Positions 1 through 64,000 of a stretch of DNA of 64,000 nucleotides are shown one piece after another (the first letter of the stretch is position 1; each line of letters starts with the position of its first letter). The stretch spans positions 2,341,501 through 2,405,500 of the forward strand of contig NZ_CP112881.1 of NCBI RefSeq assembly GCF_026409565.1, given 5' to 3'. The translations under genes and the position numbers were made by a program. The notes under the pieces are model-generated. The model was not told the DNA's origin and made no database searches. It was given only the letters and a program-made list of their open reading frames with translations. The stretch comes from Sneathiella aquimaris. GTDB lineage: Bacteria; Pseudomonadota; Alphaproteobacteria; Sneathiellales; Sneathiellaceae.

Positions 1-1
1 G

Positions 2-562
2 CCCGCTTATATGTCTAAATACCACGCCCTTTACCCGGCAATTGAGATTGAGTTGGTGACGGGAACCGCAGGCGCGTTGCTGACCCGCCTTCAAAAGTAT
101 GAAATTGAAGCGGCGTTTGTTGCTGAGCCACTGACGGACCCGACCCTTGATAGCCTTTCGGTTTTTGAAGAGCAACTGGTACTGATTGCCCCATCTAACT
201 ACCCTTCTTTGGAAATTGGCGTTAATTTAAATGGTCGCCCGTTGATCGCGTTTGAAGTTGGCTGCGCCTATCGACGTTATCTGGAGCGATGGTTGATGGA
301 GAATGAAATTTTTCCGTCCGCAACACATTCGTTAAGTTCTTATCTGGCTATTCTTGCCTCCGTCTCGGCGGGAAGTGGCTTTAGTGTGATCCCCCAGTCC
401 GTGTTGTCACGGGTGCAATTGGACGGTACATTTCAGACGCTGCCTCTAGACGGTGAGTATGCTCACATTCAGACCCTCCTAGCTTGGCGAAGGGATTTCT
501 CTTCTCCTCGCCTTGACTGCCTGAAGGCTCTTCTTACACAACAAAATACTAGATCTCGTTGA
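2..562 (+). CDS. LysR-type regulator, C-terminal part (gene cut by window start)
   Basis: The frame is open from base 2, so the gene begins outside the window and the ATG at 11 is internal. The 186 visible residues look like the effector-binding (periplasmic-binding-protein-like) half of a LysR regulator. They show the 'YPAIEIELVTG' strand, the 'EAAFVAEPL' turn, the 'LVLIAPSNYP' strand and the 'SAGSGFSVIPQSVL' region typical of the fold. The N-terminal winged helix is not in view, so the target and ligand cannot be judged. The stop codon lies inside a terminator-like hairpin, and the next gene converges on it. Confidence 0.85.
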   Translation, partial: PAYMSKYHALYPAIEIELVTGTAGALLTRLQKYEIEAAFVAEPLTDPTLDSLSVFEEQLVLIAPSNYPSLEIGVNLNGRPLIAFEVGCAYRRYLERWLMENEIFPSATHSLSSYLAILASVSAGSGFSVIPQSVLSRVQLDGTFQTLPLDGEYAHIQTLLAWRRDFSSPRLDCLKALLTQQNTRSR

Positions 563-584
563 ACAGACAATACTCAACGAGATC
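552..584. terminator. Hairpin between convergent genes, probable bidirectional terminator
   Basis: A perfect 11-bp inverted repeat (552-562 and 574-584, arm GATCTCGTTGA) with an 11-nt loop overlaps the LysR stop codon. It is followed on the plus strand by a T-rich stretch (597-604). It sits in the 41-bp gap between two convergent genes. Confidence 0.65.
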
Positions 585-603
585 AATAGGGTACGTTTAT
601 TTT

Positions 604-1707
604 TTAGACCAATTCTGCAAGTGATTTAGCAGAGTAATCTTCCAGTTCATCCATGCGGCCTTCGCGCACTTTCTTTGGCCATTCCGGATCCTGAATAAGG
701 GCGCGGCCAACGGCCACCAGATCAAATTCATCTGTCTCCAGCCGGTCGCCGAGATCCTCAAAACTGCGGGTCCCGGAGTCTTCGCCCTTAAACGATGACA
801 TCATGTCTTTGGACAGACCAACACTTCCCACCGTGATAGTTGGCAGACCTGTCAGTTTTTTCGTCCATCCTGCAAGATTTAATGGGCTACCCTCAAATTC
901 CGGTTCCCAATATCGGCGGGTTGAGCAGTGGAAAATATCGACTCCCGCCTCAACCAGTGGCTTAAGAAACGCGGCCAGCTCTTCTGGGCTTTCGGCCAAA
1001 CGGGCACTATAATCCTGCTGCTTCCATTGGGAGAACCGAAAAACAATTGGATATTCATCGCCCGTTGCGGCCCGAATGGCAGCGACAATTCTGGCGGCAA
1101 ATGATGTCCGTTTTACTTGGTCACCACCATATTCGTCTTCCCGCCGGTTCATCTGTTCCCAAAAGAACTGATCGATCAGATATCCATGGGCACCATGAAT
1201 TTCCACGCCGTCAAATCCGATATTCTTGGCGGCCGTTGCGGCATCCGCATAGGCCTTGACCAGAAACTCAATCTCGTCTTCTGTTAAGGGCTCGGCGATT
1301 TTCTTTTCATTGTGCAAGATGCCAGAGGGACTGGCGTTCGGCAGTTCAGGATTAGGTGCCTCGTTTGCCCGCCGTGCCATTCCAACATGCCAGATTTGCG
1401 GCATAATCTTGCCGCCAGCTCCGTGAACAGCCTTTACCACATTTTCCCAGCCGGCCAATGCTTTTTCACCGTAGAAATGAGGAACATTGGGGTGTGGAGA
1501 CGCAACAGGATCGTTCACCACAGTCCCTTCCGTAATGATAAGCCCGGTTCCCCCTTCTACACGGCGACGATAGTAGTCGGCCACATTCTGGCCCGGGACG
1601 CCATCTGGCGAAAAAAACCGGGTCATTGGTGCCATCACCAACCGATTGGGCAACGAAAGTTTTGGAGAAGAAAACGGCGAAAAGAGTTTGTCAAGTTTAC
1701 GGGGCAC
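604..1707 (-). CDS. Old yellow enzyme-family NADH:flavin oxidoreductase
   Basis: This is a 367-residue FMN TIM-barrel ene-reductase of normal length. Seen: 'NRLVMAPMTRF' near residue 22 (FMN phosphate and flavin-tuning region), 'PQIWHVGMARR' near 103, and 'FDGVEIHGAHGYLIDQF' near 165 with the active-site His pair. 'TVGSVGL' and 'DLVAVGRALIQDP' near the C-terminus bind the FMN phosphate. The family reduces activated C=C bonds of enones or nitro compounds with NAD(P)H. The start is a GTG with AGGA about 8 nt upstream. The physiological substrate is not evident. It may belong with the flavin monooxygenase-like gene that follows on the same strand, but about 105 bp separate them. Confidence 0.9.
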   Translation of the reverse strand: MPRKLDKLFSPFSSPKLSLPNRLVMAPMTRFFSPDGVPGQNVADYYRRRVEGGTGLIITEGTVVNDPVASPHPNVPHFYGEKALAGWENVVKAVHGAGGKIMPQIWHVGMARRANEAPNPELPNASPSGILHNEKKIAEPLTEDEIEFLVKAYADAATAAKNIGFDGVEIHGAHGYLIDQFFWEQMNRREDEYGGDQVKRTSFAARIVAAIRAATGDEYPIVFRFSQWKQQDYSARLAESPEELAAFLKPLVEAGVDIFHCSTRRYWEPEFEGSPLNLAGWTKKLTGLPTITVGSVGLSKDMMSSFKGEDSGTRSFEDLGDRLETDEFDLVAVGRALIQDPEWPKKVREGRMDELEDYSAKSLAELV

Positions 1708-1812
1708 AGCTTGTTCCTATTATTTATTCATCGTTAGACTGTTTTTTAATATAGCTACTAAAAACGTAGTTAAAAGTATAGCTTTTTTTCAATCCCCTAT
1801 TTCACCGCCTCT

Positions 1813-3009
1813 TTATAGCTGGGCAGTGTTTGTTTCCACGCCGACAAATAACCTTCCGACCAACTCCAGCGTCGCGTCGCTGACCATCATATGCTGAGTC
1901 GCTACATGGACGTCTCTGAAATGGCGCTGCAACGGGCTTTTAGCATAGACAGACGTTCCTCCGCCCAACCGATACATTCGGTCAATAACCCTGGCGGCCG
2001 AGTTGGTCGCATGGGTTGTCGCCAATCTGATATCCCGGCGATCCTCAATGCTCGGCTCTTCTCCTTGCGTCGCCTTTTGCCAACTTCTTGAAATGGACTC
2101 ATAGAAAAACAGGCGGGCCGCCCGCAATTCCGCTTCCGCTTTGGCCACCTGACTTTGAGTTGATGGTTTTAGAGCAAGCGGCTTGCTACTTCCCTGCGGC
2201 GTCTTCTCGCTTGCAAATCCGACCAGTTCATCCAACGACGCCCGCGCAAGACCCAAAGCAACGGCGGCAATTCCAATGCCAAGCAGTGCAAAAATAGGAA
2301 ATTTATGAATGGCACCGTCTGGGGCGGACATCCGGGTGGCATCAAATGTCATGTCTTCAGGCACGAACAAATCCCGCACCCGAAAATCGGTTGAACCGGT
2401 CGCTTTCAACCCTGAAACCTGCCAGGTATCAAGCAACTCGATCTCAGTCGTTGGCATAAAGAAGGCTCGTTGATCCGGGCGGCCATCCGATGTCTTGAGA
2501 ATTGTACCTTCAGAGTCAGTTACAAACCCTCCTCCCGATATATAAGCCGCATTTCGGGACCCTGACCCCCACTGCCACTGTCCGGTTAACCGATACCCTC
2601 TCCTGTCACCCTGAACCGTTTTGACAGCCCGCCCCATTGGCGCGAAGACACCAGCGGTAATGGCCTTTGGATCCGAGTGAAAAATCCGCCGGGCTGCGTC
2701 CTCTGGCAGGTTTGAAACGGATATTGCCGAGGTAATACCAATAAAAACAACCCATGCGACCGAACCATCTGCATAGGCCAGATATTCTGTGACTGCCGCA
2801 TAATCTAGCGGAGATTTCTCCAATCCATGGAGGCTTTTTGGTGTGCATAATCGATAAAGACCCGTTTCTGCAATCCGATCGGCAAGATCCTGTGAGACAT
2901 ATCCCTGTACCTCAAACTCGCTTGCCCGCGTCCGAATTTCTTCAGAAAAGCTTTTGGCAATATTCATCACATCCTCTGACGGATTTAGCATGGTTTGAAA
3001 TGCTGTCAT
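1813..3009 (-). CDS. Acyl-CoA dehydrogenase-fold flavin monooxygenase-like protein
   Basis: This 398-residue protein has the acyl-CoA dehydrogenase fold: an N-terminal helical part, a middle beta part around 'GQWQWGSGSRNAAYISGGG' (about residues 143-161), and a C-terminal helical bundle ending 'FRDVHVATQHMMVSD'. These features fit the group D two-component flavin monooxygenase oxygenase subunits (HpaB-C2, HsaA, DszC type) better than true acyl-CoA dehydrogenases. That assignment is inference, and the catalytic Glu of dehydrogenases was not located. A strong ribosome-binding site (GGGGGA) supports the ATG at 3009. The divergent AraC gene 92 bp away is the obvious candidate regulator. The substrate is unknown. 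Confidence 0.75.
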   Translation of the reverse strand: MTAFQTMLNPSEDVMNIAKSFSEEIRTRASEFEVQGYVSQDLADRIAETGLYRLCTPKSLHGLEKSPLDYAAVTEYLAYADGSVAWVVFIGITSAISVSNLPEDAARRIFHSDPKAITAGVFAPMGRAVKTVQGDRRGYRLTGQWQWGSGSRNAAYISGGGFVTDSEGTILKTSDGRPDQRAFFMPTTEIELLDTWQVSGLKATGSTDFRVRDLFVPEDMTFDATRMSAPDGAIHKFPIFALLGIGIAAVALGLARASLDELVGFASEKTPQGSSKPLALKPSTQSQVAKAEAELRAARLFFYESISRSWQKATQGEEPSIEDRRDIRLATTHATNSAARVIDRMYRLGGGTSVYAKSPLQRHFRDVHVATQHMMVSDATLELVGRLFVGVETNTAQL

Positions 3010-3101
3010 TTAGTCCCCCGATTAATTTCTGTTTTCATAATGCGGATAAACGCGTTACACAAAAAGGGCAAAAAGGGACAACATGATAGGCAATACAGGA
3101 C

Positions 3102-4079
3102 ATGATAAAGCGCCTCGCTTTTGAAAATTCGCTTTTTTCTTTCCTTGAAAAGGAACGAATACCCACATTGCCAATCAAGCAGCAGCTTGAAACATGCAAT
3201 GAGGACCGCCTTACCAGACTGAGACTTCTTGCCTATTATGCCGTTCAAGAGAGTCAGGAAAAACGCCTCGGTTTAATCGTGGGCCTTAAAACCACTACAT
3301 TATCCTATGGCATCTTGGGACATGCGATATTGCATTGTGATACCCTTCTAAAGTCACAGCAGTTAATGCTGGATCATATCTGGGTTTTACAACCGACCCC
3401 GCGAAATCCTGTCAGTCTTGAACTTTCCGGGCAGCGCATGGCAATTCGCTATTTACTGCCTCCTCTCTGGCCTGAAATACCGGATTTCTTTCTGGATCTG
3501 TTTTTTTCGGCAAATCTGGCACGGGCACGCGAACTCACGGGGCATCCTTTAGACACCTGCCGACTGGAACTTACAAGGGACAAGCCCGATGATTACAGTC
3601 GCTATGAAAAACTGTTGGGGATTCCGGTCTCCTATGCGCAGCCCCATGATCGGTTAATATATGACCGGGCCTTTGCAGAACGCCCTTTGTCAGCATCCTA
3701 TATTTCTCATTCGGCCGCTTATCGGGAACAATGCAAATTAATCCTGTCACGGATGCATTCTTCTTCAGGGCTCACTGAACATATTCGTAAAATAATCATG
3801 GAGGATCGTTCGCGCTCACTCACCATGCGAAACGTGGCGGATCTCCTCAATCAGGATACCAGAACCCTGCGGCGTCATCTTGAAAAAGAAGGCACCAGTT
3901 TTCGCGACATTCAAAATGAAGTGCGGTGTCATATCGCCTGCCAGTATTTAACGGATACTGATCTGTCGGTAGCCGATATTGCCGTGCTATCCGGTTATTT
4001 CGACGCCCCCACCTTTAGCCGCGCCTTCAAAGGATGGACCGGAAAAACGCCTCCTGAATACAGAAAAAATAAAAACTAA
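3102..4079 (+). CDS. AraC-family transcriptional regulator (arabinose-binding-domain type)
   Basis: The 325-residue protein has an N-terminal ligand domain of the OruR/ArgR-like type (about residues 20-210). The C-terminal double helix-turn-helix is clear: 'TMRNVADLLNQDTRTLRRHLEKEG' then 'SVADIAVLSGYFDAPTFSRAFKGW' followed by 'TGKTPPEYRK'. It is divergent from the monooxygenase-like gene at 1813-3009, with the shared promoter region in the 92-bp gap. It therefore probably controls that gene and perhaps the old yellow enzyme. The effector is not known. Confidence 0.88.
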   Translation: MIKRLAFENSLFSFLEKERIPTLPIKQQLETCNEDRLTRLRLLAYYAVQESQEKRLGLIVGLKTTTLSYGILGHAILHCDTLLKSQQLMLDHIWVLQPTPRNPVSLELSGQRMAIRYLLPPLWPEIPDFFLDLFFSANLARARELTGHPLDTCRLELTRDKPDDYSRYEKLLGIPVSYAQPHDRLIYDRAFAERPLSASYISHSAAYREQCKLILSRMHSSSGLTEHIRKIIMEDRSRSLTMRNVADLLNQDTRTLRRHLEKEGTSFRDIQNEVRCHIACQYLTDTDLSVADIAVLSGYFDAPTFSRAFKGWTGKTPPEYRKNKN

Positions 4080-4101
4080 TTCAATTATTTAAACAAAAAC
4101 C

Positions 4102-4686
4102 CTAAATCAATTTCTGAATTCTCTCCTGAAGCATAGGAATGACATCAACTTCAAACCAGGGGTTGCGTTTCAGCCAAATATTATTTCGAGGACTAGGGTG
4201 TGGGAGGACAACAATATCTGGCCAGTATTCCTGCCAGTTTTTGACAGTGTCAGTCACTGTTTTTCGCTTCCGGTCCCCCAAATGCCAATCCATCGCATAT
4301 TGCCCGATAACAAGCGTAAGGCGGACAGAGGATAATTTTCTCATCAGCCGCGAACGCCATGCTTCTGCACATTCAGGCCGCGGGGGAAGATCTCCTGATT
4401 TACCCGTTCCTGGAAAACAGAACCCCATTGGAACGATGTTGATTTTCGTATCGTCGTAAAATTGGTCCCGTTCTATGCCCATCCATTGACGCAGTCGATC
4501 CCCACTGGGGTCATTAAACGGGATCCCGGTTTCATGTACGCGGCGCCCGGGCGCTTGACCAACAACAAGAATGGGCGCCGAAGCGGAGGCCTGAACAACC
4601 GGCCGCGGGCCCTCTGGTAAAACAGAATGACACAGACGGCAGGCCTGAATTTGAGTAAGAAGTATGTCGAGTGTTTCTGTGCTCAT
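4102..4686 (-). CDS. Uracil-DNA glycosylase family protein, probable 4Fe-4S type
   Basis: From the ATG at 4686 (GGAG upstream) the protein is 194 residues. A longer in-frame reading to 4797 lacks a comparable ribosome-binding site. Seen: 'ILVVGQAPG' near residue 40 (uracil-site motif A), the downstream 'GIPFNDPSGDRL' loop, and 'LPHPSPRN' near 165 (motif B, DNA minor-groove loop). Four cysteines at about 16, 19, 90 and 106 have the C-x2-C ... C-x15-C spacing of the iron-sulfur cluster in family 4/5 glycosylases. The family removes uracil from DNA in base-excision repair. It converges with the AraC gene (22-bp gap). Confidence 0.85.
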   Translation of the reverse strand: MSTETLDILLTQIQACRLCHSVLPEGPRPVVQASASAPILVVGQAPGRRVHETGIPFNDPSGDRLRQWMGIERDQFYDDTKINIVPMGFCFPGTGKSGDLPPRPECAEAWRSRLMRKLSSVRLTLVIGQYAMDWHLGDRKRKTVTDTVKNWQEYWPDIVVLPHPSPRNNIWLKRNPWFEVDVIPMLQERIQKLI

Positions 4687-4803
4687 TTTGGCTCCTTCGC
4701 AAAAACCATAAGCCAGAGAAACACTTTCGTCTTGCGTTTTTTGACCGCCGGACAACAGGCATAAAAATTTGCCCGGCCCGACGGAAACAAAAACCAATGG
4801 TGC

Positions 4804-6090
4804 TTAACGGCCAAACCCTGCGATTTCAGGAAGCCACAACGCTAAACCGGGTATCATCATTACAAGGAACAGCCCCAGCAGCATCAACAGGACATACGGC
4901 AAAGACCCCCGTATGACTTCGGCCAAGGGGGCATTGGCAATGCCTTTGATAACAAACAGGTTCATGCCAACCGGCGGGGTAATCAAGGCAAGCTCCAGAT
5001 TGATCATTAACAAAATGCCGTACCAGATCAGATTAATATCCAACTGAATAAGAGCCGGTAAAATGATCGGTGTTGTAATCAGAATGATGGAAATGGTCTC
5101 GAGAAACATACCCAACACAAAGATAACCAGCATTACCACCAGAATGAAACTAAGTGGAGACAATCCAAGGGCGGTCACACTTTCCATAAGCTCAATTGGC
5201 AGACGAATAATTGTCACCGCATGCCCAAACATGGCTGCCGCTGCCAAAATCATAAACAGCATTGCGGTTGTACGAACCGTTTCATACGCCGTTTCACCCA
5301 GCTCTTTAAAACCGAAATTCCGATACACAAACGCACCGACAAGAAGCGCGTAAATACAGCCAATTGAAGCCGCTTCCGACGCGGTAAATATCCCTGAATA
5401 TATGCCTCCAAGGACCAGCGGTGGCATTAATAACGACCAGATTGAACGCTTTAGGGCAGAACCACAATTTTTCCAGCCAATCCAGCTGCTATCTTTCCGT
5501 TCTTTCTGGAAATAGGCTTGCGAAATGCAATGAAAAGCAAAGATCAGGGCCATTAAAATACCCGGAACAAAACCCGCTAAAAACAAGGCGCCAATGGAGG
5601 TTTCTGTCACAATCGCATACAGAATAAGGGGCCCCGACGGCGGGATAAGAATACCCAACGTTCCGCCCGCAGCGATGACACCATAGGCATCCCTTGGTCG
5701 ATATCCAAACCGTTGCATCTGCGGAATAGCACTGGAACCAATGGTCAACGCCGTTGCAACCGATGAGCCGGAAATGGCGGCAAAGATTGTGCAGGAGAGA
5801 ACGGTCGCAACACCCAATCCCCCTTTAAAATGCCCCACCATCGCGTTTGCCGCTTCATAAAGATCATCCACTACTCTGGATTTGATCATTACATGGGCCA
5901 TAAATGCAAACATGGGGATTGCTGTCAGCAAACCATTATCCAGTTTGGCAAAAACCGTATCTGCGACGCTGGAAATGCTGCCTTCTGTCACAAGCATGAT
6001 TGCAACGGAAGCCAGGCCGAGGCCTGCAAAAATTGGCATCCCCGTTAATAAAAGAACGATCAGAAGACAGAGAATAAAAAACGTTGCCAT
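4804..6090 (-). CDS. dctM: TRAP transporter large permease (DctM type)
   Basis: A 428-residue hydrophobic protein with about 11-12 membrane segments and no signal peptide. It has TRAP large-subunit hallmarks: 'GSSVATALTIGSSAIPQM' around residues 107-124, 'AAGGTLGILIPPSGPLILYAIVTETSIGALFLAG' around 140-173, and 'LALITPPVGMNLFVIKGIA' near 370-388. It carries the Na+-driven translocation path of a tripartite importer. It overlaps the small permease by one base, and the binding protein, a CoA-lyase and a CoA-transferase lie upstream in the same operon. The cargo is therefore probably a carboxylate destined for CoA activation. Confidence 0.93.
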   Translation of the reverse strand: MATFFILCLLIVLLLTGMPIFAGLGLASVAIMLVTEGSISSVADTVFAKLDNGLLTAIPMFAFMAHVMIKSRVVDDLYEAANAMVGHFKGGLGVATVLSCTIFAAISGSSVATALTIGSSAIPQMQRFGYRPRDAYGVIAAGGTLGILIPPSGPLILYAIVTETSIGALFLAGFVPGILMALIFAFHCISQAYFQKERKDSSWIGWKNCGSALKRSIWSLLMPPLVLGGIYSGIFTASEAASIGCIYALLVGAFVYRNFGFKELGETAYETVRTTAMLFMILAAAAMFGHAVTIIRLPIELMESVTALGLSPLSFILVVMLVIFVLGMFLETISIILITTPIILPALIQLDINLIWYGILLMINLELALITPPVGMNLFVIKGIANAPLAEVIRGSLPYVLLMLLGLFLVMMIPGLALWLPEIAGFGR

Positions 6091-6623
6091 TATTTCTGCC
6101 TCTTTCCGACAAGTAAATCAATCGCACGGGAAATCGCGAGAAGCATCAATAAACCGCCCCCAACCAACAGGAATGACTGCGGTATCCATAAGGGAGCCTC
6201 AAGATAACCATCCGAATACACGCCGATATTCCAGGAAAACTCTACAGCGGCCCAACCGCTAATTAACAGAACGCCTGCGACAAAGGCAGTAGATACGTAT
6301 CCCCAAATCCCCAATATCTTCGCGGAAATACCCCGCGCTTTTGAAGACAATAAATCAACGCTGATATGCTCGCCCTTGCGCAAAGTTTCGGCCGCCCCCA
6401 ACATAACAATCGCAACGACGAGAAAACCAGACAGCTCATCTGTCCAGGTGAGCGGGGTTCCAAACACATAGCGTTGAAGAACGCTATATCCTGTAATTGC
6501 CAGGGTAAAAACAATAAGGACAGCGCTCAACACCGCCGCCAGCTTTGCAAGAAAGCCTAAAGCCCTGCCGTGAAAAGAAGGGGAGTTATCCCCCCCTTCC
6601 TCATATTCATCTGACATTTTCAT
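6090..6623 (-). CDS. dctQ: TRAP transporter small permease (DctQ type)
   Basis: 177 residues with four predicted membrane helices (about 26-48, 62-80, 105-126 and 142-165). 'LTWTDELSGFLVVAIVMLGAAETLRKGEHISVDLL' contains the family's W-x-[ED]-E...G...H-I pattern. It pairs with the large permease, whose start overlaps its stop. Two near-adjacent Met codons (6623 and 6617) are possible starts. The 14-bp gap to the binding-protein gene indicates one transcript. Confidence 0.92.
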   Translation of the reverse strand: MKMSDEYEEGGDNSPSFHGRALGFLAKLAAVLSAVLIVFTLAITGYSVLQRYVFGTPLTWTDELSGFLVVAIVMLGAAETLRKGEHISVDLLSSKARGISAKILGIWGYVSTAFVAGVLLISGWAAVEFSWNIGVYSDGYLEAPLWIPQSFLLVGGGLLMLLAISRAIDLLVGKRQK

Positions 6624-6637
6624 GAAAAGTGATCAGA

Positions 6638-7636
6638 TTATAGTTTACTGATAAGCTCAAGCAGCTTCTTACCATCGTCACCAGAAGCTTCTCCGAACGC
6701 TTTATCGAAGGCCGGAGACATTTTTGCTTTCAAGGCTGCAATATCTTCGTCTGTCGCGATATGAACCTTCATGCCTTTTTCTTTCAACTGACCCGGTGCT
6801 TTTGCAGCAGACACTTCAGAGGCTTCAATCGCCCAGACAGCGGCTTTTTTGCCCGCTTCATCAACAGCGGCTTTTCCTTTGGCAGACAGGCCGTCATACC
6901 ATTTTGGATTTACATAGCCATGGAAATAGATGCTGAACAAAGGCAACACGGTGACATGATCCTGAACTTCAAAATATTTCCGCGAAACAGCAGCAGAAAC
7001 GTCGGTCAGACCGGCATCGATAACACCAGTTGACAGCGCCTGATAGACTTTACTGCCAGACATCGCAGATGGCGCGGCGCCCATTGCAACAAATCCCGCA
7101 TCCGGAACCGGACCCAGTCCCCGAATTTTCACACCTTCAAAATCCGCAGGCTTGATCAGGCTTTTTCCACTGGACGTGATGGCTGTGCTGCGTGTTGTAA
7201 ACAGCCAGGTAACGTTTTTAACGCCCTTCGTCAGCAATTTTTCTTCAAGGAAACCAGCAGCTTCAGAACCATCCCATTTTTTCAGGGCATCCAGACTGGA
7301 TACCGCGAACGGGCCAAGCGTCACATTCATCAATGGAAGCGTTTTGCCCCACTGAGGATTAATTGAAAAAGCGCAATCGATATCACCTTTGGCAACGGCT
7401 GTTGCATTTTGTTTTGCGCCTGTCAGGCTGTTGGCACCAAAAACCTGAACGTCGATTTCACCGGCTGACAGGGTTTCAATTTCTGCCGCCCAGCGGTCAA
7501 TGACCTTGGCAATATGATGGGCCGGTGGCAACTGATGGCTACAGCGCATCTCGGTTGCGGCAGTTGCTTGTGTCACATTACCAAATGAAGCGGCAACAGC
7601 TAGAATACCTGCTGTTAACCCGAGTATTTTTTTCAT
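6638..7636 (-). CDS. dctP: TRAP transporter periplasmic substrate-binding protein (DctP type)
   Basis: The ATG at 7636 is preferred over 7672, because GGGAGAG lies just upstream and it puts a classical signal peptide first (MKKILGLTAGILAV..., likely cleaved after TQATA). The mature part has the DctP fold: 'SINPQWGKTLPLMN', 'LTKGVKNVTWLF', then 'ADFEGVKIRGLG' and 'MSGSKVYQALSTGVIDAG', which form the ligand-clamp region including the conserved Arg. It delivers the cargo to DctQM. The HMG-CoA-lyase-like gene ends 32 bp upstream. The cargo is inferred from the enzymes: a branched hydroxy-dicarboxylate or similar acid. Confidence 0.92.
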   Translation of the reverse strand: MKKILGLTAGILAVAASFGNVTQATAATEMRCSHQLPPAHHIAKVIDRWAAEIETLSAGEIDVQVFGANSLTGAKQNATAVAKGDIDCAFSINPQWGKTLPLMNVTLGPFAVSSLDALKKWDGSEAAGFLEEKLLTKGVKNVTWLFTTRSTAITSSGKSLIKPADFEGVKIRGLGPVPDAGFVAMGAAPSAMSGSKVYQALSTGVIDAGLTDVSAAVSRKYFEVQDHVTVLPLFSIYFHGYVNPKWYDGLSAKGKAAVDEAGKKAAVWAIEASEVSAAKAPGQLKEKGMKVHIATDEDIAALKAKMSPAFDKAFGEASGDDGKKLLELISKL

Positions 7637-7668
7637 CGTTTCTCTCCCTAAAAAATTCGATACTGATA

Positions 7669-8607
7669 TCAAGCCGGCCAGGATTTTGGCAGGCCTGCTT
7701 TCGCCACTGCCCCATAAAGAGGTTCTGTTGGCATTTCTTCTACAATAATTTTTCTGACTTCACGCAGGGCTTCGATATCGATCCCGGTCGCAAAACCACT
7801 ACTTTCACACAAAAAGACAAGATCTTCAAAAACCACATTTCCAGTGGCATTTGGGGCAAACGGACAACCACCCAGCCCCCCCATTGCGCCGTCCAGCAAC
7901 CAGACACCATTATCAAGCGCCGCTGATGCATTGGCGATGCCCATGCCGCGCGTATCATGCAAATGTACCCCGAAAGGACGCCCGTTAGAAATTCGGTTCA
8001 AATCGGCAGTGAGCGCTGCGATCTGTTTTGGTCCGGCATATCCCACGGTATCCGCCAGACTAACAAGATCGGCCCCCACTTCATAACATTTCTCTGCAAT
8101 CCGCAGCGTTTCTTTTGGGTCCACCGAACCGGCAATCGAACATCCGAATGACATCGCGATCCCGACATTGACCAACGGCTTATGATCTGACTGGTCCCGC
8201 ATCCGGCACAAATTCTCGACTTCAGAAAGGGTTTCGGCCCGGGTCCGCCTTGTATTTGCAAGATTATGCTCTTCAGTCGCTGAAACCACGCATCCGATTT
8301 CACCGACACCACTTGCAAGAGCATCGATGGTGCCGCGCTTGTTAAGGGCAAGAGCGGCACCATGCGCCCCGTCCAGTCGATTGATCGTGTCAATGACAGA
8401 AAGGACATCTGCAAACATGGGATATTTGGCGGCAGGTAAAAACGATCCGACTTCGAAATGCCGAACACCCGCCTGAAACTCCAGTTCAATCCAGCGTTTC
8501 TTGGCCGCGCTGTCCGGAAATGTTTTTACCATCTGAAGGCCATCGCGAAGACCTACCTCTCGAAGGCTGATGCGGTTTTCGGGATAAACCTCAAGAACAT
8601 CGGTCAT
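7669..8607 (-). CDS. HMG-CoA lyase-like enzyme (HMGL/DRE-TIM family)
   Basis: 312 residues, a DRE-TIM metallolyase. 'ISLREVGLRDGLQ' at the N-terminus carries the catalytic Arg-Asp, and 'FGVHLHDTRGMGIANA' near 200 carries the metal-binding His pair. 'GLGGCPFAPNATGNV' near 246 matches the HMG-CoA lyase signature loop with its Cys. The family cleaves 3-hydroxy-3-methylglutaryl-CoA or related tertiary-alcohol acyl-CoAs (for example citramalyl-CoA) to acetyl-CoA plus a keto acid. It overlaps the CoA-transferase by ATGA, so activation and cleavage are translationally coupled. Which acyl-CoA is used cannot be told from sequence. Confidence 0.88.
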   Translation of the reverse strand: MTDVLEVYPENRISLREVGLRDGLQMVKTFPDSAAKKRWIELEFQAGVRHFEVGSFLPAAKYPMFADVLSVIDTINRLDGAHGAALALNKRGTIDALASGVGEIGCVVSATEEHNLANTRRTRAETLSEVENLCRMRDQSDHKPLVNVGIAMSFGCSIAGSVDPKETLRIAEKCYEVGADLVSLADTVGYAGPKQIAALTADLNRISNGRPFGVHLHDTRGMGIANASAALDNGVWLLDGAMGGLGGCPFAPNATGNVVFEDLVFLCESSGFATGIDIEALREVRKIIVEEMPTEPLYGAVAKAGLPKSWPA

Positions 8608-9743
8608 TTTAATGCTTCCAATTCTGCCAGTATCGCATCTGTGTCCGCGCCTAAAACCGGTACATCCAACCCTTCCCCAATTCCTCTTCCGTCCATTTCA
8701 AGGGGCAAGGCCGGACTTCTGAATATGTTGCCATCGGAATTGACAGATGAAACAAGGCCCCCCTCGCGCAATACATGAGGATCGTTAAACAGATCTTCCG
8801 GGCTGTTTATTTTCGCAAAAGGAATGCTCAGCTGATCCAGTTTCGACACAAGATCCCCGGCGTTTATTGTGGCGATCGTCTTTGCCACAACAGGAATTGT
8901 CCACGCCCGTGCTTCAATACGATCCGTCGCCGTTTTCAGCCGTTCGTCTTCCAGTAATTCGTGAAGGTCGTAACTTTCACAAAATGTTTGCCAATGTCCG
9001 TCCGTTACAACGCCGATGAAAATTTTCTGATCATCCGCCGTTGTGAAAATATCATAAACAGGCCACGCATGGGTTCTTTGCGGCATTGGTGTTGAAGGAA
9101 CACCGGTCATGTCAAACTGCACCATGTGCTGGGCAACCATGAACAGGCAATTTTCAAACAATCCGATGCGAATATTCTTCCCTTTACCGGTCTTTTCCCG
9201 CTCCCATAATGCGGAAAGGATACCGATCACGCCGAACATTCCGCCCATGATATCGTTCGCGGAAGAGCCAACCCTCAATGGGCGCTCTCTGGATCCTGTC
9301 ATCATGGCGAGCCCAGACATCATCTGAACCACTTCGTCCAGCGCGGGCCGATGTTCATAAGGCCCTGACAGGAACCCTTTATGCCCGGCGATGATCAGTT
9401 CGGGGAATTTTTCCTGAAGAAGCTCAGGGTCCAAGCCCTGCTTTGCCAGCAAGCCGTCTTTGAAATTCTCCAAAAACACATCGGCAGTCCCAAGAAGCGC
9501 CTGAAAAGTCGCTTGGTCTTTTTCAGTATTCAGGTCCAGAACAACACTTTTCTTTCCTCTGTTAAACAAAGGAAAAAAGGAAGTTCCCATACCCCTCAAG
9601 TCACGTGTTTTGTCCCCTTTGGCGGGCTCAACCTTGATCACTTCCGCCCCAAGCTGGACAAGGATCATACCGCATGCAGGTCCCATAACCATATGGCTCA
9701 TTTCGACGACACGAATGCCGGCAAGTGGAAGGGGTGACGTCAT
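8604..9743 (-). CDS. CaiB/BaiF (family III) CoA-transferase
   Basis: 379 residues, normal length for family III CoA-transferases. 'LAGIRVVEMSHMVMGPACGMILVQLGAEVIKVEP' opens the protein as in formyl-CoA transferase. 'RDLRGMGTSFFPLFNRGKKSVVLDL' and 'FLENFKDGLLAKQGL' follow, and the Asp in 'VGSSANDIMGGMFG' near residue 168 aligns with the catalytic nucleophile. It moves CoA between organic acids. First gene of the minus-strand operon with the lyase and TRAP genes, it probably activates the imported acid with succinyl-CoA or acetyl-CoA. The operon promoter lies in the 109-bp gap shared with the divergent LysR gene. Confidence 0.92.
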   Translation of the reverse strand: MTSPLPLAGIRVVEMSHMVMGPACGMILVQLGAEVIKVEPAKGDKTRDLRGMGTSFFPLFNRGKKSVVLDLNTEKDQATFQALLGTADVFLENFKDGLLAKQGLDPELLQEKFPELIIAGHKGFLSGPYEHRPALDEVVQMMSGLAMMTGSRERPLRVGSSANDIMGGMFGVIGILSALWEREKTGKGKNIRIGLFENCLFMVAQHMVQFDMTGVPSTPMPQRTHAWPVYDIFTTADDQKIFIGVVTDGHWQTFCESYDLHELLEDERLKTATDRIEARAWTIPVVAKTIATINAGDLVSKLDQLSIPFAKINSPEDLFNDPHVLREGGLVSSVNSDGNIFRSPALPLEMDGRGIGEGLDVPVLGADTDAILAELEALK

Positions 9744-9778
9744 AAGAGAACTCTACCTGATTAAGGAAATTTATATCA

Positions 9779-9789
9779 AATAGCCTATT
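9779..9789. promoter_or_regulatory. Short palindrome in the LysR / CoA-transferase divergent promoter region
   Basis: An 11-bp palindrome (AATAGCCTATT) lies 36 bp from the CoA-transferase start and 64 bp from the LysR start, in the only gap that can hold both promoters. It is a plausible regulator site but is short, and a clear T-N11-A LysR box was not identified. Confidence 0.3.
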
Positions 9790-9852
9790 GCCAGACACGC
9801 CTTCTTAAAAATATAATCTTTTGAACAATACGTTCTAATTTTTAGATATCAT

Positions 9853-10782
9853 ATGAATATTCGCCAACTTACCTATTATATTGCCATTTTTGAGCAGAAA
9901 AATCTTTCAAGGGCTGCCAGTCATTGCAATGTCGCACAATCCGCGATCAGCCATCACCTGGCCAATCTTGAAGAAAATCTGGGTGTTACGCTATTCACCC
10001 GGAAACCAAGAGGCATGGAACCAACCGCCGCCGGGATCAAGCTGTACGATCATGCAAAAATGATCCTGAAGGCAGTAAAGTCGGCCGAACAGGATATACG
10101 CGGCCAGTCTGATGCAATCGCTGGCGAAATTGCAATTGGATTACCGTTCACTGTCATGAAGGCCGTCGGACTTCCATTTATGAAGGCGGTTCTGCGGGAC
10201 TATCCTGATGTGCGTCTGTCGATTGTGGAAAGCCTCTCAGGCGGTACTTTCGCGAACCTTCTTTCGTCAGAAGTAGATATCGCCCTGTTTTACAACCCTC
10301 AAAAGGATGACCGTGTGACGTCCCGTCAAATCCTGGCTGAGGAAGTGTTATGCGTTGGCAAACACTCGATTATTGGCGCATCTGACACCGTTCTTACCTT
10401 TGATGATCTCGTTAAATTCCCCATACTATTGCTCCGTCAAGGTGTCTCTGTTCGGGCTGTTGTTGACCGACCCAGCATCCTGAACCGGCTGGAAGCGCAA
10501 GTCCCAATCCATCTGAATTCTGTAAACGGAATAACGACAGGGTTGCTTGCCGGGCTGGGATGTACGCTTGCACCGCATGTTTTTGTCTCTGACTATCTAA
10601 AATCCGGTGAATTGCATGCCCGCCCGATCGAGGGCCCTCTTGTCAATCGGCGGCTGTTCATTGGACAGTTAAAAGACAGACCTGCAACCCGACTGGTTGA
10701 GGCCATGACAGATCTCCTGTTATCCCTGATTGCCGAAGAGGTGAATTCAGGACGGTGGCAGGCCGAAAGCAATCTGGGATAA
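9853..10782 (+). CDS. LysR-type regulator of the TRAP/CoA catabolic operon
   Basis: 309 residues with a standard N-terminal winged helix ('MNIRQLTYYIAIFEQKNLSRAASHCNVAQSAISHHLANLEENLGVTLF') and a full effector domain. It resembles the Nac/CynR-like branch ('IAGEIAIGLPFTVMKAVGLPFMKAVLRDYPDVRLSIVE'). It is transcribed away from the CoA-transferase/lyase/TRAP operon, the usual arrangement for a LysR activator of a catabolic operon, so the imported acid or its CoA ester is the likely effector. Confidence 0.9.
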   Translation: MNIRQLTYYIAIFEQKNLSRAASHCNVAQSAISHHLANLEENLGVTLFTRKPRGMEPTAAGIKLYDHAKMILKAVKSAEQDIRGQSDAIAGEIAIGLPFTVMKAVGLPFMKAVLRDYPDVRLSIVESLSGGTFANLLSSEVDIALFYNPQKDDRVTSRQILAEEVLCVGKHSIIGASDTVLTFDDLVKFPILLLRQGVSVRAVVDRPSILNRLEAQVPIHLNSVNGITTGLLAGLGCTLAPHVFVSDYLKSGELHARPIEGPLVNRRLFIGQLKDRPATRLVEAMTDLLLSLIAEEVNSGRWQAESNLG

Positions 10783-10850
10783 CAGTTTTTATTGGATACT
10801 GCCACGCGGATGGTGATAGCATTTTTACTCAACAGGCAAGGGAGAATAGC

Positions 10851-11258
10851 ATGACAATCACAGGACGATGTTATTGCGGGGAATTGACGTATCGGGTTGA
10901 AAGCGAACCGATTATGAAAGGAAACTGCCATTGCCGGGAATGTCAGTATTTTTCAGGCGGCCACCCAAACGCATTTCTTGTTATGTCGGACAGCACTTTC
11001 CAATACACAAAAGGGAAACCTAAGACTTTCACCCGTTCTGATCTGGAAAAACCCAGAACACGTGAGTTTTGTAGCAACTGCGGGACACATATTTGCACAA
11101 AATCAGAATTTCGGCCGGGCGCAATCGTTTTAAAGGCCGGCACACTGGACGATATGTCGCTTTTCGATAAACCAGACATGGCAATCTTTACGATCGATAA
11201 GCAACCCTTTCATCATCTGGATGCCGATGTGCCATCCTATGAAAGAATGAAGCCCTGA
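10851..11258 (+). CDS. GFA-fold (glutathione-dependent formaldehyde-activating enzyme-like) zinc protein
   Basis: The ATG at 10851, preceded by GGGAG, gives 135 residues; upstream in-frame codons overlap the LysR gene. Zinc-binding cysteines are clear: 'GRCYCGEL' at about 5-12, 'GNCHCRECQYFSG' at about 24-36, and 'EFCSNCGTH' at about 81-89. This is the CENP-V/GFA fold. Named after glutathione-dependent formaldehyde-activating enzyme, most members have no proven reaction. It follows the LysR gene by 68 bp and converges with the XRE-cupin gene 2 bp away. Confidence 0.88.
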   Translation: MTITGRCYCGELTYRVESEPIMKGNCHCRECQYFSGGHPNAFLVMSDSTFQYTKGKPKTFTRSDLEKPRTREFCSNCGTHICTKSEFRPGAIVLKAGTLDDMSLFDKPDMAIFTIDKQPFHHLDADVPSYERMKP

Positions 11259-11260
11259 AA

Positions 11261-11833
11261 TCACGGATCGCCGGGATCATTGATAACGGTTAGGACCACA
11301 GCCTCATTCGCTGAACCATTCCGATATCCGTGTGGTTGGTCGCCATGCAGACGAATGGACTGACCTGCCGTTAATGGATGCCAGGTATTTTCCGACAAAA
11401 CTTCCAGCCCGCCATTTATAACGGTCAGAATTTCGACAACCCCTGCCTTATGAGGCTCAGACAATCGTTCATACCCTGCTGGGAATGTGAGCTCGAAATA
11501 CTCAAACTGTAACGTTGGATCATAGGGAAAAAGTGGTGCCACCAACATCGTATCATCCGCGATCTGCCGGCGCAAAGCATTTGCATCCCGAATAACAGTA
11601 CCCGCCTCCCCGATAGGGGTGGATACTGGTTCCAGCAAAGACGAGAGCGACAGATCAAACCCCTTCACAATCTTCCATAAAGTTGCAATGGTTGGACTGG
11701 ACTCTCCCCGCTCGATTTGACCGAGCATTGCCTTGCTCACACCCGTTTTTTCAGCAGCCTGGCTTAAACTCCACTTTTTCTGCTGACGAAACCATTTTAC
11801 ATTTTTCGCAATATGTTCAGTTGGATTTATCAC
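11261..11833 (-). CDS. XRE-family regulator with C-terminal cupin domain (SutR/YdcN-like)
   Basis: 190 residues. The HTH occupies about 9-63 ('KNVKWFRQQKKWSLSQAAEKTGVSKAMLGQIERGESSPTIATLWKI'), and a cupin effector domain follows (about 105-188, with 'EPHKAGVVEILTVINGGLEV' and 'GDQPHGYRNGS'). It diverges from a BenE-family transporter gene. This pairing also occurs in Escherichia coli (ydcN/sutR beside ydcO, from general knowledge), which suggests an old regulator-transporter partnership. It probably represses or tunes benE and itself through the repeats at 11880-11930. Confidence 0.87.
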   Translation of the reverse strand: MINPTEHIAKNVKWFRQQKKWSLSQAAEKTGVSKAMLGQIERGESSPTIATLWKIVKGFDLSLSSLLEPVSTPIGEAGTVIRDANALRRQIADDTMLVAPLFPYDPTLQFEYFELTFPAGYERLSEPHKAGVVEILTVINGGLEVLSENTWHPLTAGQSIRLHGDQPHGYRNGSANEAVVLTVINDPGDP

Positions 11834-11879
11834 TTTATTTCCCAGAGTCCCACACCATCCACTTATTCACAAAATACTT

Positions 11880-11930
11880 GTGCGCTATAACGCACGAATG
11901 TTATAGAGTGACCTGGACGTTATAACGCAC
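11880..11930. promoter_or_regulatory. Candidate operators in the XRE-cupin / benE divergent region
   Basis: The 10-mer TATAACGCAC occurs twice in the same orientation (11886-11895 and 11921-11930), 35 bp apart. Each copy is part of a near-palindrome: GTGCGCTATAACGCAC at 11880-11895 and GTTATAAC extended to CGTTATAACGCAC at 11918-11930. A related TGTTATAG lies between them at 11899-11906. Their place in the 153-bp divergent gap suggests cooperative binding by the XRE-cupin protein. Confidence 0.55.
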
Positions 11931-11986
11931 AACACAATCGCAGGTCCAGCCCATCTGTCTGATCTGATTTACACAAAGGATCCGAA

Positions 11987-13150
11987 ATGCTGAAATATTT
12001 CTCGCTTCCTCATATTTCTGCAGGGTTTGTATCCATACTGGTAGGATATAGCAGTGCGGCGGCGATTGTGTTTCAGGCAGCAGCTGCCGGCGGCGCATCA
12101 CCTGAAGAAATTGGCTCATGGATGTGGGCATTGGGCATCGGACTGGGTTTAAACTGCATTCTATTATCGCTTTGGTTTAAAACGCCAATCGTAACCGCCT
12201 GGTCCACCCCAGGGGCCGCCCTGTTGGTTACAAGTCTTCCCGGCATTCCTATGGCAGAGGCCATCGGGGCTTTTCTTTTCTGTTCTGCCTTGATCACCCT
12301 TTGCGGAATCACAGGCTGGTTTGAAAAAATCATGCAAATCGTCCCGCAGTCCCTCGCCTCCGCCATGCTGGGTGGGGTATTGCTTCGATTTGGTCTGGAC
12401 ACATTTATCGCCATGCAAAGCGAGTTCACTTTGGTGTTTCTAATGCTGTGCGCTTATGTACTTGGAAAACTGTTCTTGCCAAGATACTTGATCCCGCTGA
12501 CCTTTCTCGTTGGCATCTTATATGCGTTTGGTATTGACCTCATGACATCAATTCCCATGCATCTGAGTTTGACACCCCCCATCTTTGTCTTTCCCCAGTT
12601 CAACATAACAACACTCATTGGTATTGGCATTCCGCTCTTTATGGTCACGATGGCCTCACAAAATGTGCCCGGACTTGCCGTCTTAAGGGCTCACGGATAC
12701 AAAACACCGGCCTCCCCATTGATCACATGGACCGGAATTACAGGCCTTGTTCTGGCCCCATTTGGTGGTTTTGCCTTCAACCTTGCTGCCATTACGGCAG
12801 CGATCTGTATGGGGCATGTTGTCGATCCCGACCCGACTAAACGCTATCGTGCCGCCATCTGGGCAGGCGTATTCTACATACTGCTCGGACTATTCGGGGG
12901 AACTGTCGCGAGTCTCTTTACGATCTTCCCGAAAGAGCTTGTCATGAGTATCGCTGGCTTGGCGTTGCTGGGGACCATTGCCAACAGCCTTAAAACAGCA
13001 ATGGACGAAGAACAGGAAAGAGAAGCTGCCATCCTGACCTTTGCCATGACAGCGTCAGGTGTGACGCTGCTGGGCATTGGAGCCCCCTTTTGGGCACTGC
13101 TCTTTGGAATGGCACTGCATTTTACGATGCGCAGACGGCACACGGCCTAA
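11987..13150 (+). CDS. benE: BenE-family membrane transporter
   Basis: 387 residues with about 11-12 membrane segments. Family features: 'HISAGFVSILVGYSSAAAIVFQAAAAGGAS' at the start, 'TAWSTPGAALLVTSLPG' near 66-82, and 'APFGGFAFNLAAITAAICMGHVVDPDPTKRYRAAI' near 255-290. BenE proteins are proton-coupled benzoate carriers in soil bacteria, but many homologues (such as E. coli YdcO) have no proven substrate. No benzoate-degrading gene lies nearby, so the cargo here is open. It converges with the transglutaminase-like gene at a 7-bp gap. Confidence 0.88.
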   Translation: MLKYFSLPHISAGFVSILVGYSSAAAIVFQAAAAGGASPEEIGSWMWALGIGLGLNCILLSLWFKTPIVTAWSTPGAALLVTSLPGIPMAEAIGAFLFCSALITLCGITGWFEKIMQIVPQSLASAMLGGVLLRFGLDTFIAMQSEFTLVFLMLCAYVLGKLFLPRYLIPLTFLVGILYAFGIDLMTSIPMHLSLTPPIFVFPQFNITTLIGIGIPLFMVTMASQNVPGLAVLRAHGYKTPASPLITWTGITGLVLAPFGGFAFNLAAITAAICMGHVVDPDPTKRYRAAIWAGVFYILLGLFGGTVASLFTIFPKELVMSIAGLALLGTIANSLKTAMDEEQEREAAILTFAMTASGVTLLGIGAPFWALLFGMALHFTMRRRHTA

Positions 13151-13157
13151 ATAACAA

Positions 13158-13856
13158 TCAGGCAGAAAAGCCCGGATCATTTGCTTCGCGGGCCCCGCTT
13201 GCCGTTTTATGTTTCAGTTTGGGGTAAAGCTCGGCTAGATCGCTTAATATGCCTTCAATTGGCGGCTCTTCAAATATGCCCCGGTCCTTCACATATTCCA
13301 TATGCTGTCGTTTTTCAGCATCAAATTCATGAAACAGAGCATCAGATTGACCATCAAATTCAATCGGTTGAACACCAAAGCGGTCACAAAGCTCCTTATT
13401 AAAGGTTGGTGTGACTTTGTATACCTTGCCGTCAAGTTTCAAAGCGACAAACCCATGATAGGAAAATAGATCGGTTTCCATTAATTCCGCCAATTTTGGC
13501 GTATTAAGATGATTTTGCACATCTGCAAAGCCGACAGCCGCCGGTATCCCAATAGAGCGCAGCGCTGCCGTTAATAAAATCGCCTTGGGAACACAATACA
13601 CCGCTGGCTGCTGTGCAATATAACTGGCCTTATATGTCGGGGCGTCGAACGTCATCTGATACGGATCATATCGTAAATCGTCACGAACCGCTTTAAACAG
13701 GATGATCGCCTTTTCTGTTTCAGAGGCGTTTTCATGGCCGCTTAACGCTTTCGCCACAAACGCCTGCACTGAGGGGCTTTCATAATCCAGATATGCATTG
13801 GATGTTATCCAGTCACTCTCCAGGTCCTGCGCCGGTATACCCGTCAGATCTCTCAT
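13158..13856 (-). CDS. Transglutaminase-like cysteine-protease-fold protein
   Basis: 232 residues with the transglutaminase core: Cys near residue 88 ('AVYCVPKAILLTAALRSIGIPA') and His near 134 ('YHGFVALKLDGK'). The third position, usually Asp in 'DPT', reads 'VTPTFN' here, so an Asn may stand in for Asp or the site may be altered. This looks like a bacterial subfamily rather than decay. A good ribosome-binding site (GAGGG) precedes the ATG. The protein has no signal peptide and is probably cytoplasmic. The function is not known. Confidence 0.8.
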   Translation of the reverse strand: MRDLTGIPAQDLESDWITSNAYLDYESPSVQAFVAKALSGHENASETEKAIILFKAVRDDLRYDPYQMTFDAPTYKASYIAQQPAVYCVPKAILLTAALRSIGIPAAVGFADVQNHLNTPKLAELMETDLFSYHGFVALKLDGKVYKVTPTFNKELCDRFGVQPIEFDGQSDALFHEFDAEKRQHMEYVKDRGIFEEPPIEGILSDLAELYPKLKHKTASGAREANDPGFSA

Positions 13857-13930
13857 TTTACCCTCATTCCATCATTTTCCACCAATTATGAAACAGGTGT
13901 TGCCTGTGTCAAGCAACACCTGAAAGACAA

Positions 13931-14566
13931 TTAATCAGCTTTCTGTGCAAAGGAGTATTCGCCCCCTTTTTCCAGCGCTTTCAAATAGGCTGGACGGGAT
14001 TGGATCCGCGCAACAAAGTCAGCAATCGCAGGAAAGGCGGCTGCGGCGCCGCGTGCATTTGCAGCCTCCAGCGGAAAGGACATCATAAAATCGGCACCGG
14101 TCAGGCTATTCCCAATAAAGAACTCCCGCCCCTGCAAATGTTTGTTGATGAAACCAAAATGGTTCATCGTTTCACTGTCAATGCGCGGATTTAACGGCGC
14201 GGCAGCGTCGCCCAGACGACTTGTGTATAAACGCAGCAACAACGGCAACATGGCCGAGCCTTCAGCATAATGAAGCCATTCAACATAATGTGGGTAATCA
14301 GCGCTATCCTGTGCTGGCTCGAATTTTCCATTTCCATAACGGCGAATAAGATATTCAGTAATTGCACCGGATTCATGCAGCAGCAAATCACCATCTTCCA
14401 TAAGCGGTGATTTCCCTAACGGATGCACAGCTTTTAATGTTTCCGGCGCCAGGCGAGTTTCAAGATCCCTCATATACGGGACAACTTCATAATCGACGCC
14501 CATTTCCTCTAAAAGCCAAAGTATCCGCTGAGAACGCGAGTCATTTAAATGATGAATTTTGATCAC
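13931..14566 (-). CDS. Glutathione S-transferase, MarR-divergent copy 1
   Basis: The likely start is the GTG at 14566: AAGGA sits 7 nt upstream and the protein then begins 'VIKIHHLNDSRSQRILWLLEE' like other GSTs. The upstream frame to 14641 has no such signal. 211 residues: a thioredoxin-fold N-terminal domain with Ser in 'NDSRSQR' and 'HPLGKSPLMEDGDLLLHESGAITEYL' (glutathione-binding Pro-Leu and Glu-Ser), then an all-helical C-terminal domain from about 90. It resembles the GST at 15194-15865 across the MarR gene. Role: conjugation or removal of electrophiles in the cytoplasm. Confidence 0.9.
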   Translation of the reverse strand: MIKIHHLNDSRSQRILWLLEEMGVDYEVVPYMRDLETRLAPETLKAVHPLGKSPLMEDGDLLLHESGAITEYLIRRYGNGKFEPAQDSADYPHYVEWLHYAEGSAMLPLLLRLYTSRLGDAAAPLNPRIDSETMNHFGFINKHLQGREFFIGNSLTGADFMMSFPLEAANARGAAAAFPAIADFVARIQSRPAYLKALEKGGEYSFAQKAD

Positions 14567-14651
14567 GGTTTTTTCCTTATTTAGTCTCTGACAAGAGGAC
14601 ATATTTTTTTGTATATCTGTAGGAGCCGACAGCCTGGCCATGGGCTTCAGT

Positions 14652-14690
14652 AATTATATATCATGGAATTAAATTTCATGATATATAATT
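14652..14690. promoter_or_regulatory. 39-bp near-perfect palindrome, probable MarR operator
   Basis: Bases 14652-14690 form a palindrome centred on 14671 with a single mismatched pair (14666/14676). The 14-bp outer arms begin AATTATATATCATG. It lies between the GTG of the GST (14566) and the ATG of the MarR gene (14741). Long AT-rich palindromes are classical MarR-family operators, and this placement would let one bound dimer pair control both directions. Confidence 0.75.
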
Positions 14691-14740
14691 GTGCAAGTGG
14701 GATGGACAGCCATCTTGCTGCCCGTTCATTGGAGAGAGAT

Positions 14741-15172
14741 ATGGCGAATAAGTCATTGGTTATTGAGTCAGAAATGGCGCTGGAACAAAAGGTGCTGACC
14801 TTGATCGGCTGTATTGCTCATGAACAAAAGGCAAGCCTTGAACGCCTGATCGCACCAATGCGCCTATCACTACTGCAGTTGAATATTCTGCATACTCTGG
14901 ACAAATCCTCGACCGGCAGGCTGACTGTCAACCAGTTAAAGGCGGCCATGTTTGATGAAAACGCGAATGTGTCACGTACGCTGAATAAACTAGGCGAAAA
15001 CGGCTTAATCTCTAAAGAACGCTGCCTGACCGATCAGAGAACCGTTTATGTATCCATTACACCAAACGGCCGAAAAGCGCATAGAGATGCGGACAAGTCT
15101 CTACTGACCCACTCGACCGGCTTAGATCAAAACGATTTGCAAACCCTTTATACCATTCTGAAAAAATTATAA
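14741..15172 (+). CDS. MarR-family transcriptional regulator
   Basis: The ATG at 14741 has GGAGAGAG immediately upstream, and upstream in-frame Met codons fall in or next to the operator palindrome, so the protein is 143 residues. The winged helix is clear: 'LTVNQLKAAMFDENANVSRTLNKLGENGLISKERCLTDQRTVYVSITPNGRKAHRDAD'. MarR proteins repress detoxification genes until a small ligand or oxidised Cys releases them. It is flanked by two related GST genes, one divergent and one 21 bp downstream, so it likely controls both. Confidence 0.9.
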   Translation: MANKSLVIESEMALEQKVLTLIGCIAHEQKASLERLIAPMRLSLLQLNILHTLDKSSTGRLTVNQLKAAMFDENANVSRTLNKLGENGLISKERCLTDQRTVYVSITPNGRKAHRDADKSLLTHSTGLDQNDLQTLYTILKKL

Positions 15173-15193
15173 CCGATCAGCAAAGGATCCCAA

Positions 15194-15865
15194 ATGCTGT
15201 CTGTACATCACTTGGAAAATTCCCAATCCATTCGGGTTGTCTGGCTTCTTGAAGAATTAGGTGTTGAGTATCGCTTAAAAACCTACAAACGTTGCGGCCC
15301 CCATGATCTTGCGCCAGAAGACTATAAACAATTGCACCCGCTTGGTACCTCTCCTACCATTTCAGATGGTGATCTCGTGCTGGCAGAAACAAATGCCATC
15401 ATCGACTATATTCTGGATAAATACCCGGAAAGCAGTCTTCGTCCCAAAGCAAGCGCCACGGATCGAGCAGACTACCTTTTCTGGTTACACTCTGCACAAG
15501 GAACGCTAACGCCCCTTCTCATTGATCTGCTCATTTTCAAACGGGTCATCACGGGTGTACCCTTTTTTATCCGCCCGATTGCCAAAATGATCGCCGGGCA
15601 AGTAAAAGCATCCTTCATCGAGCCCCGCCTTTACCGCATTTTGGGATATATGGAAAAAACGCTGGAGAAGCGGACCTGGTTGGCAGGCAACCAGTTCACA
15701 GCGGCCGACATTGTCATGGGCTACTGTCTGGAAGTCGCTGAAGTACGGGTCGGATTTGAAAATAGGTTTCCCCACATAGCTGATTTTCTAACAAGGATAC
15801 GAGAGCGCCCGGCCTACAAAGTGGCGATTTCAAAAACCGGTAAATTTACACCCCTTCTGGATTGA
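15194..15865 (+). CDS. Glutathione S-transferase, MarR-linked copy 2
   Basis: 223 residues. The N-terminal thioredoxin fold opens 'HHLENSQSIRVVWLLEELGVEYRL', parallel to the opening of the divergent GST. 'LHPLGTSPTISDGDLVLAETNAIIDYIL' is the glutathione-binding segment. The C-terminal helical domain contains 'FTAADIVMGYCLEVAEVR', the conserved N-capping box. It sits 21 bp after the MarR gene with AAAGGATCC before the ATG, so they are co-transcribed. The two GSTs look like diverged paralogues around their own regulator. The substrate is unknown. Confidence 0.9.
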   Translation: MLSVHHLENSQSIRVVWLLEELGVEYRLKTYKRCGPHDLAPEDYKQLHPLGTSPTISDGDLVLAETNAIIDYILDKYPESSLRPKASATDRADYLFWLHSAQGTLTPLLIDLLIFKRVITGVPFFIRPIAKMIAGQVKASFIEPRLYRILGYMEKTLEKRTWLAGNQFTAADIVMGYCLEVAEVRVGFENRFPHIADFLTRIRERPAYKVAISKTGKFTPLLD

Positions 15866-15894
15866 AACCGCCAAGTTTACAAAATTTGAACTCC

Positions 15895-16806
15895 TTAAAT
15901 TGGGTTTTTCTGCATAAAACGGATCATGACATTGGCAATTTCAGGCCCTTGATCTTCCTGCAGAAAATGCCCGCCATTTTGGATGGTGACATGGTCCTGT
16001 CCTGCGGCGCCGGGGATCAATTTCTGTAAAATGCGATCCCCACCGCGTGTGATAGGGTCCTGATCACTGAAGGTTGTCAAAAAGGGCTTATCCCATGCCT
16101 TCAACACCTCCCAGGCATCGCGATTTGCCTGAGATTCCGGATTGTCCGGAGATGATGGGACCAACAAAGGGAATTGACGCGCCCCTTCCTTATACCGCTC
16201 CTCAGGATAAGGGGCGTTATACCCGGCGACAACATCCTCGGAAAGATCAGAAACTGTCGCACCCTTGATAATTCCCCCAGCTGGAAATTCAGGTACTGTT
16301 TGGGAAAAATCCTGCCACTTGAAAAAGGCTTCAGATGGTTTTTGATCGCCGGTGGGCAAAAACGTATTTCCAGCAACAACGCGCGCAAATCTATCCGGCC
16401 GTGCCGCCACCAAACGTAAACCTATTAAACCGCCCCAGTCTTGACAGAACAGAGTAACGTCCGAGATCAACAGCTGATCAAAAGCGTCAAGCATCCATGC
16501 AACATGACGCGCATAGGTATAATCTTTACGGTCGGCAGGCTTGTCAGATCGCCCAAAGCCGATGAGGTCAGGAGCGATCACCCGATATCCCGCATCAACA
16601 AACACGGGGATCATTGTCCGGTAAAGATAGGACCAAGACGGCTCGCCATGCATCAGAAGAATTACGTCCCCATCTGGTGCGCCCTCGTCCACATAATGCA
16701 GTCTTAGCTGTCCGCCTTCAGTATCATCAATCATCAGATAGTGCGGCTTGTATGAATAGCCGGATAGAGTGTCGAAACAACTGTCCGGCGTCCTGAGCGC
16801 GTGCAT
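15895..16806 (-). CDS. Haloalkane dehalogenase, subfamily I (DhlA/DhmA-like)
   Basis: The ATG at 16806 has GGAGG 8 nt upstream, giving 303 residues. Alpha/beta hydrolase with oxyanion 'HGEPSWSYLYR' and nucleophile 'QDWGG' (Asp about 123, as in DhlA Asp124). The adjacent Trp124 and Trp164 ('FFKWQDF') fit the halide-binding Trp pair. The acid is Asp about 250 ('SDQDP') and the base His about 280 ('NGGHFLQED'). All parts of the subfamily I pentad are present. The enzyme hydrolyses carbon-halogen bonds to alcohol plus halide. It is last in a GST / flavin-ferredoxin fusion / TetR / dehalogenase run, which suggests a halogenated or electrophilic substrate. Confidence 0.88.
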   Translation of the reverse strand: MHALRTPDSCFDTLSGYSYKPHYLMIDDTEGGQLRLHYVDEGAPDGDVILLMHGEPSWSYLYRTMIPVFVDAGYRVIAPDLIGFGRSDKPADRKDYTYARHVAWMLDAFDQLLISDVTLFCQDWGGLIGLRLVAARPDRFARVVAGNTFLPTGDQKPSEAFFKWQDFSQTVPEFPAGGIIKGATVSDLSEDVVAGYNAPYPEERYKEGARQFPLLVPSSPDNPESQANRDAWEVLKAWDKPFLTTFSDQDPITRGGDRILQKLIPGAAGQDHVTIQNGGHFLQEDQGPEIANVMIRFMQKNPI

Positions 16807-16865
16807 AACATCCTCCATTTTAAAGTAACCGTTCTAAAATACGGCAAAAAATTTTCTTATTGATT

Positions 16866-17447
16866 TTAGTTGTTTAGTAAATTTGACACCAACTCCAGTG
16901 TACCCTTATGCCAGTCTGTTTCATGGTCATAGCGCAACCTGACCAGTAACCCTGATAGCAGCATCGCCAAATGCTGGGCCACCTGATCAGGAGTCCTGTT
17001 TGTAAAAATCTGTTTATTTTCAAGCCCCCGCACAACTGTATCCTGCAGGGCTCGCGTTACTTTTTTGTGCGCTAGTTTCATTTTTTCACGCACATCTTGA
17101 GAATGCAGATGATTTTCAACGCTGGTATTCACCAGAAGACACCCTAACTCCCGCACACTGTCAGGCTTATCCAAGCAGTCTTCGAAAAAATCAAGAATGC
17201 CTCTTTTGGCATTATCCTGGTTCAGAAAAACTTCGATGCGCCGATTGATAATCGTTTCCACGTAATGGTCCAGTGCACGAACAAACAAGCCATCTTTATT
17301 GCCAAAACTATTATAGATGCTGCCTGTACTTAAGCCCGTCACCTTCTCAAGATCCCGCATACTGGTCGCCGCATATCCCTGTTTCCAGAAACACCGCATT
17401 GCACCTGCCAAAACCTTCGTTTCTTCAAATTCTATTGGACGTACCAC
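16866..17447 (-). CDS. TetR-family regulator of the dehalogenase operon
   Basis: 193 residues. N-terminal HTH 'EETKVLAGAMRCFWKQGYAATSMRDLEKVTGLSTGSIYNSFGNKDGLFVRALDHYV', then a variable ligand domain of the AcrR/NemR-like type. It lies 59 bp upstream of the dehalogenase and 53 bp downstream of the flavin-ferredoxin fusion gene on the same strand, so it is probably part of that transcript and regulates it. The effector is not identifiable. Confidence 0.9.
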   Translation of the reverse strand: MVRPIEFEETKVLAGAMRCFWKQGYAATSMRDLEKVTGLSTGSIYNSFGNKDGLFVRALDHYVETIINRRIEVFLNQDNAKRGILDFFEDCLDKPDSVRELGCLLVNTSVENHLHSQDVREKMKLAHKKVTRALQDTVVRGLENKQIFTNRTPDQVAQHLAMLLSGLLVRLRYDHETDWHKGTLELVSNLLNN

Positions 17448-17500
17448 AGGACCCTCGCTTCAATTAGAGCAAGTGTTTCAAAACGGACGCAGCGTGTCAA

Positions 17501-19573
17501 TCAGATCTTAACAGTAATGTCGTCCGTCCCGATGGCCGGCCGGGAGCAGCATAACAAAACCTGTCCATCGTCTGGAACAGCATCTGGTTGCCGGCCATAT
17601 ACGACAGATCCCGATGCCATGGGAACGGCACAGGTCCCACAAACACCATTTCGGCAACTGAAATCAGGCGCAAAACCATGCTGTTCAGCAAACTCTAGAA
17701 GAGTGCCATCTTTTTCCTGCCAAAGATGTACAGTTTCTCCGCCAGAATGCTGAAACCGGACAAGCGCTTCTTCAGCCGGTGCAGGATCGCTTTTCCCCTC
17801 AACATTTCGTTTGATAGCCGCCGGGCCAAAGGCTTCTGCCTTTATATCTTCATCTTTTACGCCCATCTGAACAAGCAAATCATACACTGATTGCATAAAG
17901 CGATCAGGGCCGCATAGAAAGAATTCTGCCCCCTCGCCCGGAAGAACCTCCTGCAAAAGTTCCTGGGTTATATATCCTTGGTCATGATAGTGGATGCCCG
18001 GCTCTTCTTGCGGCGCAACCTCTTGCAACAGGGACACATATTGCAGGCTGCCATCCGCACTGTTCACCAGATCCTGAATTTCATCAAAAAAGCCACGTTC
18101 GCGGCTGTTTCTTGAAGAATGGATCAAAGTTACAGGACGCAAGGCACGCGTACGGAAACCATCCTGCAATGCGGCCCGCATCATAGATACCATGGGGGTA
18201 ATGCCAACGCCCGCCGATAATAATATCGCGGGTTTGCGCTCGGACGTATTCATTGAAAACGACCCCCGTGGCATTCGCACAGCCAGCGTGTCCCCCGGCT
18301 GCAAATTGTTGTGCATAAGGCGCGACGCGCCCTGTTCCTTTTTAACGGAAATCCGAATGACTTTATCCAACGGCGAAGAAGAAACGGTATAGGTGCGAAT
18401 AAGGGGCGCCCCCCCTTCCACCGGGACTTTAACCGGCAGAAACTGTCCGGCACTAAAATGCGGGACCGCCTCCCCATCTTGAGGAGATAGATAAAATGAT
18501 CGAATAACCGAACTTTCATCCACACATTGTAAAATCTTGTAGTCGCGCCATTCATTTTTACGGGCGGACAATTGTTCGACCGAAGCTGCATCCTGCCAAG
18601 TACCAGTCAGGTTGGAATTTAAAGAAGCCACACCACCCGACCAGCGAACAGGAAGCACATCCTTTAGAAAAATTCCTTTTTCCAGTGTAAACACCCAACC
18701 ACGTTCCGCACCCTGAAAATGCTCAAACCCTTCGTTATCCCAGCAAACTTCAACTGTGCCTGTCAATTGGACCATATCACCGGTCTGGAAATCAATGAAC
18801 AATAGACCGGCTTTGGGGTTTACCAAAAAATTTCCGATTGTATTGAAATGAAAATTCCCGACAAAATCAGGAACAAAAAGACGCGTGCCGTCAATTTTTA
18901 CAAAACCGGGCCGCCCCCCGCGATGCGACATATCAACGCCACCTGTAGCATCCGCAACATCATCAGAGGCACTGCTGGATACAAAGAAGGTATCAGCCTC
19001 TTCAATCAGCATTTTTACCAGACCATCAAATTCATGAAATACACGTCTCTGACTGCTCTCCACAGCGGTGCCCAACGGCCTCTCATAGGAAAGTTCCCGG
19101 GTATGAATATATTGCGGACAATTGCCAAAAGATTGATCAACGGATAATAAAAAACCGTCAGTGTCTACTTTATCAACAGTAGCATTCAATCGATTACGCC
19201 GCCTTGTATGCATTTCAAGGCCCAGCAAACCGAGCCGGGTTCTTACCTGCAGATTTTCAGACAATGGATCCAGAGGATGCGGCCGGGCATTTACCCTAAG
19301 TGCGGCAGAGGTATCACTTTGCAAAAACCCGGCCTCTCCGACCAGGGCAGTCGCCCATGGCCATCCGTGAGCATCAACATGACCGACATAAACAATCGGC
19401 AACTGACGGAAAAAGTCGCGGTGCTGATCAGGCAAATATGGGCGCACAATACGCCGGGCAAAACGACGCATTTGCTCGGCGACGCCCACTTTGCGTTGCG
19501 CTTCAATTTCACCTTTGTGAAAAGGTGTATCGGTCGCAGTCCAACCAGTATCCTGCATAACGCTCTCCGTCAA
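17501..19573 (-). CDS. PNPOx-like flavin domain fused to ferredoxin reductase and 2Fe-2S ferredoxin
   Basis: 690 residues in three parts. Residues about 1-325 form a pyridoxamine-phosphate-oxidase-like split barrel ('HRDFFRQLPIVYVGHVDAHGWPWATALVGEAGF', 'LLFIDFQTGDMVQLTGTVEV'). About 345-580 is an FNR-type reductase with FAD motif 'RTYTVSSSP' and NAD(P) motif 'LSAGVGITPMVSMM'. About 600-690 is a plant-type ferredoxin with C-x4-C-x2-C in 'CRNGVCGTC' and a final Cys in 'VLLCCS'. The architecture implies NAD(P)H to FAD to 2Fe-2S electron flow, possibly to the N-terminal flavin or haem site. The substrate is unknown. A GST gene lies 14 bp upstream, the TetR 53 bp downstream. Confidence 0.9.
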   Translation of the reverse strand: MTESVMQDTGWTATDTPFHKGEIEAQRKVGVAEQMRRFARRIVRPYLPDQHRDFFRQLPIVYVGHVDAHGWPWATALVGEAGFLQSDTSAALRVNARPHPLDPLSENLQVRTRLGLLGLEMHTRRRNRLNATVDKVDTDGFLLSVDQSFGNCPQYIHTRELSYERPLGTAVESSQRRVFHEFDGLVKMLIEEADTFFVSSSASDDVADATGGVDMSHRGGRPGFVKIDGTRLFVPDFVGNFHFNTIGNFLVNPKAGLLFIDFQTGDMVQLTGTVEVCWDNEGFEHFQGAERGWVFTLEKGIFLKDVLPVRWSGGVASLNSNLTGTWQDAASVEQLSARKNEWRDYKILQCVDESSVIRSFYLSPQDGEAVPHFSAGQFLPVKVPVEGGAPLIRTYTVSSSPLDKVIRISVKKEQGASRLMHNNLQPGDTLAVRMPRGSFSMNTSERKPAILLSAGVGITPMVSMMRAALQDGFRTRALRPVTLIHSSRNSRERGFFDEIQDLVNSADGSLQYVSLLQEVAPQEEPGIHYHDQGYITQELLQEVLPGEGAEFFLCGPDRFMQSVYDLLVQMGVKDEDIKAEAFGPAAIKRNVEGKSDPAPAEEALVRFQHSGGETVHLWQEKDGTLLEFAEQHGFAPDFSCRNGVCGTCAVPMASGSVVYGRQPDAVPDDGQVLLCCSRPAIGTDDITVKI

Positions 19574-19587
19574 TTCACACGAATTTC

Positions 19588-20208
19588 TTACACCGCCAGA
19601 CCAACCTTGGTCTTTTTCATTCCAACAAACCCGGGAAGCCCTTCAACACGGGATAGCCAAGCGCGGATATTCGGATAACCGCTTAAATCGACATTTCCTT
19701 CCGGGGCGTGTGCCGTATAGGTGTAAACAGCAACATCAGCAATCGTTGGTTCATCCGCTGCGAGCCAGTTCCGCCCCGCCAGATGAGCTTCAAGACGATC
19801 AAAAGCCCAACTTGCGACAGCGTGTGCGCGTCCGGCATCCAAGCCTGCACCAAAGACTGTGATCAACCGTGCTGATGCAGGGCCGTAACTGATTTGACCA
19901 GCGGCCAGAGATAGAAAACGCTGAACCGCTGCAGCACCTTCAGGGTCTTCAGGAAGCCAGTTTGGCGCGTATTTTTTAGCAAGGTAAACAAGAATAGCGT
20001 TTGAATCAGACAGGACAATATCCCCGTCTTCGATAACCGGAACCTGTCCAAAAGGATTTAAGGAAAGAAATGGCTCTTTTTTGTGGGCCCCGTTCGGCAG
20101 ATCAACCACAATCGCTTCATAAGGAATATTGGCAAGATTTGCGAACAGCTCCACTCTATGGGAATGACCGGATAATGGGAAACCATGGATTTTAATTGAA
20201 CTCGTCAC
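19588..20208 (-). CDS. Glutathione S-transferase (theta/beta-like)
   Basis: 206 residues. N-terminal 'IKIHGFPLSGHSHRVELFANLANIPYEAIVVDL' with Ser-His near the active site, 'LNPFGQVPVIEDGDIVLSDSNAILVYLAKKY' for glutathione binding, and C-terminal 'RNWLAADEPTIADVAVYTYTAHAPEGNVDLSGYPNIRAWLSRVEGLPGF'. It heads the operon with the flavin-ferredoxin fusion, TetR and haloalkane dehalogenase. It is more distant from the two MarR-linked GSTs than they are from each other. Confidence 0.9.
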   Translation of the reverse strand: MTSSIKIHGFPLSGHSHRVELFANLANIPYEAIVVDLPNGAHKKEPFLSLNPFGQVPVIEDGDIVLSDSNAILVYLAKKYAPNWLPEDPEGAAAVQRFLSLAAGQISYGPASARLITVFGAGLDAGRAHAVASWAFDRLEAHLAGRNWLAADEPTIADVAVYTYTAHAPEGNVDLSGYPNIRAWLSRVEGLPGFVGMKKTKVGLAV

Positions 20209-20766
20209 TTCTTATCTCCTGAAAATACGGACGTTAATTTTATCGATTGGAATTGGAAGGGGTTGGCATAGGTTGAGGGGAACTTCAGCCAATTTACCCC
20301 CTTCCAGAAGGAAAGAGTATTGAGCCTGTAAAGTCTGGCTGTGACCAGATTCACCTCATGACATTGGGGATTCATGCTTCGGCTTTTCATACTCTGTCCC
20401 TTCATTTTTTGATCCATTTGTATCTGACCTCATTCTCAAACGGATCCATTTTCAGTATTCAATAATGGTTTTTCATCAACTCACCTGAACAAAACAAAAC
20501 TCTTTGCATAAACAAACATCAAGGCTCGGACACACGCCTGCAAACAATCAGGTGCAAACTCTTTATCCGATTAAAACCAAGAGAAACGACAAACAATCCT
20601 ATCTGGCTGGATCGAACCTCAAAAATAACCACCCTTCAAACAACAACCACAAATTTTACTTGCATAGATTCTAATGAAGTTTTTTTGATTCTTGCTTAAA
20701 AAAGAAAAAACCACCGCCATCCCTCCAATTTTTAATGCCACCTTACGATAAAATATAAGATTAATA

Positions 20767-20782
20767 TGTACAGATCAGTACA
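20767..20782. promoter_or_regulatory. Candidate TetR operator, copy 1
   Basis: TGTACAGATCAGTACA: perfect 5-bp arms TGTAC/GTACA around AGATCA. It recurs with small changes at 20898 and 21502, on both sides of the TetR gene at 20924-21490. Confidence 0.55.
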
Positions 20783-20897
20783 TTTTGTCAATAGAATTTT
20801 TTCGAAACTGAACCAAAGAGTTTCTCCAAAAAAATAGAAAACGTTATTTTTCAAGAATTTAAAGATTGAAATTAATTCTATTTTTTTTAAATATATA

Positions 20898-20913
20898 CGT
20901 ACAAATCAGTACA
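20898..20913. promoter_or_regulatory. Candidate TetR operator, copy 2, just before the TetR start
   Basis: CGTACAAATCAGTACA matches copy 1 at 14 of 16 positions. It ends 10 bp before the ATG at 20924, over the likely ribosome-binding region, as expected for autorepression. Confidence 0.6.
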
Positions 20914-20923
20914 TGAGGATATT

Positions 20924-21490
20924 ATGCGCGCTTCAAAAAGAGAAGAACTGGTTCAAAAAGCTCTCACCATTTTTTATCGGGACGGCTACCACAAGACAGG
21001 CATGGACACATTGGTTAAAGAAACCGGTATTTCGAAAACGTCCATGTACAAACACTTCAGAACCAAAGAAGATTTGATCCTGGCGACATTGCGCCTGCGC
21101 GATGAAGTTTTCCGAAATCATTTCGTAAGGCGTGTGGAAGAACTTGCAAAAACGCCGAAAGATCAACTTCTTGCCATTTTTGATGTTTTAAAGGAGTGGT
21201 TTGTCAGCGACGAGTTCAGTGGCTGTATGTTTGTGAAAGCTTCAGGGGAATATCCTGACGCAAGTACGCCCATTATTAACATTGCTCAAGAGCATAAAAA
21301 ACTTCTTTTCAACTATACAAGAAATCTTGCAGAATCTGCGAACGCGACGGACCCCGATCTCCTTGCAGGTCAACTGATGATTCTCAAAGAGGGGGCGACG
21401 GTCCTGGCTCATATTAACGGTGCCAGCACTTACTCAGAGACCGCCAAGCAAGCCGCGCAGATCCTGATTGACTCACATTTAGAGAAATAG
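20924..21490 (+). CDS. TetR-family regulator
   Basis: 188 residues. HTH 'KREELVQKALTIFYRDGYHKTGMDTLVKETGISKTSMYKHFRTKEDLILATLRLRDEVF', then a TetR_C ligand domain ('FSGCMFVKASGEYPDASTPIINIAQEHKK') of the YcdC/AefR-like type often linked to electrophile or fatty-acid stress. Three matching palindromes surround the gene, so it probably controls itself and the next gene (VPLPA-CTERM protein). It could also control the GST operon to the left. Confidence 0.9.
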   Translation: MRASKREELVQKALTIFYRDGYHKTGMDTLVKETGISKTSMYKHFRTKEDLILATLRLRDEVFRNHFVRRVEELAKTPKDQLLAIFDVLKEWFVSDEFSGCMFVKASGEYPDASTPIINIAQEHKKLLFNYTRNLAESANATDPDLLAGQLMILKEGATVLAHINGASTYSETAKQAAQILIDSHLEK

Positions 21491-21501
21491 TCCCAACTTA
21501 C

Positions 21502-21517
21502 TGTACAGACCTGTAAA
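21502..21517. promoter_or_regulatory. Candidate TetR operator, copy 3
   Basis: TGTACAGACCTGTAAA matches copy 1 at 13 of 16 positions. It lies in the gap between the TetR stop and the VPLPA-CTERM gene, in position to control that gene. Confidence 0.45.
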
Positions 21518-21591
21518 TAATAATTTTTATTGTATGTTTAAATTTTTTTAACTTCTATTTATATTAGAAATAACAATGAATAGAGGGGCTC

Positions 21592-22287
21592 ATGAAAATA
21601 CTTAAAAATTTAAAACTACTAATAAGCGTACTACTTTTCTCAACTGCATCTTTTTCTGCACACGCACTGTTAGTACCGGTTGCTTATACAGGTTCATATG
21701 ACGAAGCTGGAAATGCGCCTGGAAACGATTATGATGCAATTGGGGGAAGCAGCGATGTCGCTGTCTTCGACTTGATCGGAACTCCGACAGGAACAAGTAA
21801 TACCTTCACGGGTTCAGTCTACACACCGGTAGACTCTTCGGATGCTTTCTCCATCCGTTTGTCAGAGGGTCAGACCCTGACAGGCGCCCGTATTGTTTTT
21901 GGAACAAACCTGAACCCGTTCAATCCACTCTTTTCAGCACCGCCGCCGTTTTGGACCATGACTTATACATCCGGAACAAACCCGGCAATTTTCAATATTC
22001 CCGTTGCACCGGATATGGGCATTCCGAACCCTCCTCCGGGCGCGACAGCGCCGATTTCTTCGGCCTTGATCCCATTAAACCTGGGAGAGGGTGTCTATAA
22101 CATCCTGCTTGGGAACGGAACCTTCGGGACAAATACTGGGGAACCGGTTGGCTACGTCATGACATTCGATGTGACTGGAAGTCCGCCCCTCTCAACAGTG
22201 CCACTTCCTGCTGCGCTGCCATTATATGGGGCTGGCCTGGGTCTGATGGCATTTGTTGGATGGCGCAAAAAACGCAAGTCTGCCTAA
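21592..22287 (+). CDS. Secreted protein with VPLPA-CTERM sorting signal
   Basis: 231 residues. Signal peptide 'MKILKNLKLLISVLLFSTASFSAHA'. The mature part is low-complexity, rich in Gly, Pro, Thr and Ser with no recognised enzyme motif. The C-terminus has the sorting tripartite signal: 'STVPLPAALPLYGAGLGLMAF' (VPLPA motif plus helix) then the basic tail 'WRKKRKSA'. Such proteins are processed by exosortase-type enzymes and displayed or released with exopolysaccharide. No exosortase gene is in the window. An intrinsic terminator follows. Confidence 0.88.
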   Translation: MKILKNLKLLISVLLFSTASFSAHALLVPVAYTGSYDEAGNAPGNDYDAIGGSSDVAVFDLIGTPTGTSNTFTGSVYTPVDSSDAFSIRLSEGQTLTGARIVFGTNLNPFNPLFSAPPPFWTMTYTSGTNPAIFNIPVAPDMGIPNPPPGATAPISSALIPLNLGEGVYNILLGNGTFGTNTGEPVGYVMTFDVTGSPPLSTVPLPAALPLYGAGLGLMAFVGWRKKRKSA

Positions 22288-22315
22288 CGGCGGGAAAATG
22301 CTAAACACATAAAAT

Positions 22316-22345
22316 AAGGCGGCCAATGGCCGCCTTTTCTTTTTG
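22316..22345 (+). terminator. Intrinsic terminator after the VPLPA-CTERM gene
   Basis: Arms AAGGCGGCCA (22316-22325) and TGGCCGCCTT (22327-22336) are complementary and are followed by a T-rich tract to 22345. It probably serves both convergent genes. Confidence 0.85.
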
Positions 22346-22361
22346 CAAAAAGCGCCCGTTG

Positions 22362-23153
22362 CTAACGGGCACTCCATCCACCATCCATTGCAATGGATGT
22401 GCCTGTCATATTTGCACCGCCCGGACCGCAGAGGAACAACGCTGCTTCGGCGAGCTCTTCAGGGGTCGTAAAACGCAAGGATGGCTCTTTCTCCAACAAG
22501 AGTGCTTTAGCAGCAGCCTCAGTATCTAACTGTTCCTTTTCAGCCAACGCGTTGATCTGCTTTTCCACCAAAGGTGTACGCACCCAACCAGGGCAGATGG
22601 CATTGCAGGTTATATTGGCTTCAGCATTTTCTAACGCTGTTACTTTAGTCAATCCGATTATTCCGTGTTTCGCAGCCACATAGGCTGACTTTTCTACTGA
22701 GCCGACTAAACCATGCACAGACGCAATATTTATAATCCGACCATAATTCCGGCTTTGCATTCCGGGCAAGGCCGCTGTCGAGCTATAAAATGCACTGGAA
22801 AGGTTAATTGCCAGAATGTCTTCCCACTTCTGTGGCGGAAAATCTTCAATTGGGCAAACATGCTGAATACCCGCATTATTCACCAGAATATCAACCGACC
22901 CATGCGCGGTTTGCACATCCAACACCATCTGCTGAATGGCGCCTGCATCAAGCATGTTGGCACCGTTATAACTGACACCACACGAAGATACTGCGGAAAC
23001 CTCGTCCTTGGCAGCTTGGATCATGCCTTCATCGCCTAAACCGTTCAAGACAACATGGGCACCGTTTTGGGCGAACATTTTCGCCATAGCCAGACCAATA
23101 CCGCTTGTTGAGCCCGTCACCAAGGCTACCTTGCCGGACAGATTAACTGTCAT
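22362..23153 (-). CDS. bdhA: D-3-hydroxybutyrate dehydrogenase (SDR)
   Basis: 263 residues, classical short-chain dehydrogenase. NAD motif 'VTGSTSGIGLAMAKMFAQNGAHVVLNG', 'LVNNAGIQHVCPIEDFPPQKWEDILAINLSSAFYSS', catalytic Ser in 'NIASVHGLVGS' and Tyr/Lys in 'YVAAKHG'. 'GIQHVxPIEDFP' and 'ALENAEANITCNAICPGWVRTPLVEKQI' are characteristic of 3-hydroxybutyrate dehydrogenases. It interconverts D-3-hydroxybutyrate and acetoacetate with NAD in ketone-body or PHB metabolism. It stands alone, with no PHB genes adjacent in this window. Confidence 0.9.
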   Translation of the reverse strand: MTVNLSGKVALVTGSTSGIGLAMAKMFAQNGAHVVLNGLGDEGMIQAAKDEVSAVSSCGVSYNGANMLDAGAIQQMVLDVQTAHGSVDILVNNAGIQHVCPIEDFPPQKWEDILAINLSSAFYSSTAALPGMQSRNYGRIINIASVHGLVGSVEKSAYVAAKHGIIGLTKVTALENAEANITCNAICPGWVRTPLVEKQINALAEKEQLDTEAAAKALLLEKEPSLRFTTPEELAEAALFLCGPGGANMTGTSIAMDGGWSAR

Positions 23154-23318
23154 CGTAAGTCTCCAGATTAAAAGAAAATTAAATTGGGTTTATGCCATGC
23201 ATATTGCTTAGCGACCATTTTATCGTCAAGAACAAACTTACCCGGCTCAACCTCGCATCATTCAACAAGCAACTGAACACGATCACTGGTAAAACTGGTG
23301 CTTCCATCTTCTATGGGC

Positions 23319-23478
23319 CTGCCGTTTTTCATCAGCAACAACACCTTGCGTCAACAGGGTAGGCCAAGTTTTCCGCTGGCAAAAAACCGTTGAGGACGAC
23401 ATCGTTCAAATTGACGCTAGCGGTCCACCTGAAGGGGCTGACCAGTTCTTCATCCACCTGATTTCCGATCCATTTTAA
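23319..23478 (+). pseudogene. Possible remnant of a PhnN-like kinase C-terminus
   Basis: The 334-bp gap 23154-23487 has no intact gene. On the plus strand one frame gives 'LPFFISNNTLRQQGR' (from 23319), and after a shift another frame runs 'VFRWQKTVEDDIVQIDASGP...FFIHLI' to the stop at 23478. The pieces resemble the 'LRxRGRE' and 'xIDNSGPLE' ends of ribose-1,5-bisphosphate kinase PhnN. That is my reading by eye and it is weak. It gains some weight from the decayed phosphonate-type acetyltransferase and the intact DUF1045 gene beside it. The Walker A half is absent. Confidence 0.3.
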
Positions 23479-23487
23479 TCGACGGTG

Positions 23488-24183
23488 TTATGATAAACCG
23501 AACCGCCTGATCAATCGAAATGGTGACCCATTCCCCGGATCCCCAAACAAGCAGAGTTGGTCCAGAATGAAAGGCGAACGTCTCAAATCTTCAGTCTCAC
23601 GCTCTAATATTTCTGTAAGCGGCTCTTTCTCGCTTTCATCGAGAATATCGGTCAAGGTCAAGTGAAACTGAAAATCCTCCAGGATGTAAGGATATCCCCA
23701 CGAAAGCAGATTATCTTCCTGTCGATCAGTGAGCTTTTCTCTCCGCCTGTATTCCAATTCCTCCTGACTGAGAGGTAACCGGAATTTGTCCAGCTCCTTC
23801 ACACAGGAGGCCGCCACAGTGTTCAATGCTGTCAAATCCCCCGCAGGACAAAGCGCCATGAAATCACCAATAATCTTTAACGTAAGGGATCCCACCTCGA
23901 CCGCGGTTAATCGCTCAGACAAAGCCTTAAGGGCATCCTCCAGATGCCTTTGATTGAAATCCGGTTTCATAAAAAAAGGAGGCTTCAATGTCCCGTGAAA
24001 ACCGTAATGTGTTGGCGCCCGGGTAAGATCCTGAATTTGTTGAAATGACAATTCAGGGATTTGGGGTCGTGGTATCATTAACCCGGTAAATGGGTCCCTA
24101 CCCAGCCAGCTATTGCCAAACTCTGACAACAGCGTATCAAACTTAGGGGCATAGTATATGGCATAACGCTTATAACTGTTCAT
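23488..24183 (-). CDS. DUF1045 phosphonate-metabolism-associated protein (2H phosphoesterase fold)
   Basis: The ATG at 24183 has AGGAG 5 nt upstream and starts 'MNSYKRYAIYYAPKFDTLLSEF', the usual opening for this family, giving 231 residues. Two H-x-T-x motifs ('GFHGTLKPPF' near 80 and 'FHLTLTDIL' near 175) mark the 2H phosphoesterase superfamily. DUF1045 genes normally lie in C-P lyase (phn) operons, where the protein may act on a cyclic-phosphate intermediate. Its exact reaction is not settled. Here the neighbours are broken, so the gene is either a survivor of a lost operon or has been re-used. Confidence 0.82.
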   Translation of the reverse strand: MNSYKRYAIYYAPKFDTLLSEFGNSWLGRDPFTGLMIPRPQIPELSFQQIQDLTRAPTHYGFHGTLKPPFFMKPDFNQRHLEDALKALSERLTAVEVGSLTLKIIGDFMALCPAGDLTALNTVAASCVKELDKFRLPLSQEELEYRRREKLTDRQEDNLLSWGYPYILEDFQFHLTLTDILDESEKEPLTEILERETEDLRRSPFILDQLCLFGDPGNGSPFRLIRRFGLS

Positions 24184-24283
24184 GAAGCTCCTATTCGACA
24201 TCAACTCTGCGACAGGATTCCTGCGCAAATAATTCTCGAGAACCTGACAAGCGCACCCTTAGCAGGTCATGAGGCCAATACCA

Positions 24284-24811
24284 TCATCGAATGTTTAACA
24301 GACTATCCGAACATCCTGAGAATATCGCTCTCCCATCACAGGCCTTCGGAACGCCTTTTATAATGGTATAGGGCGGTAGGTTCTTTGTGACAACCGCTGC
24401 CAACCCGGTGAACGGGCCGGTTTCCATTCGAACCCCGCCCTGTATCGTTACAGCATGCCTGATCCAGACACCATGATCAATCAAGACTTATAACAAGCGA
24501 CATCTTAAAATAGTCCTGATCCCTGTCGTCCAACTCATCCATCTTACGGCGGCAATGACAATTAACGATTGGGCACGGTCTATCGCCAGTTGGCCCTGAT
24601 TGCACAGGATTTCGGTCGCAAGATCAAAAAGTTTTCCGATTTGAAATAAATGGTGTCCCACCATTCACCCCATCGGAGTAGTCACCTATCGATGTTGCAA
24701 TGATTTTAGCCCGCTCTCCCACGTAAGTACCAAACTCAAGATTGTCGCTGTCGACTGGAGGATCGGCACAAGGCGAGGTTTCTTCTGATTGTCTGGCAAT
24801 CTATCGCTCAT
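24284..24811 (-). pseudogene. Decayed hexapeptide acetyltransferase of the phosphonate-cluster type
   Basis: Pieces of one left-handed beta-helix acetyltransferase can be read in order on the minus strand, but in different frames. They are 'MSDRLPDNQKKPRLVPI' from an ATG at 24811; 'DNLEFGTYVGERAKIIATSI' then 'GDYS'; 'IGKLFDLATEILCNQGQLAI'; 'DDRDQDYFKM'; and 'IDHGVWIRHAVTIQGGV' with 'AAVVTKNLPPYTIIKGVP'. The order and content fit the acetyltransferase family found in phn operons. At least two or three frameshifts plus stops make it non-functional. The rest of the 24184-24980 gap (24812-24980) shows nothing I recognise. Confidence 0.75.
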
Positions 24812-24980
24812 CGGGCACCCTGTTCTTCAAGGGGCTGAGACAGATTATTCAGCAAGTTGGTACTCCCAATAACGAGATTCATATAGAAACGTAAAGTTTG
24901 CCGCGCGGATATCTACCTTCTCCGCATTTGTCTAGACCCCTTTCGGAAAAAAAGCCCAAAGAAAAGCTGGTCGGCGAAGA

Positions 24981-27014
24981 TTACACGGCTGTTTTTTCTG
25001 AGGCATCCAGTTCGTGTTGCCTGGATAAATAGATAAGATGCATCAGGCAATCATTACCAATGGCCATCCCGCAGAGTGACGCGCATTGTATGGCCATCAA
25101 ACACGAACGTTTCTCTTCATCCGGCAACTGATTAAAGTGATCCTGAGAAACCGCCTGCCCATTAATGCCAAACCTTTCCCGTTCGGACTGACCTTCAGCC
25201 CATTCAGCATCCGCTTCTTTATCTGCCGAATATAAAATGCCTTTTTTACAGACCCGGGTGAGCAACGAAGCCGCGGCTTGCGTTTGTTCATTCGCAAGGT
25301 CAATGCCTTCATCCAGAACCAAGTAATCCGCCTGCTCAAAGCCCAAGCCATGGTTATAAATCGTATCCACACTATTTTGCAGTAAAGCGACATCGACAGA
25401 CGGGTTCCAGAGAACAGCCTTAGCCGCATCAGGCGGTGTGCCCAATCCAATAAGAGGACTAGCCCCGACAAACGCATTTTCGTCGTTTTGAAGACCCACT
25501 GTTAAGCCGTGATAATCGAAAATAGCCTGCAACCAATATGAAACACGGGAAGTGCCGTTGGATAAGACCGCAACTGTCGGGATCTGAGCATCCTCCCCTT
25601 GTGGCCACATAAGTTCAAAAACCCGTTTGAACTGCTGTAGCTTTTGATCCCCCGGTCGTTCAATATCGAAAATTGCAGGCATGACATTGACTTCACAAAT
25701 TCGACCTTCCGCTTCCCAATAAGGTCTGCTGATATCTTCGGTCAGGAAATCAACGCCTGCGACCTGTAACCCAATCGCAACCGCGGCCTGTTCCGCCATT
25801 GAGATATTATCCGGGTGGACCTGATCTGTGACATCGTCAAAGTTGCCCCCCTGGCTAAGGTTAGGCACTTGTTGCAAATAAATGATTTGACCATCATCGG
25901 GGATAATGGACCAGTTCAGTTCCTGTTTTTCAAGGTTGCGGGTGGTGTCTTCTGAAATGGGAATACCAAAAATCAATTTACCATCCGGCCCTTTACGCCA
26001 GTCAGCTTCATTGGCCTTTTCAACAAGCACCCGAATGCTATCCTGCCCATTCCCCGTCACATTTGCCCGGTTCCGGCGAATACATAATTGAAACTCCCCA
26101 TCGACAATATGAAATCGGTAATCTTCGCCCGTAATATGCTCTTCAATCAGCACATGCTGATGAAATTTTGAAGCCCTGTGAAACGCATCCCTCACCTCCT
26201 CAAGGCTGCTGGCTTTTGGTGTTATCCCAAAGCCTTGAAGTCCAAACAAAGGTTTTACAGCAACTGGAAGACCAATTCGTTTTGCCGCCTGTAGGGCTTG
26301 TTGTTCAGATCTGACAACCTGCTGAGGCGCAACGGGCAGACCTGCAAGGCTCAATAATTTTTGAGTTTGCTCTTTGTTATTTGCGGCAGACGCCGCAATA
26401 TGGCTTTCCTGATGAACAATAGACCGGTCACAACTTTTTCGGTTTCTGCCATATCCAAAAAATACCAACTTGTGATTTGCCGATACTTTTCGCCAGGGAA
26501 TTGATCTTTGCTCAGCCAGTTTAATGAATTCAATAACGGGCCGACCTAAAGACAGCCGTTTGTTCAAAACTGAAGCTTCTTGCTGAATTGCCTCCAGACG
26601 TTGGGCGAATTGGGCAAGACTATTTTCAAATTCATCGGGCGTGAGTTCATTAAACAAACCGTAAAGCAGGAACATCACCCGTCTGCACACTTCGTTCACT
26701 GTAAAAGGAACATAACAGGTAAAATAACCGGTGTCTTCTTCCTGCTGAACATATCCGTCTGCGATTGGGCCGCAAACCGTCTTCATGAGCGTTGCCGATA
26801 TCTGGACCAAGGCACTGCATATCAGGAAATCGGGAAATTCCTTGGCTTCTGGCCGAAAATCGACTTTTCCTGCTCCACACAGCTTTTGCGCAAAATCACC
26901 GGGTTCAGGGAATGAGCGGACATCCACATCAAACACGTATTTAAGTACCGGTCCCTTCGCAAAAAGGTTAGGGCCATCATATATCGTAACGCTTTTAGCC
27001 AGTAGAATGCTCAC
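24981..27014 (-). CDS. Cyanophycin-synthetase-like ATP-grasp protein with degenerate, short Mur-ligase domain
   Basis: 677 residues. The N-terminal domain (1-160) opens 'VTIYDGPNLFAKGPVLK', like the cyanophycin synthetase N domain. An ATP-grasp ligase (about 210-455) has 'NNKEQTQKLLSLAGLPVAP', 'PVAVKPLFGLQGFGI', 'HVLIEEHITGEDYRFHIV', 'NLSQGGNFDDVTDQVHP', 'VAGVDFLTEDISRP' and 'ICEVNVMPA'. From about 478 a Mur-ligase-like part begins, but the P-loop position (CphA 'GTNGKTTT') reads 'SNGTSRVS' without the Lys. The protein stops some 200 residues short of CphA1. This resembles the one-active-site CphA2 layout. It is probably a peptide ligase; the product is unknown. No cyanophycinase gene is nearby. 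Confidence 0.8.
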   Translation of the reverse strand: MSILLAKSVTIYDGPNLFAKGPVLKYVFDVDVRSFPEPGDFAQKLCGAGKVDFRPEAKEFPDFLICSALVQISATLMKTVCGPIADGYVQQEEDTGYFTCYVPFTVNEVCRRVMFLLYGLFNELTPDEFENSLAQFAQRLEAIQQEASVLNKRLSLGRPVIEFIKLAEQRSIPWRKVSANHKLVFFGYGRNRKSCDRSIVHQESHIAASAANNKEQTQKLLSLAGLPVAPQQVVRSEQQALQAAKRIGLPVAVKPLFGLQGFGITPKASSLEEVRDAFHRASKFHQHVLIEEHITGEDYRFHIVDGEFQLCIRRNRANVTGNGQDSIRVLVEKANEADWRKGPDGKLIFGIPISEDTTRNLEKQELNWSIIPDDGQIIYLQQVPNLSQGGNFDDVTDQVHPDNISMAEQAAVAIGLQVAGVDFLTEDISRPYWEAEGRICEVNVMPAIFDIERPGDQKLQQFKRVFELMWPQGEDAQIPTVAVLSNGTSRVSYWLQAIFDYHGLTVGLQNDENAFVGASPLIGLGTPPDAAKAVLWNPSVDVALLQNSVDTIYNHGLGFEQADYLVLDEGIDLANEQTQAAASLLTRVCKKGILYSADKEADAEWAEGQSERERFGINGQAVSQDHFNQLPDEEKRSCLMAIQCASLCGMAIGNDCLMHLIYLSRQHELDASEKTAV

Positions 27015-27100
27015 AGAAATCCCCCTCTTTCAGGTATAAACTACAGGGAATTTCCGTGAATGCGAACCTTATTCCACCACCGCTCTGCGACGCCACGGCA

Positions 27101-28351
27101 TCAGGCCGGTGCAAGCGCCCTTTCGTGAATGGGTTTCTCTTTCACTGGAAGATGAATGATGGCTGAAAAGGCTCCCACACCCACGCCAACCCACCAAACC
27201 GCATCATAGGATCCAAACTGATCATATAATGTCCCACCGAGCCATACGCCCATGAAAGAGCCGAGCTGGTGTGAGAAAAACACGATCCCATAAAGCGTGC
27301 CCATATATCGAAGGCCGTAGATATGAGCCACCAATCCGGACGTCAGCGGCACTGTTGCCAGCCACAAAGCTCCCATAACAATCGAAAACAGGACAACACT
27401 TGTTGGCGTCATCGGGTAAAGAATAAACGCGGCCGAGGCAACTGTGCGCCCAACATAGATCCAGACGAGAAGGTATTTTTTCGCAAAATGCTTACCCAAT
27501 GCCCCAGCGACAACAGTTCCAATTACATTTGCGGCACCAATGATGGCAATCGCAAAGGCGCCAAGGGCAGAGGTGGAACTGATCCCCAGACTGCGCATCA
27601 TACTATCAGGGGCAATGGCCGCACAGACCTCGGTAATATACGCAGGAAAATGGGCTGTAACAAAAGCCAGCTGAAAACCACACGAGAAAAATCCCAGAAA
27701 AATCATACAATAAGATGGATCATAGAAGGCCTTTTTTAACACCGCCCCCATACTTTCGTGCAGCTCTGCTCGTGTCGCCATTGGCTGTTCAGCGCGCAGG
27801 AAAGGCAGGGCAAACAAGACCAAAAGAATGACCCCGGCAAATACCAGAAACACTGAGGACCAGTTCATATATTCCAACAGGAAAACCGCAGCTGGCGGTC
27901 CGATAATCTGCCCGGCCGAACCAGCGGCAGTCGCAATCCCCAAAGCCATCGATCTGTTCTCTTCAGACGCCGCCCGCCCCACAATCGCCAGAATGACGCC
28001 AAAACCTGTACCCGCAATACCAAACCCAACAAGGATTTCCAGCAGTTGATGGCTTTCCGGGGTGACAGCATAACTGCTCATTATCAACCCGATGGAATAT
28101 AAAACTGCCCCCAGAATAATGGCGCGACGTTCTCCAAATTTCTCCGCAAAAGCACCAAAAATTGGTTGCCCAACACCCCATGCCAGATTTTGTATTGCAA
28201 TCGCTAATGAAAATTCTGACCGTAACCAGCCAAATTCCTCAGCGATTGGAATTTGAAATACCCCAAAGCTGGCGCGAATGGCGAAACCTGTCATCAGGAT
28301 AAAACATCCCGCAATCAAAACAGGCGTAAACAGATTTGAACTTTGACGCAT
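27101..28351 (-). CDS. MFS transporter
   Basis: From the ATG at 28351 (GAGG upstream) the protein is 416 residues. An upstream extension to 28537 has low hydrophobicity and no ribosome-binding site. Twelve membrane segments, with 'GFAIRASFGVFQIPIAEEFGW' in helix 1 and 'FGERRAIILGAVLYSIGLIMSS' after helix 2 (the MFS loop motif). It resembles oxalate/formate antiporter-like and monocarboxylate-type MFS carriers. The cyanophycin-synthetase-like gene starts 86 bp downstream on the same strand, so they may be co-transcribed. The cargo is unknown. Confidence 0.87.
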   Translation of the reverse strand: MRQSSNLFTPVLIAGCFILMTGFAIRASFGVFQIPIAEEFGWLRSEFSLAIAIQNLAWGVGQPIFGAFAEKFGERRAIILGAVLYSIGLIMSSYAVTPESHQLLEILVGFGIAGTGFGVILAIVGRAASEENRSMALGIATAAGSAGQIIGPPAAVFLLEYMNWSSVFLVFAGVILLVLFALPFLRAEQPMATRAELHESMGAVLKKAFYDPSYCMIFLGFFSCGFQLAFVTAHFPAYITEVCAAIAPDSMMRSLGISSTSALGAFAIAIIGAANVIGTVVAGALGKHFAKKYLLVWIYVGRTVASAAFILYPMTPTSVVLFSIVMGALWLATVPLTSGLVAHIYGLRYMGTLYGIVFFSHQLGSFMGVWLGGTLYDQFGSYDAVWWVGVGVGAFSAIIHLPVKEKPIHERALAPA

Positions 28352-28583
28352 TGGGGCCTCACAAACTGGAAATCGCTGATCCGTGAAATTCCGAAAGAGA
28401 TAGAAGTTACTTTTAATAATGTACCAGTCCTTCTGTCTCACCATACCCGCAAATCGGATGCAACCTCTTCTTTGTCCTAGGGACAAAGTTGGCAGGATTT
28501 CTATTACTTTCGTCACAAAAAGTGGGCTTTCCCACATAAAATTATTAAATTATAATATACTCGTTCACTGAGGGGGAAAGCGA

Positions 28584-29819
28584 ATGCCGGATTTTGCAAC
28601 GATAAAAAAAACATCAACAAACCGAATATCCATTGTCATCGCTTTGCTCTTGCTTTGGACCTTGGGCGTCACATTCATCGTTTCGTATATCAGCCCATTG
28701 GAAGAAATCATCGCCAGCGCCCCGTTAGGCGAAGAGGAAAAGAAAACCGCTCAAAAACAACTGGATAGGCTAACCCTGCAAAGTGACAGCGCGACGGTCC
28801 TTGCAAAATACAGTGATAGCCTTCTGGTTGCCTATAGTGACGCAACTCAACAGATAAAAAAGTTTCTTAAACATGACCCCGCCGAAAGCGCTTATCATAA
28901 TTACCAGACGATCGTTCACGCCGTAACCAGTATCGAAACCAACAAAAGCGTCATTTTAACTGACAGTCGCGGAAGCCGGTCAAACAAGGTCCTATCAACA
29001 GATTACCGGTACAGCAATTACGACACACAAGAAAAACCGGCAACACTGAAAGAATTATCCCTTCATGTATGGCAACCCCTCGTCACAATGGCACAACAGA
29101 AAGGAGGAACGGATAATTACAGAACCAATCCAGTGGATTTGGCGTCTCTTACACCAGTGTTGCGGGAGGGGATGGAATATAAACCCATTATTCTGGGAAA
29201 CGACGCCTCTTACGCGAACCGGATCGAGGCGGCGATGATCTTTACCGAACAGGACGGCAACATTTCAGTACTCCCAAAAGGAGACAGGGAAACCCCGCTT
29301 TATGCATTTCTCGATTGGGTGTCAGAGGGAAAAACTTCAGACAACCTGAACAATAGAGCAGAGAAAAACATCCAGCAGATCGTCACGGCCCTTGAGACGC
29401 ATATCGAAAAGTTACAGAAACAAAAAACACAATATGATCAGGCCAAAATCAGTTACAACAATCAACTAAAAGGCCTGCAAAGTCGTTTACGCAGCTCTGA
29501 ATCCCTGTTTTTTGTCGCGACCTTTCGTGCCTTTCTCGTCACCGTCGTCATCATTTCGATCGGTTTTGTCCTTATTCGCGCATTTGCGGCGGAATTGACG
29601 CAAATGCGTAGGGTCAGTTATCTCGAAATCGCGGCTGACCTGACCTCCCAATATCCAGCGGAAGTGTTAAAACATATGCCAGACATTATTCGTGCTGTTG
29701 GCGGTGACAAAGCAGGCGCCCCGACCCTTTCAGATGGATCGCCACCGGACGCGATCACGGTCGCGGAAAAACTTGGGAACGCTGTATCAAAATTCTCAAC
29801 GGCGTCAAAACCGCTCTAA
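28584..29819 (+). CDS. Unrecognised two-helix inner-membrane protein with large periplasmic domain
   Basis: 411 residues that I cannot place in a family. Membrane helix 1 spans about residues 15-36 and helix 2 about 312-335 ('AFLVTVVIISIGFVLIRAFAAEL'). The roughly 275 residues between should be periplasmic and are Lys/Gln-rich with heptad-like stretches near 268-310 ('VTALETHIEKLQKQKTQYDQ'). The C-terminal 75 residues are cytoplasmic and carry no HAMP, kinase or methyl-accepting domain. The topology is sensor-like without an output. An AGGGGGAA site precedes the ATG. Its stop overlaps the convergent MFS gene by 4 bp. Confidence 0.75.
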   Translation: MPDFATIKKTSTNRISIVIALLLLWTLGVTFIVSYISPLEEIIASAPLGEEEKKTAQKQLDRLTLQSDSATVLAKYSDSLLVAYSDATQQIKKFLKHDPAESAYHNYQTIVHAVTSIETNKSVILTDSRGSRSNKVLSTDYRYSNYDTQEKPATLKELSLHVWQPLVTMAQQKGGTDNYRTNPVDLASLTPVLREGMEYKPIILGNDASYANRIEAAMIFTEQDGNISVLPKGDRETPLYAFLDWVSEGKTSDNLNNRAEKNIQQIVTALETHIEKLQKQKTQYDQAKISYNNQLKGLQSRLRSSESLFFVATFRAFLVTVVIISIGFVLIRAFAAELTQMRRVSYLEIAADLTSQYPAEVLKHMPDIIRAVGGDKAGAPTLSDGSPPDAITVAEKLGNAVSKFSTASKPL

Positions 29820-31009
29820 CCCCGTTTGGCGGCCTTCAGAAAGGAAGCCGACAGGAATAAGGCAAGTCCAACAATCGGTGCACAGATCAGCACCTTCAGG
29901 ACAAGCGTATATCCGCCCACCGCCCAGATTAGCGAGGCAATCAGCCCGGCAAATGCTGATCCAATCATATAGGGGACCGATTGAGCTCCGGCCTTCAGCC
30001 CGAAGTTTTCAGCCCCGAGAATTTCACGCGTAATAATCGGCTTCATAATACTCATAACGCCGATCCCACTTCCTTGCAGGATAATGAAGGCAATCAGAAA
30101 AGCCGGCGAAAGACTTGTTCCGATCAAGGCAAGATTTCCAAGAATAACGAAGGAAAAACACAGACAGGTGACGATCAAATTTGAAACATGCCGTTCGGCG
30201 AACATCATGGCAAGGCGCCCCAATACCTGCATTGGGCCGATAAAGGTTGCAGCCAGAATGGCGAGACTGGTCTCAAACTGACGTTCTTTTAACAAAAGCA
30301 ACAGGTGATTAATCACCGCGACATGGTTCATGTACAACAACGTGAAACCTGCAGCGAGTAACCAGAATGTTGGTCCCAGCAGAAAACGGTATTGGCCTTC
30401 CCGCGGGATTTCTGTTGTAGGCTCGTCTTTGTCTTGAGGAACTGCGTGGCGGTCGAGATATTGACCTCCAAACCACATAAGGGGCACGCCAATGACACAA
30501 ATCAGCAACGCAAAAAACGTTGCAGCTAAGCGCCACCCTGCATAATCGGAAATCAAATGAGACACGGGAAATGAAACTGTCCCCGCAAGCCCCGCAATCA
30601 GGGTTACCAGTGTGATCGCCCGTTTTGCTTCAACACCGCGCGTGCGGATCAGAAAAGAAAAACACGGGTCATACAGGCAACACCCCATACAGATGCCAAG
30701 AACGATCCAGATCCCATAAAAGGCAGGAAGGGTCTCTATAAAGGAAAGAGAAAATAGAAACACGCCTCCCATAAAGCCGCCACTGGCCAAAATATGCGGC
30801 CCATAGCCTTTATCTATCAGGCGCCCTGCAAAAGGGGCGATGAGCGCAGAGCTTACAATCGACGCCGTTAGCGCCCCTGTCAATTCAGCTTTTGTCCATC
30901 CAAAATCTGTTTCCCAACGCACAATCAAGGCCGGGAAGATATAATAGATACCTGCCCAGAACAGTGTTTCCCCGAATGCCAGAAACAGAATAGCCCGCCG
31001 GATCGTCAT
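29816..31009 (-). CDS. MFS transporter
   Basis: 397 residues with 12 membrane helices. 'ILFLAFGETLFWAGIYYIFPALIVRWETDFGWTKAELTGAL' opens the protein, and 'IDKGYGPHILASGGFMGGVFLFSLSFI' includes the post-helix-2 loop. It belongs with small-organic-acid or sugar-acid-type MFS carriers. It starts 9 bp after the SDR gene, so the two share a transcript and may import and oxidise the same compound. It differs from the MFS protein at 27101-28351. Confidence 0.87.
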   Translation of the reverse strand: MTIRRAILFLAFGETLFWAGIYYIFPALIVRWETDFGWTKAELTGALTASIVSSALIAPFAGRLIDKGYGPHILASGGFMGGVFLFSLSFIETLPAFYGIWIVLGICMGCCLYDPCFSFLIRTRGVEAKRAITLVTLIAGLAGTVSFPVSHLISDYAGWRLAATFFALLICVIGVPLMWFGGQYLDRHAVPQDKDEPTTEIPREGQYRFLLGPTFWLLAAGFTLLYMNHVAVINHLLLLLKERQFETSLAILAATFIGPMQVLGRLAMMFAERHVSNLIVTCLCFSFVILGNLALIGTSLSPAFLIAFIILQGSGIGVMSIMKPIITREILGAENFGLKAGAQSVPYMIGSAFAGLIASLIWAVGGYTLVLKVLICAPIVGLALFLSASFLKAAKRG

Positions 31010-31018
31010 CCAAATCCC

Positions 31019-31786
31019 CTATTGCGCCAGATATCCGCCATCGATCGGGATAGACGTTCCGGTCATGAATTTTGCTTTTTCAGAAGCACAGAAAAGAACA
31101 CCTGCTGCGATATCGTCAGGTTCCCCAAAATGCCCAACAGGGTGTAGTTTTCTAAGCTTTTCGGCAAGGTAGTTTGGGTTGCCCTGTTTTTCCAGCGCGT
31201 TTTGCACCATTGGTGTATCAATATAGCCAGGCATCACTGCATTGATGCGGATTTTATAGCCATATTGCGCACAATAAAGGGCGGCTGCCTTGGTGAAATT
31301 TTTTACCCCTGCCTTTCCAGCGCAATATCCGGTTGCTCCAAAAAAGCCAACATCCGCAAGGATAGACGCGATGTTCACAATGGCTCCCCCTTCGTGCTTC
31401 ATCTCGCGAATAGCGTTTCGAACCCCCAGAAAAGTACCATCCAGATTTATCGAGTTTTGAAACTGCCAGTCTTTCAATGGCATTTCTTCAAGTGGCTTAT
31501 CGATCGAAATTCCGGCACTGTTGACCAGAATATCAAGGCGCCCGAAAGTCGCTTTATGAAAGGCGATTGCGTCTTCCCAGTTCTTTTCCGAAGCAACATC
31601 AAGCTTGAAAAACTGAGCCCGTAATGGCTCGTCAAGATAACCCACCAATGCCCGGCCATCTTCTTCATTGATGTCGGTCACAAGGACATTTGCGCCTTGT
31701 TCAAAAAACTGGCAAACCGTCGCTTTGCCGATACCAGATGCCCCGCCTGTTACTAACACTGATTTTCCAGAAAATTCCCCGCTCAT
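31019..31786 (-). CDS. Short-chain dehydrogenase/reductase
   Basis: 255 residues from the ATG at 31786, which has GAGGGG at proper spacing; the Met two codons upstream is too close to that site. NAD(P) motif 'VLVTGGASGIGKATVCQFFEQGANVLVTDI', 'LVNSAGISIDKPLEEMPLKDWQFQNSINLDGTFLGVRNAI', catalytic Ser in 'NIASILADVG' and Tyr/Lys in 'GYCAGKAG'. Asp after the second strand suggests NAD preference. It is the first gene of a two-gene operon with an MFS transporter. The substrate is unknown. Confidence 0.9.
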   Translation of the reverse strand: MSGEFSGKSVLVTGGASGIGKATVCQFFEQGANVLVTDINEEDGRALVGYLDEPLRAQFFKLDVASEKNWEDAIAFHKATFGRLDILVNSAGISIDKPLEEMPLKDWQFQNSINLDGTFLGVRNAIREMKHEGGAIVNIASILADVGFFGATGYCAGKAGVKNFTKAAALYCAQYGYKIRINAVMPGYIDTPMVQNALEKQGNPNYLAEKLRKLHPVGHFGEPDDIAAGVLFCASEKAKFMTGTSIPIDGGYLAQ

Positions 31787-31943
31787 GTGCATCCCCTCTT
31801 TCTTTTTTTATTGGGCTGAACCGTTTATCATTCACAGTAACCTGACTTGTTTGATGCGTCTACTTGCCACAGTGCGTACCCGTTTATTCTCACCATATAC
31901 TCTTTATGGATGAAAACACGTTACAGTGTGAAAGGAAATCACC

Positions 31944-32591
31944 ATGACGAAAATGGACGGTGTTAAATTGGACGTTCATGTCAAACCTTCCGGTGCCAGC
32001 GATCAGTTTGCCTTTGCTTTCGTAAAGCTTTTGCGCTTCTGCGCCGACTTGTTTTTCCGCAAACAATATGGTCACCGGGCTGTTGTTCTGGAAACAGTCG
32101 CTGCGGTCCCTGGAATGGTGGGCGGGCTGCTTCAGCATCTGAAAGCCATTCGCCATATTCAGAACGATCAAGGATGGATCAAAACCTTATTAGATGAGGC
32201 GGAGAACGAGCGAATGCATCTGATGACATTTGTGCAGATCGCAAAACCGTCTCTTTTCGAACGTTTTCTGATTATGAGTGTTCAGGCTGTATTCTATAAC
32301 TGTTTTTTCTTTCTGTACCTTCTGGCACCAAAAACAGCCCATAGAGTTGTTGGTTATTTTGAAGAGGAAGCTGTTATCAGCTATACGCGGTATCTTGAAG
32401 AAATTGACGAAGGGCGGCACGAAAATGTACCTGCGCCCCAAATAGCGATCGATTATTGGGATCTTCCCCCAACGGCTCGCTTGCGGGATGTTGTGCTTGT
32501 CGTCCGCGAAGATGAAGCTGGACACCGGGACGTTAATCACAAATTCGCGGACGAACTTGCCGGTAGACTAACGCCCGCGGCATCCCAATAA
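31944..32591 (+). CDS. aox: Alternative oxidase (cyanide-insensitive ubiquinol oxidase)
   Basis: 215 residues, a bacterial-length alternative oxidase. All di-iron ligand motifs are visible: 'VVLETVAAVPGMVGG' (Glu about 50), 'NERMHLM' (Glu 89, His 92), 'YFEEEAVISYT' (Glu about 141) and 'EDEAGHRDVNH' (Glu 191, His 194). Two hydrophobic helices anchor the monotopic enzyme at the inner membrane. It oxidises ubiquinol and reduces O2 to water without proton pumping, which relieves respiratory blockage by cyanide, sulfide or NO. It has its own promoter region (31793-31943) and converges with the aldolase gene (4-bp gap). Confidence 0.93.
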   Translation: MTKMDGVKLDVHVKPSGASDQFAFAFVKLLRFCADLFFRKQYGHRAVVLETVAAVPGMVGGLLQHLKAIRHIQNDQGWIKTLLDEAENERMHLMTFVQIAKPSLFERFLIMSVQAVFYNCFFFLYLLAPKTAHRVVGYFEEEAVISYTRYLEEIDEGRHENVPAPQIAIDYWDLPPTARLRDVVLVVREDEAGHRDVNHKFADELAGRLTPAASQ

Positions 32592-32595
32592 CCGA

Positions 32596-33252
32596 TTAAA
32601 CGGCAGCTTCTTTTTTTGTGAATTGCCCATAGCTTTGGAACTTTTCGAGGATGTGATCCATTTCAGCATCCTCGATCATATTTCCGCCACCCAGTTGCAG
32701 GACCCGCCAATAGATCTCGCAGAGCTTTTCCACCTCAACGGCCATGGCCAGCGCTTTTTTCAGACTCGGTCCAATTGCAATCATACCGTGATTAGCCATC
32801 AGGCAGGCCTTGCGGTCGACCATTGCCTCAACCACATTATCAGACAGTGCCTGGGTGCCGAACGTATGATACGGCGCACACCGAATGGTCTTACCCCCTG
32901 CAACCGCCACCATATAGTGAAAAGAAGGGACCTCTTTTCCAAGACAGGCGAGGGTCGTCGCAAAGGTGGAGTGCACATGCACGATGGCCTGTGCATCCTC
33001 ACGGGCCTTATACAGATCCTGATGAAACCGCCATTCACTGGACGGTTTACGTCGACCAGAAGCGTCTCCCGACAGGGTCATTTTAGCCATATCCGCAGGA
33101 GAGCATTCATCATAAGGCATCCCTGATGGTGTAATCAGATACCCCCCATCATTTCGAACACTTACGTTTCCCGCTGATCCCTGATTGATCCCGACAGCGT
33201 TCATTTGTAATGCTGTATCCAGCAATTCTTTACGCAAGATAGTATCCGACAT
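32596..33252 (-). CDS. Class II (FucA-like) aldolase, last enzyme of the methylthioribose/5-deoxypentose operon
   Basis: 218 residues. Zinc ligands in 'IVHVHSTFATTLACLG' (His-x-His near residue 93) and 'MANHGMIAIG' near 153; catalytic Glu in 'SSEWRFHQDLYK' near 71. 'GSAGNVSVR' is the phosphate/substrate loop of L-fuculose-1-phosphate aldolase relatives. Two bases separate it from mtnA. In known salvage routes such an aldolase splits 5-methylthioribulose-1-phosphate or 5-deoxyribulose-1-phosphate into dihydroxyacetone phosphate and an aldehyde. The operon supports that role. MtnB dehydratase shares the fold, but no later Mtn genes follow, so aldol cleavage is favoured. Confidence 0.82.
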   Translation of the reverse strand: MSDTILRKELLDTALQMNAVGINQGSAGNVSVRNDGGYLITPSGMPYDECSPADMAKMTLSGDASGRRKPSSEWRFHQDLYKAREDAQAIVHVHSTFATTLACLGKEVPSFHYMVAVAGGKTIRCAPYHTFGTQALSDNVVEAMVDRKACLMANHGMIAIGPSLKKALAMAVEVEKLCEIYWRVLQLGGGNMIEDAEMDHILEKFQSYGQFTKKEAAV

Positions 33253-33254
33253 GG

Positions 33255-34340
33255 TCAGTCCTGCCCGAAAATTCTGTTGATATTTTCTGTGTAGGGCGCG
33301 GTAATGATCTGTTTTTCCGTAATCAATCCGGCAACAAGTTCGTTCGGCGTCACATCAAACGCGGGGTTGCGCACTTTGATATTTTCAGGGGCTGTCCGGC
33401 GCGCTCCGAAATTCGTTACCTCATGATCTTCCCGCTCTTCGATCGGAATTCCCGCACCTGTTGGTGTGTCATGGTCAATTGTTGAGGACGGGCAGGCGAC
33501 ATAGAAAGGAATGCCAAAATGTTTTGCCAAAATGGCAACCCCCATGGTTCCGATCTTATTGGCAACATCACCGTTCGCGGCAACACGGTCTGTCCCGACG
33601 ATCACCATATCAATCAGTCCCTGGGACATGATATGGGCCGCCATATTATCGGTTATCAAAGTTACATCGATCCCAGATTTTTGAAGTTCCCAACTGGTCA
33701 GCCGCGCCCCTTGCAGTAAGGGCCGGGTTTCATCGGCATAGACGCGAAATTTGACACCCTGACTATGGGCGACATACATGGGTGCAGTAGCAGTCCCCAG
33801 TTCAGACGTTGCCAAAGAACCTGCGTTACAATGGGTTAGAATGCCCATACCTTCTTTGATCAGCGGGGCACCATTATTGCCCATTCCCCGGCAAAGACGC
33901 TTGTCTTCTTCGTGGATGGCGACGGCTTCGGTCACCAGCACTTTATAAAGTTCTACGGCAGAAGAAACCTTGGCGGATTTGGCAATACGAACCATACGCC
34001 GCAACCCCCATCCCAAATTAACGGCGGTGGGCCGGGAGCTGTCCAGATAAGCTGCCTGCTTTTCCATTTCAGTGATGAAGTCAGTAAGCCCCAGATCCTG
34101 GAACCCTTTCATGGCAACACATAAGCCATAGGCGCCCGCGACACCAATGGCAGGAGCACCACGCACCTTTAGCACGCGAATGGATTCCCAAACCTGTTCG
34201 GCTGTTTCCTGTTTTTCCATAACGGTTTCCTGAGGAAGCAGCGTCTGATCCAACAGATACAGTTCTCCATCGCTCCAGGTTACAGCTCTCGGTAAAGTTT
34301 CGGCTATCAATGTTGTATCAAGCACTGATGTCTCCTGCAT
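33255..34340 (-). CDS. mtnA: 5-methylthioribose-1-phosphate isomerase
   Basis: 361 residues, the eIF2B-like MtnA family. 'VRGAPAIGVAGAYGL' near 59-73 binds the phosphate, 'GILTHCNAGSLAT' holds the catalytic Cys about 171, and 'IVGTDRVAANGDVANKIGT' the Asp about 251. It turns methylthioribose-1-phosphate (or 5-deoxyribose-1-phosphate) into the ribulose form. It lies between the binding protein and the aldolase in a seven-gene operon, so it handles the kinase product. Confidence 0.93.
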   Translation of the reverse strand: MQETSVLDTTLIAETLPRAVTWSDGELYLLDQTLLPQETVMEKQETAEQVWESIRVLKVRGAPAIGVAGAYGLCVAMKGFQDLGLTDFITEMEKQAAYLDSSRPTAVNLGWGLRRMVRIAKSAKVSSAVELYKVLVTEAVAIHEEDKRLCRGMGNNGAPLIKEGMGILTHCNAGSLATSELGTATAPMYVAHSQGVKFRVYADETRPLLQGARLTSWELQKSGIDVTLITDNMAAHIMSQGLIDMVIVGTDRVAANGDVANKIGTMGVAILAKHFGIPFYVACPSSTIDHDTPTGAGIPIEEREDHEVTNFGARRTAPENIKVRNPAFDVTPNELVAGLITEKQIITAPYTENINRIFGQD

Positions 34341-34370
34341 TCATCGGACAAAAAAATAATAATATAGTAT

Positions 34371-34395
34371 GGGGCGGTTATATCGAAACCGCCCC
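34371..34395 (-). terminator. Hairpin between binding-protein gene and mtnA, likely attenuator
   Basis: Arms GGGGCGGTT (34371-34379) and AACCGCCCC (34387-34395) with a 7-nt loop. Read leftward, it is followed by an AT-rich run with a stretch of seven T. It would end part of the transcripts after the binding-protein gene or protect their 3' ends, giving more binding protein than enzymes. Confidence 0.7.
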
Positions 34396-34406
34396 GCAGT
34401 CAGGCT

Positions 34407-35462
34407 TTAAAACAAGCCTTTTTTATCAACAGGTATCCAAGGCGCTGTCGCCCGTTCAACATGGTTGAATTTCGGGAATTTGGTCCGCAACTGTTTCATA
34501 TTCTTAACACCTGCTTCTTTTAGCATATCCTGAGTAAACAGCATGGGTGGAATTGTGATATCATGTTCCAGTTCTTCACCAGCAATTTTCTTGGCAATCG
34601 CACGAACACTAACGGCCCCAATTGCCGCAGGGTTTGTTGCTGCGGTTGCTGCCCAAGGGCTCCCTGGCTTAATCATCAACTGAATATCCTGTGTTGAGAT
34701 ATCCGCAGTATAGACCTTAACTTTATCCGTCATGTTATTTTCTTCGAGCGCCATAATCACGCCTTTACCAAATTCATCAAACGGCGCGAAATACGCATTG
34801 ATGTTTGGATTTGCCCGAAGAACGGCTTTTACCTGCTCCGCATTTTTGACGGAAAACGGAGATTCCAGTGTTCCCGTGCGTGCAACTTCCACAACACCAG
34901 GATTATCTTTTTTCACCTTCTCAAAGCTCACATGACGCTTGTCCAAGGGCAGAATACCGGCAACATAAACATAACCAACATTCGCTTTACCACTGTAGTC
35001 ACGCAGCATGGCTTCGAGTGACATCGCACCAAGCTGATGGTCATCCTGTGCAATCTGATTAATTTCAGGATGCTTCAAATCCACATCAAAAGCAACGACA
35101 GGAATTCCTTTGGCAACCGCATCAGCCGCCGGTTTTTTCATGGTTTCAGTCAGACCATGATCAATGATGATCCCATCAACGCCCATATTAATGGCTTGAT
35201 AGACGAAATTTGCCTGTGCCTGATTGTCCATATTCTTGCCGAATGTGGTCAATTTCACGCCTAACAAATCTGCCTGACGATCGGCACCAGCCTGATACAT
35301 CTGCATAAACTCGCCTTCCACCATCTGGCGGATCAGGGCAATATGGACCTTCTTTGATCCATCAAAGGGTTTCGGAGCATCGGCGGCCCCTGCTATTCCC
35401 ATCAAACCGGCGGCCAATCCACCGGCAAGACCCAGGGTCTTCAACGTGCCTTTTACTGTCAT
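34407..35462 (-). CDS. ABC importer periplasmic sugar-binding protein (RbsB-like)
   Basis: 351 residues. Signal peptide 'MTVKGTLKTLGLAGGLAAGLMGIAGAADA'. Periplasmic binding protein type 1 fold: 'KKVHIALIRQMVEGEFMQMYQAGADRQADLLGV', 'AINMGVDGIIIDHGL', 'KGIPVVAFDVDL', 'NPNINAYFAPFDEFGKGVIMAL'. This is the ribose/galactose-type cluster. Lying with MtnK, MtnA and an aldolase, it most likely captures methylthioribose or 5-deoxyribose in the periplasm. A hairpin follows the gene. Confidence 0.9.
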   Translation of the reverse strand: MTVKGTLKTLGLAGGLAAGLMGIAGAADAPKPFDGSKKVHIALIRQMVEGEFMQMYQAGADRQADLLGVKLTTFGKNMDNQAQANFVYQAINMGVDGIIIDHGLTETMKKPAADAVAKGIPVVAFDVDLKHPEINQIAQDDHQLGAMSLEAMLRDYSGKANVGYVYVAGILPLDKRHVSFEKVKKDNPGVVEVARTGTLESPFSVKNAEQVKAVLRANPNINAYFAPFDEFGKGVIMALEENNMTDKVKVYTADISTQDIQLMIKPGSPWAATAATNPAAIGAVSVRAIAKKIAGEELEHDITIPPMLFTQDMLKEAGVKNMKQLRTKFPKFNHVERATAPWIPVDKKGLF

Positions 35463-35497
35463 TTTTTCCTCCTCAATTGATTTTTTTAATCTTTTTA

Positions 35498-36478
35498 CTA
35501 ACGCTGTTTGGCCAGACTGAAAGTGAAGGCGAGCGCGGAAACAAGCACACAGCCTTTGATAAAGTCTTGCCAGAAATATGGTAAATTCAGCATGGTCAAG
35601 CCGTTTAGCAACATGCCCACAAAGATCGCACCAACGATGGTTCCGAAAGCGTTTGGCTTACGCGCCCCCAGTACGGCAAAGCCGATCAGAGCTGCACCGA
35701 CCGCATCCAGCAAAAGACCGGACCCGCTTGAAACATCGCCGCGCCCCACACGGGCGGCCAGCAATACGCCGCCGAAAGAGGCAATCAAACCAGATAGGAC
35801 ATAAGCCATGATCTTATAACGATCAACATTGGCCCCAACCAGGCGGGCTGCTTCTGAATTCCCGCCAATTGCATAAAAAACGCGGCCCCAACGGGTATGC
35901 TCAAGCACAAGATAAACAACAAGCGCAAGGGCGATCATGAAAATAACCGGCGTAGGGATTAAATCGAAAACCCGTCCCTGCCCCAAATAAAGGAAGCTCT
36001 CGGAAAACTCGCCCATTGCTTCATCACCATTGGGCAGCATCATCCCTGTACCGATAGAGCGTCCCCCTGAAGGGATTAACTGCAAGCCTTGAATAAGAAA
36101 CATTGTGCCAAGGGTCGCCAGCAGATCCGGGATCTTAATCTTTACGATCAGCAAGCCGTTTACCAACCCGATCAGCGCGCCAATTGCAAGGCAGGTAAAT
36201 AAAGCGGACAGACCGCTCATTTCCAAAACAACCATGCAATAAGAAGCCATCATCACCGACATGGCGGCGGTTGATCCAACGGATAGATCAAGGCCATCTG
36301 TAACAAGCGTAAAAGTGACGCCCAAGGCCAGTATCCCATAAATGGTCACACCAAGCAGGATCGAAAACAAATTATGCCAGCCCCAAAACGCAGGCTCGGC
36401 CAGACCAAATCCAATAAAGGATGCGATCATAACAATAATAAATCCGTACTTGATGGAAAAGGACGTTAATTTTTCCAT
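35498..36478 (-). CDS. ABC importer permease (RbsC-like)
   Basis: From the ATG at 36478 (GGAG 6 nt upstream) the protein is 326 residues; the longer frame to 36577 overlaps the ATPase gene and lacks a signal. About eight to ten membrane helices with 'LGVTFTLVTDGLDLSVGSTAAMSVMMAS', 'LGTMFLIQGLQLIPSGGRSI' and 'ARVGRGDVSSGSGLLLDAVGAALIG', all usual in RbsC-type permeases. It would function as a homodimer with the fused ATPase at 36489-38024, 10 bp upstream. Confidence 0.92.
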   Translation of the reverse strand: MEKLTSFSIKYGFIIVMIASFIGFGLAEPAFWGWHNLFSILLGVTIYGILALGVTFTLVTDGLDLSVGSTAAMSVMMASYCMVVLEMSGLSALFTCLAIGALIGLVNGLLIVKIKIPDLLATLGTMFLIQGLQLIPSGGRSIGTGMMLPNGDEAMGEFSESFLYLGQGRVFDLIPTPVIFMIALALVVYLVLEHTRWGRVFYAIGGNSEAARLVGANVDRYKIMAYVLSGLIASFGGVLLAARVGRGDVSSGSGLLLDAVGAALIGFAVLGARKPNAFGTIVGAIFVGMLLNGLTMLNLPYFWQDFIKGCVLVSALAFTFSLAKQR

Positions 36479-36488
36479 GATTACTCCA

Positions 36489-38024
36489 CTAGGCCTGCAA
36501 TTTGAGATCTTCGGGGGACTGAGACGTCCAGTGCAGCAACACTTCCCGATCAATTTTTGTAATATGTTGTTCGCCAACGATCTGACCGTGGTTCATCACC
36601 ACAACGCGATCAGCCACCTCAAGAACCTCGTCCAGATCCGCGGCAAGCATCAGGATCGCCCGGTCGCCCCGGTTGGCATGGATATAGGCGTTGATGTCAT
36701 GACGGGACCGAATGTCCACCCCTTGAAAGGGCTCGTCCAGAATGAGTAGGTTAAAATCAGTGAGCAACCACCGAGCCACAACGACTTTTTGCTGATTGCC
36801 ACCGGAAAGATCCCCAATGTTTGTGGTCTCACTTTCACATTTCACCCCCATGGACTGGACCATTCGGGTTGCTTCTCGGCTTTCAAAACCATGTCGAAGC
36901 AAGCCCAACGGGTTAGAGAAAAATTTCTTTAGAAAGGGAAGCGTTATATTCTGGCGAATTGAGAAATCGGGTACGACGGCGTTGTTTGCGCGGTCCTCTG
37001 GCACCATGAAAATACCGTTTTCGATTGCTTCAGAGACAGATCGGTTTTTGATTGAAACGCCGTCAATCAGAATATCACCGGATACTGGCGCGACAAGCCC
37101 GAAAAGGACATTTGCCAGCTCGCTTTTACCCGCACCGATCAAGCCCGTAATACCGACGATTTCTCCACTGAAGATTTTGAGGTTTAGGGGCGCCTGACCT
37201 TTTTCAACAACCAGATCCCTGATTTCAAGCTTAGGCACACTTTGAGCCGAAATATCAGGCGAATGCCGCTCAATATCCTGCTCAAGCTCACCCACCATTG
37301 TGGTGACAATCTGTTTAACATTAAAGGGGCGATCCAAAACGCCACCAAACTGCCCATCCCGTATGACGCCGACCCGGTCGGCAATCCGTTCAATTTCATG
37401 CAACCGGTGGGACACATATAAAATGCTCACCCCCATCGCCTTTAGCCGGAACAGCGTCTCAAACAAAAACTCTGTTTCACGTTCCGAAATGGAAGATGTG
37501 GGCTCGTCCAAAATAAGAAGCTTGGGATCAGTTGCCAAGGCGCGGGCAATCGCAATCATTTGTCGCTCGCTTTGCTCGAGCTCTGAGACTTCCTGATCAA
37601 AATCGATCCCTTGAAGGCCCATTTTCTCGGCAATTTCGCGAGCACGGGCATCAATCTGCTTTGGTCTGTACCAGACAGAACCGCCCTCACTGGACAGCAG
37701 TTCGGCCAAGGCAAGATTTTCACGGACCGTCATTGTCTGGACAACGCCCTGATTGATGATCTGGTGAACCGTCGCAATTCCCTTGGATGTAGCATCATGC
37801 GGCGAGGAAAATCGGACCGGTTTACCGTCAATCAGGATTTCACCTTCATAGTCCGGATAATAGCCGCAGATAATCTTGATCAACGTTGATTTACCGGCCC
37901 CATTTGCACCAACCATGGCGAAAATCTCGCCCGGTTTAAAATCAAACGAAACATTGTCCAACGCCCGTGTTGCGCCAAAGCTTTTCCCGATGTTGCGGAC
38001 CTGAATCCCTTTTTGATCCGTCAT
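36489..38024 (-). CDS. ABC importer ATPase with two nucleotide-binding domains (RbsA-like)
   Basis: 511 residues. Domain 1 has Walker A 'GANGAGKST' near 38, signature-like 'VSELEQSERQMIAIARAL' and Walker B 'LLILDEPTSSIS'. Domain 2 has Walker A 'GLIGAGKSELANVLFG', signature 'LSGGNQQKVVVARWLL' and Walker B 'LLILDEPFQGVD'. The first signature deviates (LSGGxxQ is replaced by LEQSERQ), common in this subfamily. It powers the sugar importer. The start overlaps the mtnK stop by ATGA, linking uptake and phosphorylation. Confidence 0.93.
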   Translation of the reverse strand: MTDQKGIQVRNIGKSFGATRALDNVSFDFKPGEIFAMVGANGAGKSTLIKIICGYYPDYEGEILIDGKPVRFSSPHDATSKGIATVHQIINQGVVQTMTVRENLALAELLSSEGGSVWYRPKQIDARAREIAEKMGLQGIDFDQEVSELEQSERQMIAIARALATDPKLLILDEPTSSISERETEFLFETLFRLKAMGVSILYVSHRLHEIERIADRVGVIRDGQFGGVLDRPFNVKQIVTTMVGELEQDIERHSPDISAQSVPKLEIRDLVVEKGQAPLNLKIFSGEIVGITGLIGAGKSELANVLFGLVAPVSGDILIDGVSIKNRSVSEAIENGIFMVPEDRANNAVVPDFSIRQNITLPFLKKFFSNPLGLLRHGFESREATRMVQSMGVKCESETTNIGDLSGGNQQKVVVARWLLTDFNLLILDEPFQGVDIRSRHDINAYIHANRGDRAILMLAADLDEVLEVADRVVVMNHGQIVGEQHITKIDREVLLHWTSQSPEDLKLQA

Positions 38025-39295
38025 GACGGGGTTGCTCCCCCGGAAAGAGGAGAGATTTCAATGGCGAGCAATGCAAGCTCTTCAAACGATGCATACTCAT
38101 GGCGGCGAACAACCATTTCAGCCCCCATGCGAAGGGCATTCTCTTCTGCTTTTGCCCGTTCTTCAGGATCTTCGATATCTGCTATATCCGCGACCTTGGC
38201 GAGGCCGACAATACGGCGCATCATCTTACAGGCGGCAAAACCGATCATATCAGCAAACAATCGCTTCATGAATTTCTGACGGAACGCTTCTGCACAATCG
38301 TCGTTCAAGTCTTTGCCAAAGAAACTTGTTCCCTGTTTTTCGTCATGGGCCCGCCATAACGCGAGGAATTTCTCTTCAAATCCGTTCCAAACCTGCTCGG
38401 CACACTGCAACAGCCACTGGCGATATTCAAACGGATCATTTCCCATTTTCCGTTGGCGATAATCATGGGAAAAATAAGCAAGAAACAGGTTTCCGATCAT
38501 TGCCCCCAAATCAAAGCCCATAGGGCCATAAAAGGAAAATTCAGGATCAATAATGTAGGTTTCTTGTTCATTCGCCATGATCGAGCCAATATGCAAGTCA
38601 CCGTGAAGCAGTGCTTCGGCTTTTGTCATAAAGGCGTATTTCATCTCGCCAACCGCGGCGCGGACATCGGGGGATCGTTGGATCCGGTCAATCGCATCTT
38701 TTGATAAAGCCGGATTATATTCGTTGGTTTCGTTGTCTTCAAATGGATGGGTAAAGACAAAATCTTCTGTGATCTTACACAGCTCAATATTGATGGTCTC
38801 GCCAACCAGTTTTTTCTTTTCATCATGTCCCAGATACAGGTCCGACGAATAAAAAAGAGTGCGCGCAACAAAAGTTGAAACGTGATCGGCAAGCTCTGGA
38901 AACACAGTTCCCTTCATGATCGACCCACGGATAATTTCATGCTCGTTCAGGTTCTGCATGATGACCAGGGACATATCATCAGACGAATGATAAATTTTGG
39001 GGACCAGACCCGGGCAAATACTTTCCTGAAATTTCAACGCCCTGACTTCAGACTGCATCCGCTCACGGGACAAGGGCCAAGACTCGCCAACAACCCGCAG
39101 AAAAGGAACCGCCTGCTTTAAAACAACTGTTTCAGAAGGGGTCTTCCGATTGGTAACAATAAACACGAAGTTGAGGTTTCCGTCCCCGACCTCCTGAATG
39201 TCCAAATCCTCAAAATCCGTAAAAAGATCCTGCATTTCCGGGAGGTCCCGCACATATTCTGCTGCAGTCTTTATGTCCAGTTGACGATATTCCAT
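38021..39295 (-). CDS. mtnK: 5-methylthioribose kinase
   Basis: 424 residues with the aminoglycoside-phosphotransferase-like kinase fold. 'VGDGNLNFVFIV' near 37-48 (Gly-rich loop typical of MtnK), 'VVLKQAVPFLRVVGESWPLSRERM' (ATP Lys and the MtnK signature), 'LLHGDLHIGSIM' near 230 (catalytic Asp) and 'IDPEFSFYGPMGFDLG' near 250 (metal-binding Asp). It phosphorylates methylthioribose at C1 with ATP. It comes second in the operon, 27 bp after the GntR gene. No MtnN or Pfs nucleosidase is adjacent, so the sugar may come from outside or from a nucleosidase elsewhere. Confidence 0.93.
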   Translation of the reverse strand: MEYRQLDIKTAAEYVRDLPEMQDLFTDFEDLDIQEVGDGNLNFVFIVTNRKTPSETVVLKQAVPFLRVVGESWPLSRERMQSEVRALKFQESICPGLVPKIYHSSDDMSLVIMQNLNEHEIIRGSIMKGTVFPELADHVSTFVARTLFYSSDLYLGHDEKKKLVGETINIELCKITEDFVFTHPFEDNETNEYNPALSKDAIDRIQRSPDVRAAVGEMKYAFMTKAEALLHGDLHIGSIMANEQETYIIDPEFSFYGPMGFDLGAMIGNLFLAYFSHDYRQRKMGNDPFEYRQWLLQCAEQVWNGFEEKFLALWRAHDEKQGTSFFGKDLNDDCAEAFRQKFMKRLFADMIGFAACKMMRRIVGLAKVADIADIEDPEERAKAEENALRMGAEMVVRRHEYASFEELALLAIEISPLSGGATPS

Positions 39296-39322
39296 ACTGA
39301 ATTTTGCCTCTTAATTCTGTTG

Positions 39323-40042
39323 TTAACGACGACGAACAATTCGAAAATCAAAAATGTCAGCGCTGTAATAATCGTTGCTATAACAAAGCGCGACGCCCCG
39401 GCTGTCGTAAAAAACTTCATCGAAAAGCAGAAAGAGCCCTATCTCACTTTTAAGTTCGGGGAGGTCACGGCGGGTCAATACCGTGGGATGGAGGACACTT
39501 TCCGCATGGGAAACAATACGGTCGTGGTCATCGAATAACTCAAACAACGATCCCGCAAACTCTTCTTCGGTTACCTGTGGTAATAGTTTTTTGGGCACGA
39601 TATCGATGCAATATGCCGCCAATGCTTTATCGGCACGGCGCACACGCTCGATTTTTGCAACTTCGTCCCCAACGTCAATCCGCAGTTTTTCAGCAATCGC
39701 TTCATCCGCCGCCAAAAACGTAACTTCCAAACGACTGGTAGAAGGGGTAGCGCCGACAGATCGGATATGCTCTGAAACGGATCGTAATTCATCCAAGCCA
39801 TTTTCAAGCAGAATAGGAATTTGACGAATGAACGTGCCCTTCCCCTGAATGCGCTCAAGAATTCCCTTGGATTCCAAGTTGGCCATCGCTTCGCGCAATG
39901 TAGAGCGGCCCACGCCCAAAAGCTCCTGAAGCTCTGGTTCAGTCGGCAACCGGTCCCCACCTGTCAGCTTTTTGTCCGAGATGAAATCAATAATCGCATC
40001 CTGAACTCTTGCTTGAAGCGGTTTTTCCATATGTAAATTCAT
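39323..40042 (-). CDS. GntR-family (HutC/UTRA) regulator of the methylthioribose operon
   Basis: About 239 residues. Winged helix 'LTGGDRLPTEPELQELLGVGRSTLREAMANLESKGILERIQGKGTFI', then a UTRA ligand domain ('EVAKIERVRRADKALAAYCIDIVPKKLLP', 'ALCYSNDYYSADIFDFRIVRR'). Met codons at 40054, 40042 and 40030 are possible starts; I favour 40042 because GGGG lies 6 nt before it. It is the first gene of the operon it should control. Copies of ATTCATCTGAT lie over and upstream of its start, so autorepression relieved by a sugar phosphate is the likely scheme. Confidence 0.88.
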   Translation of the reverse strand: MNLHMEKPLQARVQDAIIDFISDKKLTGGDRLPTEPELQELLGVGRSTLREAMANLESKGILERIQGKGTFIRQIPILLENGLDELRSVSEHIRSVGATPSTSRLEVTFLAADEAIAEKLRIDVGDEVAKIERVRRADKALAAYCIDIVPKKLLPQVTEEEFAGSLFELFDDHDRIVSHAESVLHPTVLTRRDLPELKSEIGLFLLFDEVFYDSRGVALCYSNDYYSADIFDFRIVRRR

Positions 40043-40078
40043 CTGATGCCCCAAGAATCACACACACATTCATCTGAC
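40037..40078. promoter_or_regulatory. Two partial copies of the GntR-type operator at the gene start
   Basis: ATTCATCTGATG at 40037-40048 and ATTCATCTGA at 40068-40077 share the left arm of the perfect palindromes upstream but lose part of the right arm. The first covers the candidate GntR start codon. Confidence 0.55.
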
Positions 40079-40139
40079 TAATTTTGAACAATTATCCGCT
40101 TAAACCTTATTTTTATGTGTTTTTCAGCAGTAATTCAAA

Positions 40140-40178
40140 ATTCATCTGATGAATATGATGCAAATTCATCTGATGAAT
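40140..40178. promoter_or_regulatory. Two perfect GntR-type operator palindromes
   Basis: The 15-bp palindrome ATTCATCTGATGAAT occurs at 40140-40154 and again at 40164-40178, centre to centre 24 bp apart. This is close to two helical turns, roughly one face of the DNA. They lie about 100 bp upstream of the GntR gene, where the operon promoter should be. Confidence 0.75.
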
Positions 40179-40268
40179 GTCAATAATAATTCTGACAGTT
40201 TTATGAAAGTTCCCCCCCTCACCCTTTTTTAATGAGCCACAACACCCGAAAATCAGGGTGTACACCAA

Positions 40269-40300
40269 TAAAAAAGCGGCGGGACTCTATCCCGCCGCTT
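40269..40300 (-). terminator. Intrinsic terminator after the AstE-like gene
   Basis: Arms AAGCGGCGGG (40274-40283) and CCCGCCGCTT (40291-40300), a 7-nt loop, and a run of T on the minus strand (A run at 40270-40275 on the plus strand). It ends the LysR/AstE-like transcript. Confidence 0.88.
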
Positions 40301-40332
40301 GAACGCTCAACCACTCTTACTGGAAGGGTCGT

Positions 40333-41301
40333 TTACATATCGAGTATTTTACCATACCGAACAGCGCTTTCCCCTTTTTTGATATTCAGCGAGGGCATGA
40401 CCATCACGCAATTGTCATACGGGGTTTCGACCGGGTCATTCCCATCATACCCGATCACTGTGCCGGCCTTTTCCAGAATTTCCATGCCTTCATAAGCGTC
40501 AGCATAGCGGAAATCATCTGTTTGTACCGTATAGGGACCACTTACCTCCACGAAGGTTTGTTTGGGCAGGTCGTCTGCGGTCGGGCCGAACGCGTTGAGC
40601 AGATCGTCAGAGATCATGCCAAAGACATGCAGGAACTGATAGGCAGATTTAATCGCCAGCGCGCCTGTTTCAGCGGCCCAATGAGTTCCGCACTCAACAA
40701 GCAACGCGTTTTTTGGACTATTGGGATTAATAAAGTCCCCATAATCCCGCATACGAGTACCATTTTTATGGCCCGCATCAGAAATCACGAATTTCGGCAA
40801 ACCAACATCTTTAGCAAGTTTACGGCCTTTCGCGACGGGCCCCGCCATCATCAACGGGGCGGGCGAAATCAGCATCGAATGAATGTCCAGAACGAAATCT
40901 ACAGCATCAACAATCGGACGCACTTCCCGTGCCCTCTTCAGCTCGACGCTATCCCGCGGTCCGTCCAGTGTCTCTGCGGTCCAAACCCGGTTAAAATCCT
41001 CATCAACAAATCGGGATTTAGTGGGATCTTCCGGATTGAAGCTATGAAAGGCCGCGACATTCATAAAAGCAAGCGTAAGCTTGCCCCGAAGCGGGCGCAC
41101 CTTCTGTTTATGCAAATGATCAACCGCGATTGCGCCGCAAAGCTCGTTTCCATGAACAACGGCACTGATCATCACATGAGGACCATCCACCCCTGAATCA
41201 TAGGTCGAAATATAGTCGATACCCGTATTTCCCTCTTTATAGGCACTGATATCAGGAGCCTGCAATTCAACGTCAAATTTGGGTACTTCTGTATTGCTCA
41301 T
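40333..41301 (-). CDS. AstE/aspartoacylase-family zinc amidohydrolase
   Basis: 322 residues of the M14-like succinylglutamate desuccinylase/aspartoacylase family. Zinc motif H-x2-E in 'VVHGNELCGAIAVDHL' near 50, 'DFNRVW' near 104 (substrate Arg), a third zinc ligand in 'FVLDIHSML' near 136, and catalytic Glu in 'ALLVECGTHW' near 200. The family removes acyl groups from N-acyl amino acids (N-succinylglutamate, N-acetylaspartate, N-acetyl-diaminobutyrate). It lies 24 bp after the LysR gene and is regulated with the divergent peptide-type importer. An N-acylated amino acid or dipeptide imported by that system is the likely substrate. Confidence 0.87.
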   Translation of the reverse strand: MSNTEVPKFDVELQAPDISAYKEGNTGIDYISTYDSGVDGPHVMISAVVHGNELCGAIAVDHLHKQKVRPLRGKLTLAFMNVAAFHSFNPEDPTKSRFVDEDFNRVWTAETLDGPRDSVELKRAREVRPIVDAVDFVLDIHSMLISPAPLMMAGPVAKGRKLAKDVGLPKFVISDAGHKNGTRMRDYGDFINPNSPKNALLVECGTHWAAETGALAIKSAYQFLHVFGMISDDLLNAFGPTADDLPKQTFVEVSGPYTVQTDDFRYADAYEGMEILEKAGTVIGYDGNDPVETPYDNCVMVMPSLNIKKGESAVRYGKILDM

Positions 41302-41325
41302 GGTTCTGCTTTCTATTTTACAGTT

Positions 41326-42237
41326 TTAATTATTGAAGTTCTTTTTCACATATTCTTTGACATATGTGACGAATATTCGGGTGATTTCCGAGGGTGGATG
41401 TTTTGCGGGAAATCCGAAGGCGTAAGCATAATTCATGGACTGTTTAAACGGTATCAGCTCCACCCCAAACCGGCGATGCCGCGCGGCCGTAATTTCGTTC
41501 ACAATTGTAATGCCAAGGCCCTGCTCCACCAAAACGCAGGCCATTTCAATGGTTGACGTTTCCAGCTTGAATTTTGGCAAATACCCCTCTGCGGCAAACA
41601 ACTCTTCCAGACGGTGGCGGGAATTATGCCCCTGCATCATTGGAATAAGGTTCTCGCCGATAAGATCCTCTATCCCCACGACTTCTTTTTTTGCCAATCG
41701 ATGCTCTTTGGGAACAACACAAACGGCTTTAGGAGAATCCAATATTTCCATTTTCACGCCAGGATGAGAAATCGGCATCGATACCAACGCCACATTCACC
41801 CGCTGGTTCGCCAGCATCTCAAGCGACGTCCGGCTTGTTCTTGTTTCAATCGAAATAGAGACTTCTGGATAGTCCAGAATAAATTCTTTGATCGCTTTGG
41901 GAAGGAAACTTAGGCTCAGACTGGGAACCGCCGCAATCTGAATTTTACCGCTTTGCACGGTGTCTTCATCCTGCGCATCCTTGACCACCCTTTCGATACC
42001 CATAAAGGCTTTCTTCGTTTCCGCTTGTAGCCTTAACGCAAATTTTGTCGGCACCAAACGCCCGCCCACGCGGTCGAATAACGCGAATCCGATATCATTT
42101 TCTAACTGATTAACATTTCGACTGACCGCTGGCTGCGAGATACCCAGACGAATGGCCGAGCGTGTGGTTGACCCTTCTTCAACAACGGCGTTAAAGATTT
42201 CGAGCTGGCGGAAGTTTAAACCGGCTGAAAAATCAGG
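41326..42237 (-). CDS. LysR-type regulator of the AstE-like / peptide-importer regulon
   Basis: 303 residues from the ATG at 42237 (GGGA just upstream); an in-frame GTG at 42258 is a less likely start. Winged helix 'LNFRQLEIFNAVVEEGSTTRSAIRLGISQPAVSRNVNQLENDIGFALFDRVGGRLVPT', followed by a full effector domain. It is divergent from the five-gene importer operon at 42441-48026 and co-directional with the AstE-like gene. A T-N11-A box (42291-42303) lies in the shared control region. Confidence 0.9.
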   Translation of the reverse strand, partial: PDFSAGLNFRQLEIFNAVVEEGSTTRSAIRLGISQPAVSRNVNQLENDIGFALFDRVGGRLVPTKFALRLQAETKKAFMGIERVVKDAQDEDTVQSGKIQIAAVPSLSLSFLPKAIKEFILDYPEVSISIETRTSRTSLEMLANQRVNVALVSMPISHPGVKMEILDSPKAVCVVPKEHRLAKKEVVGIEDLIGENLIPMMQGHNSRHRLEELFAAEGYLPKFKLETSTIEMACVLVEQGLGITIVNEITAARHRRFGVELIPFKQSMNYAYAFGFPAKHPPSEITRIFVTYVKEYVKKNFNN

Positions 42238-42251
42238 CATTTTCCCTGTCC

Positions 42252-42396
42252 GTCTCACTTAAAATGAGACTTATTATATTGTTGGTAGTATGCACTGGAT
42301 GCATAAGATAAAAAAAGGACTATACATATACGCATAATTTTGTCTAGAGTGCGGTCAGATCAATGCAGGAATTTTGATCGTCTTATAAAGTGAGAC
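42252..42396. promoter_or_regulatory. LysR / importer divergent control region with dyads
   Basis: TATGCACTGGATGCATA at 42289-42305 is a perfect dyad with 6-bp arms and contains a T-N11-A LysR box (42291-42303). In addition GTCTCACTT at 42252-42260 is the exact inverse of AAGTGAGAC at 42388-42396, and AAATGAGAC (42262-42270) forms a local hairpin with the first copy. The repeats bracket the promoter region and could let the regulator loop or bend DNA. Confidence 0.55.
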
Positions 42397-42440
42397 CATC
42401 CAGAAGAACTGGATTTTACTACCTGTGCAGGGAGCATAAA

Positions 42441-44105
42441 ATGTTTAATCAAAAACGGGGCCTGGCAGCGGCTGCCTTGGCCGTTACGCTTGCGTTACCC
42501 GGCGTTTCACACGCTGAAACACTTACGATTGGGTTGCCCGCTGAGCCAAGCGCCATTGACCCTCATTACCACAACCTGGGACCCAATAATGCGGTCCGTC
42601 GCCATGTATTTGAATCATTGGTCAATCAGGACGAAAAACAGAATCTAGGCCCACTGCTGGCTGAATCCTGGAAACCAACAGGCGAAAAAACCTGGGAATT
42701 CAAACTCCGTAAAGGTGTGAAGTTCCACGACGGAACTGAATTCAAGGCAATTGATGTCATTTATTCAGCGTGCCGCATCCCAAACGTTCCAAACAGCCCT
42801 TCCAGCTTTGAAAGCTTTACCAAAGCAATCAGCGGCTTTGAAACACCTGACGATTACACACTGATTGTTAACACTGATAGCCCAACGCCTCTTCTGCCCA
42901 CTTACTTTGCCAACTGGGGCATTCTGTCGGCTGCAGCAAACGGCGTTACAGGCCCGATAGCCTATGATAAAGCAGATTGCGGAATTAAAAACTTCCCAAG
43001 CACTGCTGATTTCAACAGCGGCAAAGCAACAATTGGTACAGGCGCTTTGAAATTCTCAGAATTTGTCAAAGGCGATCGTCTCGTTTATGAGAAAAACAAT
43101 GACTATTGGGGTGCAAAAACCGAATGGGATAAAGTTGTTATCAAGCCGATTACCAATGCAGCAGCCCGTATGTCAGCATTGCTCGCGGGTGACGTCGACT
43201 TTATTGCGGCACCGCCAACGCAAGATCTGGACAAGCTGAAATCCAATCCAAAGTTTGAACTGTCCCAAGGACTGTCAAACCGTGTCATTTACCTACACAT
43301 GGATCAGTTTGGGCCAACATCAAACGGTGTTAAAGGCACTGGTAAAGCAACGGCTAAATATGAAGGCGAAGGTCCTTGCGCTTCGAAAGAATGCGAAAAG
43401 AACCCGTTCCTTGATATCCGCGTTCGCCAGGCTTTGTCCAAAGCCATCAACCGCGATGCCATTGTTTCAAAAATCATGGGCGGCGTTGCTGTTCCTGCCG
43501 GCGAGTTACTGCCGCAGGGTTTCTTCGGCACCAATCCTGGCATGAAGCATGAAGCTTATGATCCAGAAGGCGCCAAAAAACTTCTGGCTGAAGCAGGCTA
43601 CCCAAATGGATTTGAACTTGTTCTTGGCACACCGAATGACCGGTACATCAATGATGCAAAGGTTGCGCAGGTTATTGCACAGATGTTCACACGCATCGGC
43701 GTCAAAACATCCGTCAATGCCATGACAAAAAGTGTTTTCTTTAAAACACGGAACAAGTACGAGTTTTCAATCTATCTTGCAGGTTGGGGCGCCGGTACGG
43801 GTGAAATGTCGAACCCATTGCGGGCTCTCGTCGGGACACGCAGTAAAGAAACCGGCCTTGGCGGTACAAACCGTGGCCGTTACAGCAACCCTGATCTGGA
43901 CAAGAAAATCCTGACTGCTCTGGCAACTGTTGACGAAGCCAAGCGCGAAAAAATTCTTCAGGAAGCCAGCCGTCAGGCAATGAGTGATTACTCTATTTTG
44001 CCGCTTCATTTCGAAGTGACGACCTGGGCGCATCGTAAAGGCCTGACCTACAAAGCGCGGGCAGACCAGTATACGATTGCTACTGGCATTACGTCTGCAA
44101 ACTAA
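42441..44105 (+). CDS. dppA: ABC importer substrate-binding protein, family 5 (DppA/OppA type)
   Basis: The ATG at 42441 has GGGAG upstream and starts a signal peptide ('MFNQKRGLAAAALAVTLALPGVSHA'), giving 554 residues. Cluster C binding protein: 'TLTIGLPAEPSAIDPHYHNL', 'LAESWKPTGEKTWEFKLRKGVKFHDGTEF' (family signature), 'DIRVRQALSKAINRDAIV', 'GYPNGFELVLGTPNDRYINDAKVAQVIAQMFTRIGVK'. Such proteins bind di- and oligopeptides or other charged ligands. Two amidohydrolase genes in the same regulon suggest an acylated amino acid or peptide. A hairpin follows the gene. Confidence 0.92.
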   Translation: MFNQKRGLAAAALAVTLALPGVSHAETLTIGLPAEPSAIDPHYHNLGPNNAVRRHVFESLVNQDEKQNLGPLLAESWKPTGEKTWEFKLRKGVKFHDGTEFKAIDVIYSACRIPNVPNSPSSFESFTKAISGFETPDDYTLIVNTDSPTPLLPTYFANWGILSAAANGVTGPIAYDKADCGIKNFPSTADFNSGKATIGTGALKFSEFVKGDRLVYEKNNDYWGAKTEWDKVVIKPITNAAARMSALLAGDVDFIAAPPTQDLDKLKSNPKFELSQGLSNRVIYLHMDQFGPTSNGVKGTGKATAKYEGEGPCASKECEKNPFLDIRVRQALSKAINRDAIVSKIMGGVAVPAGELLPQGFFGTNPGMKHEAYDPEGAKKLLAEAGYPNGFELVLGTPNDRYINDAKVAQVIAQMFTRIGVKTSVNAMTKSVFFKTRNKYEFSIYLAGWGAGTGEMSNPLRALVGTRSKETGLGGTNRGRYSNPDLDKKILTALATVDEAKREKILQEASRQAMSDYSILPLHFEVTTWAHRKGLTYKARADQYTIATGITSAN

Positions 44106-44118
44106 TACCAAGTACTGA

Positions 44119-44150
44119 AAACCGGGCTCTATATCCAGAGCCCGGTTTTT
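44119..44150 (+). terminator. Strong hairpin after the binding-protein gene, likely attenuator
   Basis: Arms of 12 bp (44119-44130 AAACCGGGCTCT and 44137-44148) with a 6-nt loop, followed by a short T run. It has the form of an intrinsic terminator but sits inside the operon, so partial read-through probably sets high binding-protein and lower permease levels. Confidence 0.8.
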
Positions 44151-44172
44151 ATTAAAATTCAGGAGAAATCCC

Positions 44173-45147
44173 TTGCTCGCCTTCACCATTCGACGCCTAT
44201 CGCAAAGTGTCGTCGTCCTGTTCGTGATGTCCATTATTGTTTTTGCCGGGGTTTATGCCATCGGTAACCCGGTGGATATTCTCATCAACCCTGAAGCCGA
44301 TATTGCGGAACAGGAAGAAACAATGCGCCGCCTTGGGTTAGATAAACCCATATGGACACAATACGGCCTGTTTCTATCCAATGCTCTAAGTGGTGACTTG
44401 GGAAATTCGTTTGTTCATAACACACCAGCCCTGGACATAATTTTAACGCGCCTGCCAGCAACGCTCGAACTTGCTGTTGTTGCGGTCGGCCTCGCGGTTA
44501 TTATTGGCGTTCCACTGGGCATGATTGCCGGTCTGAAAGACGATAGTTTTATCGGACGAACGATCATGACCGGCTCTATTCTAGGGTTCAGCCTTCCAAC
44601 ATTCTGGGTGGGTCTTATTCTGATTATGCTCTTCTCAGTTTCCTTGGGGTGGCTGCCGGCCTCTGGTCGTGGCGAAACAACGGACCTGTTCGGTATTCCA
44701 GTCAGTTTTCTGTCCTGGGAAGGGCTATCCCATATCCTTTTGCCCGCTTTTAATCTGGCATTATTTAAGATGTCACTGGTGATCCGTCTGGCCCGGTCCG
44801 GCACAAAAGAGGTTCTTTTGCAGGATTACATTAAATTTGCCCGCGCCAAAGGGGTCTCAGACACACGGATTATCTGTGTCCATGTGCTTAAAAACATCAT
44901 GATCCCTGTTGTAACAGTTCTTGGTCTTGAGCTTGGTAATGTTATTGCCTTTGCCGTAGTTACTGAAACTGTTTTTGCCTGGCCTGGTATTGGAAAGCTA
45001 TTGATCGATAGTATCAGCAATCTGGACCGCCCTGTTGTGGTGGCCTATCTGCTGCTGACGGTGACAATGTTTATTTTGATCAACTTTATCGTCGATATTC
45101 TTTATTCAGTTCTTGATCCACGCGTTCGTTTGGGAGGGTCCAACTAA
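44173..45147 (+). CDS. dppB: ABC importer permease (DppB type)
   Basis: 324 residues; the start is a TTG at 44173 with AGGAG 7 nt upstream. About six membrane helices, 'FTIRRLSQSVVVLFVMSIIVFAGVYAIGNPVDIL' at the N-terminus. The transporter loop is 'RLARSGTKEVLLQDYIKFARAKGVSDTRIICVHVLKN', with the EAA-type coupling segment. 'ETVFAWPGIGKLLIDSI' is usual near the C-terminus. It pairs with the permease that starts inside its stop codon (TAATG). Confidence 0.93.
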   Translation: MLAFTIRRLSQSVVVLFVMSIIVFAGVYAIGNPVDILINPEADIAEQEETMRRLGLDKPIWTQYGLFLSNALSGDLGNSFVHNTPALDIILTRLPATLELAVVAVGLAVIIGVPLGMIAGLKDDSFIGRTIMTGSILGFSLPTFWVGLILIMLFSVSLGWLPASGRGETTDLFGIPVSFLSWEGLSHILLPAFNLALFKMSLVIRLARSGTKEVLLQDYIKFARAKGVSDTRIICVHVLKNIMIPVVTVLGLELGNVIAFAVVTETVFAWPGIGKLLIDSISNLDRPVVVAYLLLTVTMFILINFIVDILYSVLDPRVRLGGSN

Positions 45148-46043
45148 TGTCAGCGACCCTCACAAAAGAAAAAGGCGTAAATCCATGGCGTCAGTTTATC
45201 TCTGAGTTTGCAGAAAAAAAACTGGCCGTCGTTGGCTTCATTGTTTTTGTCAGCCTTATTTTTGCGGCTGTCTTTGCCCCTTGGATCACCCCGCAAGATC
45301 CGTATGATCTGACCCAGATTGATTTCATGGACGGCCGTTTGGCCCCCGGTTCAGAAGGCGCTACCATGACCTATTGGTTGGGAACCGATGATCAGGGTCG
45401 CGATTTGTTATCCGGCATATTTTATGGCTTGCGGACGAGTTTGGCCGTAGGGGCCCTGTCGACGTTGATTGCGTTAATTTTTGGCGGTGCCCTTGGACTG
45501 ATTGCCGCTTATTTTGGTGGACGCGTGGATACGCTGATCATGCGTATTGCCGATTTGCAGCTGAGTTTCCCGGGGATCTTGATCGCACTGATCCTTGTGT
45601 CTGCCCTTGGGCAGGGGATTGATAAAATCATCATTGCACTGGTCGCGGTTCAGTGGGCTTACTACGCCCGAACAATCAGGGGAACCGCCCTTGTAGAGCG
45701 CCGAAAAGAATATATCGAAGCCGCAACCTGTCTGGCGATCGACCACAGACGTATTGTGTTCAAACATCTTATGCCAAACTGCACACCGCCGCTTATTGTC
45801 GTCGGGACAGTTCAGGTGGCGCATGCCATTGCATTGGAAGCGACACTCTCTTTCCTTGGGATCGGTGTTCCGATTACCGAGCCGTCACTCGGTCTTTTGA
45901 TCAAGAACGGTTTTGACTACATGCTAAGCGGTGACTACTGGGTGAGTTTTTACCCCGGTCTTGCGCTTCTCATCACAATTGTCAGCATCAATCTTGTCGG
46001 CGATCAGCTGAGAGATGTCCTAAATCCGAGGCTGAAAAAATGA
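45147..46043 (+). CDS. dppC: ABC importer permease (DppC type)
   Basis: 298 residues. Cytosolic N-terminus, then 'LAVVGFIVFVSLIFAAVFAPWITPQDPY' and 'WLGTDDQGRDLLSGIFYGLRTSLAVGALSTLIAL', the typical OppC N-domain and start of the core. Coupling loop 'RTIRGTALVERRKEYIEAATCLAIDHRRIVFKHLMPN'. It overlaps the next ATPase gene by ATGA. It forms the heterodimeric pore with DppB. Confidence 0.93.
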   Translation: MSATLTKEKGVNPWRQFISEFAEKKLAVVGFIVFVSLIFAAVFAPWITPQDPYDLTQIDFMDGRLAPGSEGATMTYWLGTDDQGRDLLSGIFYGLRTSLAVGALSTLIALIFGGALGLIAAYFGGRVDTLIMRIADLQLSFPGILIALILVSALGQGIDKIIIALVAVQWAYYARTIRGTALVERRKEYIEAATCLAIDHRRIVFKHLMPNCTPPLIVVGTVQVAHAIALEATLSFLGIGVPITEPSLGLLIKNGFDYMLSGDYWVSFYPGLALLITIVSINLVGDQLRDVLNPRLKK

Positions 46044-47023
46044 GTAATTCTGAACCAACACTTGAAGTCAAAAACCTGCAAACGCAGTTTTTTACCAAGG
46101 CCGGCATTGTTGACGCTGTTAATGATGTCAGTTTTTCAGTAGATCGCGGGGAAGTCCTCGGGCTCGTCGGCGAGTCCGGTTCTGGTAAATCCGTGACGGG
46201 CTTTTCAATATTGGGGCTTGTTGATGCGCCCGGCAAAGTGACCGGCGGACAAATCCTTTTTAAAGGAGACGACCTGACCCAGTATTCCGAAGATCAGTAT
46301 CGGAAAATCAGGGGATCAAAAATTTCAATGGTCTTTCAGGACCCAATGATGACCCTCAATCCGGTATTGCGGATTGATACCCAGATGATTGAGGCCATTC
46401 GCGCCCATGAAAACATCTCAAAGAAAGAGGCTTTCAGCCGCGCAAGAGATGCCTTGGGTCAGGTTGGCATTCCTTCACCTGAAGAACGCCTCAAATCCTA
46501 TCCCCATCAGTTTTCAGGGGGCATGCGTCAACGGGTGGCCTTCGCAATTGCCCTTCTGAACAAACCTGATTTGATTATCGCCGACGAGCCAACGACGGCT
46601 CTTGACGTTACCATTCAGGCCCAGATCCTGTTTGAAACACAGAAACTCTGCCGGGAAACCGGCACAGCCCTTGTCTGGATCACCCATGATCTGACAGTTG
46701 TTGCAGGTCTTGCCGACAAAGTATGTGTCATGTATGCCGGTAAAGTTGTCGAAACGGGTCCGGTGGATGCGGTTTTGGACAACCCCAGACACCCCTATAG
46801 TGAAGGGCTGATCGGATCCGTTCCAAGCCGTAACAAGCGCGGTCAGGCGCTTAATCAAATTCCGGGCATGACCCCCTCTTTGTTAAACCTGCCCGCAGGA
46901 TGTGCGTTCAGCCAACGCTGCAAATACGTGCAGGATGAATGCAATATAGCGCCGGAAATCAGTATCTTGGAAGATGGCCGTAAAGTAAGATGTCATCGTG
47001 CAAAGGAGATCTCCGGTGTCTGA
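46040..47023 (+). CDS. dppD: ABC importer ATPase (DppD type)
   Basis: 327 residues. Walker A 'GESGSGKSV' near 44, Q-loop 'VFQDPMMTLNPV', signature 'FSGGMRQRVAFAIAL', Walker B 'LIIADEPTTALDV', H-loop 'WITHD'. The C-terminal oligopeptide extension has the Cys-rich 'CAFSQRCKYVQDEC', fitting the iron-sulfur site known in this subfamily. It couples ATP hydrolysis to the DppBC pore together with DppF. Confidence 0.94.
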   Translation: MSNSEPTLEVKNLQTQFFTKAGIVDAVNDVSFSVDRGEVLGLVGESGSGKSVTGFSILGLVDAPGKVTGGQILFKGDDLTQYSEDQYRKIRGSKISMVFQDPMMTLNPVLRIDTQMIEAIRAHENISKKEAFSRARDALGQVGIPSPEERLKSYPHQFSGGMRQRVAFAIALLNKPDLIIADEPTTALDVTIQAQILFETQKLCRETGTALVWITHDLTVVAGLADKVCVMYAGKVVETGPVDAVLDNPRHPYSEGLIGSVPSRNKRGQALNQIPGMTPSLLNLPAGCAFSQRCKYVQDECNIAPEISILEDGRKVRCHRAKEISGV

Positions 47024-48026
47024 TAAAGCTACGGAAACACCCATTCTGGAAATTAGAAACATTTCCAAGAAATTCGTTAAACCGCTCGACTTTGCAGAAA
47101 AAATTGCTCAGAAACTGGGCTCGGATATTAAAGAAGAAGTCGTTCATGCCGTTGATGATGTGTCCATCAGCATCAAAAAGGGCGAAGTTGTCAGTTTGGT
47201 CGGCGAGTCTGGCTGCGGCAAGTCAACGCTTGGTCGCATGGTTGCTGGCATTCTTCCCCAAACCGCAGGCAATATCTATTTTGAAGGCAAAAAAGTTGAC
47301 GATCTAAGCGGCGCAGCGGCCAAGGAAGTGGCCCTGAAAATCCAGATGATTTTTCAGGATCCCTTTGCCTCCCTTAACCCGCGATTGAAAGTCCGCGAAA
47401 TTTTGGGGGAAGCGCCCCAAATCCATGGGCTTGTCAAAAAACGAGACATTGAAGAATATCTTGATGATGTGATGATGCGCTGCGGTTTGGACCCGGACTA
47501 TAAAGACCGGTATCCGCATCAGTTCTCAGGGGGTCAGCGCCAACGGATTGGGATTGCACGTGCGCTCGCGGTCCAACCTGAATTCATAGTTTGCGATGAA
47601 GCCGTTGCTGCATTGGATGTTTCAATTCAGGCACAGGTTCTCAACCTGTTCATGGATCTGCGGAAACAACTGGATTTGACCTATCTGTTTATCTCCCACG
47701 ATCTGGGTGTGGTTGAACATATTTCAGATCGCATTGTCATCATGTATCTGGGGCGTGTGGTTGAATCCGCGACCACAGAAGAATTGTTTGAGAACCCTAA
47801 TCATCCGTATACTCAAGCGCTCCTGCGTGAAATTCCGAGGCTGAATACCCGGCATTCCGATTTCACCCCGATCGAAGGTGAGATCCCCTCTCCGCTGGAC
47901 CCACCAAGTGGGTGCCACTTCCATCCTCGCTGCCCGTTTGCAAAACCCATTTGCAAAACGGAAATCCCCACCCTTAAATCCCTCAATGTGGACCACCAGT
48001 CCGCCTGTCATTTAAACGAGAATTAA
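47016..48026 (+). CDS. dppF: ABC importer ATPase (DppF type)
   Basis: 336 residues from the GTG at 47016, chosen because AGGAG lies about 9 nt upstream; a GTG at 46998 lacks this. The start overlaps the dppD stop by 8 bp. Walker A 'GESGCGKST', Q-loop 'IFQDPFASLNPRL', signature 'FSGGQRQRIGIARAL', Walker B 'FIVCDEAVAALDV' and C-terminal 'CHFHPRCPFAKPIC'. The Walker B region has EAVAALD rather than EPVSALD, a small variation. Confidence 0.93.
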   Translation: MSDKATETPILEIRNISKKFVKPLDFAEKIAQKLGSDIKEEVVHAVDDVSISIKKGEVVSLVGESGCGKSTLGRMVAGILPQTAGNIYFEGKKVDDLSGAAAKEVALKIQMIFQDPFASLNPRLKVREILGEAPQIHGLVKKRDIEEYLDDVMMRCGLDPDYKDRYPHQFSGGQRQRIGIARALAVQPEFIVCDEAVAALDVSIQAQVLNLFMDLRKQLDLTYLFISHDLGVVEHISDRIVIMYLGRVVESATTEELFENPNHPYTQALLREIPRLNTRHSDFTPIEGEIPSPLDPPSGCHFHPRCPFAKPICKTEIPTLKSLNVDHQSACHLNEN

Positions 48027-48029
48027 CCC

Positions 48030-48887
48030 GTGCAAGATATCAACAAACCGGGCGTGCTTTTTTTAAACGCGCCGAAAAACACATCTGTTCCCCTTGTTTT
48101 GGACAGCCCTCATAGTGGGACTACCTATCCTGAGGATTTTAATCACGCCTCTGATTTCATGGTCCTGCGCCGGGCAGAAGATACCTATGTCCACGAACTC
48201 TATGCCAATGCCCCTAGTGCAGGCGCTGTTTTGATGGGGGCTCATTTTCCCAGAAGCTACATTGACGTTAATCGTGGTTTGAACGAGATCGACACCTCGA
48301 TTATTGATGGTAGCTGGACCGGTCCTGTTACACCGAGTGAAAAAGCAGAGGCTGGGATTGGATTAATCTGGCGTGTTAATCAGCTTAATGACGCGATCTA
48401 CGATCGAAAGCTTAGCGTTTCTGAAGTCCAGAACCGGATTGACCATTACTGGCAGGCCTATCATGACACCCTGAAAGGGGCCCTCGACCAAAGCGTTCAG
48501 CAGCATGGCAAAGTTTACCATATCAATTGCCATTCCATGCCTGAGATAAGCAACGAGTCCTCTAAAGAGGGTCCCGGCGTTCAACGTCCCGAATTTTGCT
48601 TGGGAGATCGCCTTGGGACAACCTGTGATGCCGCTTTTGTAGATGTGACCAAAACAACTCTGGAAACCCTGGGCTATCAGGTTGCCGTCAACGAACCCTA
48701 CGCAGGTGTTGAACTTGTCAAAGCCTACAGCGATCCCTCTGAAAACCGGAACAGCCTGCAGATTGAGATCCGCCGAGATTTGTATATGGATGAAAAAACC
48801 CTCGAAAAGTCCGACAATTTCGAAAAATTGAAAAAAGATCTGGATATTCTGGTTCAAAAATTGGCTGAGTTCAGTCTGACAGCCTAA
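48030..48887 (+). CDS. N-formylglutamate amidohydrolase-like enzyme
   Basis: 285 residues; starts with GTG 3 bp after the dppF stop, so translational coupling is likely since no clear ribosome-binding site is seen. Family motifs: 'LVLDSPHSGTTYPEDF' near 22-37, 'FPRSYIDVNRGLNEID' near 73-88, 'YHINCHSMP' near 165 and 'LQIEIRRDLYMDE' near 246. Characterised relatives deformylate N-formyl-L-glutamate in histidine breakdown (HutG type). No hut genes are here, so this copy probably hydrolyses an N-acyl amino acid brought in by the importer encoded just before it. Confidence 0.88.
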   Translation: MQDINKPGVLFLNAPKNTSVPLVLDSPHSGTTYPEDFNHASDFMVLRRAEDTYVHELYANAPSAGAVLMGAHFPRSYIDVNRGLNEIDTSIIDGSWTGPVTPSEKAEAGIGLIWRVNQLNDAIYDRKLSVSEVQNRIDHYWQAYHDTLKGALDQSVQQHGKVYHINCHSMPEISNESSKEGPGVQRPEFCLGDRLGTTCDAAFVDVTKTTLETLGYQVAVNEPYAGVELVKAYSDPSENRNSLQIEIRRDLYMDEKTLEKSDNFEKLKKDLDILVQKLAEFSLTA

Positions 48888-48919
48888 TCAGTGTGGCCTT
48901 CTGCCTTCGATAAGCTAAG

Positions 48920-48950
48920 CGGGCGTTTCAAAAGAAGCGCCCGTTTTTTT
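48920..48950 (+). terminator. Intrinsic terminator of the importer/amidohydrolase operon
   Basis: Arms CGGGCGTTTC (48920-48929) and GAAGCGCCCG (48934-48943) pair with one G-T wobble around a 4-nt loop, then seven T. Confidence 0.9.
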
Positions 48951-49199
48951 GTTGCCGATCTGGCCCCGGATACCCCGTTGCTGAATAGCGCTTTTATAAG
49001 CTGTCAGCGGGTCCCCCCAAGTCACTTCGCAGGTTCACTGCCAAACGGGTTTCCTCCACTCTACTCTACTGCGCCCCACAAAACACAAGCCCGCCTCTTG
49101 CCCTCTGGTTCTCAACAGCCCATGGAATACATAATCAATACCGATATAGTTGGGAAATTGCCAAAGGTCAGCAGGACCCTTGCCCTTCTTTGCGATCTC
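48951..49199. other. Gap without a recognisable gene
   Basis: The space between the terminator and the DUF427 stop. A 122-codon plus-strand reading crosses it and runs through the terminator hairpin with no family resemblance. I see nothing supportable here. Confidence 0.5.
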
Positions 49200-49577
49200 T
49201 CAGTCCGCTCGAAGGTCAAGCCCTTCCAGTTCTGTATAAAAACTGACATATCCTTTTAAATCCGCACATTCCCTAAAAGGATCATCATAACCCCAGACAG
49301 CGTTCTTTATTTTCCTGCCTCCAACCAAAAGAGACCAATAACGCGCGTGCCCTTTGAACGGGCAGTAAGTTGTATGATCTGAGGGAACAAAAAAGGACTG
49401 AGTACAATCACTCAGTGGGACATAATATCGTGTCGCGCAACCACTTTCATGCAATTCAAGGGCTTTTTCTGTCGCAGCAATCCTTTGATTTTCAAAGAAA
49501 ACACGCCACTTCTTTGTTGAAGGACTGATCACAATCTCATGCGCTGGATTTTTTATGAAACCAGGGGCCGATTGCAT
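49200..49577 (-). CDS. DUF427 family protein
   Basis: 125 residues. 'WRVFFENQRIAATEKALELHESGCATRYYVPLSDCTQSFFVPSDHTTYCPFKGHARYWSLLVGG' contains the family's conserved 'RYYxPxxD', 'TxCPFKGxAxYW' and the later 'AVWGYDDPF'. DUF427 is a small beta-rich fold common in bacteria with no settled biochemical role. It stands alone, convergent with the importer operon. Confidence 0.88.
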   Translation of the reverse strand: MQSAPGFIKNPAHEIVISPSTKKWRVFFENQRIAATEKALELHESGCATRYYVPLSDCTQSFFVPSDHTTYCPFKGHARYWSLLVGGRKIKNAVWGYDDPFRECADLKGYVSFYTELEGLDLRAD

Positions 49578-49662
49578 GGCACACTCCTATTCATAGGGCC
49601 TTGCACACCATCAGGCCGCGCAAGGCAATGGAGAACTCGCCGCTGAACTTCAGAAACAGCGT

Positions 49663-50028
49663 TTATTTTTGGCTCCAGCTTCCGTCTTCAGCAAGAAACC
49701 ACGTTCCGGCAGGCGCACTTCCGGCAATTTGATTGGCATATACCCGGCCCACCTGCTCAGCACTAACGCCCTGACTTTTAGCACGGGCAACATAAATAGA
49801 ACGGCGTTTGCTATTCACCTCAGACACAAACCCGGCGGCACTGTCTTTGCGGGCGCGCGCGTATCCGTCATACGCCTCTCCCACTGCGCCCGAGGCACGA
49901 AGAGTATCCAGATCATCTGCATGGGCGTTAGAAGAAGGGAATATTGCCAACCCTGCAAGGAGGACACTGACACTCAGAACAGAGGTTGCAAATTTTCTGC
50001 GGGTGATTTTAGTGTTCGTCTCACGCAT
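49663..50028 (-). CDS. ydbL: YdbL-like periplasmic protein (DUF1318)
   Basis: From the ATG at 50028 (GGAG upstream) the protein is 121 residues. It starts with a twin-Arg-like but probably Sec signal peptide ('ITRRKFATSVLSVSVLLAGLAIF...AHA'). The mature part has 'LRASGAVGEAYDGYARARKDSA', 'VNSKRRSIYVARAKSQGVSAEQVGRVYANQIAGSAPAGTWF', as in the YdbL family. In E. coli YdbL is a small periplasmic partner that modulates the YdbH-YnbE lipid bridge. The ynbE stop is 2 bp upstream, so the three genes form one operon. Confidence 0.87.
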   Translation of the reverse strand: MRETNTKITRRKFATSVLSVSVLLAGLAIFPSSNAHADDLDTLRASGAVGEAYDGYARARKDSAAGFVSEVNSKRRSIYVARAKSQGVSAEQVGRVYANQIAGSAPAGTWFLAEDGSWSQK

Positions 50029-50029
50029 C

Positions 50030-50251
50030 TTAGAAAATCTCCGGATTATTTTTGATGTCGCTTTTCGCATTTTCTTCAATTTTAAGGCGGACTTCCGCAT
50101 CCAGCTTAATGTTCAAATTAATCGTTATGGGTTCTGAAGGCGCTTGAACTTTGACGGTTGGCGTACACGCCTGAAGGACAACCATCAGTCCAATTGCAGT
50201 CATCGACAGGGCCGCAAGTTTTGATCGTTCCACAGACTTTCCTTTGCTCAT
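50030..50251 (-). CDS. ynbE: YnbE-like outer-membrane lipoprotein
   Basis: 73 residues. Lipoprotein signal with lipobox-like 'VVLQAC' (Cys about 28), then a short segment 'TPTVKVQAPSEPITINLNIKLDAEVRLKI' that is almost all beta-strand. E. coli YnbE is a small lipoprotein that stacks on the C-terminus of YdbH to complete a bridge from inner to outer membrane. Its start overlaps the ydbH stop (ATGA). Confidence 0.87.
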   Translation of the reverse strand: MSKGKSVERSKLAALSMTAIGLMVVLQACTPTVKVQAPSEPITINLNIKLDAEVRLKIEENAKSDIKNNPEIF

Positions 50252-53052
50252 TTCCGTTTCCTGCCGACGGTAGCACGGAGTGCTTTTTCCGACAAGCGAT
50301 AGCCGTCCAATACGGTATTTAGAATTTTGTCCAAATTCGTCTCCAGGTTAATATTCAAAACAACGGCTCGATTATTTTCAACATCAGGGTTGGCCCCTTT
50401 CGTATGCAGGGTTACTGTATCCGTGCCGCTTTCCTGCTTTCGAATTTTTATACTCAACTCGGAATATCGGAAATTCTCCAGAATATCGAATAACAGCTTG
50501 GTCTGCTCTCCCCCTCCTCTCAGGGCACTTCGGGCTTTTTCGGATTTCAATTGCAGGAGTCCCGGTCCCGCTGCCTCCAGATAACCAACGTCAATCAACA
50601 CGCGATCTCCGTCAAACAATAACGGAACTTTGCCATTTAACGTGCCCGAAGCGGTAAAATCTTCAACGTCACCAAGGGCCATCACCTGTTCCAGATCAAG
50701 ATTTGCAAGACTAACCATGACCTTGTTCTGAACCGCGCCAATATCAATCTTCTCATTTTCAATGACCGCCGTACCGCCCACCAGTCCCACATTCATCTCA
50801 TCAAGATAAAGAATTGGGCGCTCCCCTTCTACCAACACCCGAAACTTCAGACGTGGATTAATGATTGTGACCGCAGAGACGATTTCCCGAGCAACAATCT
50901 GTTGTGTTTGGCGAATGGTGAACGGAAACAACTCGTCCACTTTGACGGTCCCGTTTAATCCGATCACCGACACCGCCTCCTGAGCAATATTCAGGTTACC
51001 AATTTCGAATTCTGCTTTTGAGTTTACGCCAGATTGAGACCATTTTAAGGCGCTTTTCGCACTAACAGTACCGTTCACCTTTAGGGATTTATCAATTCCG
51101 GACACGAAATCAGAAGGTTGTATCCCTTCTTCTTCAAAGCGAAGCGGCTTCAGAATAACCTGTCCCACTCCCGTTCCTGCAGAAAGATTGTGCTGCCCTT
51201 CGAAAGCCAGAAACGGTCCCAGAAAGTCGTTACTCGCCTCTATATTAACCTCGGCGGTTTCCCCGATTATGGTTGCACCGCCGGTGAATACGGTTTCCTG
51301 TTTTAATCGGGCTCCTTTTAACGGAAATAAAACCAGCTTGCCGAGGCTCAGCTTTATGGCCTCCCATCCCTTGGTGACCTCTGCTTTCAGCGTGGCGCCA
51401 CGAAATCCCAGTCGCTCACCAGACGCATTTAAAAAACCTTGCAGATTTGTAACCGCCACTTGAAAGGGCTGCGCCACCGAAATATTCTTTGCCTCAACTT
51501 TTGCTGAAACAGGAGAGAGATTAATATGCCGGTCCAGATATCCCAGCTTCTGCAGTTGGGCAGTGAGAAGACTAAAACGCGGGCCCGCTTCCGCACTCCA
51601 GTTCAGAGTGAAATCCAAATCCACATTCCCACTTATTCTGCCAGGAATGTCAGCAAGATAGGCTGAAAAGTCTCCCGGCTGCAAATGGCCAGGCGCGAAT
51701 GCCTTATGACGAAAACGCCCCGTCAGTTGTGCTGTATTATTTGAAAAATCATACTGCGCATCAAAAGGAAGCGATAATGTCTCTTGACGATCCTGCATCT
51801 CTCCCTTCATCGAGAAAATGTCCTCGTCGCGCTGGCCCGTCATCGAAAGAATAAGCGGTGCGAAATAAGGCGTTTTTGATTGGTGGCTGACGGTCACCCT
51901 CAATTGTTCCAGTGCCAGCTGCTTTCCGGCGCCCCCCCCCTGAACACGAAGGTCCATTCCCTGAAAGGAAAAGCGATCTGCGTTATAAACAATGTTTCCG
52001 ATCTGATTCAGGCCGGTCATGGCCACCGTATGCTCATAACTTTGCAAATCCAGATGACTGCGCGCTGACAGGGCAAGGGACTTTGACTGGAATGAATATC
52101 CAGGTCCGATCACTTCGATGTTTTTAAACTGAAAATCAGACATGGCTGTGATGGTTCTGGATGACCAATCGAGCTGTGTCTGACTTGACACGATGGCATT
52201 AAGCGGAGGTATATCCTTTGCCAAAGACGAAAGGTCAGAAGGCTGCAACCCTTCCTTGTCAAAGGCAATATCCTGAATATCAAAAACCGCTTTCCCGTCC
52301 CCGGTCTGCACGTTATGCGTCCCTTGTAACCGAAAAAGAGAGGCCGTGTCTCCAAGCCCTGTCGTGACATAAAAATTCAGTGCGCCCCCAGTTGATGTTG
52401 CCTGTCCCGACAACTGAACGGCAGACCATTTGGGGACAGGAGCCTCATGCCGGATAACGCCGCTCTCAATAACCGCTTGCCCCGTCAACGATGCCAGATC
52501 GCCCCGCACATTAATCGACAGTTTTTCAAGGAGCACAGGACCGATCTGCGTCTCAATCGCCCCCATCGCACGAATTTGCCCGGCAAATCTGTTATCACTG
52601 GTCACCAGCCCATTCACGATCGCCTCAAACTGACGCCCGTCAACCCGCTGAACAATGGTTGCATTTGTCAGATTAACAAGCGGAAAGAGACGTTCTGTTT
52701 CAACCTCTACTGTGTCTGATGCTGATTGTCCGACAAGCCGCCTGATTGCCGCAAAACTGCCCCCGGCAAGTTCAGAAATATCCGCATAGATTCCGTTCAG
52801 TGAGATCCATTCTACTTTCCCATCCAGCAAAGCTGGAATAGAATATCCTGCCGCCACCTCTTTGACACTCAAGTCCGGCCCGAACTCAACGCTTGAAAGC
52901 CGAATTTCGTTAAACCCCACATCCTCAATTTCAATCTGTACCACCGGAAACCCGTTGGATTTCAGATAAGTCGTCGCCGTCAACTCAGCAATGGGAACCC
53001 GCGCCAGAAAAAACGCAAGCAGGACAACCAAAACACTGCCAACAATGATCAA
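50248..53052 (-). CDS. ydbH: YdbH-like AsmA-family intermembrane lipid-transport protein
   Basis: 934 residues: one N-terminal membrane helix ('IIVGSVLVVLLAFFLA') then a long, repetitive beta-strand periplasmic part as in AsmA/TamB-type bridge proteins. The last 280 residues ('NVGLVGGTAVIENEKIDIG', 'LDLEQVMALGDVEDFTASGTLNGKVPLLFDGD') match the YdbH C-terminal domain (DUF2125/dicarboxylate-transport-like) by appearance. It probably moves phospholipid between membranes together with YnbE and YdbL. The start is uncertain: the only usual codon is a TTG at 53052, after an in-frame open stretch from about 53088 that would add basic residues before the helix. Confidence 0.85.
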   Translation of the reverse strand: MIIVGSVLVVLLAFFLARVPIAELTATTYLKSNGFPVVQIEIEDVGFNEIRLSSVEFGPDLSVKEVAAGYSIPALLDGKVEWISLNGIYADISELAGGSFAAIRRLVGQSASDTVEVETERLFPLVNLTNATIVQRVDGRQFEAIVNGLVTSDNRFAGQIRAMGAIETQIGPVLLEKLSINVRGDLASLTGQAVIESGVIRHEAPVPKWSAVQLSGQATSTGGALNFYVTTGLGDTASLFRLQGTHNVQTGDGKAVFDIQDIAFDKEGLQPSDLSSLAKDIPPLNAIVSSQTQLDWSSRTITAMSDFQFKNIEVIGPGYSFQSKSLALSARSHLDLQSYEHTVAMTGLNQIGNIVYNADRFSFQGMDLRVQGGGAGKQLALEQLRVTVSHQSKTPYFAPLILSMTGQRDEDIFSMKGEMQDRQETLSLPFDAQYDFSNNTAQLTGRFRHKAFAPGHLQPGDFSAYLADIPGRISGNVDLDFTLNWSAEAGPRFSLLTAQLQKLGYLDRHINLSPVSAKVEAKNISVAQPFQVAVTNLQGFLNASGERLGFRGATLKAEVTKGWEAIKLSLGKLVLFPLKGARLKQETVFTGGATIIGETAEVNIEASNDFLGPFLAFEGQHNLSAGTGVGQVILKPLRFEEEGIQPSDFVSGIDKSLKVNGTVSAKSALKWSQSGVNSKAEFEIGNLNIAQEAVSVIGLNGTVKVDELFPFTIRQTQQIVAREIVSAVTIINPRLKFRVLVEGERPILYLDEMNVGLVGGTAVIENEKIDIGAVQNKVMVSLANLDLEQVMALGDVEDFTASGTLNGKVPLLFDGDRVLIDVGYLEAAGPGLLQLKSEKARSALRGGGEQTKLLFDILENFRYSELSIKIRKQESGTDTVTLHTKGANPDVENNRAVVLNINLETNLDKILNTVLDGYRLSEKALRATVGRKRK

Positions 53053-53840
53053 TATTTTTCGGATTTGCGCGATCTCTTTATCCCCTGTCTTTTAAGTCAT
53101 CTCAATGAGCGGTAAAACAACCGCTCCCGCGTTGCTATGCTGCCCCATGACTAATCATTACGTCCGTCTCAAACTGGTTATTTTTGTTAAAACATTATTC
53201 CAATTCAGGAACAAACCTTCAAACGCAACCCGTTCAGTTTAGAGCAGAAATACAACCTGAATTTCAAGCTGATCAACCTTACTTCGCCGAATAATCAACG
53301 GCCACTCTTTTGCTCTTTGTTGACCTCTTGTTGGGCATAATTCCCACACATAACGAACTAAATAAGTATTGCTTCTCATCACAAAAAAACTCTATCAACA
53401 GATGACACACAGTCAAAGAAAATGCCGCATGTTGAAAAAATCCCCGTACTGTCCTTGACCGGTACAATGAAGAAACATTTTTCTCGGCCTTTGAACAAGA
53501 AACCTTTTGCAAACCCTTGATATATGGCAATTTTTTATTTTCTAAAACAATATCCTGCGACGGTATTCTGGACGTAAAATTTTCAAACGACAAACGATAA
53601 TTGAATTACCTAATCCCATTAAAAATGCGTCCGCAGAAGACATTGGCAGACAGTCCGCCCACCAAATGCAATGCCCTTCACAACGCCAGAACACCAGCAC
53701 AATATTCTGTTTAGATCCGCGCAGATAAACCAATATGACCCAATTATAGCGCCGTCACCTTATGGTCCGTTTTCTTGAATAAATTCCGGGACAGGCGTAA
53801 TAGTGTAACTGTATCGCCATACTCAGAACGGAACAATAAA
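53053..53840. other. 788-bp region without a recognised gene
   Basis: It holds the promoters of ydbH (leftward) and the Crp/Fnr gene (rightward). A minus-strand frame at 53279-53593 (104 codons, basic C-terminus) and another at 53542-53733 are open but match nothing I know and lack clear ribosome-binding sites. Codon choice does not look gene-like. I would leave it as noncoding. Confidence 0.5.
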
Positions 53841-54494
53841 ATGAATTGGGTAAAAGAGATTACACCGCTTGCTGATTTATCATCGCAGGACATGGCTTTG
53901 CTGAGCGCCCATTGTGAAACCGTCACCTTGCCAGCCGGGCAAACCATTTTTTCTCCTCAAACAACCGCCCGGCAGTTTATTATTCTCGTAGAAGGTTCGG
54001 TTCTGGTTCGGCAAACCGGTCAGCATGGGCGCGATATCATTCTGTATCGGTTGTCGGGTGGTGAAACCTGTATTCTGACAACATCCTGCCTACTTTCCGG
54101 GGAGGTTTATAATGCAGAGGCCATTACCGAAACAGAGGTCCGCGCCCTCCTCCTGCCAGAAGGTGCGTTCAATAACCTTCTCGCTGCATCCATCGAATTT
54201 CGCAAGTTTGTATTTTCCAGTTATGCCAGCCGGATTGCATCGCTTATCCATTTGATTGAAGAGGTCACATTTGAGAAAATTGAAACGCGCCTCTCCCATA
54301 AACTTTTGCAACTTTCAGATAACGGTGCCACGGTCCATGCAACTCATCAAACGCTTGCAACCGAATTAGGATCAGCCCGTGAAGTCATCGGTCGCCACCT
54401 GAAAGAGTTTGATCGCAAGGGGTGGATATCGTTGTCCCGCGGGTGCATAGAAATCGTCGACCGGGAGGCCCTGCGTCACTCCGCCGCAGATTGA
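53841..54494 (+). CDS. Crp/Fnr-family transcriptional regulator
   Basis: 217 residues from the ATG at 53841. N-terminal cyclic-nucleotide-binding-like barrel (about 5-120) without the cAMP-binding Arg-Ser pair, and without an N-terminal Fe-S Cys cluster. Two close cysteines in 'GGETCILTTSCLLSG' near 80-94 are striking. A C-terminal winged helix ('THQTLATELGSAREVIGRHLKEFDRKGWISLSRGCIEI') contains the E-x2-x2-R recognition helix. A small DUF2892 membrane-protein gene follows 71 bp downstream. The Cys pair suggests a redox or sulfur signal, but this is inference. Confidence 0.88.
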   Translation: MNWVKEITPLADLSSQDMALLSAHCETVTLPAGQTIFSPQTTARQFIILVEGSVLVRQTGQHGRDIILYRLSGGETCILTTSCLLSGEVYNAEAITETEVRALLLPEGAFNNLLAASIEFRKFVFSSYASRIASLIHLIEEVTFEKIETRLSHKLLQLSDNGATVHATHQTLATELGSAREVIGRHLKEFDRKGWISLSRGCIEIVDREALRHSAAD

Positions 54495-54565
54495 AAGTGA
54501 CTAAGTCACAGACCCCGCCTGCGCTTTTTCATAGAATACTCTGAGACACCTATCTGGAGGTTATT

Positions 54566-54754
54566 ATGATAAAGAACGAAGGCTTTATTGACCGTGCATT
54601 AAGAGTAATAGTAGGACTGGGCATTTTATCACTCGCCTTTATCGGGCCGCAAACCCCATGGGCCTATATCGGCTTGGTACCCCTGCTTACCGGCCTTGTT
54701 GGCTATTGCCCGCTTTATAGCTTATTTGGGATCTGTACCCATAAAAAAGCATAG
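54566..54754 (+). CDS. DUF2892 small inner-membrane protein
   Basis: 62 residues with GGAGG 5 nt before the ATG. It starts 'MIKNEGFIDRALRVIVGLGIL' and has two membrane helices (about 12-28 and 33-52) and a C-terminal 'GYCPLYSLFGICTHKK' with two Cys. This matches DUF2892, also the membrane tail of YgaP-type rhodanese proteins. It probably depends on the preceding Crp/Fnr regulator. The role of stand-alone copies is not known. Confidence 0.88.
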   Translation: MIKNEGFIDRALRVIVGLGILSLAFIGPQTPWAYIGLVPLLTGLVGYCPLYSLFGICTHKKA

Positions 54755-54916
54755 ACTGTTTATCTACCCCAACTTTCTAGTGCCAGCAGAATTTGTCGGC
54801 CTAAAAAACTACATCATATCGGCTTACTCTGCTGGCAAAAAATCTGTGCTATTACCGGCTTATACCAGTCAGCAGCAGATTTAGGGCAGTGCAGGCAGTA
54901 AGATTGGCCATGACAG

Positions 54917-54942
54917 AAAAAGGGCCCCGCAAGAGGCCCTTT
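54917..54942 (-). terminator. Intrinsic terminator of the CoA-transferase operon
   Basis: Arms AAAGGGCC (54919-54926) and GGCCCTTT (54935-54942), 8-nt loop, T run on the minus strand. It lies 22 bp after the CoA-transferase stop. Confidence 0.82.
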
Positions 54943-54964
54943 CTTCATCTTTATACTGTCCTGT

Positions 54965-56143
54965 TTATTTTTGCAGAACGGCACCTTTATCGATCATGGC
55001 TTTAATCTGTTCATCCTCAATTCCCAAACCTTTCAGGATTTCGGTTGAGTGTTCACCAACAATGGGGCTATGCGCCAACTCATCACCATTTTCAAAACCG
55101 GCAAACCCCGGAATGCGGGGAAGCGGGATTTTTCCAACGACGTCGTGATCAATCCAGTTATAACTGTTCACAGCTTTGACCTGTTCGTCGGCCAGATAGT
55201 CGTCATAGGTATTGACCCGGCTATGAATAACACCCGCTTCGGTCAGTGCACGACACCATTCCTGAGTGTTCTTTTTCAAAAACTCTGCGCGAATAATTTT
55301 CATAATCGCGTCTTCATTTTCGATCCGTTTATCCCGCGTATTATAATCCGGGTGATCGATCAAATCTTCCCGTCCAAGCACCTCACATAAAGACGCGTAA
55401 TGCTTTTCTCGCATGACAGAGAGACCAATATATCCGTCCGATGTTTCCACAGTTCCGACAGGCACATATAATACGGTCGGCTTGCCGCCCTCCAAATGAT
55501 GCTCCAGAATTTTTGCACTTTGAAAGGCAGCGGCCGTCTGCATCAGACTGGCATCGACATAAGTCCCTTTACCATTGATCCCCCGACCGATCAAAGATTT
55601 CAAAATCGTCTGATAAGCAAAAATACCGGTCAGGAAATCAATTGCGACCATTCCTGTTTTTAACGGCATTCCCTTGTCATCTTTTGTCATGGTCATCCAG
55701 CCGGAAAAAGCCTGAATAGCCCCGTCCGTAACCGGACGATCATTATACGGGCCTTCCTGACCATATCCGGTGACAGACAAATAAATGATGTTCTTGTTCG
55801 TCGCTGATACCGAGGCGTAATCAAGGCCGAACTTTGCCATAACACCGGGACGAAAAGACTCAATCAAAACATCCGCTTCCGCAGCAATCTGTTTAGCAAT
55901 TTTCAAGCCTTCTGCTGTCTTCAAATCCAGTGAAATCGACTTTTTACCTAGATTGACCACGATTGAATGAGCACAATGATCATCAATCATCGTACCCAGA
56001 GTACGCGCCCAATCCCCGTCCAGTGGTTCAACTTTTGTAACATCTGCACCGCCTTGAGCGAGCATCATAGCTGAATAGGGTCCGGCAACCCCTTGGCTGA
56101 AATCAGCAATTTTTAGGCCGGATAATGGTTTACTATCGTTCAC
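54965..56143 (-). CDS. CaiB/BaiF (family III) CoA-transferase, second copy
   Basis: 392 residues. 'LSGLKIADFSQGVAGPYSAMMLAQGGADVTKVEPLDGDWAR' at the N-terminus, 'LIESFRPGVMAKFGLDYASV' near 95, and the likely nucleophile Asp in 'TGMVAIDFLTGIFAYQ' near 168. It moves CoA to an organic acid substrate. It is last in a minus-strand run with a quinone reductase, SDR, alpha/beta hydrolase and TetR gene (gaps 160, 65, 21 and 124 bp). Not closely similar to the CoA-transferase at 8604-9743. The substrate is unknown. Confidence 0.9.
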   Translation of the reverse strand: MNDSKPLSGLKIADFSQGVAGPYSAMMLAQGGADVTKVEPLDGDWARTLGTMIDDHCAHSIVVNLGKKSISLDLKTAEGLKIAKQIAAEADVLIESFRPGVMAKFGLDYASVSATNKNIIYLSVTGYGQEGPYNDRPVTDGAIQAFSGWMTMTKDDKGMPLKTGMVAIDFLTGIFAYQTILKSLIGRGINGKGTYVDASLMQTAAAFQSAKILEHHLEGGKPTVLYVPVGTVETSDGYIGLSVMREKHYASLCEVLGREDLIDHPDYNTRDKRIENEDAIMKIIRAEFLKKNTQEWCRALTEAGVIHSRVNTYDDYLADEQVKAVNSYNWIDHDVVGKIPLPRIPGFAGFENGDELAHSPIVGEHSTEILKGLGIEDEQIKAMIDKGAVLQK

Positions 56144-56303
56144 AGCACTTTCCTCTTGATGGGACCGTTATTTTAATTATTTGCCAAGTGTTCTGCCTTT
56201 TTATACTGAATGACGCAATTTTCCCACCCGAAAATCGGCCTCATAACATATGATTGAACAGAACCAATTTAATACAAGTCGCGTTATGCGCGGGCCAAAA
56301 ATT

Positions 56304-56885
56304 CTAAAGAAACCGCCGAATTCGCATTTTAAAGCGATTGATCTTGTCCTGCGTCAGATTTTCACAGTCATACAAAGACAGCATTTCAAAATCACATCCC
56401 CGGCTACAGGCCCCAACGACGCCATATTTAAGTGCCCTTTTAATGGGTTGCCTTAAAATCAGACGATCAACCCACCACGGAGAGCCAAGCGTGGTTATCA
56501 CTCTAACCTTTTTAAGCGCGTTCAATTTTGGTGAAATGGATTTGTTATCGACAGAATGCGCATAGGCAGCCCCCGGCACCCAGACTCGATCCAACCAACC
56601 CTTTAAAATAGCAGGAAGGCCGAACCACCATGTTGGAAAAATCAGAACCAGATACTCCGTTTCGCAAAGCTGTTCGATATCCTTTTGCGTCCCGGACGGA
56701 GCATATTCATTACCGTAGTAACTCGCCCGTTCATCACGAGTTAGAACCGGATCAAACGCTTCTTCATACAAATCCTTGATCCGGACTTCATGATTTTTAC
56801 GTTCAAGTTCATCCGCAACTTCATCCAACAAGTCATTGCAAAGACTATCTTTTAACGGATGAGATATAACAGCAAGGCATTTCAC
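56304..56885 (-). CDS. Flavodoxin-fold NAD(P)H quinone reductase (MdaB/KefF/NQO1-like)
   Basis: 193 residues. 'KCLAVISHPLKDSLCNDLLDEVADELERKNHEVRIKDLY' gives the FMN phosphate loop, 'LVLIFPTWWFGLPAILKGWLDRVWVPGAAYA' near 78-108 is the family signature and isoalloxazine contact, and 'VRVITTLGSPWWVDRL' follows. It is a two-electron reductase of quinones or related electrophiles, using NAD(P)H in the cytoplasm. It sits in the TetR-led lipid/acyl operon. Confidence 0.88.
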   Translation of the reverse strand: MKCLAVISHPLKDSLCNDLLDEVADELERKNHEVRIKDLYEEAFDPVLTRDERASYYGNEYAPSGTQKDIEQLCETEYLVLIFPTWWFGLPAILKGWLDRVWVPGAAYAHSVDNKSISPKLNALKKVRVITTLGSPWWVDRLILRQPIKRALKYGVVGACSRGCDFEMLSLYDCENLTQDKINRFKMRIRRFL

Positions 56886-56950
56886 GGTTATTCGGTGCCC
56901 CTTCTATGAAAACAAATATCGGCCGCGTAATGCCGAATGTTTACCAGACA

Positions 56951-57760
56951 CTACTTTAAAACAAACGACAGAAACTCCGGGTATTTTTCAGGCATCAAGC
57001 GCTGAACAACATCTAGAAAGCGAGCATCCCCACCAATCAGAACCCGTTTCTTTTTACGCGTAACGGCCTTCAGGATAACGTCGGCCGCCTGATCGGCTGT
57101 TGTGCGAGCCATTTTCGCAAATCTTGTTTCCATATCTGATTTTTGAATATGCTTGCTGCCGGGATTTATGAAACGCGCATTTTTCACAATATTGGTTTTT
57201 ATGCCGCCGGGATGCACACTGGTTGCATAAATTCCCGTACCTTTCAATTCTTGGCCCATGGCATCCGTAAATCCACGAATGGCAAATTTTGAAGCGTTAT
57301 ATGCGCTCTGCCCCGGAACGGCAACCAACCCAAACAGGCTAGACACGTTTATGATACGGCCTTGCCCCTGTTGTTGAAAATAAGGCAGAAAAGCCTTCGA
57401 GCCATAAACCATTCCCCAGAAATTGATATTCATCAACCACTCGAAATCATCATAAGAAACAGTTTCAACCCGATCAATGAGTGCCACTCCGGCATTATTA
57501 AACACAAAATCCACTTTGCCAAATTGATCCACTACCGACGCGGCCAGACTTTCAACCGCGTTCCGATCGGTAACATCCAAAGGATCAGAGCGAACCTTCA
57601 CGTTATATGGGGCGAGCAGGGCCACTGTTTCTGCCAACTCGGCCTCATTGATATCACTAACACAAACCGAGCAGCCCTTGGAGGCCAGCCCAAGCGCCAA
57701 GGCCCGACCGATACCGGACCCCGCCCCCGTAATGGCGGCCACCTTACCTTCAAAAGTCAT
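56951..57760 (-). CDS. Short-chain dehydrogenase/reductase
   Basis: 269 residues. 'GKVAAITGAGSGIGRALALGLASKGCSVCVSDI' (NAD-type Rossmann), 'FVFNNAGVALIDRVETVSYDDFEWLMNINFWGMVYGSKAFLPYF', catalytic Ser in 'NVSSLFGLVAVPGQ' and Tyr/Lys in 'YNASKFAIRGFT'. The C-terminus with 'VILKAVTRKKKRVLIGGDARFLDVVQRLMP' is common in acyl/steroid-type SDRs near esterases. It starts 21 bp after the alpha/beta hydrolase stop. Confidence 0.9.
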   Translation of the reverse strand: MTFEGKVAAITGAGSGIGRALALGLASKGCSVCVSDINEAELAETVALLAPYNVKVRSDPLDVTDRNAVESLAASVVDQFGKVDFVFNNAGVALIDRVETVSYDDFEWLMNINFWGMVYGSKAFLPYFQQQGQGRIINVSSLFGLVAVPGQSAYNASKFAIRGFTDAMGQELKGTGIYATSVHPGGIKTNIVKNARFINPGSKHIQKSDMETRFAKMARTTADQAADVILKAVTRKKKRVLIGGDARFLDVVQRLMPEKYPEFLSFVLK

Positions 57761-57781
57761 GATACAATCCTGTTCTTTTTA

Positions 57782-58885
57782 TTATTGGGCCGCCTCAGTG
57801 TCCTGCACGTCGCCTGCCACGTATTGTGTGTGCTTATTAATAAATCTGGCCAGATCCGCAATCATCGCATCGACATCTTTAAGGATTGCGGACGCACCAA
57901 TAAAACCGTGATAGAGATCTTCAAATTCCGCGAAGTCTATGAGGGCACCCAGCGTCTCCAACTGATTTGCGACCAATTGCCCATCGTCACGAAGGGGATC
58001 AAAGCCGCACACACGGATCCAGGTGGGATTTATTTTCCCTGAGATGGCGTGATCCATCGGTGACAAAAGCCTCTCCTGCCCATTTTTGGTTTGCACGACA
58101 AAATGACTGGAAAACCAGTCTAGTAGTTCTTGTGTTAAAACGATGTTTTCTTTTGCCAGGACGTCCCGGGAAACCGTTTTTGGGGTATTCATCATCGGCG
58201 GATAGACTAACGCAGTCGCCACCGGAATATGCCCCAATTCTCCCTTTGACGCCTCACTGGTGACGAGCAACGCAAGCCCAGCCCCGGCACTGTCCCCTGC
58301 CACTGAAATTTTTGACGCATCTAACCCAAGGGTTTCTGAATGCGCCTGCACCCATTTCCAACTGTCCAGAGCATCAAATTGCGGAGCCGGAAATTTATGC
58401 TCTGGCCCCAGGCGATAGTCTACAGCAATTACCGGATTTCCGGTTTCTAGTGCAATTTTCCGGCAAAACCGGTCATGGCTTTCAAGGCCGCCTATGACAA
58501 ACCCGCCACCGTGGAAGTAAACAAGGCCCGGACGCTGTTGAACACCAGGATTTGGATCGTACAAACGCCCCTTGATGTCGCGTTCAGGCAAAGAAATGGA
58601 TATATCTTCCACCTTTTTAAGGGGATGCTTGGGACCATCAAAAAGTTCCATGGATTTGTTATATCCACCGCGCAACATGGGCACCGTCCACTGTGACGCA
58701 GGAACGCCGAACTCACCCTGCAACTCAATCAGCGCCTGCGCCCGGGGATCAAGGGTTCGACCATCGATACACAATGCGCGCGAGCCAATCTTGCGTTTCC
58801 AGTAAGCATCGCTCGCTTTCATTAATAGAAACCGTTTATACAGGAAATACGGGACTTTAAGCACTTGTGGCAACGACATTTCCAC
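57782..58885 (-). CDS. Alpha/beta hydrolase of the hormone-sensitive-lipase group
   Basis: 367 residues. Oxyanion motif 'HGGGFVIGG' near 125, nucleophile 'GDSAGAGLAL' (Ser about 198), 'VCGFDPLRDDGQLVANQLETLG' (acid Asp region near 295) and 'LYHGFIG' (catalytic His near 328). It is an HSL-type esterase acting on short- or medium-chain acyl esters. It is the first structural gene behind the TetR gene and is followed by an SDR, so ester cleavage then alcohol oxidation is a reasonable sequence of steps. Confidence 0.9.
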   Translation of the reverse strand: MEMSLPQVLKVPYFLYKRFLLMKASDAYWKRKIGSRALCIDGRTLDPRAQALIELQGEFGVPASQWTVPMLRGGYNKSMELFDGPKHPLKKVEDISISLPERDIKGRLYDPNPGVQQRPGLVYFHGGGFVIGGLESHDRFCRKIALETGNPVIAVDYRLGPEHKFPAPQFDALDSWKWVQAHSETLGLDASKISVAGDSAGAGLALLVTSEASKGELGHIPVATALVYPPMMNTPKTVSRDVLAKENIVLTQELLDWFSSHFVVQTKNGQERLLSPMDHAISGKINPTWIRVCGFDPLRDDGQLVANQLETLGALIDFAEFEDLYHGFIGASAILKDVDAMIADLARFINKHTQYVAGDVQDTEAAQ

Positions 58886-59009
58886 CCCTCCATATTGAGC
58901 GCCGTTTCGGCTTCATTGGTCGGGCGTTTGCACCGCCCCTTTATTATTTTTTATGATCTACCGAGATTAACCAGAGTTTTTTTTAAGTCAATTGCCTTAA
59001 ACATATCGG

Positions 59010-59624
59010 TCAGGCCAACAACAACCCTTCTGCTGTTATAACAAGTTCTTCCAAAAGGCGGTCTCCCTCCCATAAGGCGGATTGTCGATGATTTGTCAGC
59101 GCCATTTCCCGAATGGACAGGCTATGGAACACATATACCTGCATCAAGGACAGGCGCATTTCAATAACATCTGGCTCCAGATGCTGCATGAACGTGCGCA
59201 TATAATCGAGACATCGGAAGAAAGCACCACCGGAATGGGCTTTAATCGCTTCTGATACAAGTTTGGGCTCTTCTTTAGAGGCCAGCAAAAACAATCTCAC
59301 ATTGCTTAAATTGCGAGGATCATCGCCGGAAACAACAGCACATTTAATGAAGATGTTGAGAATCTCGATCAAAGTGGCAGGACCTCCCTGCTTTTCCAGT
59401 TGATCGAGCAAAATCGTCCGCTCATCCTCCATTGCCTTGGAGGCATCGAGGAGGAGCTCTTTGACAAGCGCTTCTTTCGTTTTGAAATAGTAGTGCAAAG
59501 AGGCCATATTTTTTTGACCCGCCGCATGAACAATCTCTCGCACACTAACAGCTTCAATTCCATTATCTGCGAATAAAGTTTGTGCAGCGATTTTAATTTT
59601 ATCAGCAGTCTTCGTCTTTTTCAT
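59010..59624 (-). CDS. TetR-family regulator of the hydrolase/SDR/CoA-transferase operon
   Basis: 204 residues. HTH 'TADKIKIAAQTLFADNGIEAVSVREIVHAAGQKNMASLHYYFKTKEALVKELLLDA', then a TetR ligand domain. It lies upstream of and in the same direction as the esterase operon (124-bp gap). The 223-bp gap to the divergent DEAD-box gene has no clear operator that I could find. Confidence 0.9.
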   Translation of the reverse strand: MKKTKTADKIKIAAQTLFADNGIEAVSVREIVHAAGQKNMASLHYYFKTKEALVKELLLDASKAMEDERTILLDQLEKQGGPATLIEILNIFIKCAVVSGDDPRNLSNVRLFLLASKEEPKLVSEAIKAHSGGAFFRCLDYMRTFMQHLEPDVIEMRLSLMQVYVFHSLSIREMALTNHRQSALWEGDRLLEELVITAEGLLLA

Positions 59625-59847
59625 ATCATTCCTCTTGGCGAAGAAACATCCGGCTGTTCAAAGCGCGCGATGACAAACGACAATAAAGCGTATTCAATCA
59701 AGTGACTACCCCAACAAACCAGACAGTATGCAATCCCCCCTTAACACATCCAACCTGCACCAGTAACGGCGTTACTGCTCTCTTTTCCAACTGTGATGCC
59801 ACGCGAGTTTAATTGACTTCCCCTCAAAAGACAGGTAACCGGCATCC

Positions 59848-61173
59848 ATGACAAAAAATGAAGTACAGAAAACCGATCCGTCTCGCCTGTTTGCTGACCT
59901 TGATCTGGACCCCTCTATCCTGCGCGCCGTTGAGGAGCAGGGGTATGCGGAAATGACGCCCATTCAACAAAAAGGGATCCCCGCAATTCAGGAGGGAAAG
60001 GACCTTATCGGGATTGCCCAAACCGGCACTGGTAAAACGGCCGCTTTTTCACTTCCGATTATCCACAAAATCATTTCTGACCATCAGGAATATGTCGGAA
60101 AAACCACCCGCGCCCTGATCCTTGCCCCAACACGGGAACTGGCCGTTCAAATCGCTGAAAATGTGCGTAAATATGCGGAATATGTTTCGTTGCGGACAAC
60201 CCTTGTTTATGGCGGTGCCTCAGCCAAGCCACAAATCAAAGCCCTGTCCAGAGGTGTCGACATCGTTGTTGCAACGCCCGGCCGCTTACTTGACTTGTTC
60301 TCAGATGATTATATCTGGTTGGGCAAAGTTGACTATTTTGTTTTGGATGAAGCGGATAGAATGCTCGACATGGGTTTTATTCACGATATTCGCAAGATCG
60401 TTGCCCAGCTTCCCAAAAAGCGACAGACCCTGCTTTTTTCTGCAACAATGGCCAAAGAAGTTGAGAAACTGGCCGCCGGCATTTTGAAAGACCCGGTCCG
60501 CATTAACATTGCCCCGTCCGCAACAACAGCGGAAAAAGTCAGCCAAACGGTTTTAATGGTATCAAAGGACAACAAACGCCCTCTTTTACAACATCTTCTG
60601 AAAGATCAGAAGATGGAGCGGGTCCTTGTGTTTACTCGGACAAAACACGGCGCCAATCGACTGACCCGTTTTCTGGAAAAACTGAACATCGACTGCAGCG
60701 CCATCCATGGCAACAAATCGCAGAATACACGGCAAAAAGCACTTGAGAGTTTCAAAAACGGCGATATCAGGGTTCTTGTCGCAACGGATGTCGCTGCCCG
60801 TGGGATTGACGTTGATAACGTGACGCACGTCATCAATTACGATGTTCCTAATGATGCAGACAATTACGTTCACCGTATTGGCCGGACAGCCCGCGCGGGT
60901 ATGACAGGCATCTCGATTACCTTCTGCGATCACGATGAGATGGATTACCTAAAAGCGATCGAAAAAATCACCAAACAATCCATTCCAGTATCCACCGAGC
61001 AACCTTTCCACGCCACTCATTCCTCGACAGCGAATTCTGGTCCTGCAAAGAGTTCGATACCGAAAAATCAAAGGTCCAGAAGTCGTCACCCCGCAAGCGA
61101 CCGTTCAAACGGGGAGAACAGCAACAATAAAACCACCAGACGTCCCAATCGACACAAACGCAGGGCAAACTAA
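59848..61173 (+). CDS. rhlE: DEAD-box RNA helicase (RhlE-like)
   Basis: 441 residues. Motifs in order: Q motif 'MTPIQQKGIP', I 'AQTGTGKTAA', Ia 'PTRELAVQI', Ib 'TPGRLLD', II 'DEAD', III 'SAT', then helicase domain 'VFTRTKHGANRL', V 'ATDVAARGID' and VI 'HRIGRTARAG'. The C-terminal 60 residues are basic, Ser/Asn/Arg-rich and disordered, as usual for RNA binding. RhlE proteins assist ribosome assembly and RNA decay, often in the cold. It is monocistronic and divergent from the TetR gene. Confidence 0.95.
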   Translation: MTKNEVQKTDPSRLFADLDLDPSILRAVEEQGYAEMTPIQQKGIPAIQEGKDLIGIAQTGTGKTAAFSLPIIHKIISDHQEYVGKTTRALILAPTRELAVQIAENVRKYAEYVSLRTTLVYGGASAKPQIKALSRGVDIVVATPGRLLDLFSDDYIWLGKVDYFVLDEADRMLDMGFIHDIRKIVAQLPKKRQTLLFSATMAKEVEKLAAGILKDPVRINIAPSATTAEKVSQTVLMVSKDNKRPLLQHLLKDQKMERVLVFTRTKHGANRLTRFLEKLNIDCSAIHGNKSQNTRQKALESFKNGDIRVLVATDVAARGIDVDNVTHVINYDVPNDADNYVHRIGRTARAGMTGISITFCDHDEMDYLKAIEKITKQSIPVSTEQPFHATHSSTANSGPAKSSIPKNQRSRSRHPASDRSNGENSNNKTTRRPNRHKRRAN

Positions 61174-61309
61174 CCCTAGGGCACTATAATTTTGTGGCAA
61201 TCCAGAAAAATGTATGACTATTAGTGTAATTCAATCGTTGGGCTAAGTCTTAATATGATTGACCTATAATATTTTCTAAAATACGCTCTGATTTTTGAAT
61301 GTCGGCTAT

Positions 61310-62650
61310 ATGTCACGCAAAGTATGGGCTGTTATATTATTTGGAATTCTTTGCCTTCTCCTGATTGCAACAATTTTCGCCATAGGCGTTAACGCGAAAA
61401 ATGCCATCACAATCAGAGAATTGGCGTTGCATCGCTCCGCAGCGATAGAAATTGCACATCAATTACGACGCAGTTCAGACAAGCTTACCCAAATGGCGCG
61501 CCTGTATGTTGCAACCAATGATCCTCGGTATGAAGCCTATTTTTATAAAATTCTGGATATTCGAGATGGCAGGGCTCCCCGCCCTGAAAATTATGGTGCT
61601 GTTTACTGGGACTTCATTATGAGCGGTGATGCCGTTCTGGATACACAAGGCCAATCAGCTTCGCTCTTATCATTGGTGAACACCCTAGAACTTACAACAC
61701 ATGAATCAGAGTTGTTATTACTGGCTGAAAAACATTCGGAGCATCTGATCCGTTTGGAGAAAATAGCCTTTGCTGCAATGAAGGGAGTTTTTGAAGACGC
61801 TCATGGCAATCTGGTTGTCAAAAAGGAACCAGACCCGGTTTTGGCCAGCACCCTTTTAAATGGCAGGGAATATCTGACCCAAAAATCAAAAATCATGAAA
61901 CCGATAGACCAGTTTTTTCGTCTGATAAACGAAAGAACCGAGCAGACAATTCTGGCAAAGCAAGAACGGGAGAAGACCCTCCAGATTTATATTATCGGGC
62001 TCGTTGGTACGGGCCTGTTTCTCTCTTTTATCCTGTTATTAATCGTCAGATCGGTTTGGTGGCCTGTTATAAAAAAACGACCACTTCAGTCGGACCCTTT
62101 GGAACCCACCCCTTATCAGCCGCAAAGATCCCTACAGCCCAGATCTCAGAACGCCGGTTTAAATAGCGCTAATGCGCTCATGCTCCTTTGGGTCGAAAGT
62201 ATAATCGAACAGCTGGAAAATGAACTTCAAACGCAAGAAAAAATCTTCAATGCAATCAAGCAAAATAATATCAACCTTCTGAACGTCCATAAAGTTGCAA
62301 AAATTGGATATTGGGAACTTAATTTCGAAACAAACGAAGAAAAATGGTCTGACACAATTTTTGACATTTATGGCTTAACGAAAGAGACCGTCCCAAGCTT
62401 TTCTGCCTTTAAAAAATGCATCCACCCGGATGATCGGGACTCTTTGCTGGCCAGTCAGGAAAAAAGCGTAAAAACCGGACAATCCTTTTCTTTTGATTAC
62501 CGAATACAACATTCAGATGGCACCATCCGATATGTGACCAGTTACGGCAGTGTTCTTCTCAATCGTATCGGGCAACCAAAGATGATTTATGGATTGCTGC
62601 AGGATATGACGGATTATCGAAAACAGGATCCCGCTTTAAACTTCCACTGA
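61310..62650 (+). CDS. Membrane-anchored PAS-domain protein with no output domain
   Basis: 446 residues from the ATG at 61310 (a TTG at 61295 is also possible; neither has a strong ribosome-binding site). Membrane helix 1 about 5-25, a roughly 190-residue periplasmic part, helix 2 about 222-246 ('IYIIGLVGTGLFLSFILLLIV'), a Pro/Gln-rich linker, and a PAS fold at about 325-440 ('KIGYWELNFETNEEKWSDTIFDIYGL', 'IHPDDRDSLL', 'FDYRIQHSDGTIRYVTSYG', 'YGLLQDMTDYRKQ'). The reading frame ends right after the PAC motif, where a kinase or GGDEF domain would normally follow. The next gene is antisense. Confidence 0.82.
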   Translation: MSRKVWAVILFGILCLLLIATIFAIGVNAKNAITIRELALHRSAAIEIAHQLRRSSDKLTQMARLYVATNDPRYEAYFYKILDIRDGRAPRPENYGAVYWDFIMSGDAVLDTQGQSASLLSLVNTLELTTHESELLLLAEKHSEHLIRLEKIAFAAMKGVFEDAHGNLVVKKEPDPVLASTLLNGREYLTQKSKIMKPIDQFFRLINERTEQTILAKQEREKTLQIYIIGLVGTGLFLSFILLLIVRSVWWPVIKKRPLQSDPLEPTPYQPQRSLQPRSQNAGLNSANALMLLWVESIIEQLENELQTQEKIFNAIKQNNINLLNVHKVAKIGYWELNFETNEEKWSDTIFDIYGLTKETVPSFSAFKKCIHPDDRDSLLASQEKSVKTGQSFSFDYRIQHSDGTIRYVTSYGSVLLNRIGQPKMIYGLLQDMTDYRKQDPALNFH

Positions 62651-62749
62651 GGGTGCGTTTGATGGAACAAAGCCATCTTAAAAAGGAAAAGCAGGGATTA
62701 ATCCTGGCTCATATGGTGTGAAAAGAACGTTCCTAACCATCCGATATGA

Positions 62750-63298
62750 TCAATCCGCCCATTTGATTGAGCACCCCATACTTGGAACCTGGACCAGCGG
62801 CCCCTTACCTGTTTCCGCAATCTGCCGCATGGCATTTAGAAGCTCCGGGATACGGACCCGCGCCTCTCCGAGCGCGGCATCATCCAGCCGCCCACGATAT
62901 TGAAGGGTCCCTTCTTTATTAAAACCGAAAAAATCAGGCGTACACACGGCGCCATATTGACGGCCGACGGTCTGACCCTCATCGATCAGATAGGGAAAGG
63001 TAAAATGATGCTGCTCTGCAAATCGTTTCATATTGGATGGCTGGTCAGCAGGCACATACCGATAATCATTCGACATCACAGCCAGAACATTGATACCTTC
63101 TTCCATCAAGATACGAGCATCTGACACAAACCGTTCCGCAATTGCCTGCACATAGGGGCAGTGGTTGCAGATGAAAGCCACCAGCAAGCCTTTCTCGCCC
63201 ATATGCTCTGTCATCCTGAATTCTGCACCATCAGGATCCTTCAAGGCAAAATCCGGTGCTTTCCAGCCGAAATCACAGACAGGTGTATCAAGAAGCAT
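62750..63298 (-). CDS. Thioredoxin-fold AhpC/TSA-like redox protein
   Basis: 182 residues. 'GWKAPDFALKDPDGAEFRM' and 'LLVAFICNHCPYVQAIAERFV' show a peroxiredoxin-like N-terminus with a C-x2-C (Cys about 44 and 47) as in thioredoxin-type relatives, then 'INVLAVMSNDYRYVPADQP' and 'CTPDFFGFNKEGTLQYRGRLDD'. This is the widespread 'thioredoxin family protein' group with CNHCPYV, whose substrate is unclear. It is preceded, 77 bp upstream on the same strand, by the AhpD-like gene, so the two may work together in peroxide or thiol redox. Confidence 0.88.
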   Translation of the reverse strand: MLLDTPVCDFGWKAPDFALKDPDGAEFRMTEHMGEKGLLVAFICNHCPYVQAIAERFVSDARILMEEGINVLAVMSNDYRYVPADQPSNMKRFAEQHHFTFPYLIDEGQTVGRQYGAVCTPDFFGFNKEGTLQYRGRLDDAALGEARVRIPELLNAMRQIAETGKGPLVQVPSMGCSIKWAD

Positions 63299-63375
63299 AT
63301 CGTATCCTTTTCCTTTAATCCGAACCAGATTATTGCCCGCCCGCCATCTATTCGTGAAAGCAGACGGGCAAAAAA

Positions 63376-63942
63376 TCAGGCCGCAGCCCGAGACTTAGAA
63401 ACCCAGGCGTTTGGCGTAAAAGCATCATCCAACTTTGTTTCAGCAATATGGTTTGTGTAGTTTGACATGACCTTCAGACTTGTACCAAGAATAACTTCAA
63501 GCACTGACTGCTCAGTGTACCCTGCGGCCAGGAAAGCACTAACATCATCGCGTGTCGGCCAGCCGCGTGTCTGATTAATGACAGTTGTAAACTCGCGCAG
63601 GGCTTCAAGTTTCGGGTTTGAAATCGGCGTGTCATTTCTCAGCGCCTCGATGACATCAGTTGGCACGTTCGCCATCTGTGAGATCGACGTATGGGCCGCC
63701 ATGCAATATTCACATCCGTTCAGGCGATTGTTCGTCATCAGAATGATCTGACGTTCTGTTTCGCTGAGATCTGTTTTGCCAAAAATATCAGCTAGTGCGA
63801 GATATCCATCGAGAATGGCAGGCGCTGTCGCCATCGTTCCCAAAAGATTAGGCACAAAACCATATGCTTTGTTCGCTTTTTCAAGGGATGGTTTAGCAGC
63901 GGCCGGAGCGGTTTCAATTGTATGAGTTTTAAATTCAGTCAT
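63376..63942 (-). CDS. AhpD-like carboxymuconolactone decarboxylase family protein
   Basis: 188 residues. 'KTDLSETERQIILMTNNRLNGCEYCMAAHTSISQMANVPTDVIEAL' carries the AhpD C-x2-C and downstream His of the family. The C-terminal 'SVLEVILGTSLKVMSNYTNHIAETKLD' completes the helical fold. Such proteins act as alkylhydroperoxidase-type disulfide reductants. AGGAG lies before the ATG. It is upstream of the thioredoxin-fold gene and probably co-transcribed with it. Confidence 0.9.
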   Translation of the reverse strand: MTEFKTHTIETAPAAAKPSLEKANKAYGFVPNLLGTMATAPAILDGYLALADIFGKTDLSETERQIILMTNNRLNGCEYCMAAHTSISQMANVPTDVIEALRNDTPISNPKLEALREFTTVINQTRGWPTRDDVSAFLAAGYTEQSVLEVILGTSLKVMSNYTNHIAETKLDDAFTPNAWVSKSRAAA

Positions 63943-64000
63943 GTGTAATCTCCTGTGGTGAAGAGCGTCAGCTCAGCATGTTTATAACGATCGGTATAAA

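Follow-up and report, generated by a model that had tools for sequence, protein, structure and literature searches.

A CphA-like protein family in Sneathiella with conserved ATP-grasp residues and a dead Mur-ligase half: candidate single-site amide ligases

The window analysed here is a stretch of 64,000 nucleotides from the 3.94-Mb, single-contig genome of Sneathiella aquimaris. It contains a 677-codon gene with a GTG start, a few bases downstream of the purine-rich sequence AGAGGGGG, whose product (P0001) is related to cyanophycin synthetase (CphA). The gene runs on the minus strand, a detail not given in the original prediction. Judged by its residues, P0001 belongs to a variant, spread through the genus, of a known type of enzyme; in this variant the ATP-grasp machinery is intact and the Mur-ligase half is dead. 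We propose that it is probably a monofunctional ATP-grasp ligase that arose from a proteobacterial CphA1 and forms an amide (peptide or isopeptide) bond in a product other than cyanophycin. According to the model, the ATP-grasp (G) domain would bind MgATP through Lys214, Lys254, Asp422, Glu441 and Asn443 and phosphorylate the carboxylate of an acceptor, Arg300 would stabilize the resulting acyl phosphate, and attack by an amine would then generate the amide bond. The Mur half, lacking its P-loop and C-lobe, should not bind ATP, and its core would remain together with the N domain as a scaffold. The features are collected in Table 1. The original prediction, made from the DNA letters alone, had placed the gene in a probable heterotroph, in agreement with the genus Sneathiella as identified from named relatives that include S. 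glossodoripedis JCM 23214. Literature searches returned no paper on such CphA-like proteins in Sneathiella, and P0001 had no PADLOC match that would identify it as a defence gene.

Table 1. Features of P0001 and of its surroundings in the window (residue numbers in brackets refer to TeCphA1 unless marked aa)
Feature	Position	Strand	Basis or remark
Putative CphA-derived single-site ligase P0001, 677 aa	24981..27014	-	profile, PDB, AF2 and Foldseek matches
N domain	aa ~1-155
ATP-grasp (G) domain (aa ~156-478)	25581..26549	-	best conserved part of P0001
Lys214 (Lys220), kept	26373..26375	-	alignment
Lys254 (Lys261), kept	26253..26255	-	alignment; PMC9427784
Gln260 in place of His267, ATP-grasp P-loop	26235..26237	-	alignment
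Arg300 (Arg309), kept	26115..26117	-	alignment
Asp422 (Asp431), kept	25749..25751	-	alignment
Glu441 (Glu450), kept	25692..25694	-	alignment
Phe449 in place of Arg458	25668..25670	-	alignment
Mur-core remnant	aa ~479-600
SNGTSR (aa 486-491) at Mur P-loop position, no Lys	25542..25559	-	alignment
Divergent C-tail	aa 601-677
MFS transporter gene	27101..28537	-	upstream, 86-bp gap to ligase
DUF1045 gene (TIGR03223), intact	23488..24228	-	orphan of C-P lyase (phn) operon
Broken phn-operon hexapeptide transferase remnant	24229..24643	-	36% over 143 aa, E 3e-21
Short remnants, ends of two phn-region genes of relatives	23154..23487		22-23 aa each

By profile comparison, the resemblance of P0001 to CphA is far beyond chance. 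The protein matches the NCBIfam models PRK14016 (3.6e-100, 336 bits; cut-off 877 bits) and TIGR02068 (318 bits; cut-off 850 bits); because it stays below both cut-offs, curated rules would not name it cyanophycin synthetase. The model for NAGGN synthetase, TIGR03103, gave 145 bits, also short of its cut-off (569). Among PDB entries, CphA1 chains matched at 4e-70 to 4e-53 and CphA2 chains at about 1e-43. A structure predicted with AF2 from an 11-row alignment (pLDDT 84.1, pTM 0.75) displays the N-G-M fold of cyanophycin synthetase, with an ordered N-terminal domain and a well ordered Mur-core remnant. Foldseek aligned this model over its full length to CphA1 chains (TMq 0.63-0.76), with TeCphA1 and SuCphA1 ranking first (TMq 0.70-0.76) and CphA2 (7ta5, 8fxh) following (TMq 0.58-0.65). 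Structure prediction and alignment, the checks proposed at the outset, therefore both identify CphA1 as the best match. With CphA1 (TeCphA1 7wac/7wae, TmCphA1 7lgn, AbCphA1 7lgm) the protein shares the N-G-M order, the ATP-grasp residues and the Mur-core fold; it differs in lacking the Mur P-loop, the Mur lid and the HxxEH motif, in changes at Arg458, His267 and Glu215, and in being about 200 residues shorter.

Residues of the ATP-grasp site were mapped by aligning P0001 to TeCphA1, with numbers from PMC9427784. In TeCphA1, Lys220 contacts the ATP phosphates, Arg309 contacts the acyl phosphate (the R309A mutant is nearly inactive), and Asp431 and Glu450 are Mg2+ residues (PMC9427784). All have identical counterparts in P0001, as do R323 (R314), N394 (N385), S396 (S387) and N452 (N443); loss of ATP-grasp catalytic residues, which would have counted against the ligase reading, was thus looked for and the residues were all found in place. 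Retention of R323 and N394 is uninformative about the substrate, because NAGGN synthetases keep them as well. Four positions are changed: E215 to S209, H267 to Q260, G456 to A447 and R458 to F449. The N domain, like the ATP-grasp domain, had been described as well kept, but at the sequence level it is not: only its fold is kept, identity being 20-22% within the subgroup of P0001 and 12-14% to the other groups of the genus. It also lacks HxxEH, an N-domain motif of primer-independent CphA1 that is absent in CphA2 (PMC9262961).

At the position of the Mur P-loop, P0001 reads SNGTSR where TeCphA1 has GTNGKTT. Alignment with CphA1 breaks off near residue 564 and the protein ends at residue 677, leaving no Mur C-lobe or lid (residues 724-876 in TeCphA1; PMC9427784). 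The missing lysine and the missing 200 or so C-terminal residues had both been described correctly in the original prediction, as had the similarity of this loss to that in CphA2. CphA2 is defined by the loss of the Mur P-loop and Mlid with the ATP-grasp site kept (PMC9427784), and P0001 has both properties: its Mur half is dead and its ATP-grasp residues look live. Cyanobacterial CphA2 (7ta5 from Gloeothece, 8fxh from Stanieria) is also similar in length (629-642 aa) and likewise has a single active site and no HxxEH. This shared reduction (PMC9427784, PMC9262961) raises the alternative that P0001 is a working counterpart of CphA2. It would take beta-aspartyl dipeptides scavenged from outside, beta-Asp-Arg or a different one, and join them back into cyanophycin or a related polymer, with the isoaspartyl dipeptidase IadA in a catabolic role. 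We regard this as quite unlikely. The Mur remnant is not CphA2-like: when aa 425-610, which comprise it and the last part of the G domain, were compared with both enzymes, E values were 5.6e-13 to 2e-10 for CphA1 and no better than 0.05 and 0.2 for CphA2. Because the remnant resembles CphA1 so much better, comparison of these sequences tentatively suggests that the P-loop and lid were lost in the Sneathiella lineage independently of cyanobacterial CphA2, and it lends no support to a shared origin with CphA2.

The distribution of cyanophycin genes bears on the same alternative. A search of the whole genome with P0001 returned the protein itself and a weak match within a long ATP-grasp frame, and no second CphA. 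The genome has five genes with Mur-ligase domains: a cluster of four at C1:2900303-2908506, probably MurC/D/E/F, and a single gene at C1:68263-68913 that is probably FolC. Cyanophycinase of the S51 type, the isozyme type covered by the search, was absent from all 16 genus genomes searched, that of S. aquimaris included, and IaaA was absent from all 25 genus genomes. The lack of a second CphA or a cyanophycinase, first noted for the vicinity of the gene, accordingly extends to the genome. The absences of S51 cyanophycinase and IaaA, in a proteobacterial host, speak against a CphA2 counterpart; however, that of S51 is not decisive, because most beta-proteobacteria with cphA1 also have no recognisable S51 cyanophycinase (PMC10206079). 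The third gene of interest, isoaspartyl dipeptidase, was present, a point in favour of a CphA2 counterpart: IadA scored above its curated cut-off in 3 of the 25 genus genomes, those of the window, G004 and G005, which are exactly the three that carry a ligase of group I (defined below) at the MFS locus. In S. aquimaris the gene lies at C1:1748609-1749769 (within L149:8601-11361; counterparts in L150 and L151), beside a DUF1835 gene and about 0.6 Mb from the ligase. Against a CphA2-like pathway, the three genomes look like sister species, so that the co-occurrence may reflect a single event, and the fourth genome with a group I ligase, G019, has no IadA above the cut-off. The association of IadA with group I ligases is therefore a lead only.

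Substitutions within the ATP-grasp pocket also argue against a CphA2 counterpart and favour a single-site ligase with a different substrate. In TeCphA1, Arg458 lies near the alpha-carboxylate of the incoming aspartate (PMC9427784). The role assigned to it is to read that group, while Glu215 reads the primer arginine and His267 is catalytic. With these residues replaced by Phe449, Ser209 and Gln260, and with most genes for cyanophycin breakdown lacking, it is probable that the acceptor, the nucleophile or both differ from those of cyanophycin. The earlier suggestion of a different peptide or amide is favoured by the loss of Arg458 and the missing catabolic genes. Among the sampled proteins, CphA2 excluded, all 6 in which both sites are intact keep Arg458, and of the 27 that combine a dead P-loop with a live ATP-grasp site, 21 have lost it (nominal Fisher p 0.0008, which is overstated because the rows are related); the pattern is a lead. 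Within the genus, nine of the 12 proteins have lost it; as a counterpoint to the proposed ligase, it is kept in L040, L045 and L047. N-acetylglutaminylglutamine synthetase (Ngg, TIGR03103), a member of the same branch of the ATP-grasp superfamily, resembles P0001 in having Gln at position 267 and in lacking Arg at 458. Ngg differs in lacking a Mur remnant and in falling as an outgroup in the tree (100/100); Ngg-like matches occur in G002, G014 and G022 and not in S. aquimaris.

Homologues of 600-690 aa were found in 9 of the 25 genus genomes, some in tandem. A scan of the genome contigs with the single protein gave nothing; a scan with an alignment gave eight loci. The 12 genus proteins form one clade (support 100/99, in a tree without CphA2 rows) with three groups: group I (P0001, L036, L037 and the fragment L040, which is the closest relative of P0001 by the tree), group II (L039, L041 and the two pairs of adjacent genes carried by G019 and G008) and group III (L045, L047). 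All 12 lack the Mur P-loop, and the C-lobe is missing from all genus homologues. The tandem pairs of truncated CphA-like ligases lie at L038:1618-5662 and L042:625-4565, and the second copy in G008 (L042:625-2568) also lacks the loop residue equivalent to Asn394. Adjacent CphA-like genes occur in other Proteobacteria as well (for example in G533, G583 and G748); there one partner is a CphA whose open frame spans about 856 aa, whereas in Sneathiella both are truncated.

The family has diverged quickly. Between the window and G005 the ligases are 38.6% identical, while most flanking proteins are 66-88% identical; the C-terminal half of the G004 ligase is 43.8% identical to that of P0001. Between G008 and G019, MFS identity is 88% and the ligases reach 55% and 41%; between G015 and G024 the figures are 80% for an HD protein, 67% for a PhyH oxygenase and 36% for the ligase. 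Synonymous sites are saturated, so that dN rather than dN/dS was compared: it was 0.37-0.70 for the ligase and 0.07-0.33 for most flanking genes, although DUF1045 (0.49) and a membrane-type protein encoded nearby (0.52) are fast too. Such rates, together with the patchy presence and tandem copies within the genus, would be expected of a relic of CphA1 that is decaying or no longer catalytic, either drifting freely or retained solely as a binding protein. Enzymes of this design can die, judging by the nearest relatives of the genus clade in the tree, two proteins of gammaproteobacterial OM182 (support 98/93; L061:9479-11347 and L062:9479-11347), which have lost the equivalents of R309, R323 and E450 and from their sequences are probably dead pseudo-enzymes. 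For Sneathiella, however, we consider a relic unlikely. Every genus copy not cut by a contig end has an intact full-length frame, and the equivalents of K220, K261, R309, R323, D431, E450 and N452 are unchanged in 11 of 11 full-length homologues despite strong divergence; drift would not spare exactly those residues. Identity to P0001 is concentrated in the G domain, at 46-48% in L036, L037 and L039 compared with 12-22% in the N domain and 10-18% in the tail (50% for the G part and 32% for the tail of the L040 fragment), a pattern that fits selection on a ligase active site. That the catalytic core is conserved while the rest evolves fast fits an active enzyme whose demands are changing better than it fits free drift.

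The neighbouring genes do not reveal the product of the ligase. As first described, an MFS transporter gene precedes it. The two genes share a strand and no terminator-like site separates them, but the arrangement is not supported as a clue to function. MFS orthologues (72% or more) occur in 11 of the 25 genus genomes; all nine ligase-bearing genomes are among them and are probably one subclade of the genus. In G006 and G012 the MFS gene is followed by hydroxybutyrate dehydrogenase with nothing between, and in G015 and G024 directly by a phn operon with no ligase there. A functional link between transporter and ligase was not supported as specific, the MFS gene standing without an adjacent ligase in these four genomes. 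Further upstream, positions 28584-29819 encode on the opposite strand a membrane-type protein of no clear family, between two MFS genes and 45% identical to its G004 counterpart.

Downstream of the ligase, the scraps at 23154..23487 sit between DUF1045 and the hydroxybutyrate dehydrogenase gene. Given these phn remnants and the absence of PhnJ from the genome, DUF1045 is probably the leftover of a deleted phn operon, with a scar spanning 23154-24643. The locus brings to mind a phosphonate-linked ligase that would, for example, attach an aminophosphonate: phn genes or DUF1045 are found near the ligase in the window and in G004 and G005 (in the latter two the MFS gene is apparently followed by the ligase and then phn genes, split over contigs), and group III ligases adjoin an HD/PhyH oxygenase pair (L045:7142-9138, L047:4677-6631) whose HD protein is weakly PhnZ-like. 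This is very improbable. The phn operons of G015 and G024 occupy the MFS locus without a ligase, the window retains only scars, and 22 of the 25 genomes have the HD gene irrespective of the ligase. The functional link was rejected as shared location.

Taken beyond P0001, the proposed single-site ligases may be a fast-diversifying, Sneathiella-specific set, derived from CphA1 without sharing the origin of CphA2, whose product is a new non-cyanophycin amide or isopeptide, as part of a recurrent loss of the Mur site and change of Arg458 in alphaproteobacterial CphA1 lines; we put this forward tentatively, as a possibility somewhat short of probable. If the enzymes are active, a two-site polymer synthetase can be reduced repeatedly to a single-site ligase, and the family would be a natural source of CphA G domains whose altered substrate pockets could serve to make non-cyanophycin peptides. 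In wider samples, a dead P-loop was seen in many further CphA-like proteins of alphaproteobacteria, and other parts of the phylum had full-length CphA1 and tandem cphA pairs. Labels of 'cyanophycin synthetase' in alphaproteobacteria may cover proteins that lack the Mur active site, so label-based surveys of cyanophycin makers may overcount. On plasmids and phages, the matches listed comprised only CphA1, Ngg, GshAB and weak hypotheticals. A mirror case was seen in G026 (contig C93, L054:8473-10902), where an 809-aa CphA-like protein has an intact Mur P-loop (GTNGKST) but an ATP-grasp half that is dead, with K220 changed to E, K261 to L and R309 to A; the same genome also encodes an 878-aa protein in which both sites are intact (L043) and a 786-aa protein with a dead P-loop (L044).
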